IMG/VR virus record: IMGVR_UViG_3300044691_000286
Span: 1 to 40,392 of that record
Reading direction: 5' to 3' (one strand)
Length of the DNA stretch: 40,392 nucleotides
DNA from: a virus
In this document: positions 1 through 40,392 of the stretch, in pieces
Position numbering within the stretch: position 1 is the stretch's first letter
How the letters are laid out: each line of letters opens with the position of its first letter
Made by a program: the position numbers and the translations under genes
Notes under the pieces: model-generated
The model's input: the letters and a program-made list of their open reading frames with translations, nothing else
Told to the model about the DNA's origin: nothing
Database searches by the model: none

Positions 1-154
1 CCGCGCCTCCGGCTCGGCGACCGTCCGCGCCACCGGCTCGGCGACCGTCCGCGCCACCGGCTCGGCGACCGTCCGCGCCACCGGCTCGGCGACCGTCCGC
101 GCCACCGGCTCGGCGACCGTCCGCGCCTCCGGCTCGGCGACCGTCCGCGCCACC
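1..154 (+). repeat. 24-bp tandem repeat, left end
   Basis: About six units of a 24-bp repeat with core GGCTCGGCGACCGTCCGC, coding in one frame for the octapeptide R-A-T/S-G-S-A-T-V. Units are almost identical; the main difference seen is ACC versus TCC at one codon (Thr/Ser). The same array fills the right end of the window (about 40075-40392), so this is the other half of one array interrupted by the contig cut. The true copy number cannot be read from this assembly. Confidence 0.95.
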
Positions 155-564
155 ACACATGTCGCTGTTCACCTGCACTCCGGTCACGTCACCCTCGAAG
201 GTGGAGTACTCATTGACCACACCACGGTGGACGAAGGCAACGCCGAAACCTGGTGCGAATACCACGGTGTAGACGTCAGCAAGGGCATCGCGACTCTGTA
301 CAAGGCAGTCAACGATCAGTGGACCACCGGCCGCGGTACCGACTACAGCCCTGGTTCGATGCCGTCTTATGAGGACTTCGAGCCCACCAACGAGTGCGGC
401 GCCGGCCTTCCGAAGCCACGAAGTTCGTCTCCGTCGGTGTACTGCTCTCCGAGCTCCAGCCGGTCACCGGTTCAACCGCCAAGTCCAAGGCGCCGCGCGT
501 CATCACGCCATGCGTCGAGGTTGATGTTCACGGCCGCCCGGTCGCCACTGAAGAGGAGAAGTAA
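1..564 (+). pseudogene. Octapeptide-repeat protein, C-terminal part, with an apparent frameshift near 410
   Basis: Continuation across the contig ends of the gene starting at 39961. Codons in phase with position 2 read at least six RA(T/S)GSATV repeats, then a non-repetitive domain (VHLHSGHVTLEGG, then ETWCEYHGVDVSKG) to about 408. After GAGL the frame fails: in this phase it runs into unlikely Ser/Arg/Pro-rich sequence, while the phase starting with GAA at 412 gives a convincing end (EATKFVSVGVLLSELQ ... PCVEVDVHGRP) and stops at TAA 562-564. The tail resembles what I recall of C-termini in actinophage tandem-repeat proteins, which have roughly 15-20 more residues at this spot, so a small deletion or a sequencing indel is likely. 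Repeats of this type are usually modelled as a beta-solenoid; function unknown. Confidence 0.75.
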
Positions 565-604
565 CCCACTGTGGACGAGAATCCCGATTGCTGAACTCAA
601 TGGG

Positions 605-643
605 TGTAAGGACCGGTACGCAACATCCGCTCAAGATCGGAAG
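605..643 (+). repeat. 39-bp direct repeat, copy A (right flank of repeat-protein gene)
   Basis: Matches 39872-39910 at 34 of 39 positions. Both copies include TGTAAGGA at the left, ACGCAACA in the middle and CCGCTCAAGA to the right. This copy lies just before the start of the MazG-like gene at 651, and its last bases (GGAAG) double as that gene's ribosome-binding site. On the circle, the two copies bracket the octapeptide-repeat gene. Confidence 0.85.
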
Positions 644-650
644 GCTCGAT

Positions 651-1052
651 ATGGCCAAGTGGAACCAGCTCACCATGACCGTGCTGGGTGACGTGCTCGA
701 AGAGCGTGAACGCCAGGATGACTTGTGGGGCGAACAGAATCACCCGAGTATCCCGAGCAATGTGAACCGGGAGAGCTACCGGGAATTCCACCGCGAGCAG
801 GCCAATATGTGGAAACAGGTCAACGGCAATCGTGTCGACCTGGACTTGCTGTCATGGGACGGCATCGCGCTCGAGGAAATCGAAGAGGCCCTTGCCGAGG
901 ACGACGGTCCTGCGCTCTACGCCGAACTCATTCAGGCAGCAGCCGTGTTCGCGGCCTGGGCAGAGACGCTGCGACGGCAGGGTCATGGGCCCTGGGACAA
1001 CCGCGTCACCGCCGTGGCGTTCACCAAGAACCCGGGCCCTGCTAATCCCTAA
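651..1052 (+). CDS. MazG-like / NTP pyrophosphohydrolase-related protein
   Basis: 133 aa. The N-terminal VLEERERQDDLWGEQNHP is the hallmark opening of a large phage family usually labelled MazG-like, and the C-terminal EEIEEALAEDDG ... ELIQAAAVFAAWAE matches the acidic helix (EExxEA) and following helix of all-alpha NTP pyrophosphohydrolases. Such enzymes hydrolyse non-canonical or signalling nucleotides; whether this member is active cannot be judged, because the metal-binding ExxE...ExxD set is only partly visible. The ATG at 651 is chosen because GGAAGG sits about 8 bases upstream; an upstream in-frame ATG at 588 has no such site and would read through the 39-bp repeat. Confidence 0.6.
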   Translation: MAKWNQLTMTVLGDVLEERERQDDLWGEQNHPSIPSNVNRESYREFHREQANMWKQVNGNRVDLDLLSWDGIALEEIEEALAEDDGPALYAELIQAAAVFAAWAETLRRQGHGPWDNRVTAVAFTKNPGPANP

Positions 1053-1088
1053 ACAAGCAAACAAACTCTGACCGACAGAGGAGACACG

Positions 1089-1352
1089 ATGTGCGGGAAA
1101 TGCCACACCGAGCTGACGCAGGCGACATCGTTGATAAACACTGCGCTCGACCGGCACATGAGACGCGCCACCACCACCGAGCTGCAGCTGACCGCCGAAG
1201 CGGTGCGGGACACGAACATCCTCGACCGGCATCTCGCCGACCTGACACCCGACAACGGGTTGTTCGGTGACCGCATGCCGCTAGGTGGCGCTGTCTCCGA
1301 CGACGTCCGAGCCGAGGCACAGATCAGCAGCCGTCTCGACCGTTCCGCTTAG
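1089..1352 (+). CDS. Small hypothetical protein with N-terminal CxxC
   Basis: 87 aa, ATG with a strong AGAGGAGA site 7 bases upstream. The sequence begins MCGKCHTEL, one CxxC pair near the very N-terminus; no second pair follows, so a complete zinc site would need a partner or dimer. The rest is a charged, probably helical sequence ending in DRSA. It lies between the MazG-like gene and the exonuclease in the same direction with short gaps, so it is probably in the same early transcript. I do not recognise the family. Confidence 0.7.
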   Translation: MCGKCHTELTQATSLINTALDRHMRRATTTELQLTAEAVRDTNILDRHLADLTPDNGLFGDRMPLGGAVSDDVRAEAQISSRLDRSA

Positions 1353-1419
1353 CCTGAATTTCTGTCGGTGGCACCTGCTACCGTCCCGACGCACCACCGA
1401 TTGAGAGGCAACCCCACTC

Positions 1420-3072
1420 GTGACCGACACAGACCAGACGGAGTTTTTCGCTGACCCGGGCGCGGCCAACAGGGCCGAACCACCGCGCGGCTCGTGGGGC
1501 CGCTACCTGCTCCCCTACCCGGGCAAAGAGGGCGGAAAGCAGTACCCGCACCAGCGGGTGACCACGTTCGCCGGCATCCTCGACGACACGTACAACCTGG
1601 CGGCGTGGGGCGAGCGCATGACGGCGGCCGGTCTCGCACGCAGGCCAGACCTCCTGGCGTTGGCGGCAGCCGTCACCGACCCGGGCAGTGAGGATGGCAA
1701 GCGCTCGCTGAACGAGGTCACCAAGGCCGCCAAGGACGCGGCGGGGGCTGGGGTCAAGGCGAACCTAGGCACGGCGCTGCACGCCTACACCGAACCCGGT
1801 CGCGACCCGGCAACGGTGCCACCGCAGTTCCACGCGGACGTGGCTGCCTACCGCAACGAGCTCGCCCGCAACGGCATTACCGAGCTGCCCCACTTCACCG
1901 AGCGGGTGGCGTTCAACGAGGACTTTGACGTCGCCGGCCGGTTCGACGGTATCTACCAGCTCGCCGATGGGTCGTTGGTGGTCGGCGACAAGAAAACCGG
2001 CTCGATCGAGTACGCCACCATGAAGATCGCCATTCAGCTGGCGACCTACGCGTACTCGCGGGTGCTGCGCAACTACGAAACGTCGCAGTGGGAGCCGATG
2101 CCTAACGTCCGTAAGGATATCGCGCTGGTCTTCCATCTCCCGGTGGGCGAGGCGAAATGCACCATCTACCAGGTGAACATCATTGCCGGGTACTGGGCCG
2201 CGCGCGTCGCCGCCGAAGCCTCGCAGGCCCGGAAGACCAAGACGTGGTTCGCCCCGTTCCTGCCCGGTCACACGCCGGCCAACCTCGATCCCAAGCCGAC
2301 AGCCGAGCAGCTGGCGGTGGCACAGACCCCAGCCCCCGCGGTGCCGGTGCTGGCATCCGTGCCGGGCGCGGTCGATCCGTTCGCGGAACTGCCGGTGCAG
2401 GTGGCTCGAGCCGAACAGCCCGCCGGAGCGATCGTGTCGACCACGCCGGCCGGCACGCCTGACAACGGGTGGATGCCAACGCCGGAGCAGATCGAGCAGG
2501 CCAAGGCGATGCCGCCGGTCACGGAGTCGCGAGACCCTGGGATGCAGGCGGCTCGAGCCGGGCAGCCCGCGGCCGGTAACGAAGACGTAGACGAGCTCGC
2601 CAAGCGGCCGAAGGCAGAGCTGCAGTCGATCCTCCGGCAGCTCGAGCCGGGCGCCAAGCTCGAGCGGTACCGGTCTGCGCTGGCGGCCGACATCATCCGG
2701 CTGCGCGCGGCGGGCGGGCCGCCGTCCGCTCCGGCGCAGTCCGCTGCGGTGGTCGGCGCGTCGGTCATACCGGACCCCGTGCCCGGGTACCCGAACGCGA
2801 CGGTCGCTACCGCGACACCGAGCGCGTCCCTGGTGGCGGCCGACCAGGCGTACGCCGTGCACCAGGCGGCGAACGCGAACCCGTTCGACGACCCGCCGGC
2901 GGCCGCGGCGGTGCCCGCCGAGGCGCACTATCTGCGGTTGATCGCCGACGCGCCGGACAAAGCCGCGTTGGGCGCGCTCTGGCAGGAGGCCACGAAGGTT
3001 CACCACCTGGTGTGGTCGGACGCGCTCAACCAGGCGGGCATTGCCCGCATGAAGTCCCTCGCGGGCATCTGA
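1420..3072 (+). CDS. PD-(D/E)XK exonuclease (Cas4/RecB-like) with long proline/alanine-rich tail
   Basis: 550 aa, GTG start with GAGAGG 10 bases upstream. Residues about 110-290 carry the RecB-type nuclease core: HAYTE (entry to the fold), FDVAGRFDGIYQL (metal-binding Asp) and LVVGDKKTGSIEYATMK, the D-x-K-T-G motif of Cas4/RecB/lambda-exonuclease-like enzymes, followed by a helix with QLATYAYS. Residues about 300-490 are a low-complexity Pro/Ala/Val segment, then a small C-terminal helical domain. The next gene encodes an ssDNA-binding-like protein, the usual partner arrangement of phage recombination modules. The likely role is end resection for recombination or replication. No annealase is recognised beside it; the unknown gene at 4701 occupies that neighbourhood. 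Confidence 0.75.
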   Translation: MTDTDQTEFFADPGAANRAEPPRGSWGRYLLPYPGKEGGKQYPHQRVTTFAGILDDTYNLAAWGERMTAAGLARRPDLLALAAAVTDPGSEDGKRSLNEVTKAAKDAAGAGVKANLGTALHAYTEPGRDPATVPPQFHADVAAYRNELARNGITELPHFTERVAFNEDFDVAGRFDGIYQLADGSLVVGDKKTGSIEYATMKIAIQLATYAYSRVLRNYETSQWEPMPNVRKDIALVFHLPVGEAKCTIYQVNIIAGYWAARVAAEASQARKTKTWFAPFLPGHTPANLDPKPTAEQLAVAQTPAPAVPVLASVPGAVDPFAELPVQVARAEQPAGAIVSTTPAGTPDNGWMPTPEQIEQAKAMPPVTESRDPGMQAARAGQPAAGNEDVDELAKRPKAELQSILRQLEPGAKLERYRSALAADIIRLRAAGGPPSAPAQSAAVVGASVIPDPVPGYPNATVATATPSASLVAADQAYAVHQAANANPFDDPPAAAAVPAEAHYLRLIADAPDKAALGALWQEATKVHHLVWSDALNQAGIARMKSLAGI

Positions 3073-3109
3073 GTTTCCCGTTAACAATTAATAGATAAGG
3101 TATGCGTCT

Positions 3110-3742
3110 ATGTCTGACAATTATTGGGACACATTCCAAACCGAGAACAGTGGCGGCGGCAAGGGTATCTCGTTCGGTCAGATCGGTGACCGATCGCAGA
3201 TCGGAGTGATCAAGGGCGGTATCGTGCTCGAGATCAAGAAAATGTCGCAGCAGATCGACTACAACACCAAGCTGCCGGCCGTGTACGACAAGGGTTCCCG
3301 GGCGGGGCAGCCGAAAATGCAGCTGCCTATTCTGCTGCGCACGGACGAGCGTGACCCGCTGAACCCGGAAGACGATGGCCACCGCGTGCTGTACGTCAAG
3401 GGGCTCATGGTGGACGCTATCAAAGAGGCGCTGGCCGCGGTGGACGCCAAAACCCTCGAGGTCGGTGGCGATCTGCGCATCGCCTATGTTGGCGACCGGC
3501 AGATCGACAAGGCGAACATGCGTGCGTTCAAGGCCAAGTACACCAAGGCGCCACCGCAGGTCGCGGATCAGTCCGCGTTCTTCGGCACGACGGCCGGACA
3601 GCAGGCGGCCCCGCCCGTGCAGCCGGTGCAGCAAGCTGGCGGCGCGGTGACGCCCGACCCGTGGGCCGCGCAGCCACAGCGGCCCGTCCAGTCGCCGTAC
3701 ACCAACCCGGCTCCGGCCGGTGACGTGAACCCGTTCGGCTGA
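3110..3742 (+). CDS. Putative single-stranded DNA-binding protein
   Basis: 210 aa, ATG with AAGG 9 bases upstream in an AT-rich 37-bp gap (3073-3109) that may hold a promoter. Residues 1-155 look like a compact beta-rich domain (SFGQIGDRSQIGVIKGG, LPILLRTDERDPLNPEDDG, LRIAYVGDRQIDKANMRAF). Residues about 165-210 are a Gln/Pro/Ala-rich tail ending GDVNPFG, much like the acidic or hydrophobic tips used by SSB proteins for partner binding. It is not a standard bacterial SSB by sequence. Actinophages often place such a protein directly after a Cas4-like exonuclease; the assignment is by that context plus the tail. Confidence 0.6.
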   Translation: MSDNYWDTFQTENSGGGKGISFGQIGDRSQIGVIKGGIVLEIKKMSQQIDYNTKLPAVYDKGSRAGQPKMQLPILLRTDERDPLNPEDDGHRVLYVKGLMVDAIKEALAAVDAKTLEVGGDLRIAYVGDRQIDKANMRAFKAKYTKAPPQVADQSAFFGTTAGQQAAPPVQPVQQAGGAVTPDPWAAQPQRPVQSPYTNPAPAGDVNPFG

Positions 3743-3751
3743 CGGCGTAAC

Positions 3752-3830
3752 ACCCGGTCCCGCTCTGGCGATATACCTACTGACCGACAACGAAGGGCAG
3801 TCAGATGGCAGAGTCAGAGCGGGACCGGGT
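3752..3830 (+). repeat. Perfect 16-bp inverted repeat enclosing the start of the next gene
   Basis: ACCCGGTCCCGCTCTG at 3752-3767 is matched exactly by its reverse complement at 3815-3830. The 47-nt interval contains the ribosome-binding site (AAGGGCAG) and the ATG at 3805 of the following gene; the right arm is within its codons 4-9. In the mRNA this would form a long GC-rich stem with the start region in the loop, so it could act on translation initiation, or could end transcription from the gene upstream (no U-tract is seen). Confidence 0.8.
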
Positions 3831-4248
3831 CCGGCGCGAGATCGCCGAGATCAACAGACGTCGCCGCGAGGCGCGAGACCAGGCAGCGTATGAATCGGCA
3901 GCAGCCGAAGAGCGCGCGAGTAAGTGGTCCGATCATCAAGCTGAGAAAGAATCAGAAGAGATCATGCGGATGCTGGGGGGGAGCCTCTCCGAACTCCGCG
4001 CGAACATTGACAAGGATCTCCCCCAGATGCCAACGGTGCGGCGGGCTATCGACGACATCGCCAAGGCGCAACGCAAGGGGCAGCGGAGCAAGGCCAGGCG
4101 AATCGCCAAAAAGAATCGCAAGCTGATTCTCGGTTCGCAGAAAAAGAAAGGATGCTCGTTGTTCGCGCTGCTGCTGATCGTCGCGGTTGGTGGTGTCGTC
4201 TTCGGCTCATACGAAGGCGTCGACGCGTTGGTGAGCGCCATCGCTTGA
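3805..4248 (+). CDS. Coiled-coil protein with C-terminal membrane anchor
   Basis: 147 aa, ATG with GAAGGGCAG upstream. Residues 1-60 are strongly charged and helical (ERDRVRREIAEINRRRREAR), 85-115 are Lys/Arg-rich (KAQRKGQRSKARRIAKKNRK), and about 118-140 form one hydrophobic segment (CSLFALLLIVAVGGVVFGS), giving a tail-anchored topology with a basic cytoplasmic part. No family recognised. It could sit at the membrane and bind nucleic acid, but that is inference from charge only. Its start lies inside the 3752/3815 inverted repeat. Confidence 0.75.
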   Translation: MAESERDRVRREIAEINRRRREARDQAAYESAAAEERASKWSDHQAEKESEEIMRMLGGSLSELRANIDKDLPQMPTVRRAIDDIAKAQRKGQRSKARRIAKKNRKLILGSQKKKGCSLFALLLIVAVGGVVFGSYEGVDALVSAIA

Positions 4249-4253
4249 CAGAA

Positions 4254-4300
4254 GGTTTCCCGGATGGTCGTATCTCCGGTTCGACTCCGGAGACGGGAGC
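4254..4300 (+). ncRNA. tRNA-like hairpin element, copy 1
   Basis: 5-bp outer stem TCCCG (4258-4262) / CGGGA (4294-4298), a 10-nt bulge GATGGTCGTA on the 5' side, then a perfect 7-bp stem TCTCCGG/CCGGAGA with the 7-nt loop TTCGACT, a consensus tRNA T-loop. Stem total is 12 bp, the same as tRNA acceptor plus T stem, but there are no D or anticodon arms. Transcription is not shown; strand is assigned from the T-loop. Confidence 0.6.
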
Positions 4301-4302
4301 GC

Positions 4303-4342
4303 AGGGCTAGGCTAGGCTCGGCCCGGCTCGGCAAGGCAAGGG
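4303..4342 (+). repeat. Pentamer array NNGGC x8, after tRNA-like copy 1
   Basis: Eight consecutive 5-bp units with fixed GG at positions 3-4 and C (once G) at position 5: agggc, taggc, taggc, tcggc, ccggc, tcggc, aaggc, aaggg. The first two positions vary. The same eight-unit arrangement follows copies 2 and 3. Confidence 0.85.
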
Positions 4343-4349
4343 ATAGATG

Positions 4350-4378
4350 TTGACAGTTGTGGACAGAGCGAGTAGCGT
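4350..4378 (+). promoter_or_regulatory. Promoter/operator of the shared motif, driving tRNA-like copies 2-4
   Basis: TTGACA (4350-4355), 17-bp spacer, TAGCGT (4373-4378). The spacer carries GTTGTGGACA, shared with sites at 32372, 35486 and 39269. The predicted start is near 4385, about 11 bases before tRNA-like copy 2, so a transcript would carry copies 2-4 and continue into the gene at 4701. Confidence 0.65.
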
Positions 4379-4395
4379 CCTCCTATCAGCAGAAC

Positions 4396-4442
4396 GGTTT
4401 CCCGGATGGTCGTATCTCCGGTTCGACTCCGGAGACGGGAGC
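4396..4442 (+). ncRNA. tRNA-like hairpin element, copy 2
   Basis: Identical in sequence to copy 1 over its whole 47-nt length from GGTTTCCCGG to CGGGAGC, with the same 5-bp stem, 10-nt bulge and 7-bp/7-nt T-arm. It starts about 11 bases downstream of the predicted transcription start of the 4350 promoter. Confidence 0.6.
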
Positions 4443-4444
4443 GC

Positions 4445-4484
4445 AGGGCTAGGCTAGGCCAGGCTAGGCCAGGCTCGGCAAGGG
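4445..4484 (+). repeat. Pentamer array NNGGC x8, after tRNA-like copy 2
   Basis: Eight units: agggc, taggc, taggc, caggc, taggc, caggc, tcggc, aaggg. The first three and the last are the same as in the first array; inner units differ only in their first two bases, so the GGC phase is kept while the rest drifts. Confidence 0.85.
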
Positions 4485-4487
4485 ATA

Positions 4488-4535
4488 GGTTTCCCGGATG
4501 GTCGTTATCTCCGGTTCGACTCCGGAGACGGGAGC
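4488..4535 (+). ncRNA. tRNA-like hairpin element, copy 3
   Basis: Same as copies 1 and 2 except for one extra T in the bulge (GTCGTTAT instead of GTCGTAT). Both stems and the TTCGACT loop are intact. It begins four bases after the end of the second pentamer array. Confidence 0.6.
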
Positions 4536-4537
4536 GC

Positions 4538-4577
4538 AGGGCTGGGCCCGGCGCGGCGCGGCGTGGCGAGGCAGGGC
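4538..4577 (+). repeat. Pentamer array NNGGC x8, after tRNA-like copy 3
   Basis: Eight units: agggc, tgggc, ccggc, gcggc, gcggc, gtggc, gaggc, agggc, then aggga. The first unit matches the other arrays, but most of the rest has changed in its first two bases while the GGC is kept in every unit. Confidence 0.8.
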
Positions 4578-4591
4578 AGGGAGCAGTAGGC

Positions 4592-4632
4592 GCGGGAATG
4601 GTTGCAGGATCGGTTCGATTCCGGTCCCCCGC
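4592..4632 (+). ncRNA. tRNA-like hairpin element, divergent copy 4
   Basis: Different sequence, same plan: outer stem GCGGG (4592-4596) / CCCGC (4628-4632), 10-nt bulge AATGGTTGCA, 7-bp stem GGATCGG/CCGGTCC (one G-U pair) and loop TTCGATT. The bulge fits the same RATGGTYGYA pattern as copies 1-2. Stems compensate for sequence change, which argues that the structure matters. No pentamer array follows; the gene at 4701 starts 68 bases downstream. Confidence 0.55.
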
Positions 4633-4700
4633 ACGCAGCACGAGCAGACTCCACAAGGGACTCACGGCTCCGAGGACTGCACAACCAGGGAGACACCGCA

Positions 4701-5270
4701 ATGCACATCGACATCATCGGCACACAACCGCTGATCACCCACAATATTCAGCTCGCCGACTCTTTGAACACGTACACCAGGTCCATCAAGGAAATCTCCT
4801 CCAAGCGGAAGAAGACTGACGAGGACAACCTGGAAATGAGTCGGCTGGAATTCCTCGGCGGGCTGTACTGGGCTGAGGAAATCGGTATCTACATGCCTGC
4901 TGAGAACATCTTCCGAGCGCTCATGCAGGCTGCATCGATCAACCGCGCGGGAAAGAAGATCGAGCGTGGGCTTATCACCCACGGTTCGCGCTACCCGCTG
5001 CAGTTCGACGGACCGTCGGACCCCGACGAACTGTGGGGGGGCGGCACCAGTCAGTTCGTTGACAGGCGAATGGTCAACATCATGGGCAAAAGGATCGCGC
5101 GGACGCGTCCTATTTTCCCACGGTGGGGGTTCTCTTTCGATTGCGACATCAGCACCGACGTACTGGACGTGGACGAATTCACGTCCATCGTGGATCAGGC
5201 CGGAAGCATGATCGGGCTGGGTGACTACCGACGATTTTACGGCAAGTTCACTGCGACGGTGACTCCGTGA
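4701..5270 (+). CDS. Conserved phage protein of unknown function
   Basis: 189 aa, ATG with AGGGAG 9 bases upstream. Segments that look conserved are HIDIIGTQPLITHN at the N-terminus, SSKRKKTDEDNLEMSRLEF, GIYMPAENIFRALMQAA, a DGP/DELWG turn, RTRPIFPRWGFSFD and GLGDYRRFYGKF near the C-terminus. I recall this pattern as a widespread hypothetical protein of tailed phages, often near recombination or replication genes. The alternating beta strands and glycine-rich end would fit an RRM/RAMP-like fold, but that is a guess. It follows the tRNA-like modules directly and overlaps the next gene by GTGA, so the two are translationally coupled. Confidence 0.75.
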   Translation: MHIDIIGTQPLITHNIQLADSLNTYTRSIKEISSKRKKTDEDNLEMSRLEFLGGLYWAEEIGIYMPAENIFRALMQAASINRAGKKIERGLITHGSRYPLQFDGPSDPDELWGGGTSQFVDRRMVNIMGKRIARTRPIFPRWGFSFDCDISTDVLDVDEFTSIVDQAGSMIGLGDYRRFYGKFTATVTP

Positions 5271-5758
5271 CCGCTCCATACACGCCTGCCGACGGTGTCC
5301 AGGCACGGTGGCGTTACGCCTATGACCTGGTGCTCACCAAGCAGCCGGGCGACGATGTCACGCTCCAAGAACTGGCGGAGATTCTGGGGCTCGACTGGCA
5401 GGCTGACAGCCAGGTCCTGCGGTCGGTGATGCTCGAGGCCAAGAAACACCTCGAGCAGGACAAGCTTCAGACGGTGCGCACCGTAGCGCGGTTCGGCTGG
5501 GTTGTGCTCTCGGCGGCCGGTAACCTCGACCAGGTCGAGAAACGGCGCCAAAAGGCGGGTCGGGCAACGGATCGCACGGCCCGGCTGATTACCGCCACCG
5601 ACCGCGGCCAGCTCAGCCCGATCGAGCGCAACCGGCTGGACTTCGAGACGCGCAACGTGCTCGCGGCCGGTGCCTTGTTCCGGCGCAAGCCCAAGAGTTT
5701 CGCCGAGCTGCAGCGGACCGAGAGTCAGCGGAAGATCGGCCCCGGCACGGACGCGTAA
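5267..5758 (+). CDS. Putative winged-helix DNA-binding protein
   Basis: 163 aa, GTG start overlapping the TGA of the preceding gene. Residues about 28-80 read as a helix-turn-helix with wing: VTLQELAEILGLD, then SQVLRSVMLEAKKHLEQD and a strand pair TVRTVARFGWVVLSAA. The second half is basic (EKRRQKAGRATDRTARL) and ends in a Lys/Arg-rich tail. It is the last gene of the rightward unit, facing the bidirectional terminator. A regulatory role is plausible from the fold but not shown. Confidence 0.6.
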   Translation: MTAPYTPADGVQARWRYAYDLVLTKQPGDDVTLQELAEILGLDWQADSQVLRSVMLEAKKHLEQDKLQTVRTVARFGWVVLSAAGNLDQVEKRRQKAGRATDRTARLITATDRGQLSPIERNRLDFETRNVLAAGALFRRKPKSFAELQRTESQRKIGPGTDA

Positions 5759-5763
5759 CGCAG

Positions 5764-5810
5764 AAAAGAGCCCCGCCTTCGCCAGAGACTGGCAGAGGCG
5801 GGGGCTCTTT
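5764..5810. terminator. Bidirectional intrinsic terminator between convergent units
   Basis: AAAGAGCCCCGCCT and AGGCGGGGGCTCTTT form a 14-bp stem with one bulged base around a 17-nt loop, with A-run on the left and T-run on the right, so it can terminate transcripts from both sides. It lies exactly between the stop of the rightward gene ending at 5758 and the stop of the leftward gene ending at 5824. Confidence 0.9.
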
Positions 5811-5823
5811 CGTATGCCGACGA

Positions 5824-6174
5824 TCAGGCGGAGGGGGAAACGCCCGCGTCGACGACCGGCACGGAAGGATCCGTCGGTGTGGGCCCGTCCGTGCCGGGGT
5901 CGGCCACGACGGGCGGAGTGCTGCCGTCGGCCGGAGCCGCGTCAGCGGACCGGAAGGCGGCGATCTTCGCCTCGATCGAGTCGGCCACCTCCTGCACGGC
6001 GGACTGGCTCGAGCCGTTCGCGACCTGCGAGCGCAGCGAGCGGACCTCCTCGAGGATGTCGCCGAAGACCTGGTCGAGGTCGGCTTCCGCCTGGACGATG
6101 TCGGACACGTGGGCCTCCAGATTCGCCAACCGGTACAGCACCGATTGGTGGTGGGACGGGTGATGGCTGAACAC
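5824..6174 (-). CDS. Coiled-coil protein downstream of holin
   Basis: 116 aa, GTG start with a perfect AGGAGG 8 bases upstream. Residues 10-80 are helical with heptad-like leucine/valine spacing (VLYRLANLEAHVSDIVQAEA, DILEEVRSLRSQV, VADSIEAKIAAF); residues 83-116 are a Pro/Asp/Thr-rich tail. It is the last gene of the leftward late unit, just beyond the holin. No family recognised; a lysis accessory role is only inferred from position. Confidence 0.7.
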   Translation of the reverse strand: MFSHHPSHHQSVLYRLANLEAHVSDIVQAEADLDQVFGDILEEVRSLRSQVANGSSQSAVQEVADSIEAKIAAFRSADAAPADGSTPPVVADPGTDGPTPTDPSVPVVDAGVSPSA

Positions 6175-6193
6175 GAGCGTACCTCCTGACCGG

Positions 6194-6415
6194 CTAGACG
6201 ACAGTCGGCTTGGCGATGGTCACCGGCTCGTGGTTGGCGACCGTCGCCACGGCCGCCGGCGTCAGGATCGCCGACGCGGCCGCCAGGATGGCAGCCACCG
6301 TGCCCGCGTCGACGTGCACGTGAAAGATTGCCAGGATACCCAGCACCGTTGGCGCGGGCAGCTGGGCTAGCACCGCGGCGACGGCCTTGCGGTAACGAGC
6401 GAGGGTGGTGAACAC
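6194..6415 (-). CDS. Holin
   Basis: 73 aa, GTG at 6415 with GGGAGG upstream. The protein opens with a short basic stretch (TLARYRKAVAAVLAQLP), then two hydrophobic segments at about 23-37 (TVLGILAIFHVHV, containing His) and 40-60 (TVAAILAAASAILTPAAVATV), and a short polar C-terminus. The L-T-P turn followed by a final strand-like end is typical of small two-helix actinophage holins next to the endolysin. It would form lesions in the inner membrane at the end of infection. The open frame reaches further upstream, but the start is set by the ribosome-binding site. Confidence 0.75.
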   Translation of the reverse strand: MFTTLARYRKAVAAVLAQLPAPTVLGILAIFHVHVDAGTVAAILAAASAILTPAAVATVANHEPVTIAKPTVV

Positions 6416-6456
6416 GATGGCCTCCCACGTGGGTTGGTTGATGGGGTTGCGGTGGG

Positions 6457-7281
6457 TCACGCGGTGGGGCTCACCGCGACGGTGACTTTGAGGTGTGCCG
6501 CCACGGCCGCGTCCAGTGCGGCAGTGATCTGGTCCGGCGTGATGTCCGGGTTCGACGCCAGCGCGGCGACGGCGGAGATCAATGCCGAGTTCTGGGCCGT
6601 GAGCGCGTCGAGGTGCGCCGCGAGCACGCCGGTGGGTGCGCCGGTTCCCGGGGGCCGAAGCCAGTTTTCGATGTTGGAGAGCCGCGCGTTGTCTTCGGCG
6701 AGAACGTTGTTCACGCTCTTGACGTTGGCACTGGCGGGCGGGTTCGGCCCCCAGCTCACGAGCTTGACGTTGTCGGTCAGTTCCATCTCTGCCACTCCCT
6801 GCGTGTCGACGCCTGGCCACACATCGGCCACGCTGCTGATATCCACGGTCCCTGGCCAGCCGGGTGGCCGGTAGTCAAGCATGTATTGCGTGGCGACCGA
6901 ACCCGCGATGACGCCGGCCGTCTTGCTGGCCGTCGCCACCCAGTAGTGCGGCTCCGCCACACCGCGCGCCCGGAACGCGGCCTGCACCGCAGGCAGCCCG
7001 GTCGTTGGGTTGCGGTTGCAGTAGACGGTGGGGTCCATCCCGACCTTGCGACGGCTGATTACCCAGTCGACCGCTTCCGCCGGAGTGGCGTCGCCCGGTT
7101 CGACGTCGAGCACGTGACCGTCCATCACGCTCGCCTGCGTGGCGATGCGGACCTTGACCGCGTTCGGGAACCGTGCCCAATCCGCGGCCGACCAGGTGTA
7201 TCGGCCGGAGACGTAGCCCGCCACCATCGCTGCGGTGGTCGGGATGTTCGTCGCTGTAACGCTGTCGTACATCGTGCGCAT
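6457..7281 (-). CDS. Endolysin-like glycoside hydrolase
   Basis: 274 aa, ATG with GGGAGG 5 bases upstream. The N-terminal 175 residues resemble glycoside-hydrolase (GH25-like or DUF1906-like) domains of actinophage lysins: MYDSVTATNIP, MVAGYVSGRYTW, the acidic strand VLDVEPGDATPAEAVDWV, TVYCNR, HYWVAT and a late QYMLDY. The C-terminal part (about 190-274) is helical with repeated Leu/Ala and may be a cell-wall or oligomerisation module. No signal peptide, so release would depend on the holin encoded next. The catalytic residues are assigned only by resemblance (the Asp/Glu in DVEPG). Confidence 0.6.
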   Translation of the reverse strand: MRTMYDSVTATNIPTTAAMVAGYVSGRYTWSAADWARFPNAVKVRIATQASVMDGHVLDVEPGDATPAEAVDWVISRRKVGMDPTVYCNRNPTTGLPAVQAAFRARGVAEPHYWVATASKTAGVIAGSVATQYMLDYRPPGWPGTVDISSVADVWPGVDTQGVAEMELTDNVKLVSWGPNPPASANVKSVNNVLAEDNARLSNIENWLRPPGTGAPTGVLAAHLDALTAQNSALISAVAALASNPDITPDQITAALDAAVAAHLKVTVAVSPTA

Positions 7282-7290
7282 GTCGCCTCC

Positions 7291-8031
7291 CTAAGGCTGG
7301 GTTGCGGAGCAGTTGCTGTCGGGGGTGCTGGCTGGGAACTGCGTGCTGTCGCTGTAGGACACCACGTAGGTGCACGAGCCTGGCACCAGGACGCCTGCGC
7401 TGTACTGACCGATGAACATGGCCGCGACGGGTGCGGGGCCCTTGTCGCCCTGCGGTCCTTGGGGACCGGCGGGCCCGGTGCTGCCGGCAGCACCTGCGGG
7501 ACCGGCTGGTCCCGCAGGGCCTGCGTCGCCCGTGGCACCGGCCGCTCCCGGTTGACCGGCCGGTCCGGTGTTGCCCGTCAGCCCCATCGCACCCAGCACG
7601 CCGGCGGGGCCGGCCGGCCCGGTGTTGCCCGGAGGACCCACCAGTCCGTCCGCGCCGCGCGGGCCCTGCAGACCGTTGACCCCGTTCGTGCCGGCCGGCC
7701 CCGGTTCCGGAGCGGGCTGGGGGTTGGCCTTGACAGCGTCTGCCTCGTTGCACGCGGATGCCGACAGGCCGCCGCGGTCCGGCTGACCGCAGGCTGCCTT
7801 GACGCGGTCAGCTAGCGACTGCGCTTGCGCGTTACTGGTGTCGGCGCGCCCGTTGGCCGTGTCGGCGGAGACCTGCGCTGTGTTGGCGCGGTGCGTGGTG
7901 ACGAACAGGATGATGGTGATCAGCACCACCAGAACCACACCGATGGCGGTGCCGGCGATGGCGGGCCACTTCGGCATGAGAATGGCAGGCGGCGGGCCGA
8001 ATCCGGTCGACTGCTCCGTGTGGTTATCCAT
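7291..8031 (-). CDS. Membrane-anchored protein with collagen-like Gly-X-Y repeats
   Basis: 246 aa from the ATG at 8031, which overlaps the TAA of the preceding gene. Residues about 20-45 form a transmembrane helix ([15 protein letters not shown]). A helical stalk with a Cys pair ([15 protein letters not shown]) follows, then about 100 residues of uninterrupted Gly-X-Y triplets ([30 protein letters not shown]), then a C-terminal head with two Cys ([13 protein letters not shown]). Collagen-like triplets in phages usually form trimeric fibres in tail or capsid proteins; an N-terminal membrane helix is unusual. Its place between tail and lysis genes leaves both a virion fibre and a membrane role open. 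Confidence 0.75.
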
Positions 8032-8344
8032 GCTGGGTCCCAAGCTGTCGTGTCAGCACACTGGCCAGTTCTTCCGCCGCGAAGCGTCGTTTTCGTTCGC
8101 CGTCGAGTTCGCCCTGTAGCTTGTCGAACGCCGTCTGTAGCCGGTCCATGCGGGCTGTGAGCTGCACCAGGTCTTCGTCCGCGGCACGCAATACCGCATC
8201 GTATCTCTCCCCGCGTGCCTTTGCCTCGCTGTTGGCGCGACGGATGGACGCAGTCCACTGGACACCCATGACCAGGATCACCACGAGCAGCAGACCAGAC
8301 ACTCCGAATTGCGCAAGCGAGCCGATCGTGTCGCCCATGGTCAC
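8024..8344 (-). CDS. Small membrane protein with coiled-coil tail
   Basis: 106 aa, GTG at 8344 (an ATG at 8338 is also possible), GGCGGG upstream. Residues about 10-30 are one hydrophobic helix ([16 protein letters not shown]); the rest is a long charged helix ([31 protein letters not shown]). One helix plus a coiled coil just ahead of the lysin resembles single-span holin-like or spanin-like accessory proteins, but the clearer holin is at 6194. The last codons overlap the start of the collagen-like gene. Confidence 0.7.
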
Positions 8345-8360
8345 CCCGCCTATTCTTTAT

Positions 8361-9137
8361 CTAGTGAAGCGACGGTAGCAAATCATAGAACCCTTTGGAC
8401 ACGCCGTTGGCTACGGTGGTGAAACCCTGGACAGTTAGTGAAGTGCCAGTAGGTGCATAGAGAAACACCTCAGCTTTGAGACGGTTTCCCATGTTCGCCG
8501 CGGACAGCAATACCATTCGCTCGAATATCTCAACATCAAAAACATTTGTGCTGATAGAAAAGTTCTGGTCACTCGACTCGTACAGAGTAGCGCCACTGTT
8601 CCCGTCCGAAATACGCAACCATGCCACTGCGGTGGCCGTGGTTGCGCCGTTGGTAAACCGCAAGCGCATAGCTGCGTGCCAGCACGGATTATAGGCGAAC
8701 GATGTCCCGCCACCCACGACAAGAGCGGTGCCCCGTGTGGTGGGCAGCGACGGCCCCGCACTCTCGTACCCGGATAGTGTGAAAGCCAGTGTCGGATTCG
8801 ACAGACCGTAGCCCGCCGCTTCATCCGTGGTGTACACCGACGTGCCCGCCAAGTCCCGAAGAACCATGATCTGCTTACTGCCGTACATAGCATTGCCCGG
8901 CTGGATAGCCATCGCAGCAACGCCAGTGTCAAATCGTACTGTCGTGTCGGTCATCGGCAGCCCCGTGGCAGGATTGACCACGGTCGGGTCCGGTTTGATG
9001 GTGAACGAACCGGCGGGACCAGCCGAGAACGGAAACTTCGATTGTCGGCCTAATTCGTCGATAGCCTGATCCTGGGCTTTGAATTTACTAACAATGGCGC
9101 CGCCGTCACCGAGACTGACATCAGGCGTGTTCACCAT
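8361..9137 (-). CDS. Minor tail protein (distal, probably host-contacting)
   Basis: 258 aa, start ATG overlapping the TGA of the preceding gene (ATGA). The N-terminal 40 residues (DVSLGDGGAIVSKFKAQDQA) look like a tail attachment helix of fibre proteins; the remainder is beta-rich (TVRFDTGVAAM, TSVYTTDEAAGYG, TATAVAWLRISDGNSG, FDVEIFERMVLLSAANMGN). It is the last gene of the tail block. By eye its base composition is more AT-rich than its neighbours (for example 8510-8580), as often seen in exchanged receptor-binding modules. No enzyme motif seen. Confidence 0.65.
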   Translation of the reverse strand: MVNTPDVSLGDGGAIVSKFKAQDQAIDELGRQSKFPFSAGPAGSFTIKPDPTVVNPATGLPMTDTTVRFDTGVAAMAIQPGNAMYGSKQIMVLRDLAGTSVYTTDEAAGYGLSNPTLAFTLSGYESAGPSLPTTRGTALVVGGGTSFAYNPCWHAAMRLRFTNGATTATAVAWLRISDGNSGATLYESSDQNFSISTNVFDVEIFERMVLLSAANMGNRLKAEVFLYAPTGTSLTVQGFTTVANGVSKGFYDLLPSLH

Positions 9138-10348
9138 CAGAATGCCCCTCTCGCGTCAAGCGCGTGCGTGATAGTGTTGGAATCGCTTCCGTTGCCGAAA
9201 CCGAGGATGCGGACGGAATACAGACCGCTAGGAATCCACGGATGCCCGATCACATTGTACGACGCGAAGTAACCCGGGTCGTACGACCCGAGCGGAGACG
9301 TGGCGTCCGCACGCACCTGCGGTTTCCAGGTCTCCACCGCCTTGCTGTACAACGCCAAGTCGGCGACGGCATACGAGTTCAGCAGTGCAGTGTCCGAAGT
9401 GGACGAATGGGCGCTGTCCACATAGTCCAAGATGGGCCACCCGTTCGTCACCAAGGCGCTGTTGCTGGCATACCCCGCCAGTTGGGCGGACTCGTTGCCC
9501 GCTCCCTTGACCCATGCCGTCGTGGCCACATTGGACCCGTCGGCATCGAACGGCAGCGCCTGGATTGACGACATGTAGTCGAACGTCACCGCGCCGCCAG
9601 CTTGCTGGATATACGGCTGGCCGACGGCCATGCGGTACCGGATGAACCGGCCACTCCCCGGCACGCTCACTAGGTATGGCGCGAAGTCCACATCGGGGCC
9701 ACCGTCTACTTGGGTGAGTTCGGTGAGCCGCTGCCCGGCTGCGGCCAGGTCGTACCCGTTGTACGTCCTGGTGTTCGTCCCGGCGCCGCTGTCCGCCGGC
9801 ACATCGACGGGCAGCGCCGCGCCGGCACGCCCCGTGTAGCCCACGGCTGTACGCACGATGTCCGCCGCGATATCCCAGAGCTGCCCGGTGAACGTAACGT
9901 TCGCCGTCGCGCTTGTGATCAGTGTCGTGTCCGGGTTGTACGCCAGGCTGTGCAGGTTGCGCCGGTTCAGCAATGACCAAAAGCTGCCAAAGCTGACCTG
10001 CACCGACCCTGCGGAGTCGTCGACGGGGTACGAGGTGATCGGGCCTGCTGCGCAGACGTACGTGCCCCACAGAACGGCGATCGAGAATCGCCAGGGAATC
10101 ATCAGCGCGCGCAGTGCGCGCGGGTCCGCGGCCCACGCCGTGCCTTGGGACTGCAGCGGCATAATTACTTGCCCGGCACTGCTGGTGTTGATCAGTCGGG
10201 CCCACGTCGGTGGCGCACTGATCGGCAGTTCGGCGGGACCGAGCACACGACCGCTCGTGGTGTCGAACACCAGGACCGTGTACCCCGGGACCGGCGTACC
10301 GATCGGTCCCGGGGCCGTGGATAGCGCTAGCGCGCGGCGGAAGGCCAC
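9137..10348 (-). CDS. Minor tail protein, probable tail-hub / baseplate component
   Basis: 403 aa, GTG start. It follows the tape-measure and distal-tail-like genes, where siphoviruses encode hub (Tal-like) proteins. Features include GYTVLVFDTTSGRVLGPAELP near the N-terminus, SAPPTWARLINTSSAGQV (a fold also seen in hub proteins), RWFS-like IPWRFSIAVLWGTYV, a middle SFWSLLNRRNLHS and a C-terminal domain with FDYMSSIQALPFDADGSNVA. No lysozyme or peptidase motif seen. It would close or open the tail tube at the tip. Confidence 0.65.
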   Translation of the reverse strand: MAFRRALALSTAPGPIGTPVPGYTVLVFDTTSGRVLGPAELPISAPPTWARLINTSSAGQVIMPLQSQGTAWAADPRALRALMIPWRFSIAVLWGTYVCAAGPITSYPVDDSAGSVQVSFGSFWSLLNRRNLHSLAYNPDTTLITSATANVTFTGQLWDIAADIVRTAVGYTGRAGAALPVDVPADSGAGTNTRTYNGYDLAAAGQRLTELTQVDGGPDVDFAPYLVSVPGSGRFIRYRMAVGQPYIQQAGGAVTFDYMSSIQALPFDADGSNVATTAWVKGAGNESAQLAGYASNSALVTNGWPILDYVDSAHSSTSDTALLNSYAVADLALYSKAVETWKPQVRADATSPLGSYDPGYFASYNVIGHPWIPSGLYSVRILGFGNGSDSNTITHALDARGAF

Positions 10349-10351
10349 GAC

Positions 10352-11497
10352 TCACACGTCCGTGATCAGGCTTGCCGGGCCGAGCCTGGTGACCTTGAAG
10401 TACGAGCGGCCGGTGGCGTCCGCCTTGGAGTCCAAACCTCCGGTACCCGACAATCGGGAGAACGTGCCCACGAAGTTACGGGTAGTCGTCGCGGTCGGTT
10501 TGAGCAGGAACTTGTACGTCTTGACCAGTGGCTGGTTGATCGGCTCGTTCTGGATATCGTCCTCAAGCTGGATTGCGCCGGAGACGTTGGTGTCCCGGAT
10601 GCGGATCTTGAACACGTCGGTGCCAATGGACAACTGGTGCGCGAAGCCCCATTCGATTTCATAGGCTTGGCCATTGACGACCGGGAAGTTGCCGGTGCCC
10701 GTGGCGGTCAGGATCTCGGTGCCGCTCGAGGTGGTGGCCAGCGTGGTGCCGGTGACGTAGCGGTTGCCGCCGACGACGACGGTCGCGCTGTCGGCATAGG
10801 TCAGGATGGTGACCCAGCCGGTGCCGTCTTTCCACCGATCGAGCGTGGTGCCCGTGTCGCGCAGCTCGCCGTCGCGGAAACCCACATCGGCGAGCAGGTC
10901 ACCGGCCCCTGTGTCCATAAACCGGCGCACGGTGCCGTTCAACGCGGCGGACTTGCGCATCAGGGTGATGTTGCCGCCCACGATGGTGGTCGCCAGCGCA
11001 TTGACACGCACCGCGGCGATCAGCAGGCAGCCAGCCGGGATGGTGGGCAGCACCGGGCTGGCAGCGGGCGTCCCGTCGATGAACTCGACGTCACCGCCGA
11101 GCGGACCGGGATCGCTCAGCGCGGTGTCCCGGACACGCAGCACGAGCGCGTCCAGCCGCGGGTTGGTGGCGTTCGCGTCGGACGCGACGGGGTGCACGAT
11201 GGACGTCGAGTACGCCACGTACACGGCGTTGCCCGCGCGGTTGACCACGGCACTGCCGGGGTACACCTGGACGCTCAACGAAGGACTGGCTTCCGGGAGC
11301 ACGTAAAAGTCGGTGAGGATACCGGCGGTGCTCGTGCTGCCGATGACACCACCGCGCCACGTCTGCATCGGGACAGGGCTGGCAACCTGCGGGTTAGCCT
11401 GCGTAAGGAAGGCCCCGTCGTGTTGCCTGCCCTCGAGCGCGGTGTTCTGTGACTGCAGTGTCCACGCGCCATCGATCACGGCGGGAGTGTTCGTCAT
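10352..11497 (-). CDS. Minor tail / baseplate protein
   Basis: 381 aa, ATG with GAGAGGGCG 6 bases upstream. The first half has the pattern of actinophage upper-baseplate proteins: GAWTLQSQNTALEGRQHDGAF, a SLSVQVYPGSAVVNR turn, VYVAYSTSIVHPV, then LDALVLRVRDTALSD and PTIPAGCLLIAAVRV. That order (a Leu-Asp-Ala-Leu-Val-Leu-Arg strand followed by a PAGxxLLA motif) is common in phage fibre-attachment proteins. The second half (about 200-381) is a beta-sandwich-like module that may bind carbohydrate. Same operon as both neighbours, with gaps of 3-12 bases. Confidence 0.65.
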   Translation of the reverse strand: MTNTPAVIDGAWTLQSQNTALEGRQHDGAFLTQANPQVASPVPMQTWRGGVIGSTSTAGILTDFYVLPEASPSLSVQVYPGSAVVNRAGNAVYVAYSTSIVHPVASDANATNPRLDALVLRVRDTALSDPGPLGGDVEFIDGTPAASPVLPTIPAGCLLIAAVRVNALATTIVGGNITLMRKSAALNGTVRRFMDTGAGDLLADVGFRDGELRDTGTTLDRWKDGTGWVTILTYADSATVVVGGNRYVTGTTLATTSSGTEILTATGTGNFPVVNGQAYEIEWGFAHQLSIGTDVFKIRIRDTNVSGAIQLEDDIQNEPINQPLVKTYKFLLKPTATTTRNFVGTFSRLSGTGGLDSKADATGRSYFKVTRLGPASLITDV

Positions 11498-11509
11498 CGG
11501 TCGCCCTCT

Positions 11510-12382
11510 CTACCAATTCGCATTCGACCAGGCGGCCGATAGTGCGCCTGTGCCGCCGGACGCGCCCAACGCGACGGTCACCGAGCTGCCAGGCAGGATC
11601 GGGAACCATTGGGCGGATGTGAGCAACGTGAATCGATCGCTGCCATTGAGCTGCACGTACCTGTTCGCCGGGTCCGTACTGATCACCAGGCTATCGCTAG
11701 CCCCCAGCGAGGCACCGTACGAGATCATCTGACCTGCAGTGCTCGTGATGGTCGGCAACGTCAGCGGCCCCGTGAGCGTGAACACAGGCCAGCTCACAGC
11801 CGTTCCCGTGTTGGCCATGGTGAAACTACCGGAGCTCGCGGTGCTACCCCAGTTAAGACCGCCACCGGTCGACCAGTTAAGACCGCCACCGGTCGACCAG
11901 TCCAGGCCGTTGTTGAAGATCGGCAGGCCCGTGCTGGCGGTCTGCACAGCCGCGTCCTGGTACCGGCCGTCGGCCGCCCACACGCTGAATGTCCACTGGA
12001 ACAGGTACGGATTCCCGCCGAACGACACTTTCGTCTCCGACGCGAGTTCGACCAGGATGGTCCGGGCGTTGATCCCGTCATCGATGGTGAGCACCTGCTG
12101 CCCGCCGTCCGGAAACGCGCGTGCGAGCAGGTCCCGCGCCTGCCGGGCCGTAAGCCTGCCTTGCGTGGAGCACCACCCTGTCAGCGTGACCGTACGCGAG
12201 TCTCGGAAGGACGGTGCGCGGTTGCTGCCGTCGGCGTACGGCTTGGGGCTTGTGCGCATGCGGGGGGCTGGCATGTTGAGAGCGTCCTGTGTGGACACCC
12301 CCCACATGGCGTTGTTGTCGTCCAGCACCCCCGCGTTCCACCCGTTGATGGTGTACGTCGGGTAGGTCAGCACACTGGGCAT
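11510..12382 (-). CDS. Distal tail (Dit-like) / minor tail protein
   Basis: 290 aa, ATG with GAGGGG upstream, directly after the tape measure as expected for Dit. The N-terminal half has the belt-domain look: NGWNAGVLDDNNAMWGVSTQ, RDSRTVTLTGWCSTQGRLTARQARDLL, QQVLTIDDGINART, LFQWTFSVWAADGRYQDA. Residues about 155-175 contain a short in-frame tandem duplication (LNWSTGGG twice, see repeat at 11851). The C-terminus (TSAQWFPILPGSSVTVALGA) is the typical end of a galectin-like Dit domain. It would form the ring joining tail tube and tip. Confidence 0.75.
   Translation of the reverse strand: MPSVLTYPTYTINGWNAGVLDDNNAMWGVSTQDALNMPAPRMRTSPKPYADGSNRAPSFRDSRTVTLTGWCSTQGRLTARQARDLLARAFPDGGQQVLTIDDGINARTILVELASETKVSFGGNPYLFQWTFSVWAADGRYQDAAVQTASTGLPIFNNGLDWSTGGGLNWSTGGGLNWGSTASSGSFTMANTGTAVSWPVFTLTGPLTLPTITSTAGQMISYGASLGASDSLVISTDPANRYVQLNGSDRFTLLTSAQWFPILPGSSVTVALGASGGTGALSAAWSNANW
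11851..11900 (-). repeat. 24-bp in-frame tandem duplication in the Dit-like gene
   Basis: Two exact 24-bp units (AGTTAAGACCGCCACCGGTC plus GACC) in tandem at 11851-11874 and 11875-11898, encoding WSTGGGLN twice on the minus strand. Being a multiple of 3 it keeps the frame. A third, degenerate unit (CTGGACTGGTCGACC, LDWSTGGG) precedes it in the protein, pointing to repeated slippage in a surface loop. Confidence 0.85.
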
Positions 12383-12392
12383 CGTCGTCCCC

Positions 12393-15269
12393 TCACGGTG
12401 TGCGAAGTGCCCATTGCACTTCGGCGGAAACGAGCTGGGCCGTGTCGCTCGAACTTGCTCCGGCGGGGGGGTAGACGTTGATGATCACGTTCGGAGCCTG
12501 GGTCGTCGTACCCATCATCGGCGACCCGCCGCCACCACTCGACCCGCTGGGTGCGGGCATGAGCTGGTTGGCGGCCGCCAACAACTCCCGTGACCTGGTG
12601 CTGCTGTCCAAGGGCATGAACAGCTCGGGCACCTTGGCGTCGCCCGCCCACTTCATGTCGCCCGGCTGCACCACCTGCGCACCGAAGAGCTGGTTGGCAG
12701 CAGTTGCCATGGGCAGCCCGCCGCCAGCGAAGCCGAGATTCTTCCCGTTCGCGCCGTAGAGGTTGCCGGCTGCGTTCATCGAACCACGGCCGCCGGTGCC
12801 AACGCCGACGTTCTGGTAGCCACCGACCGTCTGGATGTGGATATAGGCAACCTGGCCGTTGGCATACCGGACGATCCCGTTGATAGCGTCCAACGCCGCC
12901 TGGGTCTGCCCGTCGATAACGATCTGCTTGCCATTGGGAAGCTGGTACACCGCCTGCCCGACTTTGTTGATCGTGACCTTGAGCCCGTCCGCCTGTGCTT
13001 CAGTCACCGACATCTTGCCTATGGTATCCTGCAACGATTGTGGCAAATTGCCCTTGAAACCCTCGGCAAGCTGAACCGCCATCGAGTTTTGCGCGCGCAA
13101 ACCGTCGGTGAGTTTGCCGGCCGCCGTGTTCGCGGTGCTGTTCGCCTGTGCCGCTGCGCCGGCTGCTTTCTCCTCCGCCGCGAATGCCTGCTCTACCTGC
13201 AGCAGCGCCTTTGCCTTCTGGTCCTCTGTGGACTTCGCGTTGGCGTTCACCTTGTTGTAGTTGTCCTGCGCCGTATCGGCGCTCTGGACGGCGCCACGGA
13301 GGGCCAGGTTCGCGTCCTGACTGGCGTAGGTCGCTTGCGTGGCAGCGTTTGTGGCGTCTCGGTTAGCCACCTGGGCCTGTGTCAGCCCGGTAAGACTGGC
13401 CTCCGACAGCGCATACGCAGCGTTCGCGTCCGCCTGTGCTTTGACCTGTTCACCGACCGCGCCCGTACCGTTGAACAATGCCTGCAACTGCTGCTTCTGG
13501 GCATCTGTGAGCTTTTGCACGGAGTTGGCGCCAACGTTGTTGGCGTCAGCAGCGCCGACCTGTGTCATGCCGTAGCCGTAGACCTTGGTCTTGACATCGT
13601 CGTACGTGCCGCCGTTTTGCAGCAGCTGGGCATTGAGGCTCTGCAGCCCCTTGACCGAATCCTGACTCAAGCCGGACTGCTTGCCGATCGCCGCGATGGC
13701 GCCGTTGGACTGGTCGGTCAACGACTTCATGGCACCAGCGTTGCCTTGGATAGCAAGCTGCGACACGGCCAGCGTGCCGCCGAAAACTGCCAGGTTCGAC
13801 GCGGCATTCTTATCCGCCAGAGCTTTGTTGTTCGCCGCCGTCGTGGCGTCGCCCATGGTGCCGCTGTCCTGGCGTAGGGCATCAGTGAGCTGCAAGACGT
13901 TCTGCTTGTGCTCGGCTACCTTCTCCGCTGCCTTCTGCTGCGCCTCGCCAAACTGCTGCAGCAGCAGCGATCCGCCGATCATCGCCAAACCCAGTGGGTT
14001 GAAACCAGAATCCACAATGGAGCTGAGACCGGCCTTGAACTTGCTCGTGCCGTTCTTGTCGGCGTTCTCCATCGCCGTGCCGAATGGGGTTGTTTTCTTG
14101 CCAGCCGCATCGACACTGCCTGCGAACGCGTTGAGCCCAAAACCGGTCGCGCCGAGGTTCGTGCCGAACAGCTTCGCCACCGTGTTGACCGCACCCAGCG
14201 ACCCGGCAGCGTTGCCTAGCGGACCCGCCCACGCGCCCAACCCGGACGCCACACCGCCGATGATACCCAGCATGCCGCCGAACGTGCCGATGAACCCGGA
14301 CGACGCACCCTGCAGCGCAGGCATCCCGTTCGTGGTCAGCGTGGTGATGACACCCTCGACCTGGCCTAGCGCCGCGCGGAACTGCGGTAGCACCGCATTC
14401 CCGCCGTTGGTCAGGTTGGCGAGCAGCGTCCCTAGCCAGCCCGTCAGGTCCCGGACGATCCCGCCGGTGGTCTGCATGGCCTGGTTGGACGCGTCGGCGC
14501 CCTTGGCCATGTTCGTGAACATGTCGCCGACGCCGGCGCCGGTCTGCTCCATAAGCGACTGGAAACCCTGTAGCGGACCTTGGCTGTTTCGCACCGCTGT
14601 GAGCACGCCCGGCATGGCGTTCTCGGCGAAGTCGGTCACCGACGTGGTAAGCACCTTGACCGCGGGCACCGAATCAGCCATAGCCAACTGGATCTGGGGT
14701 GCCAGCCGATCGAAGCTCGCACCCAGGTCACTGGCGGCCGTGTTGAACGGCCCCTGCATGACCTGGGCCATGCCGCTCACCGAATCGGTGACGTGGTTCT
14801 GCAGGCCCGTCCACGACTTCGCCAGTTGATCGTTCGAACCGATCGTCTTCGCGGCGATGCCGATGAACAGAGCGGGAAGCAGCGCGAACGAGGCGCCGAT
14901 AGCCAACGCGCTGGCGGCAGCCACAGCAGGCAGACCGGCGAACATGCCCGCGAACGCGAGCACCGAAAAACCGCTCTGGGTTTGGACAGCCTTCTGAACC
15001 GACTTGTCTTTGTTGATCTCGTCGGAGGCGCCCTTTGCGTACGCCTTGCCAGAGTCCTCGCCGGACTTTTTGGCGGCAGCCTTGGACTTCCCGCCTTTGT
15101 CGATGCCCTCCGCCATGCCTTTATCGACGGACGCACCTAGATTTTTGCTGTCGTCTTCAAGACCCGCGGCTGACGCCTTGACCTTCTCCCGCGTCGACGC
15201 CATCGTCTCGTCGACGTTGGTGGTGATGTCGATATACGCCTTTGCTACGCGGATACCATCGTCGGCCAC
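12393..15269 (-). CDS. Tape measure protein
   Basis: 958 aa, the longest structural gene; GTG start with GAGGGG upstream. The N-terminus (AKAYIDITTNVDETMASTREK) and following Ala/Lys-rich helices are typical. Residues about 95-140 hold hydrophobic helices (LAFAGMFAGLPAVAAASALAI, ALLPALFIGIA), with another around 325-350 (FIGTFGGMLGIIGGVASGLG). The middle is a long Gln/Ala/Asn-rich coiled coil. The C-terminus has a glycine-rich region and GDAKVPELFMP, a conserved end in actinophage tape measures. Its length sets tail length; by the usual rule of about 0.15 nm per residue it predicts a tail of roughly 140 nm. No peptidase or lysozyme motif recognised. Confidence 0.93.
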   Translation of the reverse strand: MADDGIRVAKAYIDITTNVDETMASTREKVKASAAGLEDDSKNLGASVDKGMAEGIDKGGKSKAAAKKSGEDSGKAYAKGASDEINKDKSVQKAVQTQSGFSVLAFAGMFAGLPAVAAASALAIGASFALLPALFIGIAAKTIGSNDQLAKSWTGLQNHVTDSVSGMAQVMQGPFNTAASDLGASFDRLAPQIQLAMADSVPAVKVLTTSVTDFAENAMPGVLTAVRNSQGPLQGFQSLMEQTGAGVGDMFTNMAKGADASNQAMQTTGGIVRDLTGWLGTLLANLTNGGNAVLPQFRAALGQVEGVITTLTTNGMPALQGASSGFIGTFGGMLGIIGGVASGLGAWAGPLGNAAGSLGAVNTVAKLFGTNLGATGFGLNAFAGSVDAAGKKTTPFGTAMENADKNGTSKFKAGLSSIVDSGFNPLGLAMIGGSLLLQQFGEAQQKAAEKVAEHKQNVLQLTDALRQDSGTMGDATTAANNKALADKNAASNLAVFGGTLAVSQLAIQGNAGAMKSLTDQSNGAIAAIGKQSGLSQDSVKGLQSLNAQLLQNGGTYDDVKTKVYGYGMTQVGAADANNVGANSVQKLTDAQKQQLQALFNGTGAVGEQVKAQADANAAYALSEASLTGLTQAQVANRDATNAATQATYASQDANLALRGAVQSADTAQDNYNKVNANAKSTEDQKAKALLQVEQAFAAEEKAAGAAAQANSTANTAAGKLTDGLRAQNSMAVQLAEGFKGNLPQSLQDTIGKMSVTEAQADGLKVTINKVGQAVYQLPNGKQIVIDGQTQAALDAINGIVRYANGQVAYIHIQTVGGYQNVGVGTGGRGSMNAAGNLYGANGKNLGFAGGGLPMATAANQLFGAQVVQPGDMKWAGDAKVPELFMPLDSSTRSRELLAAANQLMPAPSGSSGGGGSPMMGTTTQAPNVIINVYPPAGASSSDTAQLVSAEVQWALRTP

Positions 15270-15279
15270 AGTCCACCCC

Positions 15280-15657
15280 TCACACGAACGTCATACTGGC
15301 CATCTGCTCCGGACTGACCTTGGTGACCGTCTCCCCCGGCTGCAGGAACGCGGCCATCGCGGGGTCGATAGGGATATCGTCGGCGGCCGGTTCTGCGAGC
15401 AATCGCTGCGCTGTGTGCCAGCACGCGCCTTGGTACGCCGGTAGGCACTCGATCAACGCCCAATACGTACCAGGGTCGACATCGGCCACCGCCGCAGGCA
15501 GCAGCCGGTGAAAGCGGGATAGGTCGCTCACCACCGCCGACTGCATTTCCGGATGTGCGGACCACGCGATGCGGTCAAACCACGCATCACTCTCCGTCCG
15601 CCAGGCGGGGGTCCCGTCCGGTGATTCCGTCACCGGCACTTTTGGGCGGCACCACAC
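15280..15657 (-). CDS. Tail assembly chaperone, downstream (frameshifted) part
   Basis: Reading frame of 125 codons that overlaps the upstream chaperone frame by about 70 bases and lies directly before the tape measure, the classic G/GT arrangement. It contains TESDAWFDRIAWSAHPEMQS, VSDLSRFHRLLP and QMASMTFV. The nominal start at 15657 has no good ribosome-binding site, so it is probably made only as a fusion by ribosomal frameshifting from the upstream frame. Going from the first to the second frame needs a +1 (or -2) shift, not the usual -1. The long form would bind the tape measure during tail assembly. Confidence 0.75.
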   Translation of the reverse strand: MWCRPKVPVTESPDGTPAWRTESDAWFDRIAWSAHPEMQSAVVSDLSRFHRLLPAAVADVDPGTYWALIECLPAYQGACWHTAQRLLAEPAADDIPIDPAMAAFLQPGETVTKVSPEQMASMTFV

Positions 15658-15958
15658 CCGTGATTTTGTACGTGACCGCCGTGAGCAACGTATCCAGGAT
15701 GTGGTCCATGGCGGCGCTCGGCTCGTTCAGCGCACGCGTCATGAACACGCGGTATCCGCTATCGCTGATTAGCCACTTGGCAGCAATCACGATCGCCATC
15801 TCCGGGCCGACCTCAATGGTGTTCAAGCGGTGCTGCAGCGTTTCGGCCTGCGACACGTCCGTGATGATGGTGTATGTCTTGCCGCCCATGGTGAACAGAT
15901 CTTCAGTCTGGCGGTCGGGGGCCGGAGTGGTCGAGGCGTCAGGAACGTCGATAGTCAT
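15587..15958 (-). CDS. Tail assembly chaperone, upstream part
   Basis: 123 aa, ATG with GAGAGGA 7 bases upstream. It carries DLFTMGGKTYTIITDVSQAET, typical of the first chaperone protein (an opening resembling 'F-x-x-xGKxYxI'), then a helical segment (MAIVIAAKWLISDSGYRVFM, DHILDTLLTAVTYKITG). It lies between the major tail protein and the tape measure, and its 3' end overlaps the downstream chaperone frame. The short and long forms are expected in a fixed ratio set by frameshifting. Confidence 0.8.
   Translation of the reverse strand: MTIDVPDASTTPAPDRQTEDLFTMGGKTYTIITDVSQAETLQHRLNTIEVGPEMAIVIAAKWLISDSGYRVFMTRALNEPSAAMDHILDTLLTAVTYKITGVVPPKSAGDGITGRDPRLADGE
15607..15646 (-). promoter_or_regulatory. 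Candidate +1 frameshift sites in the chaperone overlap
   Basis: On the minus strand CCCAAAA (15646-15640) is read CCC-AAA-A in the upstream frame and CCA-AAA in the downstream one, so a +1 slip keeps Pro and Lys pairing. A second candidate is a CCCCC run (15611-15607), where CCC can slip +1 onto CCC. Both are in the overlap, upstream of the first frame's stop at 15587. Which one works cannot be decided from sequence. Confidence 0.5.
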
Positions 15959-16056
15959 GATTTCCTCTCACAGAAGGATTGTAGGGTGCCCGCCGCGCAT
16001 CGGCCGATGCCGCGGGCTCTCGGGGCTGTGAGACTCCGAGCCGTTCTCGTCACTGC

Positions 16057-16656
16057 TTACGCAGTGGCGTTCATCGTCTTCATGCCCCACGGGGCGATGG
16101 TGTTGGAGACGAAGTGGCACATCGCCGACACACCGGCGAACATGGACTTGTTTGTCTTGTCCGCCGAGTAGGTCAGGTCCGACACCTGCAGCACCTTGCG
16201 CAGGAAGATGTCGCGTTTCTGCCCGGGAAAGCCGGTATCCGACACGGGTGCCTTGCCCCGGATCAGGATCTTGAAGTAGATGGGATCGTTCGCGACAAGG
16301 TCCGCCACGGGCTCGAACGAGTCCAACGCGGTGGCGCCGGTGCCGGTGGTGGTGATCGTGCCGCCGTTCATGAGCGTCTTGAAGTTCGTGCTATTGACCT
16401 TCGTCATCGGGATGGCGGCCGCGGTGGCGGCCTGGTCCAACGATGACGCCAGCGGAAATCCTGACTGGTCAACATACTGCTGCACGTACTTCATGCCGAA
16501 CACAAGCTTGAGACCGCCGTCGGTCGCTCCGGCATAAATCCAGCCGGCGGCAGCCGCAGTGGTCGGTGTGGCAGGTTCGGCCGACGTGGCGTCGGTGAAG
16601 GGCGCCACGTAGATGTCACACGGACCCACCGTGAGGTCACTCGAGGAAACAGGCAT
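16057..16656 (-). CDS. Major tail (tube) protein
   Basis: 199 aa, ATG. Position (between the neck block and the tail chaperones) and composition fit a tail tube protein: the N-terminus SDLTVGPCDIYVAPFTDATS is the common 'G-x-xx-I-Y-V-A-P' opening, followed by AGWIYAGATDGGLKL, a Thr/Gly-rich loop (NGGTITTTGTGATALDSF) and C-terminal strands (GQKRDIFLRKVLQVSDLTYS). Size is normal for the family. It polymerises around the tape measure. Confidence 0.82.
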   Translation of the reverse strand: MPVSSSDLTVGPCDIYVAPFTDATSAEPATPTTAAAAGWIYAGATDGGLKLVFGMKYVQQYVDQSGFPLASSLDQAATAAAIPMTKVNSTNFKTLMNGGTITTTGTGATALDSFEPVADLVANDPIYFKILIRGKAPVSDTGFPGQKRDIFLRKVLQVSDLTYSADKTNKSMFAGVSAMCHFVSNTIAPWGMKTMNATA

Positions 16657-16661
16657 GTCGC

Positions 16662-16901
16662 TTACTTCCCTTCCGGCACGGGAACGACCGGGGTCTTACC
16701 GGCCGTCTGAACGGGGGTGTCGCCCGGCTTGGGGTTCGCCCCTTCGGCCTCGGTGACGGTGCTCTCGCCGCGCGACTCGCGCCACGCGGCAACCTCTTCG
16801 TCGGACGCGAGCGTCACGGTTCCGGGAACCTGGTTACCCAGGCCCGTCGCCTCATCTTCGGGCAGCTCGCGCACGCCCCACGGGGTGTTATAGACGGCCA
16901 T
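16662..16901 (-). CDS. Small acidic hypothetical protein between tail terminator and tail tube
   Basis: 79 aa, ATG with AGGGAG upstream. Starts MAVYNTPWGVRELPEDEATGLG, then an acidic/polar stretch (ASDEEVAAWRESRGEST) and a Pro/Thr/Val-rich C-terminus. No family recognised. Small proteins at this spot are common in actinophage tail operons and may be minor tail or head-tail components; nothing in the sequence decides this. Confidence 0.65.
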   Translation of the reverse strand: MAVYNTPWGVRELPEDEATGLGNQVPGTVTLASDEEVAAWRESRGESTVTEAEGANPKPGDTPVQTAGKTPVVPVPEGK

Positions 16902-16916
16902 GGTGGGCCACTCTCC

Positions 16917-17351
16917 CTAAATGGTTGGAGTCCAATTGATCATGGCGTCGAGAGTGACCCGCGCCAAACTCGAGGTATCCCCGTACGCGCGGACTGGACC
17001 GTCCACAATACGAGCTTCATTGATGATCGCAGCACCGAACCCGGGGATGATTTGCGTCGCCAGATACGGAATTCCCCGCGCGATGGCTTCTGCGTTCTGG
17101 TCAGCGTCCAGCCAGTTCGGGTACTCGGTTGCACCGGAGAAGTAGACGTCGTACTGCACGCGCGACCATCGCGACGCCACGGCCCCCATGCTGGGGTCGA
17201 GCGACGTGGCGATCACCTGATACTTGACGAACCCGGTAGGAATGTTTGTGGTGCTCGGTAGAACATCGCCGACCGGAAGTGCTGTGTACTGAGCGACCCA
17301 CGCAGCAGCCACTGATGCTTCAGTGGCCATGCCGTCTACTGGTGTGAACAC
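16917..17351 (-). CDS. Tail terminator protein
   Basis: 144 aa, GTG at 17351 with GAGGGG 8 bases upstream (an ATG at 17330 is a second choice). It follows the HK97-gp10-like gene and precedes the tail tube, the normal slot for the terminator. The pattern PTGFVKYQVIATSLDPSMGAV, RWSRVQYDVYFSG, NAEAIARGIPYLA, VDGPVRAYGDTSSLARVTLD matches the alternating strands and helices of gpU/gp17-like terminators that cap the tail tube before head joining. Confidence 0.75.
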   Translation of the reverse strand: MFTPVDGMATEASVAAAWVAQYTALPVGDVLPSTTNIPTGFVKYQVIATSLDPSMGAVASRWSRVQYDVYFSGATEYPNWLDADQNAEAIARGIPYLATQIIPGFGAAIINEARIVDGPVRAYGDTSSLARVTLDAMINWTPTI

Positions 17352-17360
17352 GACCGCCCC

Positions 17361-17654
17361 TCACCCTTGCGTGATAATCCGTTCGGTGTGGATTGATGGG
17401 CGAAGAAACGGCTCAGCGTCAAACTTCTCTGTGCCGCGCTCCACATAGGCCGCGTGCCCCGCGTCGGCAAAGATCTGATACCCAGTGTGTGCGTTACCGC
17501 TGTGGTCAACGCTCCTGGCCATCGCGCCCGTTCTCTTGGCCGCACGGTCGATAGCCTCAACAGCAACAGACACGATCACCGTGTCGCATGCGTCCACAAT
17601 GGACTTTTCGAAAGCAGAAAACCCTGCTTCGTCAATCTCCACCCGGCTGCTCAT
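17361..17654 (-). CDS. HK97 gp10-like head-tail / minor tail component
   Basis: 97 aa from the ATG at 17654, overlapping the TGA of the preceding gene (ATGA). The middle contains IDRAAKRTGAMARSVDHSG and the end AAYVERGTEKFDAEPFLRPS, the signature 'Y-V-E-x-G-T-x-x-x-x-A-x-P-F-L-x-P' of the HK97 gp10 family. Its members sit at the head-tail interface. A longer in-frame extension upstream is ignored because of the tight overlap start. Confidence 0.82.
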   Translation of the reverse strand: MSSRVEIDEAGFSAFEKSIVDACDTVIVSVAVEAIDRAAKRTGAMARSVDHSGNAHTGYQIFADAGHAAYVERGTEKFDAEPFLRPSIHTERIITQG

Positions 17655-17965
17655 TCGGCACGCACCTTTGCCAGCACCAGCCACTCGCCCCGCCGGAACG
17701 GAGACTGCCGCGCCGTGGACACGTCGTACAACGTGCCGTCAGCGCCGCGCACACTGGTTACCGAGGTCAGGTCCACCACACCGCGGCGGACATAGAGTTC
17801 CCACTGCTGCACCACCGAGATACGGCCTGTTGCCGGGTCCGTTACGGTGGCGGAAGAGTCGACGACGGCAGCAGGGATTGTCTCGAGCACGGACCCGAGT
17901 TCCGGACGACCGTTGACGACGACGACCGGACCAAGAACGTCCACTGTGGTCTGATACTGGAACAT
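17651..17965 (-). CDS. Head-tail stopper-like protein
   Basis: 104 aa from the ATG at 17965, which overlaps the TGA of the connector gene (ATGA). A small beta-barrel pattern is visible: TTVDVLGPVVVVNGRPE, DSSATVTDPATGRISVVQQWELYVRRG, VTSVRGADGTLYDVSTA, RRGEWLVLAKVRAE. Size and the position between the connector and the gp10-like gene fit a head closure/stopper. The frame stays open much further upstream, but that part is antiparallel noise over the connector gene. Confidence 0.7.
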   Translation of the reverse strand: MFQYQTTVDVLGPVVVVNGRPELGSVLETIPAAVVDSSATVTDPATGRISVVQQWELYVRRGVVDLTSVTSVRGADGTLYDVSTARQSPFRRGEWLVLAKVRAE

Positions 17966-18441
17966 CAGCTCGGCCCGTCCCACAAGTACGGGTCGTTCAG
18001 GCCGCCATACCGGATGGCATCCCCACCGTACTGATCCTGCAAGAACAGGGCGCCTAGCTCCATGGCGTACTCGCCCGTCATCTCGACGCTCACCAAGGAC
18101 CGATCTTCGGAGCCCCCGACCTTGAGTACGGCGAGCAGCGATTTTTCGTCCTCCGACAGAAAAACACCCTTGGCGGTGTTCTGCGCAAAGCCCTGCGTGA
18201 ACGCTCCGGCGCCTTGGTAGGTGACCGCGTCCGGGTTGCGGAAAGCTCGCTCCGCAACCCGGATAGCGATCAACGTGACGATCGGCGGGGCACCCGTGGG
18301 CGGGTCCCACGTCTGCCCTGTCTCAGCGTCGATCAGTACCGACGCGTCGAAAAGGTTGGCAGCGGCACGGTTGTAGTCCGGCGTAGCCGCCACCAGGACT
18401 TCGCCTAGCCGAGCACTGACGTCTGCAACCGTGCCGTACAT
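17965..18441 (-). CDS. Head-tail connector (adaptor, gp6-like)
   Basis: 158 aa from the ATG at 18441, preceded by a strong AGGAGG. The first residues MYGTVADVSARLGEVLVAAT are the standard opening of gp6/gp15-like adaptors, followed by NLFDASVLIDAETGQTWD and a helical core (IVTLIAIRVAERAFRNPDAV). The ending LGALFLQDQYGGDAIRYGGLN is consistent. It directly follows the major capsid gene. It would bind under the portal and link head to stopper. Confidence 0.8.
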   Translation of the reverse strand: MYGTVADVSARLGEVLVAATPDYNRAAANLFDASVLIDAETGQTWDPPTGAPPIVTLIAIRVAERAFRNPDAVTYQGAGAFTQGFAQNTAKGVFLSEDEKSLLAVLKVGGSEDRSLVSVEMTGEYAMELGALFLQDQYGGDAIRYGGLNDPYLWDGPS

Positions 18442-18452
18442 GCTGCCTCCTC

Positions 18453-19667
18453 TTAGACCGCAGCCTCGAGCGTGAGACGGCACCCACGGACGAACAGGCC
18501 CGTGGTACCGCCGTCGGTGACGGTGGCGATCGCCACGCTCGGCGACGTGCCACCCGTGAAGCTCGGAGTCGCCGTCATCGCGGCCACGTTGGTGCCTACC
18601 GGAAACTTGACCGTGTAGACCGCGCCCGACAGCGAAACGACCGCGTCCGGAACACTCTCCAGCGAGTTCAACGCCGAACGCAACTGCGACGCGGTGGCGT
18701 TGTACGGGATGGCGGCCGTGGTGCTGCCGCCGGCCGTGAGGGTGAACGTGCCGCCCGTCGGTGCGCCGGTGATGGTGACCGTCTGGACTTCCGCCGACTT
18801 GCCGTCGGTGACCGCGTTCGCGCCGATGTAGGCGTTGACGATCGACCGGTCCGCCAGCACGGTGGCATCGTAGTCACGCAGCCACCGCATCGCCATGCCG
18901 TTGTACGACTGCTGAACGCCGAAGGTAGCGCCGTCCGGGACGACCGGCGCGGCCATGGCGACCGCGAAGGCCGCCTTGTGGAACATGTACGCACGCGTCG
19001 GGTCGAGTGCCTGCGAGACGTACGCAGGGCAGCCCGCGATGGTGGTCACACGGGCGTCGACGATCGCCGACGGGGTCTGCCCGGTGCTGTCGTACCGGTT
19101 GAACTGGTCCGACTGCAGAACGGCCTGCTCGACGTCGGACCCCATCACGATCACACGGTCCGCCACGGGGACGAACTGCTTGTTGAGATAGTTCCGGGCC
19201 GCGAGGAACGAGTTCGCGATGCGGTGGGACGCCTGGGTGGCGTCGTTCGCGATGGTGAAGTCCGCCGCGGCCGTGTACGCCACGTTCTCGATGACTTCCG
19301 CGACCTGGTTTTCCATCTCCCGGGCGACCGCCACAACCTGCGGCTGCAGCACCTGGCGACCGAAGTCCTTGATGTCGAGCGTGAGTTCGGCATCGGTGAC
19401 CCGGACGGCGCTGTAGACATCGTTCTTGAGCTTGATGTCCACCCCGATCTCGTTGACGTCGTCCAGCGTGATCGTCGCGGTGGACCGCAGCGCGCGGGTA
19501 CGGGCGTCGAGGCGGGCCGGCACGCGAAGGGTGACGGTGTCGCCGAACGCGCCGCGGAAGTCCTCGATGCCGTAGTTCCACACCAGCGAGGGGAGCACAA
19601 TTTCGCGCTCGAGAATGCCGAGTGCCGCGGAAGCGATCACTGTCGGCTTGAGATAGCTGTTAGTCAT
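18453..19667 (-). CDS. Major capsid protein, P22 coat-like, with C-terminal extra domain
   Basis: 404 aa, ATG with AAAGGAC 9 bases upstream, directly after the scaffold. Residues 1-285 look like the P22 gene 5-like coat family of actinophages: LKPTVIASAALGILEREIVLP, RGAFGDTVTLRVPARLDAR, DVNEIGVDIKLKNDVYSAV, VADRVIVMGSDVEQAVL and MRWLRDYDATVLADRSIVNAY. From about residue 300 a separate Thr/Gly/Ala-rich domain follows (VQTVTITGAPTGGTFTLTAG, YNATASQLRSALNSLESV), a module found in other actinophage structural proteins and likely exposed as a decoration on the shell. Confidence 0.88.
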   Translation of the reverse strand: MTNSYLKPTVIASAALGILEREIVLPSLVWNYGIEDFRGAFGDTVTLRVPARLDARTRALRSTATITLDDVNEIGVDIKLKNDVYSAVRVTDAELTLDIKDFGRQVLQPQVVAVAREMENQVAEVIENVAYTAAADFTIANDATQASHRIANSFLAARNYLNKQFVPVADRVIVMGSDVEQAVLQSDQFNRYDSTGQTPSAIVDARVTTIAGCPAYVSQALDPTRAYMFHKAAFAVAMAAPVVPDGATFGVQQSYNGMAMRWLRDYDATVLADRSIVNAYIGANAVTDGKSAEVQTVTITGAPTGGTFTLTAGGSTTAAIPYNATASQLRSALNSLESVPDAVVSLSGAVYTVKFPVGTNVAAMTATPSFTGGTSPSVAIATVTDGGTTGLFVRGCRLTLEAAV

Positions 19668-19748
19668 GACGGCTTGTCCTTTCGTTTCGTGTGCCGCTAA
19701 ACGGCGTTGTCCAGTCCAGCAGCAGCCCTCACGAAGGGATGCCGTTTC

Positions 19749-20330
19749 CTACCGCTTGATAAGAGCGGCAAGAGCCTTGGGGTCGGTCACGTCCGGTTCG
19801 TTCTGCGGGGTTGCCCCGCCACGCAGCCTCGGAACGGGCCGACGGTTCGGGGCAGCCGACGCGGCCGTCGCCCCAAAAGTCTCGAGCAGATCATCTGCGT
19901 CCGCTTCGAGCTCTTCTTTCGTCTTGCCGACCAACCGCAGGGATTGCGCCTTGGTGAGGCCTTTATCGAGCCCCACATCCACCTTTAGCAGCGTGAGTTC
20001 CGCGGCGTCCGCACGCGATGACAACGCCGCTGCGCGCTCTTCGGCCTTCTGCTGCTCGGACTTGTTGGCGTCTTCCTTGTCCTTGTCGGCCTTGCGGTAC
20101 TTCGCGAGCTCCGCCTCGAGCTCGGTTGCTCGAGCAGCTGCCTTGCGCTTGCTCTCCCGGATGGCCTCGAGCGCGCGGCGCCCCGGGTCACCGAGCTTGT
20201 CCTCACCGTCGACGGCGTCCGCCGCGTCCGCTTCGGCCTTGGCAGCTGCAGCAGCGTCGTCGGCCGCTTTCTTCGCCGCGTCGGCTGCGGCAGTCTCGGC
20301 AGCGATCTCTTCCGGTGTCTTGTCAGCCAT
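19749..20330 (-). CDS. Capsid scaffolding protein
   Basis: 193 aa, ATG. Composition is extreme Ala/Lys/Glu/Asp in the first 120 residues (AAETAAADAAKKAADDAAAA), predicted long helix, then DVGLDKGLTKAQSLRLVGKT and EELEADADDLLETFG, the 'L-T-x-x-Q-A-x-x-L-x-G-x-T-x-E-E-L' helix-turn found before the C-terminus of phage scaffolds, and a basic end (ALAALIKR) for coat binding. Sits directly upstream of the major capsid gene. It would guide procapsid assembly and then leave. Confidence 0.88.
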   Translation of the reverse strand: MADKTPEEIAAETAAADAAKKAADDAAAAAKAEADAADAVDGEDKLGDPGRRALEAIRESKRKAAARATELEAELAKYRKADKDKEDANKSEQQKAEERAAALSSRADAAELTLLKVDVGLDKGLTKAQSLRLVGKTKEELEADADDLLETFGATAASAAPNRRPVPRLRGGATPQNEPDVTDPKALAALIKR

Positions 20331-20382
20331 GGTGATCTATCCCTCTCGAAGGGTGGCCCCGGCACCACGCGGTGGGCAGGGG

Positions 20383-21456
20383 TTACAGCGCGGCCATCAT
20401 ACGGCTCAGTTGCGCAATCCGGTCGGTTTGGTACTTACGCGCGGCGTCCGACTTGGTGGACCCCACGGTCTTGCTGAGCGCGGCGTGCTCTGCCGCGTAC
20501 TGCGACTTCAACGCCCCGTCGGTGGGCACGGCCCCCGCCGGTGACGCGTCGGTCGACTTGGCCGCTGGCTTCGAGCCGTGGCCGCGTGACAGTTGTCCGC
20601 CGTCCCGCCACGCTGTCTGGGTGCCGTCGGGCGCCACCTTGGTGATGACGCCTCTGGCGCTAGGCTTGCTCTCCCAGCCCTGCCACTCGCGGCCGTCGGA
20701 CACCGCGCGGAACTTGCTGAGCGCGGCCTTGCCGTACAAGCCCTTCGTGGTGGCGGCCCACAGCTCTTGTGCCGCTCGCTGAGCCGCGGGCACAGGCTGG
20801 TCAACCCGGAACTTCGGGCCCGCCACACAACGGCACTTGCCGTGCGCCGCGAACCCGACATGCGCCGGCGTGTAGGTGTTCGCCGTGAGCATCTTGCAGA
20901 ACCCGCACGCGTCCGGCCGCGCCACCCGCGTGGCGCCGTAGCGCGCTTGCGAGTCCTGCGTGATCGCCGTCAGCGTGGCGTCCCGACCGCCGTTGAGCAC
21001 GTGCTCGTTGACGGCGAACGCCGTGTGCACGAGCGCGGCGGCCGCGGCACGCTGGCTCGCCTTGGCGATACCAACCAGCGTGTCCGGGTGCGGCATCTTG
21101 AGGGACTGCATCGCCCTGCCGGGCCCGGAGACCAGGAGATCGTGCACCACTGCACCGGTGTCCGGCACCGGCAGGCCACGCGGCGTGAATGTCGCGTGGT
21201 CACCGGTCACCAGAAGCCGGAGCTTGTTGTAGTCGATCATCGCTTGCGCCACCGACCGCTGCCGGTACCTGCTGATCAGCTGCAGCACCTGCTGCAGCCA
21301 CCCTTGCGTGGTGGCCACCGCGTCGTCCGGCACCAAAAGCGGCATGACGCCGGCGAGTTCGGCGAGTGCCGCCGCGCTGATTGCGTCCTGGTTGGTCTTC
21401 GCGGCCGTCAACGCCAGTGCCGCCGGCGGGTCCACGACGGCGAGTGCCGCCGTCAC
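20383..21456 (-). CDS. MuF-like minor head protein
   Basis: 357 aa, GTG overlapping the portal stop (GTGA). The N-terminal two thirds are helical (TQGWLQQVLQLISRYRQRSV). At about 185-220 lies the MuF-type zinc-like centre: CGFCKMLTANTYTPAHVGF followed by HGKCRC, two CxxC/CxC pairs with a histidine. This is the actinophage version of the SPP1 gp7 / Mu gpF family, ejected or minor head proteins bound to the portal. The C-terminal 130 residues (SRGHGSKPAAKSTDASPAG, then a helix to RMMAAL) are an add-on; no protease signature seen. Confidence 0.8.
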   Translation of the reverse strand: MTAALAVVDPPAALALTAAKTNQDAISAAALAELAGVMPLLVPDDAVATTQGWLQQVLQLISRYRQRSVAQAMIDYNKLRLLVTGDHATFTPRGLPVPDTGAVVHDLLVSGPGRAMQSLKMPHPDTLVGIAKASQRAAAAALVHTAFAVNEHVLNGGRDATLTAITQDSQARYGATRVARPDACGFCKMLTANTYTPAHVGFAAHGKCRCVAGPKFRVDQPVPAAQRAAQELWAATTKGLYGKAALSKFRAVSDGREWQGWESKPSARGVITKVAPDGTQTAWRDGGQLSRGHGSKPAAKSTDASPAGAVPTDGALKSQYAAEHAALSKTVGSTKSDAARKYQTDRIAQLSRMMAAL

Positions 21457-22910
21457 GGCGGACCGCCGCTACCCGGACCCGTGACCGCGCCCGGCACCCA
21501 GCCGCCCTGCTGGTCGGATTTGGAGATCGCTGTGAGCGAGTCGCGCACCGCGAAGCCGGCAGCCTTGAGCGCCTGAATTGGGTCAGAGTCGAGCATGAGC
21601 CGCTTGGCCTCTTCGATCTGATCCTGGGTGATCCCGGGGATCATGGACCAGAGCACCTGCGGCGGGAACGCCAGGCCTTGAGCGATCTTCACCAGCGGGT
21701 CCGCGACCTGTGCCAGCGACCGGTTGCCGATGTCCGCCCACAGCACTTCGGCCGTCTCATCCTCGGCGCCGTCCACGGCGAAAGTGATCAGGTCGAACAG
21801 TGCCTTGAACTGCTCCCCGGAAGTGGTCTTGTAGTCGTCGATCTTGCCCGTGAACGTCTGAGCCGACGCTGTCAGCGTGCCCTCGCCGATGTTCGTCAGG
21901 TCGGCTGCCAAGGCCTGCGCCGGAGTACGGCTGGCGATGGCCATGTGCGCCGCGGCCTGATCGATGATCTTGAGGTACCCGTCAAGCTGCGTCCCCACGG
22001 CCGTCTGCAGCTTCGCGTCCGCCGCCGGCGTGGTGATGATCCGCTTGCTGGACACCGTGATCGGTATGGGCTTACCGGTTACCTTGTCCTTGGCAGCTTC
22101 GATACCGGACACCATCACGATGCGGTGCGCGCCATAGTTCGACACAATCAGCATGTCCATGACGGACTGCGTGAGCCGGTCCTGCTGCCCGATGTGAGGC
22201 GCCACCTCACCGACGCACCGGCCTTCGATGTCCTCACCAGGCGCGATGCGCACGAACGGGCAGCAACCCATGTCGTGGTACTGGAAACTCCTAATCGAGA
22301 GCTGCTGGTCGGCATCTTTACCTAGCTCGTAGATACACTCGTCGTCGACAAACCCAATTACGCTCGTCATCGATGTGTTGGTGAGCACCACGTACTGTGG
22401 GTAGATGTCGTTCGTGATATCGGCGTAGGCGGCGAACGCCTGCCGCGCGCTGTACACCCGGACCTGCGGGACCGACGTGCTGGCGCCACCAACCACAGAC
22501 GTGCCCCGCATGACGCTCGCGAAGCTATAACCATTGGCCAACGCCGATTCCACCAACTTGGCGCTCTTCGAAACCATTCCGCATTTCTTCCACAAGTCCC
22601 ACGTCGGCGAATCCGACTTGGCGCCCGGGGTGCGGTAGCCGCTGATTTTCATGGCGGCCGTGGACGAACCAACGATCAACGGCAATAGGTTCAGCTTGGC
22701 GCGATGGCGCAACTGCCGGAATTCCACCGTCGCGTTCGCCGGCAGATATGGCAAGTCCTGCTCGCCGCGAAGATACGCGTCGACTCGGCCGACACGGTCC
22801 CGCTCCTGGTTCCGCTGCATGTCGATCTTCGAGAGAATCGCCTTGATCATGACGATATCCTTCGGGGGACCGTCCACAGTGTCCTGAACAACGGACAGTG
22901 CTTGCGTCAT
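21453..22910 (-). CDS. Portal protein (SPP1 gp6-like)
   Basis: 485 aa, ATG with AGGGGTCAC upstream. It follows the terminase large subunit and precedes the MuF-like gene. N-terminal RVGRVDAYLRGEQDLPYLP, then FRQLRHRAKLNLLPLIVGSS, matches the 'Y-Y-x-G-x-x-x-L' and 'N-x-x-x-x-V-D' openings of SPP1-type portals. Further on: DPRTPSDS-like region, VRIAPGEDIEGRCVGEVAPHI, LTQSVMDMLIVSNYGAHRIVM and C-terminal NRSLAQVADPLVKIAQGLAF, IPGITQDQIEEAKRL. Twelve copies would form the DNA channel at one capsid vertex. Confidence 0.9.
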   Translation of the reverse strand: MTQALSVVQDTVDGPPKDIVMIKAILSKIDMQRNQERDRVGRVDAYLRGEQDLPYLPANATVEFRQLRHRAKLNLLPLIVGSSTAAMKISGYRTPGAKSDSPTWDLWKKCGMVSKSAKLVESALANGYSFASVMRGTSVVGGASTSVPQVRVYSARQAFAAYADITNDIYPQYVVLTNTSMTSVIGFVDDECIYELGKDADQQLSIRSFQYHDMGCCPFVRIAPGEDIEGRCVGEVAPHIGQQDRLTQSVMDMLIVSNYGAHRIVMVSGIEAAKDKVTGKPIPITVSSKRIITTPAADAKLQTAVGTQLDGYLKIIDQAAAHMAIASRTPAQALAADLTNIGEGTLTASAQTFTGKIDDYKTTSGEQFKALFDLITFAVDGAEDETAEVLWADIGNRSLAQVADPLVKIAQGLAFPPQVLWSMIPGITQDQIEEAKRLMLDSDPIQALKAAGFAVRDSLTAISKSDQQGGWVPGAVTGPGSGGPP

Positions 22911-22919
22911 TGTGACCCC

Positions 22920-24656
22920 CTATTCCATGTATGCGGTGCGGTCTACCGGTGCTTCGTCAGCGGCCTTGCCACTCAGCAGCACCAGACGGCGCGCTAGGCG
23001 AGCGATCACCATGGCCACCGCTAGGTCGACTTTGTCCTTGGAGTCACGCGTTGCCTTGCCTAGTGAATACCCCCACGGGTTCGGCCGTCGCCGCGCGTGC
23101 TTCATGTGCAGTTTCAAGTCCGGCGCACCGTCGTGCCGGAACGACTGGTCTTCGTCGATCGCCTGCACCGTCAGCATCGCCTCTTCGGTAAACTGGCGGT
23201 TGCGGTCCGCTCCGCCCGGCACCGACATCCGCATGTCGAACACCACCGCTGCGCGCGGGCTGGCCTTGATCAGCAGCGAATCGGCGAAGTCCGCGTGCCA
23301 CTGCTCGAGGCATTCGCCCCAGTACGGTGACTCGTCTTCATCATCCCGCGCCGGCGACGGGTCCACAAAGAACGCTGCAACGCTGTAGAGGGTCCGCACA
23401 TTGTGCACGGCCGCCTTGACCTCGTTGCGCGGCACCAGCCACCCCTTGCCACGATCACCGTGCGGCCGCTGCCACATCGCGATCGTCTGGATGAACCCGT
23501 CCTCTATCCGGCACGCAACCAGCGCGGTGGCGTCGATCGACTTCGAGCAGTCCAGTGCCAGCGCGACACGGTCACCGGGCAGCAGCATGTCCGAGCTCGT
23601 GCACGCGTCCACCGCCCGCGGGTCGACCCACGCCGACTCGTTCGCCGCGGTGGCGTTGAAGTAGAACCGGATCGAGTCTGCCTCCGACGTCGAGGTGTCG
23701 TCGATCTCCGCCGCGATGCGCTCGAGGTCAACCCACGGTGCGTCGTCGTACGCGGCCTTGAGCCCGTGCGTGACATCTTCCACGGTGTGCAGGCTCAAGT
23801 ACGCCGGTGCCTCGCAGCTGTCGTAGAGGATGTCCTGCCGGAGTGTCCGGCCGGCCACCTGTGCCTGCCACGCCTCGTAGGTGTCTTCGGCGACGCTGGC
23901 ACCGCCCTCTTCGTGCGCGTTGGTGTACTCGCAGATGCGGGCCTGACCGTCTGGCGACTTGGCGACGTTGCGGCGCACCACGTCCGCCATTTTCTTGCCG
24001 CCGCTGGATTCGGTCATGTGGTGCGGCTCTTCGAGCGCGATGAACGTGGCGGGATCACCCTCGGCCGATTTCACCGACGTGGTCAGGATCTGCATACGGC
24101 TGCCGGACTTGGTTGTCGAGCCGATCTTGCCGGCCTCGAACCCCATCTGCAGCTTGAGCCGCTTGGAAACCATCGCGTTGGCCACCAGGAGCACGTCCTG
24201 CGCCTGGCCCTCGCTGTTGGCCGCGATCTGCACCAGGGCGACCCGGTGGTTACGGCCGATCGGGTTGCCTCGCTCGTCGAAGTGATCGAAGAGCACCGGG
24301 CCCATCATCTCGGTCAGCAGCATGGCCGCGGCGAACGGCGACTTGCCATTGCCCTTGGACCTGCGCATGACCGCACGGCGGTACACCCACCGTTGTGCAG
24401 GGCTCAAGGCATAGAACATCACCAGGAACCGCTTCTGCTTCGGCGTGTAGCGCCACGGCTGACCCGTCAGGTGGTGCACCAGCCACTGCTCGCCCCACAC
24501 GATGACATCGAAACCCAGCGTCGGCGGCAGATCGTCCAATGTGGACGGCCACGGCAGCGACCGCCAGGCTCCGCAGGTCTCGTCGCGGTAGTAGCCCTCA
24601 GGTGGTTCGACCTCGTAGAAGCGGGGGTCGTCGATCTTGTCCAGTACGGCGGTCAT
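22920..24656 (-). CDS. terL: Terminase large subunit
   Basis: 578 aa from the ATG at 24656 (GAAGGGG upstream, inside a small hairpin). ATPase half: MRRSKGNGKSPFAAA (Walker A, about residue 100) and FIALEEPHH (Walker B with catalytic Glu), with the coupling motif ILTTS nearby. Nuclease half: VALALDCSKSIDATALVACR (first metal Asp), FFVDPSPARDD and DLAVAMVIARLARR at the end (last acidic motif). This is a full-length enzyme, with no intein or split. It pumps DNA into the procapsid and cuts it with the small subunit encoded just upstream. Confidence 0.92.
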   Translation of the reverse strand: MTAVLDKIDDPRFYEVEPPEGYYRDETCGAWRSLPWPSTLDDLPPTLGFDVIVWGEQWLVHHLTGQPWRYTPKQKRFLVMFYALSPAQRWVYRRAVMRRSKGNGKSPFAAAMLLTEMMGPVLFDHFDERGNPIGRNHRVALVQIAANSEGQAQDVLLVANAMVSKRLKLQMGFEAGKIGSTTKSGSRMQILTTSVKSAEGDPATFIALEEPHHMTESSGGKKMADVVRRNVAKSPDGQARICEYTNAHEEGGASVAEDTYEAWQAQVAGRTLRQDILYDSCEAPAYLSLHTVEDVTHGLKAAYDDAPWVDLERIAAEIDDTSTSEADSIRFYFNATAANESAWVDPRAVDACTSSDMLLPGDRVALALDCSKSIDATALVACRIEDGFIQTIAMWQRPHGDRGKGWLVPRNEVKAAVHNVRTLYSVAAFFVDPSPARDDEDESPYWGECLEQWHADFADSLLIKASPRAAVVFDMRMSVPGGADRNRQFTEEAMLTVQAIDEDQSFRHDGAPDLKLHMKHARRRPNPWGYSLGKATRDSKDKVDLAVAMVIARLARRLVLLSGKAADEAPVDRTAYME

Positions 24657-24661
24657 AGCGG

Positions 24662-24700
24662 CCCCTTCGAGGGGTAACCCGCCGTGCACGACACGGCGGG
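24662..24700 (-). promoter_or_regulatory. Double hairpin upstream of terL
   Basis: Perfect 9-bp stem CCCGCCGTG/CACGGCGGG with 5-nt loop CACGA (24678-24700), followed toward terL by CCCC-TTCGA-GGGG (24662-24674), which contains the terL ribosome-binding site. A near copy of the large hairpin precedes the small-subunit gene (25464-25486). Confidence 0.7.
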
Positions 24701-24704
24701 GCGG

Positions 24705-24899
24705 TCACTTCGGAGCGTGCAGGCGCTCCGGCGCGCGCTGAGGATGGTCAACCCCGGGGCACGCGGTGCCGCGGTACTGATGCATCCTCACCGTACGGTC
24801 GTTTTTGAGCGCTCGTTCCCTGCCGCACCCACGGCAGACGCCACGGACGGCCTTCACAGCCCGAGCCGCCGTAGTCGCCGGCATTCCCGGCACCACCAA
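24705..24899 (-). CDS. Small zinc-finger-like protein
   Basis: 64 codons from a TTG at 24899; GTG 24896 or ATG 24884 are equally possible starts. The core reads CRGCGRERAL ... MHQYRGTACPG: a CxxC pair, then His and Cys, the layout of small actinophage zinc-finger proteins that usually read C-x-x-C ... H-x-x-x-x-x-x-C-x-G. It lies between the two terminase genes in the same direction. Role unknown; it could assist terminase or bind nucleic acid. Confidence 0.55.
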   Translation of the reverse strand: MVVPGMPATTAARAVKAVRGVCRGCGRERALKNDRTVRMHQYRGTACPGVDHPQRAPERLHAPK

Positions 24900-24930
24900 C
24901 GGTGGTAGGTGGCCAGCAGCCGCCAGGCGG

Positions 24931-25416
24931 TCACAGGCCGGCCGCTTTCGCCCGATCGATCGGCGCCACGATGGCGATTTCCGGCAGCTCGGACTTCCGC
25001 TGCACCTCGATCTTGAGGCGACGGCGGGCCGATTCCTGCAGCAGCATCGAATCGATCATGCTGTTCACTTCGGACGCTTTCATGGCCGTCCAGCCCTTGC
25101 CGTCGGCGATGCCTCGAATGAAATCGTCGATCACCACGAGCTTGAGAATGCACGCTGTCCAGTCCGCGGCAGTGAATACCTCCGTGTAGCCGGATACCGC
25201 CATGGCTGCCCAGATGTTCTTGGTCATCGCCAGCGGCGGCCGCACCCCTGGCGGGAACTTCAGCGGGGGTTGGACGCAACTTTCTGCATCGACCTCCGGC
25301 TTGGTGACGCCGGCGGCGGCAACAGCTGCAGCAGCTGAAGTCTGCGGCCTGCCTAGCTTGAGGTCAGACCGTTTGCGGTTATGGCCTCCGTTGTTTCCGC
25401 CCGGAACACTTACCAT
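24931..25416 (-). CDS. terS: Terminase small subunit
   Basis: 161 aa, ATG with GAAAGG 8 bases upstream. It lies upstream of terL as the first gene of the packaging/structural series. A basic/Gly-rich N-terminus (GGNNGGHNRKRSDLKLGRPQ) is followed by KFPPGVRPPLAMTKNIWAAMA, AADWTACILKLVVIDDFIRG and KASEVNSMIDSMLLQESARRR, then a tail ELPEIAIVAPIDRAKAAGL. This is the pattern of actinophage small terminases with a central helical oligomerisation domain. It would recognise the packaging site, a good candidate for which lies just upstream (25580-25680). Confidence 0.72.
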   Translation of the reverse strand: MVSVPGGNNGGHNRKRSDLKLGRPQTSAAAAVAAAGVTKPEVDAESCVQPPLKFPPGVRPPLAMTKNIWAAMAVSGYTEVFTAADWTACILKLVVIDDFIRGIADGKGWTAMKASEVNSMIDSMLLQESARRRLKIEVQRKSELPEIAIVAPIDRAKAAGL

Positions 25417-25442
25417 TTGTCAAGCCTTTCGACATCACGTTC

Positions 25443-25486
25443 CCTACGCGGTAGGGGCGTGACCCGCCGTGCACGACACAGCGGGG
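25443..25486 (-). promoter_or_regulatory. Double hairpin upstream of terS
   Basis: CCCGCCGTG-CACGA-CACAGCGGG (25464-25486, one mismatch) and CCCTAC-GCG-GTAGGG (25443-25457). The larger hairpin shares its loop and almost all of its stem with the one upstream of terL. Neither has a U-tract. Confidence 0.65.
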
Positions 25487-25581
25487 CGAATCGGACATTG
25501 GGGATGAAAGCTGCTGATTCCACCTGGTGAGCACGCTGGCTGCCACTAAACCACCGACCAGGTGTCTTGCCCCGCCCGGGG

Positions 25582-25610
25582 GGAGTACCCCCGTAGGGCC
25601 AGAATGTCAA
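25582..25610 (-). promoter_or_regulatory. Candidate promoter for packaging/structural genes
   Basis: On the minus strand TTGACA (25610-25605), 17-bp spacer, TACTCC (25587-25582), the last a weak fit to TANNNT. TTGACATTCTGGCC resembles the shared operator TTGACAGTTNTGGAC with one base missing. It lies 166 bases upstream of terS, in the only AT-rich gap of the leftward unit. Confidence 0.4.
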
Positions 25611-25622
25611 TAGAAATCAAGA

Positions 25623-25676
25623 AAACTTTTGATAAACTTTTGATAACTTCATGATCACTTAGGCATGAGCTGCCTA
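25623..25676. repeat. AT-rich 11-bp tandem repeats and hairpin upstream of terS
   Basis: AAACTTTTGAT twice in tandem (25623-25633, 25634-25644) and a related third unit AACTTCATGAT (25645-25655), then the inverted repeat TAGGCA-TGAGC-TGCCTA (25660-25676). This stretch is strikingly AT-rich against its surroundings. Together with the promoter-like site and hairpins it fills the 268-bp gap between the HNH gene and terS; I see no gene there. Confidence 0.75.
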
Positions 25677-25684
25677 GCACACCC

Positions 25685-25999
25685 TTAGGCCTGCCGTAGT
25701 CCGGGGTGCGGGCGGGTAGGCCGTAGCCTGCGTGCACCTGCACCACGGGCGGCAACGCCTTCGGCTGCACTCTTTGCTCGATGATGTGAATCACAAATGC
25801 GACACGCGTTGTCCACTGTGTCCTGTCCACCTGCCATGACGGGCGTGATGTGGTCGGTGTCGCGAGCGGGTACGTTGCACCTGACTCCGTTATCCACGAC
25901 CTCACATCGTCCGCCCGATCGTTGCGCCACGATGGCCATCACGTGATGCCATTGTCTACTGTGGACACGACGGACGTTGCGCTGCCAGCCCACGCTCAT
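25685..25999 (-). CDS. HNH endonuclease
   Basis: 104 aa, ATG overlapping the stop of the small gene upstream (ATGA). The HNH core is clear: RCEVVDNGVRCNVPARDTDHI (first Cys ligands and catalytic DHI), then DTVDNACRICDSHHRAKSAAE, giving N, CxxC and final HH/K. HNH proteins beside terminase genes are common in siphoviruses and can be needed for packaging-site cleavage. After the core comes a basic tail (AARGAGARRLRPTRPHPGLR). Confidence 0.85.
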   Translation of the reverse strand: MSVGWQRNVRRVHSRQWHHVMAIVAQRSGGRCEVVDNGVRCNVPARDTDHITPVMAGGQDTVDNACRICDSHHRAKSAAEGVAARGAGARRLRPTRPHPGLRQA

Positions 26000-26097
26000 G
26001 CCGGGTGGCCCTCATGTTTGCCAGGCCATGTACCTAGCACTTCGTGGTAGAACCACCGCCACAACTGCGGTGACCGCAGTTCTAATTCGCTTGTCAC
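25996..26097 (-). CDS. Very small protein upstream of HNH gene
   Basis: 33 aa, GTG at 26097 with GGGAGG 7 bases upstream; its TGA overlaps the HNH ATG (ATGA). The peptide is SELELRSPQLWRWFYHEVLG then TWPGKHEGHPA, an aromatic-rich helix with a polar end. An 8-bp inverted repeat (AACTGCGG-TGA-CCGCAGTT) lies in its codons. The strong start signal and overlap support a real gene; function unknown. Confidence 0.6.
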   Translation of the reverse strand: MTSELELRSPQLWRWFYHEVLGTWPGKHEGHPA

Positions 26098-26290
26098 GAG
26101 TGTGCCTCCCACTGTGCGCTCAGCGGCGCTGCGTTGCCGGTGTCCGATGACTGCTCGGTGATCCGGCGATGTGCGTGGTTTATGAGGGTGGTCGTGACCC
26201 TGCGGTGCGGGTGCGGCGCTACCCGCCCATGCGAAACGGATAGCGCTGCCCCTGAATCGTCACACTACGGGCAGTTACCGTGATCGTCCA
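26098..26290 (-). other. Gap with a possible degenerate small gene
   Basis: On the minus strand a GTG-led frame reads TIQGQRYPFRMGG then stops; one frame over, an open stretch without a start codon reads RVTTTLINHAHRRITEQSSD ... QWEAHS and ends in a TGA overlapping the GTG at 26097. Joined, they would make one small protein, so this may be a frameshifted gene or sequence error. I cannot support a functional gene. Confidence 0.3.
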
Positions 26291-26815
26291 CTAGCCCCCG
26301 TCCGCCAGTCTCAGCACATCCGCCAAGCGATATCGCCCGTTGATCCCCGACAGCCGTCCGCGTGCCGCCCATTGCCGGATGCGGGTCGCCTTGATCGGCT
26401 TCCCGTAGCGCGACACGGACCGTTCGACTTCGGCTGCCGTGAGCCACGTCGTGAGCGCGGTATTGGACGCAACGAACCGAGCGGTGACCACATCGTGCTC
26501 AGTGCCGCACCGCGGACACCAAACTCGGTCGTGGTCATCGTGGGCCGTGAGGTACAGCCCGCACTTCGCGCACTCACCGGCTGCCATCGGATGACGGCCG
26601 TCCACCACCCGCTCGGCTTGCTCGAGCAGAACGCTGTTGAACGGGTCCGCCGCGAGCGCGCGGTGCAGCTCGAGCGCGTCGAGGTTGATGGGCACTTTGC
26701 TGCCGTACGCCGGCGGGCCGATCGGTCCGTTGCCCGTTGACGATCGCTTTTCGACTACTGACCGTAACAACGGCAGTAGCTCTTCAGCGCTCATGTGCGC
26801 TCGCATATCCGTCAC
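26291..26815 (-). CDS. Zinc-ribbon and helix-turn-helix protein
   Basis: 174 aa, GTG overlapping the upstream stop (GTGA). The N-terminal helices (SAEELLPLLRSVVEKRS, LDALELHRALAADPFNSVLLEQA) are followed by a zinc ribbon, CAKCGLYLTAHDDHDRVWCPRCG (CxxC...CxxC), and a C-terminal MerR/excisionase-like HTH: TTWLTAAEVERSVSRYG, IKATRIRQWAARGRLSG, INGRYRLADVLRLAD. I recall this combination from other actinophages as a hypothetical protein. It is likely to bind DNA. It lies between the resolvase-like gene and the packaging genes, so it could control the switch to late expression; that is inference. Confidence 0.7.
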   Translation of the reverse strand: MTDMRAHMSAEELLPLLRSVVEKRSSTGNGPIGPPAYGSKVPINLDALELHRALAADPFNSVLLEQAERVVDGRHPMAAGECAKCGLYLTAHDDHDRVWCPRCGTEHDVVTARFVASNTALTTWLTAAEVERSVSRYGKPIKATRIRQWAARGRLSGINGRYRLADVLRLADGG

Positions 26816-27333
26816 GATGCGTCACCGAAGGGGTTGACCGGGTCGCCGTAGCCCGCGGCATGGAGCAATGGCACGAGGTCGGCGACCCGCATCCGCACCA
26901 GCGGCCATCCAGGTGACCGATCGGCCGGCCACTTCCAGTTGGCGACAAGCGATCGCAGGTCGTCGAGCTGTGCCCACGCCCACCACGAGGCGACCGGGTT
27001 TCCGGGGTTCCGCTCGATCAAGAACCCGAAGTCGGCCGTCACACTGGCCCTCATCGTGTTGACAGCGATGGCCATTGTGACCGCCTCACTGTGCCGGAGA
27101 GGCACTTTCCGGCTCTTCACGTCCCACACCAAGCCAGGGGTCCCCGCGATGTCTCCTGGGTCATCTGAGACGGTTTTTGCCGTGCGGAAGCCGGTCACCA
27201 CCGCTCGTTTCGCTTCTGGCCACCCGCTGACCTGCAGGAATAGCGCAAATTGCCGCTCGTAGCCCTTGCCACGCTGGTTGCTCGACCGGCCGATCGCCGA
27301 CCGATCGACGTCCACGGCGATCCGCGCGGCCAT
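26812..27333 (-). CDS. Holliday junction resolvase-like PD-(D/E)XK nuclease
   Basis: 173 aa from the ATG at 27333 (ATGA overlap with the upstream gene). The set NQRGKGYERQFALFLQ (Glu), DDPGDIAGTPGLVWDVKSRK (Asp, then D-V-K) is the E...GD...(D/E)xK arrangement of Hjc/VRR-type nucleases. The C-terminal part is SWWAWAQLDDLRSL and RMRVADLVPLLHAAGYGDP. A resolvase would clear branched DNA before packaging. No RuvC- or endonuclease VII-like gene is seen in the window, which leaves this one as the best candidate. Confidence 0.65.
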   Translation of the reverse strand: MAARIAVDVDRSAIGRSSNQRGKGYERQFALFLQVSGWPEAKRAVVTGFRTAKTVSDDPGDIAGTPGLVWDVKSRKVPLRHSEAVTMAIAVNTMRASVTADFGFLIERNPGNPVASWWAWAQLDDLRSLVANWKWPADRSPGWPLVRMRVADLVPLLHAAGYGDPVNPFGDAS

Positions 27334-27557
27334 CACAGGCCACCTTCGACAGCAACCACGGCAGCCGTCATCCGGATGTCGAACGTCCACGCGTCGGCCC
27401 GGTCGCGGACCAGCCGTCCGGCGGGGGTCACCACCCAGACACCGGCGGCCGCTTCCGGGTCGTCCGGAAGGTCCCACGCCACGACGGTGGCAATGGCGGG
27501 CTCCGGCGACACCTCGACGGTCATCGCCACGATGAACCTGGACTCGTTGATGATCAT
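27333..27557 (-). CDS. Small hypothetical protein
   Basis: 74 aa, ATG with GAGAGG 8 bases upstream. Beta-rich: NESRFIVAMTVEVSPEPAIA, TVVAWDLPDDPEAAAGVWVV, PAGRLVRDRADAWTFDIRM. No family recognised. It ends in an ATGA overlap with the resolvase-like gene, so the two are probably co-translated. Confidence 0.7.
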   Translation of the reverse strand: MIINESRFIVAMTVEVSPEPAIATVVAWDLPDDPEAAAGVWVVTPAGRLVRDRADAWTFDIRMTAAVVAVEGGL

Positions 27558-27614
27558 TTTCTAGCCTCTCGCTGTCGGTCAAAAAGCAGAACGATCGTTC
27601 TTCGTCCGCAATCC

Positions 27615-27839
27615 GTCGTCCCTATACGTCTGGACGACGGGACGACGAACACCTCTCCGGGGGATCGGTAGACCTCCCCCCGGATGAGATTGTGTGTTGT
27701 CGTCCGTCATCGTCCATGATCTTGGGACGACGCTCCCACCTGGTGATTCTCGTCGTCCAGAGCATCCGTCGTCCGTGATCTTGGGACGATGAAACGGACA
27801 TGTCGGATATGCCCCGTTTTGTCGTCGTCCCAAGATCAT
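27615..27839. other. Repeat-rich intergenic region, candidate replication origin
   Basis: Holds CGTCCRTGATCTTGGGACGA twice in direct orientation (27711-27730, 27770-27789), an inverted partial copy (27825-27839), and a 7-bp dyad GTCGTCC...GGACGAC (27616-27639). Further CGTCC/GGACG words are scattered between. A fourth copy, also inverted, is inside the primase gene (29119-29140). The region directly follows the primase-helicase stop. A minus-strand open frame over it has no ribosome-binding site. Confidence 0.5.
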
Positions 27840-30092
27840 TTAGACCGACCCCGACAAACCGGACATTTTTTCTTCGAGGCCCGGACTTTCGAGCGCTTCC
27901 CGTTGCCCATCGACGGTCAGCGAGTAGGCGTAGATCTTGGACGCACCGGCCTTCTTGCCGGTGTCGTTCTGCTCGACCATTCCGTCCACGATGAGTTGCT
28001 TGAGCGCGTCCCGGTAGCCCGTAGCGCGACGCCCCTTGTTCGACGCCCCGACGATCTCCAGAAGCGGCCCGATCTGAATTGGCGTGTTCCGGTCCCCCTC
28101 AGCCTTGGCGAGCGCCGACAGGACACGCTCACGCGCCCGGTAGAGCGGGTCGGTGCCTGATGACGGCGCCTCCCCGATCGCCTCTGCAGCAGTCACCTCG
28201 TAGTGCAGGGGGGCCGCCGGCTTGCCCGCATCACCGGACCACACCGTCCTGGTGACCTGGTAGACGCCGCTGGTCTGCCCCCGCAACTCGATCTCGAGGT
28301 CAGCCGACGTCCGGCCTGTCTTGTCCTGCGCGTACGCCGCGGCGGCCGTGTAGCGCTTAACCCCGACGTTGATAAGCACGCGGCCCCATTCCTGCAGGCC
28401 GGCGCCCGACCAGCGGGAGAACCCCTTCCCGTCGCCGGACTTGTTCCAGTGGGTGGTAATGAGCAGGGCTGCACCCAGCTCGCCGGCGACGCCCTGCAGG
28501 TTGCGGAGCACCATCCCGACCCGGGACAGCGTCTTGCCGTCGGCCTCGTCACCGGCGGACAGATACCAGGGGTCGATAATCAGCAGGTCAGGCTCGAAAT
28601 CCTTGAGGTCGTCGTACAGCCGGGACACGGCTATCGGATCGCTCATGATCGAGCTACCGTTCTGCACCCGGATTCGGGTCATGCGCTCCGGCGTGAGCTC
28701 GACGCCCTTGGATTCGGCGACAGCCTTGAGCCGGGCCACGAACTCGCCCATGTCGCCCTCGTTGTGCATGATGGCGACCTTTCCGCTGGTCACAGGGATG
28801 ACGCCCATAAACGGCACGTCGGCCGCGATGGACACCGCCAGGTCCATGACCAGCCACGTCTTCCCTGCCTTGTACTCGGCGCCGAGTGCGCCGTAGCTGC
28901 CGCGGTACAGCCACCGGTCCACCAGAAACTCTCGTGGCGCGGTGGCGGCCTTGAGTACGACGTCCGCGACTGGCTCGAACCCCTTGGCTTCGATCCGTGC
29001 GGCGTAGGGGAACCGTTCCGCCGTCCACTGACGCTGTACTTCCTGCTCGATCCGAAGATCATTTATCCGCTTCGCCACCCACGGATGATTCAGCAGGTCG
29101 GAGCGTCGTCCGTCCGGGGTCCCAAGATCATCCGGACGACGGATGTCACCGGTAAAATCCGGCGGCACCAGGTCGGCAGGGTTGCTCGCGACGATGGGCG
29201 CAGTGAACGGCTGCCGCATGCCCCGCTCGATGCCGGAACTGCCGATCGTCTGCCGGTCGTTCCGGTCCGGCGCGTCCATGACGGTGCTGGCGGTCATCCT
29301 GCCCTCGATGTAGGCCTGGGCCGCGTCCACGCTGAAGTCACCGTCCTCCCCCGCGGCCTCGGCGGTGGCGAACAGCCGTCCAACCCAGAAGCAATAGTCG
29401 TTCAACGCGATGTTGAACCCGCCGGACACCGACGCCTCGAGCACCGCGAAGGACTGTTCGGCTCGCTGTCGGCACTGCTCGATCTCACTCCCGGTGACCG
29501 GAGCGAAGGCGACCGGGTTTAGGTTGGCGGCGCGCTGCTGCTTACGCTGCGTGTTCTCCACGACGAGCTCGCGCAGGACGGCCGACGGCACGAGCGGTAG
29601 GTCGACCGGGCTGGACCACGGCGCGCTCCGGACGTAGGTGCCCCCGCCGGCCACCGCACTGCCAGGTCCAAACACCAGCCCGCCGTCGCCCCGGATGTCC
29701 ACCCCGAGCACCCCCAGCCCGGCTGTGGTCCACCCCGCGGCCGCGTCGGTGCGGAAATAGTGGTGCACGCCGCCGGCCTGGGTGGTGACCTGCAGAGGGC
29801 TGGTAGGCAGGCCGCGGGCTGCCCATAGTTCGACGCCGTTCGGGCCGCCTACGTGGTTGTCGAGGTCGACCCCCACGACTCCGGACTTCCCGCAATCGAT
29901 CCCGTACGCGCCCGTACCGGCGATGGCCTCGAGCTCGGCGGGGTCCAGCGTGCTGGCAGCAGCCCATGACGACGGGAACGTGACCAGTTTTTTACCATCC
30001 GGCTGCCGGGCGATCGAGGCCCGGAAGACGTAGTAGCCGAGCTGCTGAGCGGCACGCGCCTCAACGACGGCTGGAGGCTCGAGCTCCGTCAC
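27840..30092 (-). CDS. Bifunctional primase-polymerase / RepA-like helicase
   Basis: 750 aa from the GTG at 30092, overlapping the HTH gene's TGA (GTGA). Prim-pol domain in residues 1-200: GAYGIDCGKSGVVGVDLDNH with the metal-binding D-x-D at about 76-78, and GGVHHYFRT at about 108-115 (catalytic His). A linker follows, then a RecA-fold ATPase from about 390: YGALGAEYKAGKTWLVMDLA (Walker A), LLIIDPWYLSAGDE (Walker B), AALLITTHWNKSGDGKG. The C-terminus (DALKQLIVDGMVEQNDTGKK) resembles a winged helix. This fused architecture drives plasmid-type and phage replication without host primase. It is probably the initiator acting at the repeats just beyond its stop codon and within it (29119-29140). 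Confidence 0.85.
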   Translation of the reverse strand: MTELEPPAVVEARAAQQLGYYVFRASIARQPDGKKLVTFPSSWAAASTLDPAELEAIAGTGAYGIDCGKSGVVGVDLDNHVGGPNGVELWAARGLPTSPLQVTTQAGGVHHYFRTDAAAGWTTAGLGVLGVDIRGDGGLVFGPGSAVAGGGTYVRSAPWSSPVDLPLVPSAVLRELVVENTQRKQQRAANLNPVAFAPVTGSEIEQCRQRAEQSFAVLEASVSGGFNIALNDYCFWVGRLFATAEAAGEDGDFSVDAAQAYIEGRMTASTVMDAPDRNDRQTIGSSGIERGMRQPFTAPIVASNPADLVPPDFTGDIRRPDDLGTPDGRRSDLLNHPWVAKRINDLRIEQEVQRQWTAERFPYAARIEAKGFEPVADVVLKAATAPREFLVDRWLYRGSYGALGAEYKAGKTWLVMDLAVSIAADVPFMGVIPVTSGKVAIMHNEGDMGEFVARLKAVAESKGVELTPERMTRIRVQNGSSIMSDPIAVSRLYDDLKDFEPDLLIIDPWYLSAGDEADGKTLSRVGMVLRNLQGVAGELGAALLITTHWNKSGDGKGFSRWSGAGLQEWGRVLINVGVKRYTAAAAYAQDKTGRTSADLEIELRGQTSGVYQVTRTVWSGDAGKPAAPLHYEVTAAEAIGEAPSSGTDPLYRARERVLSALAKAEGDRNTPIQIGPLLEIVGASNKGRRATGYRDALKQLIVDGMVEQNDTGKKAGASKIYAYSLTVDGQREALESPGLEEKMSGLSGSV

Positions 30093-30310
30093 GCGGCACC
30101 GTCGGCCCGGACGAAAGCGTCCAGCTCGGCGACCAGAAAGTAGGGGCGGCCGCGCGGCACCAGCCGGTGCTTGGTGATCCGGCCGTCCATGACGTACCGG
30201 TCGAACGTCCGTGGGGCGATACGGAGGTATGCTGCTGCTTCCGCCCTCGAAAGCCCCGCCACGCCCGCAGGCTGGACGCGGGCACGCGAAGGTTGTGGTG
30301 TGTCGGTCAT
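30089..30310 (-). CDS. Excisionase-like helix-turn-helix protein
   Basis: 73 aa. The core VAGLSRAEAAAYLRIAPRTF ... RYVMDGRITKHRLVPRGRPY ... LVAELDAFV is the MerR/Xis-type winged helix (helix 'A-A-x-Y-L', turn, recognition helix, 'R-G-R-x-x-x' wing). No ribosome-binding site precedes the ATG, but TACCCT ends 7 bases before it on the minus strand, so a leaderless mRNA is likely. It is the first gene of the leftward unit and may repress or trigger the divergent promoters in 30311-30452. With no integrase in the window, a role as excisionase is unlikely. Confidence 0.8.
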   Translation of the reverse strand: MTDTPQPSRARVQPAGVAGLSRAEAAAYLRIAPRTFDRYVMDGRITKHRLVPRGRPYFLVAELDAFVRADGAA

Positions 30311-30346
30311 GAGCGGAAGGGTACGCGTAAACAGGACCCGCGGCTA

Positions 30347-30400
30347 GCCAAGCGTCGCCAAGCGTCGCCATTGACAGCCATGCGTCGCCACGTGTACCGT
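30347..30400 (+). promoter_or_regulatory. Divergent control region: 10-bp periodic GCCA repeats and promoter
   Basis: Five consecutive 10-bp units start with GCCA (30347, 30357, 30367, 30377, 30387); three read GCCAAGCGTC or GCCATGCGTC. The third unit contains TTGACA (30371-30376), followed after 18 bp by TACCGT (30395-30400), a promoter for the rightward genes with a start near 30407. The helically phased repeats look like an operator array for a cooperative binder. Confidence 0.65.
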
Positions 30401-30452
30401 CGCCGATGCCGTCATCCGTCCACACACACACACACCCCCGAGGAGCCCACCA

Positions 30453-30713
30453 ATGCCTGAAACCGCCATCACCATCACCGTCCCCACCGAGCCGCCGGTC
30501 TACGCGGTCGCGCTCGACGCCTACGACCATGCGTGGCAGCACAAGGCAGGGGGCTGGATGTGCGTCGAGCGTGTCGTTCAGGGGCTGCTGGGGCCCATGA
30601 ACGGGCCGATTCCGTGGACGGGTCTGCTGCTTCGGGGCACGGTTCGTGTGATCTGGACGCCGTCGGAGGCGAAGACCTGGTCGATTTGTGCAAAAGGATC
30701 CCAAACAGATTGA
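30453..30713 (+). CDS. Small hypothetical protein, first rightward gene
   Basis: 86 aa, ATG with GAGGAG 8 bases upstream. Reads ETAITITVPTEPPVYAVALD, then AWQHKAGGWMCVERVVQGLL and LLLRGTVRVIWTPSEAKTW. A compact alpha/beta protein with no recognised family. First gene after the divergent control region, so likely expressed early. Confidence 0.65.
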   Translation: MPETAITITVPTEPPVYAVALDAYDHAWQHKAGGWMCVERVVQGLLGPMNGPIPWTGLLLRGTVRVIWTPSEAKTWSICAKGSQTD

Positions 30714-30774
30714 GGAGGCCATCGAGTCCTTCCGCAAGCGCCGCGGTGCGCTACCCCTCGAACAGGCAGGCTGA
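30688..30774 (+). CDS. Possible 28-codon ORF
   Basis: GTG-led frame reading QKDPKQIEEAIESFRKRR then GALPLEQAG, ending 3 bases before the next ATG. The amphipathic, charged sequence looks coding, and GAGGAG inside it suits the gene at 30778 only poorly. It overlaps the gene before by 26 bases. It may be a tiny protein or the displaced C-terminus of that gene after an indel. Confidence 0.35.
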   Translation: MQKDPKQIEEAIESFRKRRGALPLEQAG

Positions 30775-30777
30775 CCA

Positions 30778-31488
30778 ATGACCGACACCGTCACACTGCC
30801 CGCCGACTGGCGCGAGCAGGTCCGCACCAACTACCAGCGCGGCTTCACCGGCGGACCCGACGCCATCATCGAACTCATCGACGTCCATTGGCGAACCGGC
30901 ACCGCACCCGCAGACCCGCCTGACCGATGGTTGGGACTCACTGCCGCGAGCGTGGTCATCACCCGAGACACCCGCCCGATGGTCGGAACCCAGGCGGAGT
31001 GGGAATGCTGGTTCAGCTACGGCCAGCCGCGCAGCATGGTGCGTACCCTCATCCCGTGCCCGCGCGGATTGTTCGGCGAAGTCGCGGTCGGCCAACGGAC
31101 CGCTGACATCTACGACGCGATGATCAAGGCCGTCGCCAACCTCACCGCCGACGACCTCGCACGCCTCACTGCGCCGCCGGTTCGCGTGCCCAACGCCGAC
31201 GGGCCGCGGTCCCCGGAGCGGCTGAGAGTCACGGCCACCACACCACCCTCGGCGAGCGTCCTCGTCGGCTCCCACCTGATCGTCATCGGAGCCGCGCCAC
31301 TGCTGGATGCGGTCGCCCACCTCGTCGGCATCGGGGACGACGGCGTCACCGTGCTCCGTGGTGTAGCCGTCCGCCGTGGCAAGGCCTACCCGCCCGCGCC
31401 ACCGCCGCGGTTCATCTCGCTCGCCGTGGTGCACCTCCTGCCCGCGCAGAACACCATCTACGACCGTGACATCGAACAGGCGGGATGA
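30778..31488 (+). CDS. Hypothetical protein
   Basis: 236 aa, ATG. N-terminal half: LPADWREQVRTNYQRGFTGG, EWECWFSYGQPRSMVRTLIP. Second half: TADIYDAMIKAVANLTADDL, VGSHLIVIGAAPLLDAVAHLV, AYPPAPPPRFISLAVVHLLP. No signal peptide or clear membrane helix. I do not recognise it. The gene ends 4 bases before the HIT gene, so the pair is probably co-translated. Confidence 0.65.
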   Translation: MTDTVTLPADWREQVRTNYQRGFTGGPDAIIELIDVHWRTGTAPADPPDRWLGLTAASVVITRDTRPMVGTQAEWECWFSYGQPRSMVRTLIPCPRGLFGEVAVGQRTADIYDAMIKAVANLTADDLARLTAPPVRVPNADGPRSPERLRVTATTPPSASVLVGSHLIVIGAAPLLDAVAHLVGIGDDGVTVLRGVAVRRGKAYPPAPPPRFISLAVVHLLPAQNTIYDRDIEQAG

Positions 31489-31492
31489 CGAC

Positions 31493-31915
31493 ATGCCGAC
31501 CGTGAGCGACTGCGTGTTCTGCGAGGTCGTGGCCGGCACCGCGCCTGCTGCGATCGTCCGCGAGTGGCCGGACGCCGTGGCGTTCAAACCGCTCGACCCC
31601 GTCGTCGAGGGGCACGTCCTCGTCGTCCCACGCGAGCACGTAGACGACGCGACCACCGACCCCGTCGTCACCGCCTACACCATGCACCGCGCCGCCGAAC
31701 TGGCCCGCGAGATGGACCACTCGAACATCCTGACCAGCATCGGCAAACCGGCCACGCAGAGCATCTTCCACCTGCACATCCACGTCATACCCAGGGCGAC
31801 AGGTGACCAGCTCATGCTGCCGTGGGGAACGACCGGCAACCCGCACGACCCACACTGGTGCAAGGTCGCTGACGCGCTCAACGCGAAGCTCAACGCGACG
31901 GCGAGACCGAGATAA
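31493..31915 (+). CDS. HIT-family protein (histidine triad)
   Basis: 140 aa from the ATG at 31493. Complete HIT fold: SDCVFCEVVAGTAPAAIVRE (with the CxxC often seen in actinobacterial members), VAFKPLDPVVEGHVLVVPRE, HRAAELAREM and the catalytic FHLHIHVIPRATGDQ (H-x-H-x-H). HIT enzymes cleave nucleoside phosphoramidates, AMP-lysine or dinucleoside polyphosphates. As a phage gene it could strip adenylyl groups or signalling nucleotides such as Ap4A; the substrate cannot be told. It follows the hypothetical gene at 30778 closely. Confidence 0.85.
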   Translation: MPTVSDCVFCEVVAGTAPAAIVREWPDAVAFKPLDPVVEGHVLVVPREHVDDATTDPVVTAYTMHRAAELAREMDHSNILTSIGKPATQSIFHLHIHVIPRATGDQLMLPWGTTGNPHDPHWCKVADALNAKLNATARPR

Positions 31916-31923
31916 GCGAGTAA

Positions 31924-31943
31924 CGGTCGGCCGCAACCGACCG
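31924..31943 (+). other. Small hairpin after the HIT gene
   Basis: CGGTCGG and CCGACCG form a 7-bp stem with a 6-base loop, 8 bases after the HIT stop. No U-tract follows. The rest of 31944-32070 shows no gene on either strand. Confidence 0.5.
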
Positions 31944-32075
31944 ACTCATCAACCACCACCCCGACGTTCGGAAAGTAGCGGCAGCGCGCCCAACGCCGCG
32001 TCCATTCACGCGAGTGGCATCGCACCATGGCCATGAGCCGAGTAGCCTTAGCCTGTCCTGGTGTCGGTCAGGCAG

Positions 32076-32114
32076 CAATGCCCCGTCGGGGTCCACCACC
32101 CTGGCGGGGCGTTG
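32076..32114 (+). terminator. Probable terminator upstream of the HTH gene
   Basis: CAATGCCCCG (32076-32085) pairs with CGGGGCGTTG (32105-32114) including one G-U pair, followed by TTCTG. It separates the HIT unit from the promoter of the HTH gene, 14 bases before that promoter's TTGACC. Confidence 0.6.
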
Positions 32115-32127
32115 TTCTGTGCCCTCT

Positions 32128-32156
32128 TTGACCAAAACTGTCAAGACCCGTACCGT
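32128..32156 (+). promoter_or_regulatory. Leaderless promoter of the HTH gene with inverted operator
   Basis: TTGACC (32128-32133), 17-bp spacer, TACCGT (32151-32156); the ATG of the HTH gene is 7 bases after, at the expected transcription start. TTGACCAAAACTGTCAA (32128-32144) is a perfect 5-bp dyad and, on the other strand, reads TTGACAGTTTTGGTCAA, the shared operator in reverse. This suggests self-control by the HTH protein. Confidence 0.7.
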
Positions 32157-32162
32157 GGCGCC

Positions 32163-32375
32163 ATGACCTCCAAGACATGGCTCACGCGAGAAGAGGCTGC
32201 CGCCCGGCTCAAGGTATCGACGCGCACGTTGGCGCGGTACACCGAGCTGGGTCTCATCCGCCGCGTCAAGGGCCCCACGCCGACCGAACCGTCCCTAGGA
32301 CTCAACGTGGTGCGCTACCAGCGCAGCGAGATCGAGCGCTACCGCGCCGTCCTGCGGGCCAAAATCAGTTATTGA
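32163..32375 (+). CDS. Small helix-turn-helix regulator (MerR/excisionase-like)
   Basis: 70 aa. TWLTREEAAARLKVSTRTLA (helix-turn-helix), RYTELGLIRRVKGP (wing), then VVRYQRSEIERYRAVLRAKI. No ribosome-binding site; the ATG falls at the predicted transcription start. Its own stop codon TGA is part of the TTGACA of the next promoter (32372). Because the inverted operator sits on its promoter and the same motif controls four other places, it is the best candidate for the regulator of the set. It could be a Cro-like control protein; no integrase supports an excisionase role. Confidence 0.78.
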   Translation: MTSKTWLTREEAAARLKVSTRTLARYTELGLIRRVKGPTPTEPSLGLNVVRYQRSEIERYRAVLRAKISY

Positions 32376-32400
32376 CAGTTTTGGACACGAGGACTAGCGT
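32372..32400 (+). promoter_or_regulatory. Promoter/operator of the shared motif, upstream of 32441
   Basis: TTGACA (32372-32377), 17-bp spacer with GTTTTGGACA, TAGCGT (32395-32400). It shares AGTTATTGACAGTT with the site at 35486. Start near 32407, leaving a 34-base leader with GGAG before the GTG at 32441. Confidence 0.7.
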
Positions 32401-32440
32401 CGCTCATAGCAGTTCGACACGCCGCACCGAGGAGATCACC

Positions 32441-32674
32441 GTGAGCCAAGCCAGCCTTGTGGGGCAGCACGTCGTCGGGCACCTGCACCGCAATATCGGA
32501 CCGAATGACCCGTTCTCGGGCGTTGTCGAGTCGGAGTACGTCGTGTCGATCGGTGGTTTCGACATCCCGATGGTCGCTTGCACCGCCGATAACGGCCGCG
32601 CGGTGTACGCGCTCCGGGCGCACGTCGTAGTCGACGCCCTGACAACAGCCAACGATACGTCCACGCAAAGCTAA
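32441..32674 (+). CDS. Small hypothetical protein
   Basis: 77 aa from the GTG at 32441 (GAGGAG 7 bases upstream). Reads ASLVGQHVVGHLHRNIGPND, VESEYVVSIGGFDIPMVACT and ALRAHVVVDALTTAND; beta-rich with no recognised family. Driven by the 32372 promoter and placed directly before the methyltransferase. The open frame extends further upstream over the HTH gene, which is noise. Confidence 0.65.
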   Translation: MSQASLVGQHVVGHLHRNIGPNDPFSGVVESEYVVSIGGFDIPMVACTADNGRAVYALRAHVVVDALTTANDTSTQS

Positions 32675-32692
32675 AAGCTGATCGGAGTGACT

Positions 32693-33484
32693 GTGATCAT
32701 CGAGGGCGACGCCCGCACGTGCTTGACCGCATTGGACGGCGGGTTGGCCAATATCGTGGTCACAAGCCCGCCATACTTTGGGTTGCGTGACTACGGCGTG
32801 CCGGGAGAGATCGGCGCTGAACTCCACCCGGACGACTACGTCAAGGCCCTGATCGATGTGCTTGACGGTGTACAGCGCATTCTCGCCCCGGACGGCTCGG
32901 TGTTCCTGGTGGTGGGCGACAAGTACGCCAGAACGGGCGGTGTGGACCGGAAAGTGCGCGGCGGTGCGGCAGACCCGGGAGGCCGCGTGCACGCCCGCCC
33001 TGTCCAGCGGGGAGTTGCCGGCGTGAAGAACGGGTCGTTGATCGGGCTGCCGTTCCGGTTGGCGCTCGCAGCAGTAGACGCGGGCTGGGTGTGGCGTCAG
33101 GAAATCGTGTGGCACAAACCCAACCCGCTGCCGGAGTCCGTCCGCAACCGGTCTCAGCGCTCGCACGAAACCATCTTGCACTTATCCCGCACCAACCAGC
33201 CATACTGCCGGAATATCGACGGCGGGCGTTTCGGTCACGACGTGTGGGAATTCCCCGTGGGCAGCTATCGGGATCCGTTGGGGCGTAAGCACCCCGCTGT
33301 GTTCCCCGAACCGCTGGTAGAGCGCATCCTGACCGACTACTGTCCACCTGGCGGACACGTGCTGGACCCGTTCGCAGGTAGTGGCACCACGTGCGCAGTA
33401 GCGCGCAGGGCAGGGCTGCGCTGGACCGGCATTGAGCTGAACCCGGAGTACGCCCAAATAGCCCGGATGCGGTGTGCGCTGTGA
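32693..33484 (+). CDS. DNA methyltransferase (beta-class, N4-cytosine or N6-adenine)
   Basis: 263 aa from the GTG at 32693, chosen because GGAG lies 5 bases ahead of it; an in-frame GTG at 32687 overlaps that site. Motif IV comes first: VVTSPPYFGLRDYGVPGEIG (TSPPY), then LIGLPFRLALAAVDAGWVWR, IVWHKPNPLPESVRNR (typical of this class), HPAVFPEPLVERIL, and motif I near the end: VLDPFAGSGTTCAVARRAGL with WTGIELNPEY. This order is the beta group. No restriction enzyme is adjacent, so it most likely protects phage DNA from host restriction. It overlaps the polymerase gene by GTGA. Confidence 0.88.
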   Translation: MIIEGDARTCLTALDGGLANIVVTSPPYFGLRDYGVPGEIGAELHPDDYVKALIDVLDGVQRILAPDGSVFLVVGDKYARTGGVDRKVRGGAADPGGRVHARPVQRGVAGVKNGSLIGLPFRLALAAVDAGWVWRQEIVWHKPNPLPESVRNRSQRSHETILHLSRTNQPYCRNIDGGRFGHDVWEFPVGSYRDPLGRKHPAVFPEPLVERILTDYCPPGGHVLDPFAGSGTTCAVARRAGLRWTGIELNPEYAQIARMRCAL

Positions 33485-35478
33485 TCGAGTCGTTCGTCCT
33501 GGACACGGGGTGCGTCACCGACCGCTACGCCGATGTACACGTGCTGAGTGGCCCTGACGGTGGTGATCACCGGGTGCTGCGCCGGTGGCTGGACGCGCAC
33601 GCCACCGAAGCGCTGGGACTGGACAGCGAGACGAATTCCGAAGACCCGTTCGGGTACAAGCACATCCTCCGATTCGTCCAGATAGCCAGCGTCACCGAGG
33701 TGTGGCTGCTGGACATCCAGACGCTGGGCACGGAGTTCATCCGGAGCATCATCCGGCAACACCGGTTCTGGGTGGCGCACTTCCCCGGCTCGGCCGAGAT
33801 ACCGTTCATCGAGAACGCGTGCCCCGGTGCGTTCCGGATGGACGACGACTTTCCTCACGTCGTTGACACCCAAGTGGTGCTGGCTTACCACGATCCGCGC
33901 ACCGTGATGCCGGAAGACAAAGAGGGAATCGACCCGCGGCTGCCCCACCGCAAGGGGCTCAAGCCCACCACCACCCGTGAGCTGTCGCCGGTGCTCGAGC
34001 AGACCGATACTGAGCTCGCGCAGTGGTTCCGCGACCACGCGCCCGTGGGGCAGCGCGTCGGCAACCGCCTGACAAGCTGGGGGTACGCCAACGTGCCCAC
34101 CACCGAAGACGTCTACCGCCGGTACTCGGCTCTCGACCCGCTAATGGCGATCAGACTGTGGCACCACATGCGCGCGGCGATCAAGGCGCGGGGGCAATGG
34201 GCCATCGTCGAACGCGACCTGCGCTGGCAGTGGGATATTGACCGGATGACGTTCCGCGGGATGCGGGTCGACTCTCCATATGCCATCTGGCTTGACCGCA
34301 CGATGGCGCAAGTGGTCGCTGACAACGAGTCAGCCTTAGACGACCACGGGGTCAAGCCAAGCGGGCAGGGCCCGTCTGTGGGCGAGGCGTTCACGTCGCT
34401 CGGTGTGGCGCCGCTGAAGATGACAAAAGGCACCGCGGGGAAGAATGGCAAGCCCGGTACCCCGCCGGCGCCGTCCTGGGACCAGTCCGTGCTCAAGCAG
34501 CTGCGCGCCCGGCAGGGCGATGTGGGGGAACTCGCCGGCCTGGTGCTGGCCAGTCGCGCCGCGGGCAAATTCCGGACGACCTACGTCGAACCGATGATTG
34601 CCGCCACCGAGCGGGATGGCCTGATTCACTGGCGTCACCTGGCGATTGGTACCACGACGGGCCGGAACTCCGCTATGGACCCGCCCCTGCAGCAGCAACC
34701 GAAGAAAGACACCCGCGTCCGGGCGGCCTACCGCGCGCCGGAGGGCTTCACCCTGGTGTCCTGCGACCTGTCACAGGGCGAGCCGCGCACGATGGCCGCG
34801 CTGTCGGGGGACGCCAACCTGCTCGAGGACATCTACTCCGGCGACCTCAACGGCGCTATTGCCACAACGGCGTTCGGCGACCTGTACGTGCCGTCGCAGG
34901 GCAAGACCGCGGGCACGGCGTCCTATCTCATGCGGCAGGGGGGCAAGGCAGGCTTCTTGGCCAAGTGCTACGGAGGCGGCGACGGCCGCGTGCTGTCCAC
35001 GCTGGGTGTCGACGACATCGCGCCGGTGCGGCGGTGGGAGTCGCGGTACTCGCGGCTGTTCGAGCACGCCCGGGAGATTAACCTGCAGTCCGCTGTGGTG
35101 CTCGAGTCCGGTCGCGTGTGCCCGCTGTGGGACCGATACGTGGTAATCAACGGTGACGAGCCGAAGGTGTACCCCAAGCCGTCACGAAAGGGTCTCAACT
35201 ACGAAACGCAGGGGACACAGCGTGATCTTCTCCTGGCGTGCTGGGAACGGCTGCGCGCACGCGGGTACGGGCGGTATCTGTGGTTCGTGCTGCACGATGA
35301 GATCATCCTGTGCGTGCCGGAAGCCATGGCCGCGCAGGCACGGCGCGACCTCGAAGAGTGCATGACATTCACGTGGCGCGGTGTCCGCTTCGAGTGTGAG
35401 GCTGAAATCAACGGCCGCACCTGGTTGCCTCAACCGGCCGACTTCGACCTTGCGGAACTGGACTCCGTGCTCGCGTAG
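33481..35478 (+). CDS. DNA polymerase I-like (family A)
   Basis: 665 aa, GTG overlapping the methyltransferase stop. N-terminal 3'-5' exonuclease-like domain: LGLDSETNSEDP (first D-x-E), an atypical VAHFPGSAEIPFI where N-x-x-x-D is expected, and YSALDPLMAIRLW (Y-x-x-x-D). Polymerase domain: TTTGRNSAMDPPLQQQPK, motif A VSCDLSQGEPRTMAAL (usually D-Y-S-Q-I-E-L-R), motif B RQGGKAGFLAKCYGGGDG (K...F..YG) and motif C LHDEIILCV. The catalytic Asp of A and the HDE of C are kept; motif A differs at several positions. The enzyme is likely to be the phage replicase; proofreading is uncertain because one exonuclease motif is changed. Confidence 0.9.
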   Translation: MIESFVLDTGCVTDRYADVHVLSGPDGGDHRVLRRWLDAHATEALGLDSETNSEDPFGYKHILRFVQIASVTEVWLLDIQTLGTEFIRSIIRQHRFWVAHFPGSAEIPFIENACPGAFRMDDDFPHVVDTQVVLAYHDPRTVMPEDKEGIDPRLPHRKGLKPTTTRELSPVLEQTDTELAQWFRDHAPVGQRVGNRLTSWGYANVPTTEDVYRRYSALDPLMAIRLWHHMRAAIKARGQWAIVERDLRWQWDIDRMTFRGMRVDSPYAIWLDRTMAQVVADNESALDDHGVKPSGQGPSVGEAFTSLGVAPLKMTKGTAGKNGKPGTPPAPSWDQSVLKQLRARQGDVGELAGLVLASRAAGKFRTTYVEPMIAATERDGLIHWRHLAIGTTTGRNSAMDPPLQQQPKKDTRVRAAYRAPEGFTLVSCDLSQGEPRTMAALSGDANLLEDIYSGDLNGAIATTAFGDLYVPSQGKTAGTASYLMRQGGKAGFLAKCYGGGDGRVLSTLGVDDIAPVRRWESRYSRLFEHAREINLQSAVVLESGRVCPLWDRYVVINGDEPKVYPKPSRKGLNYETQGTQRDLLLACWERLRARGYGRYLWFVLHDEIILCVPEAMAAQARRDLEECMTFTWRGVRFECEAEINGRTWLPQPADFDLAELDSVLA

Positions 35479-35485
35479 AAAGTTA

Positions 35486-35513
35486 TTGACAGTTGTGGAC
35501 AAACGAGTAGAGT
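35486..35513 (+). promoter_or_regulatory. Leaderless promoter/operator of the shared motif, upstream of 35521
   Basis: TTGACA (35486-35491), 16-bp spacer with GTTGTGGACA, TAGAGT (35508-35513), then seven bases and ATG. It begins 8 bases after the polymerase stop. The start codon falls at the expected +1, so the mRNA is probably leaderless. Confidence 0.7.
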
Positions 35514-35520
35514 CCTTCAT

Positions 35521-35862
35521 ATGACCTCGATAGCGAAGATGACCGACCCGATCGCAGCGGCCTTGGAGTTCAACTCGACTCACGAGGACGCTGCCGAGTT
35601 CTGGACTGAGGCGGACGCTGTCTTGGTCGCGGCCGGTACCCCGAAGATCTACACCACCGCCGTGGCTCCGGGAACCGGCTGGAACATCCGGATCGTGGCC
35701 TACCTCGGCATCGAGCTGGAGAACGGCTCGAACGCGGCTTGTGGAGAACCGGTCATCTGCACCATGCGCCGCAAGGGCGGGATGACCTCCGAGAAGGCCG
35801 CCGCCTGGTGGGGCCGCAAGAACTTCGGAGACTACCCGATCGTTCACCGTCACCTGGTCTGA
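35521..35862 (+). CDS. Hypothetical protein from leaderless mRNA
   Basis: 113 aa. No ribosome-binding site is possible, since TAGAGT ends 7 bases upstream. Reads MTDPIAAALEFNSTHEDAAE, FWTEADAVLVAAGTPKIYTT, GTGWNIRIVAYLGIELENGS and KAAAWWGRKNFGDYPIVHRH. Two Cys (AACGEPVICTM) lie in the middle. No family recognised. Strong separate control suggests it is made early or at a high level. Confidence 0.7.
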   Translation: MTSIAKMTDPIAAALEFNSTHEDAAEFWTEADAVLVAAGTPKIYTTAVAPGTGWNIRIVAYLGIELENGSNAACGEPVICTMRRKGGMTSEKAAAWWGRKNFGDYPIVHRHLV

Positions 35863-35874
35863 GAAGGAAACGAA

Positions 35875-36105
35875 ATGAAGTACATCAACAACGCCGGGGA
35901 ACCCGCCGAATGTGAGGTGTGGTCCCCTGGCCCGCGGTCTCGAAGCGTGTGGCTCACCAACGGAAGTTGCGCACGCTGGTCGGACAAGCGCAAAAGGTGG
36001 GAAGAGGTTCACCCGCCGCTGTGCGTAGGCCAAGGCGACCGAATGGACGCCCGGAAAGCGCCCAAGTTGGCCGAGCGAGATTGGCAAAACGCCCTCGCGA
36101 GTTAA
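35875..36105 (+). CDS. Small hypothetical protein
   Basis: 76 aa, ATG with GAGAAGGAA 6 bases upstream. Reads YINNAGEPAECEVWSPGPRS, WLTNGSCARWSDKRKRWEEV and APKLAERDWQNAL; rich in Trp, Arg and Lys. No recognised family. It follows the leaderless gene with a 12-base gap. Confidence 0.6.
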   Translation: MKYINNAGEPAECEVWSPGPRSRSVWLTNGSCARWSDKRKRWEEVHPPLCVGQGDRMDARKAPKLAERDWQNALAS

Positions 36106-36163
36106 CCACAAGGCCGTCTATCAACCACCAGGTTTGCTCAATACGAGAAAGGCTCCGACCCGC

Positions 36164-36268
36164 ATGCACCACTACCGTCGCCCGCCGAACTACTTGGTTC
36201 GCCGTTTCTGGTTGGCGGTCGCGCTCACCGTTGGCGTGGTGGCCGAAGTCGTCCGATTGTTCCACTGA
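36164..36268 (+). CDS. 34-residue membrane protein
   Basis: 34 aa, ATG with GAAAGG about 12 bases upstream. A basic start (HHYRRPPNYLVRRF) leads into one hydrophobic helix (WLAVALTVGVVAEVVRLFH). Too small for family assignment. Located among other small single-span proteins in this accessory segment. Confidence 0.5.
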   Translation: MHHYRRPPNYLVRRFWLAVALTVGVVAEVVRLFH

Positions 36269-36285
36269 CCGAGGGAGAACCAACC

Positions 36286-36834
36286 ATGACCGACATCGAC
36301 CAGGCGACCGTTGTCCCAACCGAACCCCCGCGCGCGAGGCACACGCTGCGCACCATCGCGATCAGTATCGCGGCTGTCGCCGCCGTGCTGGTTGCGCTGG
36401 TGCTCGTGCTCGTTCCGAAGAGCACTGCAAAGCGACCGGTGCTGGCGTGAAGGCGGTGGAGGAGAAGGTAGTACCGCACCGTTGAATGCCCCTCCGGGGG
36501 GCAGCGACTACAACTCTCTATTCACTGCCAACACCCCCGCGCCCACTAGGCGTCGGACTTCACCGTGGATCTGAAAGTCACCTCCAAGCAATGTTTCGGG
36601 AGCGCAGGCTGCAGTGTCTTGGTGGAACCACACCTGACCTACACCAAAAACCTATCCGACCTCAACGGGCAATCGTGCCAGATCACCTACTCGATCACCG
36701 GTGATGAATCGGGGGAAGTCATCGGAACCGTAAGCAGCGTGGGCTCGGAACTGACGGTGCGCTCGTCAGCAATCTCCACACCCAAGTCAGCTACTCCGGT
36801 CACCGCCACCGTGACCGCAGTCGATTGCAACTGA
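36286..36834 (+). pseudogene. Single-span membrane protein gene, apparently split by two frameshifts
   Basis: The start at 36286 (GGGAGAACC upstream) gives 54 aa: a polar N-terminus and a membrane helix (IAISIAAVAAVLVALVLVLV), then a TGA at 36448. One frame over, 36450-36550 encodes a Gly/Pro/Ser linker (EGSTAPLNAPPGGSDYNSLF), and back in the first frame from about 36553 a domain follows: DFTVDLKVTSKQCFGSAGCS, LVEPHLTYTKNLSDL, ITYSITGDESGEVIGTVSSV, ending TAVDCN. The extracytoplasmic domain has the conserved CFGSAGC pattern I recall from actinophage membrane proteins. A +1 change near 36448 and a compensating change near 36550 would restore one reading frame of about 180 codons. Either a pseudogene or assembly errors. 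Confidence 0.55.
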
Positions 36835-36835
36835 G

Positions 36836-37432
36836 ATGTCAGCCACCGCGGACAAACCGCGTGCCACGATGTACGGGAACCCCGTGCTGACGGCGGCCGA
36901 CCTCGACCGGGGTACGTGCGCCAAGGCCGATCACCCGGTCACCGAAGCCGGTCATCCGGTCAAGGAAGCGATCGTCTACCGCGAATACCGGCCATTCTGC
37001 CGGGCGTGCCATACCGAGACGGTTGCCGCGCTTCCCCCGCGCACGTGCCGGCGGGGGCTGCACGACCTGTCCAAGCCGAACGCCACCGACGGCTCACGGC
37101 GGTGCCGGGAATGCCGGAAGGTAACGCAAGCTAGTGCGCGCCGCGTCAGTGGGCGGCACGAACACCGGCCGGAAGTCAAGGCCCGGTACGCGGTACGCGA
37201 GATTGACTACTCTCTTCGCGGCACGTTCCCGTCGCTCGAGGTGCGCAGCGGTGCCGCGTGCTCACCGCGCACGGCGTTCCTGTTCGAGCCGCGCATGTAC
37301 GGTGAGTCCGCCACGGAATGGGCGTATCGACTCAGCCAGGCAGCCGCACTGTGCGGAGACTGCCCCGTCTGGCAGCTGTGTAAGCAGTGGGCAGCCGAGC
37401 AGCGCGACCCGATCATGCTGGCGGCATTGTGA
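36836..37432 (+). CDS. Zinc-ribbon / WhiB-like fusion protein
   Basis: 198 aa, ATG one base after the preceding stop. The N-terminal half has treble-clef-like cysteines: GTCAKADHP, FCRACHTE, RTCRRGLHDLSKPNATDG, RRCRECRKV. The C-terminal half (about 140-198) is WhiB-like: AACSPRTAFLFEPRM, then ALCGDCPVWQLCKQWAAEQR, giving C ... C-x2-C-x5-C for a [4Fe-4S] cluster. The usual G-(V/I)-W-G-G turn after the last Cys is absent; the protein ends DPIMLAAL. Wbl proteins bind sigma factor sigma-A, and phage Wbl can shut down host genes. A zinc domain fused ahead of it is unusual. Confidence 0.75.
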   Translation: MSATADKPRATMYGNPVLTAADLDRGTCAKADHPVTEAGHPVKEAIVYREYRPFCRACHTETVAALPPRTCRRGLHDLSKPNATDGSRRCRECRKVTQASARRVSGRHEHRPEVKARYAVREIDYSLRGTFPSLEVRSGAACSPRTAFLFEPRMYGESATEWAYRLSQAAALCGDCPVWQLCKQWAAEQRDPIMLAAL

Positions 37433-37605
37433 TCATCGTCGCCTACGCGCTCTACACGCTGCTGCTGGTCGCCGTCGTCACACTTATGGTGTGCTGTGTC
37501 GCGGTAGCCGTGTTCCCGCTGCCGGAAGACGAGCGCCACTACGAGTCCACAGAGGACACGTTCTTCGAGGACGTGTCGCGATACCGAGAGGGGTTGGGCG
37601 AGTGA
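37429..37605 (+). CDS. Small membrane protein
   Basis: 58 aa, GTG at 37429 overlapping the WhiB-like stop (GTGA), and its own stop overlaps the helicase GTG. One hydrophobic helix IVAYALYTLLLVAVVTLMVC near the N-terminus, then an acidic cytoplasmic end (EDERHYESTEDTFFEDVSRY). It is translationally coupled on both sides. Function unknown. Confidence 0.7.
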   Translation: MIIVAYALYTLLLVAVVTLMVCCVAVAVFPLPEDERHYESTEDTFFEDVSRYREGLGE

Positions 37606-39185
37606 GCGAGGCGCTGGCACTGCGCGAGTACCAGCACGAGGCGATCGCCGCACTCACCGAGCGGTGGGCCGACGGCGGTCAGCGGCTGGCCGTTGTGCTA
37701 CCGACCGGCGCGGGCAAGACGGTGGTGATGGCCAAGCTCAGCCACGACCGGCGCGGTCAACGCGTGCTGATTCTCGTGCACCGCGACGAGCTGATTCAGC
37801 AAACGGTGGACAAGCTCCGGCGCATGGATCGCACCCTGTCCGTGGGCATCGTGCGCGGGTCGCAGAACGAGGGCGGGGCCGCGGTGGTGGTGGCCAGTAT
37901 CCAGACTGTCCAGCGCGCGGCCCGGCTAGCGCAGATCGGCACCTTCGGCACCATCATTGTGGACGAATGCCATAGGTCGGCATCGGAGAGTTACATCCGC
38001 GTGCTCGAGTCGCTGGGTGCGTGGGTTCCATGGGGGCCACGGGTTGCCGGGTTCACGGCCACGATGTCCCGCGGCGACACGCGCGGACTGGGTGATATCT
38101 GGGAGGAGGTGGTCTATACCAAGGGCATCAAGTGGTTCGTCGAACGCGGGTATCTGGTGCCGCCGACGGCCAAAGCGGTGGTGACTGACCTCGACCTGGA
38201 CACGGTCAAGAAAACGGCCGGCGACTACAACGAGCGCGCGTTGGGCATCGCCATGACCACTGAAGACACCCGGACGGTGATCGTCGACGCGTACCGGGAG
38301 CACGCGTCCGACCGCCAAGGCGTGCTGTTCGCCCCCACCGTGGATTCCGCTGAGTACTTCGCCGACGGGCTCACCGCCGCGGGCTTCCCTGCCGCCGGCA
38401 TGTTCGGCTCAACGCCTCGAGCGCTCCGGCGCGAACGCAACGAACAACAGCGCAAGGGCGAGCTGCAAGTACTGGTGTCCTGCACCGCACTGGCAGAAGG
38501 CTGGGATGCTCCGTGGGTGTCGGCCGCGGTACTCGCGCGCCCGACGCTGCACCAGGGGCTGTTTATCCAGCAGATTGGCCGCGTGCTCCGGCCATGGCCC
38601 GGCAAGACGGACGCCATCGTGCTAGACGCCGCCGGCGCGACGCAGCGCCACAACCTGCACGCGCTGATCGAGTTGAACGAGACGCCGGAGGTGCGCGACC
38701 CGGACGATGATCCATGGGACGAAGACGAAGAGGATGGCGGGGGCGACACCGCACCAAAGCGGTACGACAAGGCGCAGGGCTGGACGGACGTTGACCTGTT
38801 CGCCGGCACGGAAGCGCGCTGGCGGCGCACCGACCGCGGCGTGCTGTTCGTGAGCACGCGGAACAGCCTGTACTTCCTGGCGGCCGACGACGGCCGCTGG
38901 CGAGTCGGCAAGACACCACAGCACGGCGGCAGGGTGGAGTGGTTGCGCACGGACTGCGAGTCCGGAGAGGCGTTGAGGTGGGCGGGGGAGCTCGCAGTGG
39001 AAGAGGACCCGTCCGTGGCCAGCAGCAAGGCACGGTGGCGCCGGCGTGGCGGGTCGCCGTCGGACGCTCAACGTGGGTTCGCACGCAGCTTGGGGATCAA
39101 CCCTGACGGCCTGGACAAGGTCACGCTGTCCGACACTATCGACATCACCAAGGCATCCCGGATGCTCGCGAGGGTGCCGGTATGA
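37602..39185 (+). CDS. SF2 DNA/RNA helicase (RAD3/SSL2-like)
   Basis: 527 aa from the GTG at 37602 (GTGA overlap). Full helicase set: LPTGAGKTVVMAKL (motif I), TIIVDECHRSA (motif II, DECH), VAGFTATMSRGD (motif III), then FAPTVDSAEYFADGL (IV), VLVSCTALAEGWDAPWVSAA (V) and QQIGRVLRPWPGKTDAIVLD (VI). The C-terminus has an acidic stretch (DPDDDPWDEDEEDGGGD) and a small alpha/beta domain. Similar proteins in phages assist replication or recombination. The following HNH-like frame starts inside its last codons. Confidence 0.9.
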   Translation: MSEALALREYQHEAIAALTERWADGGQRLAVVLPTGAGKTVVMAKLSHDRRGQRVLILVHRDELIQQTVDKLRRMDRTLSVGIVRGSQNEGGAAVVVASIQTVQRAARLAQIGTFGTIIVDECHRSASESYIRVLESLGAWVPWGPRVAGFTATMSRGDTRGLGDIWEEVVYTKGIKWFVERGYLVPPTAKAVVTDLDLDTVKKTAGDYNERALGIAMTTEDTRTVIVDAYREHASDRQGVLFAPTVDSAEYFADGLTAAGFPAAGMFGSTPRALRRERNEQQRKGELQVLVSCTALAEGWDAPWVSAAVLARPTLHQGLFIQQIGRVLRPWPGKTDAIVLDAAGATQRHNLHALIELNETPEVRDPDDDPWDEDEEDGGGDTAPKRYDKAQGWTDVDLFAGTEARWRRTDRGVLFVSTRNSLYFLAADDGRWRVGKTPQHGGRVEWLRTDCESGEALRWAGELAVEEDPSVASSKARWRRRGGSPSDAQRGFARSLGINPDGLDKVTLSDTIDITKASRMLARVPV

Positions 39186-39565
39186 CCCACCGGGGGACGA
39201 CCAACCGCAACGTGCGCGGCTCGAGCCGGGATCGTCACCGGCAACGAGCGGAAGTCGACGAGGAGATGTTGACAGTTATGGACAAGGCGAGTAGCGTCCT
39301 TCTCATGAGCACCAAGGCAGCCAACCCGTTCACCTCGCCGACGCGCGTCATGATCCTGATCGTCGGGCCTGCGGTGGCCGCGTTTACTGCGCTTCTGCTC
39401 ATGTGGTTCGGCCCCAACCAGGTGGCCGCGTTCAACGGCTGGCCCACCGTGGTGCAGCACACCGCGCCGCTGTCGGGGCAGCAGCTGCACGACTACAACT
39501 GCAGCGAGTTCGTGGCCACGGGCCACACCGACTACCCTGCCTACGCCGCGAACGGATGCAAGTGA
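39182..39565 (+). CDS. Truncated HNH N-terminus fused in frame to a small membrane protein
   Basis: 127 codons from the ATG at 39182 (ATGA overlap with the helicase, GAGGG upstream). The first 23 residues, THRGTTNRNVRGSSRDRHRQ, match the basic N-terminal arm of actinophage HNH nucleases, but the HNH core is missing; the frame continues through EVDEEMLTVMDKASSVLL. That stretch is the shared promoter (39269-39297). A second start, ATG 39305, is in the same frame and sits at the promoter's expected +1, giving an 86-aa single-span protein (VMILIVGPAVAAFTALLLMW) with an exported Cys-bearing tail (NCSEF, NGCK). The shorter product is probably the functional one. Confidence 0.65.
   Translation: MTHRGTTNRNVRGSSRDRHRQRAEVDEEMLTVMDKASSVLLMSTKAANPFTSPTRVMILIVGPAVAAFTALLLMWFGPNQVAAFNGWPTVVQHTAPLSGQQLHDYNCSEFVATGHTDYPAYAANGCK
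39269..39297 (+). promoter_or_regulatory. Leaderless promoter/operator of the shared motif, upstream of 39305
   Basis: TTGACA (39269-39274), 17-bp spacer with GTTATGGACA, TAGCGT (39292-39297), seven bases, then ATG 39305. Same geometry as 35486. It lies inside the open frame begun by the HNH remnant. Confidence 0.7.
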
Positions 39566-39876
39566 TGCTTACTTTCTTGGTCACTCTCGTGCTTGCCTGC
39601 TCCGTTGAGTTGATCGTCTGGGTGCTGGCCGTCGAGATCGGCAGGCTGCGCCGCGCCAACCGGGATGCAGGCCGTCGCCTGTTCGAGATGGCGGAGACCG
39701 AGTGGCCCGACGACAATGACCTCCTGGCCGTTGAGTTCCCGGGCCTGCGCGGTGACCTGTTCGATCGGTTCGAGGAGAGGTATGCCGCCGCCATGGCGAC
39801 TCCCACGCAGCGCGGCATGCTTATCCGTGGACTCGATGACACGGAGATCTTCGCTCAGTTCGGCAGCTTGTTGTAA
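39565..39876 (+). CDS. Membrane-anchored hypothetical protein
   Basis: 103 aa; ATG 39565 overlaps the preceding stop (TGATG), GTG 39562 also possible. One hydrophobic helix (LTFLVTLVLACSVELIVWVL) at the N-terminus, then a basic stretch (IGRLRRANRDAGRRLF) and an acidic, probably globular end (GLRGDLFDRFEERYAAAMAT). No family recognised. Its TAA lies in the 39-bp direct repeat. Confidence 0.65.
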   Translation: MLTFLVTLVLACSVELIVWVLAVEIGRLRRANRDAGRRLFEMAETEWPDDNDLLAVEFPGLRGDLFDRFEERYAAAMATPTQRGMLIRGLDDTEIFAQFGSLL

Positions 39877-39910
39877 GGATTGGCACGCAACAGCCGCTCA
39901 AGACCGGAAG
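39872..39910 (+). repeat. 39-bp direct repeat, copy B (left flank of repeat-protein gene)
   Basis: Partner of 605-643 with 5 mismatches in 39. The stop codon of the preceding gene is at its left edge. It precedes the octapeptide-repeat gene by about 50 bases. Confidence 0.85.
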
Positions 39911-39960
39911 TACCGATAGGGCCCACTTAAACCCTTGAACGCTTGGGAGAACTGAACACA

Positions 39961-40392
39961 ATGACCGACTACGAGCGCACCGTCACCACCCAATCCGAAC
40001 TGGACACCGCAATCAGAGAGGGTGTCGAGTACATCGACATCCGGTCGCCCCGTGGTGTGTGGATTGAAGTCCGCGCCACCGGCTCGGCGACCGTCCGCGC
40101 CACCGGCTCGGCGACCGTCCGCGCCACCGGCTCGGCGACCGTCCGCGCCACCGGCTCGGCGACCGTCCGCGCCACCGGCTCGGCGACCGTCCGCGCCTCC
40201 GGCTCGGCGACCGTCCGCGCCACCGGCTCGGCGACCGTCCGCGCCTCCGGCTCGGCGACCGTCCGCGCCACCGGCTCGGCGACCGTCCGCGCCACCGGCT
40301 CGGCGACCGTCCGCGCCACCGGCTCGGCGACCGTCCGCGCCACCGGCTCGGCGACCGTCCGCGCCTCCGGCTCGGCGACCGTCCGCGCCACC
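39961..40392 (+). CDS. Octapeptide-repeat protein, N-terminal part (runs off the end)
   Basis: 144 codons, no stop before the window end; ATG with GGGAG upstream. The start reads TDYERTVTTQSELDTAIREG then VEYIDIRSPRGVWIEV, after which about 13 copies of RA(T/S)GSATV run to the end. The C-terminal part is at 1-564. Joining the two ends as given does not keep the repeat phase (14 bases of a unit appear to be missing), so part of the array is lost or collapsed in the assembly. An 8-residue beta-rich period suggests a solenoid; no enzymatic motif. The antiparallel open frame over the array is a composition artefact. Confidence 0.8.
   Translation, partial: MTDYERTVTTQSELDTAIREGVEYIDIRSPRGVWIEVRATGSATVRATGSATVRATGSATVRATGSATVRATGSATVRASGSATVRATGSATVRASGSATVRATGSATVRATGSATVRATGSATVRATGSATVRASGSATVRAT
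40075..40392 (+). repeat. 24-bp tandem repeat, right end
   Basis: About 13 units of the same 24-bp repeat as at 1-154, nearly identical, with ACC/TCC alternation as the main difference. No spacers, so not CRISPR. Confidence 0.95.

Follow-up and report, generated by a model that had tools for sequence, protein, structure and literature searches.

The analysed stretch of DNA, here called the window, is a virus record of 40,392 bases. Its large terminase (phrog_9) shares 53% identity with the one from Tsukamurella phage TPA4, Gordonia phages being next closest, and therefore the window is probably an actinophage; a DNA similarity search of positions 3700-6500 against annotated phages gave no match. 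An identical 24-bp tandem repeat is found at both record ends (1-154 and 40069-40392), which would fit a circular or terminally redundant genome, or else an assembly that was interrupted within the repeat. The 452-nt gap between the ORF at 3805-4248 and gene 4701, which is the leader of gene 4701, houses four hairpin elements in tandem and three arrays of GGCNN pentamers:

3805..4248, plus strand: upstream ORF, 147 aa, no match in the PHROG search
4258..4298, plus strand: element 1, recognised by sequence, structural descriptor and covariance model R1 (60.2 bits, E 3.4e-18); outer stem 4258-4262/4294-4298, D-loop-like bulge 4263-4272, inner stem 4273-4279/4287-4293, T-loop 4280-4286
4300..4345, plus strand: GGCNN pentamer array after element 1
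4400..4440, plus strand: element 2, core sequence identical to element 1; descriptor, R1 59.8 bits
4442..4487, plus strand: GGCNN pentamer array after element 2
4492..4533, plus strand: element 3, bulge of 11 nt with a one-nt insertion (GATGGTCGTTA); descriptor, R1 50.1 bits
4535..4582, plus strand: GGCNN pentamer array after element 3
4592..4632, plus strand: element 4, recognised by sequence, descriptor and R1 (57.9 bits)
4701..5270, plus strand: gene 4701, 189 aa, phrog_4652 (unknown function)

Element 1 begins 9 nt past the stop codon of the upstream ORF and gene 4701 starts 68 nt past element 4. All four elements follow a common plan: a 5-bp outer stem, a 10-nt 5' bulge (RATGGTYGYA), a 7-bp inner stem and a 7-nt loop (TTCGAYT); in element 1 an extra outer pair (4257/4299) is optional. 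Elements 1-3 are near-identical and element 4 has divergent stems (GCGGG/CCCGC and GGATCGG/CCGGTCC) with the bulge AATGGTTGCA and the loop TTCGATT. Four hairpins of one plan, three near-identical and one divergent, had been described in the earlier note and were confirmed by sequence, descriptor and R1; its layout of stems, bulge and loop stands, and what it did not contain is the D-loop-like character of the bulge with its T-loop pairing, the size of the family and the placement at gene boundaries. The descriptor had exactly four matches in the window, both strands included, versus none in 50 mononucleotide shuffles (one strand each). R1 likewise returned exactly these elements with E-values of 3e-18 to 9e-15, which are rough, as are those of the model R2, and two of the four match by construction since they were in the set of 72 sequences used for training. 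The bulge motif alone was not significant in the window (16 matches versus 12.6 expected, one mismatch allowed). The minimum free energy of the elements was no better than that of shuffles (z -0.1 to -1.0); in this GC-rich stretch free energy is uninformative, and the proof has to come from covariation. As to the pentamer arrays, 19 of the 21 matches of GGCNNGGCNNGGCNNGGC in the window fall into the arrays at 4300-4582, with 2.1 expected in the whole window. Similar GGCNN arrays were seen after elements in Gordonia phage Trine (contig L332, Trine 31300-33000) and in the metagenomic contigs L043, L054 and L083.

The loop TTCRANY closed by G53-C61 is present in all four window copies (the relatives described below were selected with this loop). 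Like a tRNA, the element combines a 7-nt T-loop TTCRANN closed by G-C with a stack of acceptor and T stem of ~12 bp, a purine after the helix and a GG-containing, D-loop-like segment that contacts the T-loop. Unlike a tRNA, it is only ~41 nt long, has neither anticodon arm nor D stem nor CCA, and its bulge is 6-7 bp away from the T-loop instead of 5. A cloverleaf with an anticodon arm was not found: ARAGORN reported no tRNA gene in the window, and the Rfam tRNA model gave no match up to E 5, in agreement with the earlier note, according to which the hairpins are not complete tRNA genes. No family of Rfam 15 was matched at its gathering cut-off. isrB (RF01386) reached 15.7 bits with a cut-off of 35; this lead was dropped because the signal was weak and the same sub-threshold signals were seen in 8 unrelated control genomes. 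The tRNA-like domain of tmRNA, the Y RNA YrlA, mascRNA and the tRNA-like structures of plant viruses engage tRNA enzymes via the elbow or the T-loop. Unlike the elements, these RNAs are larger or single-copy with extra domains, and none gave an Rfam match.

The elements of the window belong to a large RNA family that is absent from Rfam 15. The pattern ATGGTYGYA-N5-GGTTCGAYTCC, which defines subtype 1, was found in at least 119 IMG/VR stretches, and in most of them the outer and inner helices form with different bases; ARAGORN made one doubtful tRNA call overlapping an element in these stretches. R1 matched in 50 of 50 viral records searched, which had been picked for holding the pattern, and added further copies, with up to 12 matches in one record. 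A gap-free alignment of 72 non-redundant, well-paired members had standard pairs in 99.5% of the pair cells versus 60.4% after shuffling, a percentage that is raised by the omission of ~14 of 86 non-redundant members, including those that pair only in another register. The changes on both sides of a pair are not produced by this omission; they amounted to 331 cells versus 84 in shuffles, and the pairing was destroyed by a slide of one column. The two G-C pairs that close the loop were prescribed by the pattern itself, as were the loop and some of the bulge. Selection on structure, as argued in the earlier note, is thus borne out by these counts and by a junction between orthologous genes (71% and 61% identical) that Streptomyces phages Caliburn and Danzina have in common, where the fold was kept through four double changes: one in an outer pair, two in inner pairs and one in the closing pair of the bulge. 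At a junction of Mycobacterium phages Konstantine and Predator, which was paired up by its sequence, the element changed from TCCGGG/CCCGGA to TCGGGG/CCCCGA and was again compensated. G-U cells outnumbered A-C cells by 38:2 and 20:3, and therefore the functional molecule is an RNA of the strand given. The neighbouring proteins are diverse and the genomic settings many and unrelated, which means that no particular gene goes with the element.

Covariation also extends to the bulge. Its positions 1 and 7 covary in subtype 1 (G-C 56, A-U 15, G-U 1), closing a loop AUGGU; position 1 had been free in the search pattern. The T-loop base at column 33 correlates with this closing pair, an indirect sign of a contact between bulge and T-loop in subtype 1. 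The same phages hold a second subtype with the bulge RNNGGCANNCA, a 6-bp inner stem and the loop TTCGAGN, whose pattern GGCANNCA-N4-GGTTCGAGNCC occurs in at least 120 IMG/VR stretches. In 90 divergent members of subtype 2, bulge positions 2 and 8 pair (C-G 44, A-U 27, G-C 11, U-A 5), and bulge position 9 pairs with T-loop position 7 in 89 of the 90 (A-U 59, G-C 18, C-G 8, U-A 3); all four columns were unspecified in the pattern. This is direct evidence that the bulge of subtype 2 touches the T-loop, as the D-loop of a tRNA does. By analogy, the bulges of the window copies, which are subtype 1, may dock onto their T-loops in the same way. The conserved GG of the bulge may play the part of G18-G19. 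Since the closing pair of the bulge and the T-loop pair of subtype 2 covary, we regard the element as a minimal tRNA elbow and not as a decayed tRNA: an acceptor/T-arm-like helix of ~11-13 bp (11 bp in subtype 2, 12 bp in subtype 1, 13 bp in some) with a T-loop cap and a D-loop-like bulge in the 5' strand, lacking D stem and anticodon arm. Together with the covariation of the helices, the T-loop and the helix plan support the proposal of the earlier note that the hairpins are tRNA-like acceptor/T-arm RNAs.

A variant in Mycobacterium phage Indlulamithi (L199, positions 30001-71538) with the bulge AACGGTTTTCG and the loop TTCGATT sits at most early gene gaps; it scored low with R1 and R2, so that there are subtypes beyond the two modelled. 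In L038, L021, L062 and similar contigs, elements with helices of up to 13 bp are flanked by CCCCGAACTG...CAGTTCCTCATCAAA, the start codon follows close behind and there is no second hairpin of the kind described below; the hosts are possibly Bacteroidota. Some metagenomic family members are AT-rich.

Annotated carriers of the element include Mycobacterium phages Konstantine, Predator, Indlulamithi and SWU2, Streptomyces phages Caliburn and Danzina, and Gordonia phage Trine. Carriage of the element was the criterion by which annotated phages were selected, except for R4 and phiC31. As a rule, the elements sit at gene boundaries. Of the 45 gaps of at least 70 nt in the early regions examined of Konstantine, Indlulamithi, Caliburn, Danzina and SWU2, 33 contained an element, always in sense orientation, with a median distance of 9 nt past the upstream stop and 41 nt ahead of the next start. 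Genomes hold up to about a dozen copies, mostly directly past stop codons and between early genes. At the metagenomic loci, 52% of the subtype-1 and 67% of the subtype-2 elements had a stop codon (frames of 60 or more codons) 5-20 nt upstream, versus 3-8% at shifted positions. Hence tRNA-like units lie on the sense strand between co-oriented genes and abut stop codons, as in tRNA punctuation. As negative control served Streptomyces phage R4, a member of Caliburn's subfamily with tightly packed genes, in which no elements were found. phiC31, a phage with early-region terminators, had none either; its real tRNA-Thr alone matched the loosest descriptor. An antisense descriptor match inside the polymerase gene of Danzina was not scored by R1 and R2 and was taken as chance.

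Trine has a homologue of gene 4701 (40.7% identity), with the first of three elements ~9 nt past its stop. The gene following the Trine elements has no homology to ORF 5267 of the window, and shared synteny on that side is therefore not claimed. The annotated start of Trine gp40 (record 31440-32243) reads through all three elements; a likelier start is the ATG past the third one (L332:647), which is preceded by a GAGAGGA site.

Downstream of the element, many actinophages have a short hairpin with a variable stem, then a GAGAGGA-like site and the start codon. For subtype 2, a hairpin of at least 6 bp within 32 nt was present in 56 of 144 elements, and 40 of the 56 began exactly 3 or 4 nt past the element, versus 14-21 hairpins with scattered offsets at control positions. 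For subtype 1 there was little excess (9 of 72 versus 4-9 in controls; 7 of the 9 at the 3-4-nt offset). At the Konstantine/Predator junction the second hairpin changed from CGGTTCTCG to CGAATCTCG, with matching changes opposite each other.

On balance, the elements probably act in cis as tRNA-elbow mimics that punctuate phage operons and are cut by host RNase P and perhaps tRNase Z. In a long early transcript, host RNase P would take each element for a pre-tRNA and cut it at its 5' edge; tRNase Z or another nuclease could cut in the 3-4-nt linker ahead of the second hairpin. The polycistronic message would thereby be converted into single-gene mRNAs: the upstream one would stop shortly after its stop codon, and a protective hairpin would form the 5' end of the downstream one. 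Overall this would be a phage analogue of mitochondrial tRNA punctuation, where tRNA-shaped units likewise lie between co-transcribed genes directly past stop codons; the phage units differ in not being tRNAs, and they are known here from sequence, their processing being putative. The choice of RNase P as acting enzyme is our inference. RNase P reads a G-C first pair and a purine and a C past the helix. The first helix pair of the elements is mostly G-C, above all in subtype 2, and R and C follow directly, so that with the stack of ~12 bp (11 bp in subtype 2) they present G1-C72, R73 and C74, with C75 mostly absent. The tail reads R-C and then G or T, with C at the third position in 4 of 72 and 8 of 144 elements, and therefore no CCA end is encoded. 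The helix of a tRNA has 12 bp and C75 helps RNase P; helices of 11 and 13 bp and the missing C75 thus speak against simple punctuation. So do the weak presence of the second hairpin in subtype 1 (9 of 72) and, in the window and in Trine, the tandem clusters with GGCNN arrays, several copies in one gap being more than a simple scheme needs. Bacterial RNase P accepts synthetic acceptor/T-arm hairpins and cleaves them at the canonical site (PMC11143913). The elements resemble these substrates in the stacked helix, the T-loop cap and the lack of an anticodon arm, but are natural and repeated and have a D-loop-like bulge in the 5' strand. The M3 RNA of phage phi80 and the antisense RNAs of phage C4/P4 are RNase P substrates as well (PMC11143913); like the elements they are phage-encoded non-tRNAs, their processing by RNase P being established and that of the elements putative, but they are single trans-acting RNAs, and the C4 family of Rfam did not match the elements. 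The earlier note had left a choice between processed RNAs, decoys of host tRNA enzymes and processing signals; of these, a processing signal acting in cis agrees best with the position rule, a conclusion that we infer from placement. We give about an even chance to the broader proposition that a large undescribed RNA family of tailed phages uses minimal tRNA elbows to recruit host RNase P and tRNA 3' nucleases for mRNA punctuation, the processed messages of early genes carrying a 5'-terminal hairpin.

The position past stop codons and ahead of starts, and the stable fold, would also suit an insulator that tRNA enzymes leave uncut in the mRNA and that blocks exonucleases or ribosomes, be it as a 3' or 5' stability element or by preventing translational coupling. 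A plain hairpin would suffice for this purpose, whereas the covarying contact of D-loop and T-loop and the conserved R-C tail suggest a tRNA-binding factor, and we consider the insulator unlikely, though conceivable. Multiple copies per genome and a fold that amounts to a complete elbow could also point to decoys acting in trans, that is, excised mini-tRNAs which titrate elbow-binding proteins of the host or of its defence. A decoy could sit anywhere, and the strict placement at successive gene boundaries and the second hairpin at a fixed offset argue for an action in cis; decoys are therefore improbable. The put RNAs of phage HK022 are read by RNA polymerase and cause antitermination or pausing, and the sense orientation of the elements in early operons would be compatible with such RNAs. 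However, put RNAs are not known to occur once per gene gap or to have a tRNA elbow, and we rate this explanation lower still.

That the elements are intrinsic terminators, as GC-rich hairpins just past stop codons might be, is very improbable: the hairpin is not followed by a T-run, the terminator scan did not report the elements, and they lie within runs of co-oriented genes, with the start region of the next gene following. The earlier note had named decayed tRNA copies as the main alternative. The tRNA-like sequence of the T-arm and the near-identity of three window copies would be in line with decayed tRNA genes or with DNA repeats devoid of an RNA function, but the same plan and loop are kept with newly compensated stems in very many phages and in many unrelated settings, G-U is far above A-C, and even E 5 brought no tRNA match in Rfam. 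This reading is already refuted by covariation, and we assign it a negligible probability.

We found no description of the family in Rfam 15 or in the open literature searched; subscription literature or preprints may hold one. While tRNA mimicry as such is known, neither Rfam 15 nor the open literature searched has a family of minimal tRNA elbows that is dispersed over the gene boundaries of bacterial viruses. If the preferred reading, punctuation by tRNA-elbow mimics, is true, crowded phage operons would separate messages without promoters or terminators, and the elements would provide RNase P, TruB and tRNase Z with minimal substrates of natural origin, as well as being compact parts for multi-gene transcripts. 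Many unannotated RNAs would be added to well-studied Mycobacterium, Streptomyces and Gordonia phages.

The hosts of the family phages include Actinobacteria, at least one lineage of Bacteroidota, and others. Among 84,980 bacterial and archaeal genomes the strict subtype-1 pattern occurred in 72 stretches, nearly all from Actinobacteria (Streptomyces, Nonomuraea, Corynebacterium, Microbacterium, Brachybacterium, Gordonia, Nocardia, Tsukamurella and others) and one from Hymenobacter. A model scan found the family in 3 of ~495 host genomes, one of them the known centre genome; since 19-29 candidates were scored per genome, the remainder are weak negatives. Twelve pattern-bearing host genomes had 1-5 copies each, and at 3 of 5 host loci whose neighbours were tested mobile-element genes were found (integrase, FtsK-like, Sak4-like), the other 2 giving nothing decisive. 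Because of these adjoining genes and the few copies, the family looks like one of phages and integrated elements and not of the host core genome. In one IMG/VR contig, a type I hammerhead ribozyme that exceeds the gathering score of Rfam (L016:1376-1425) lies 2 kb from an element.
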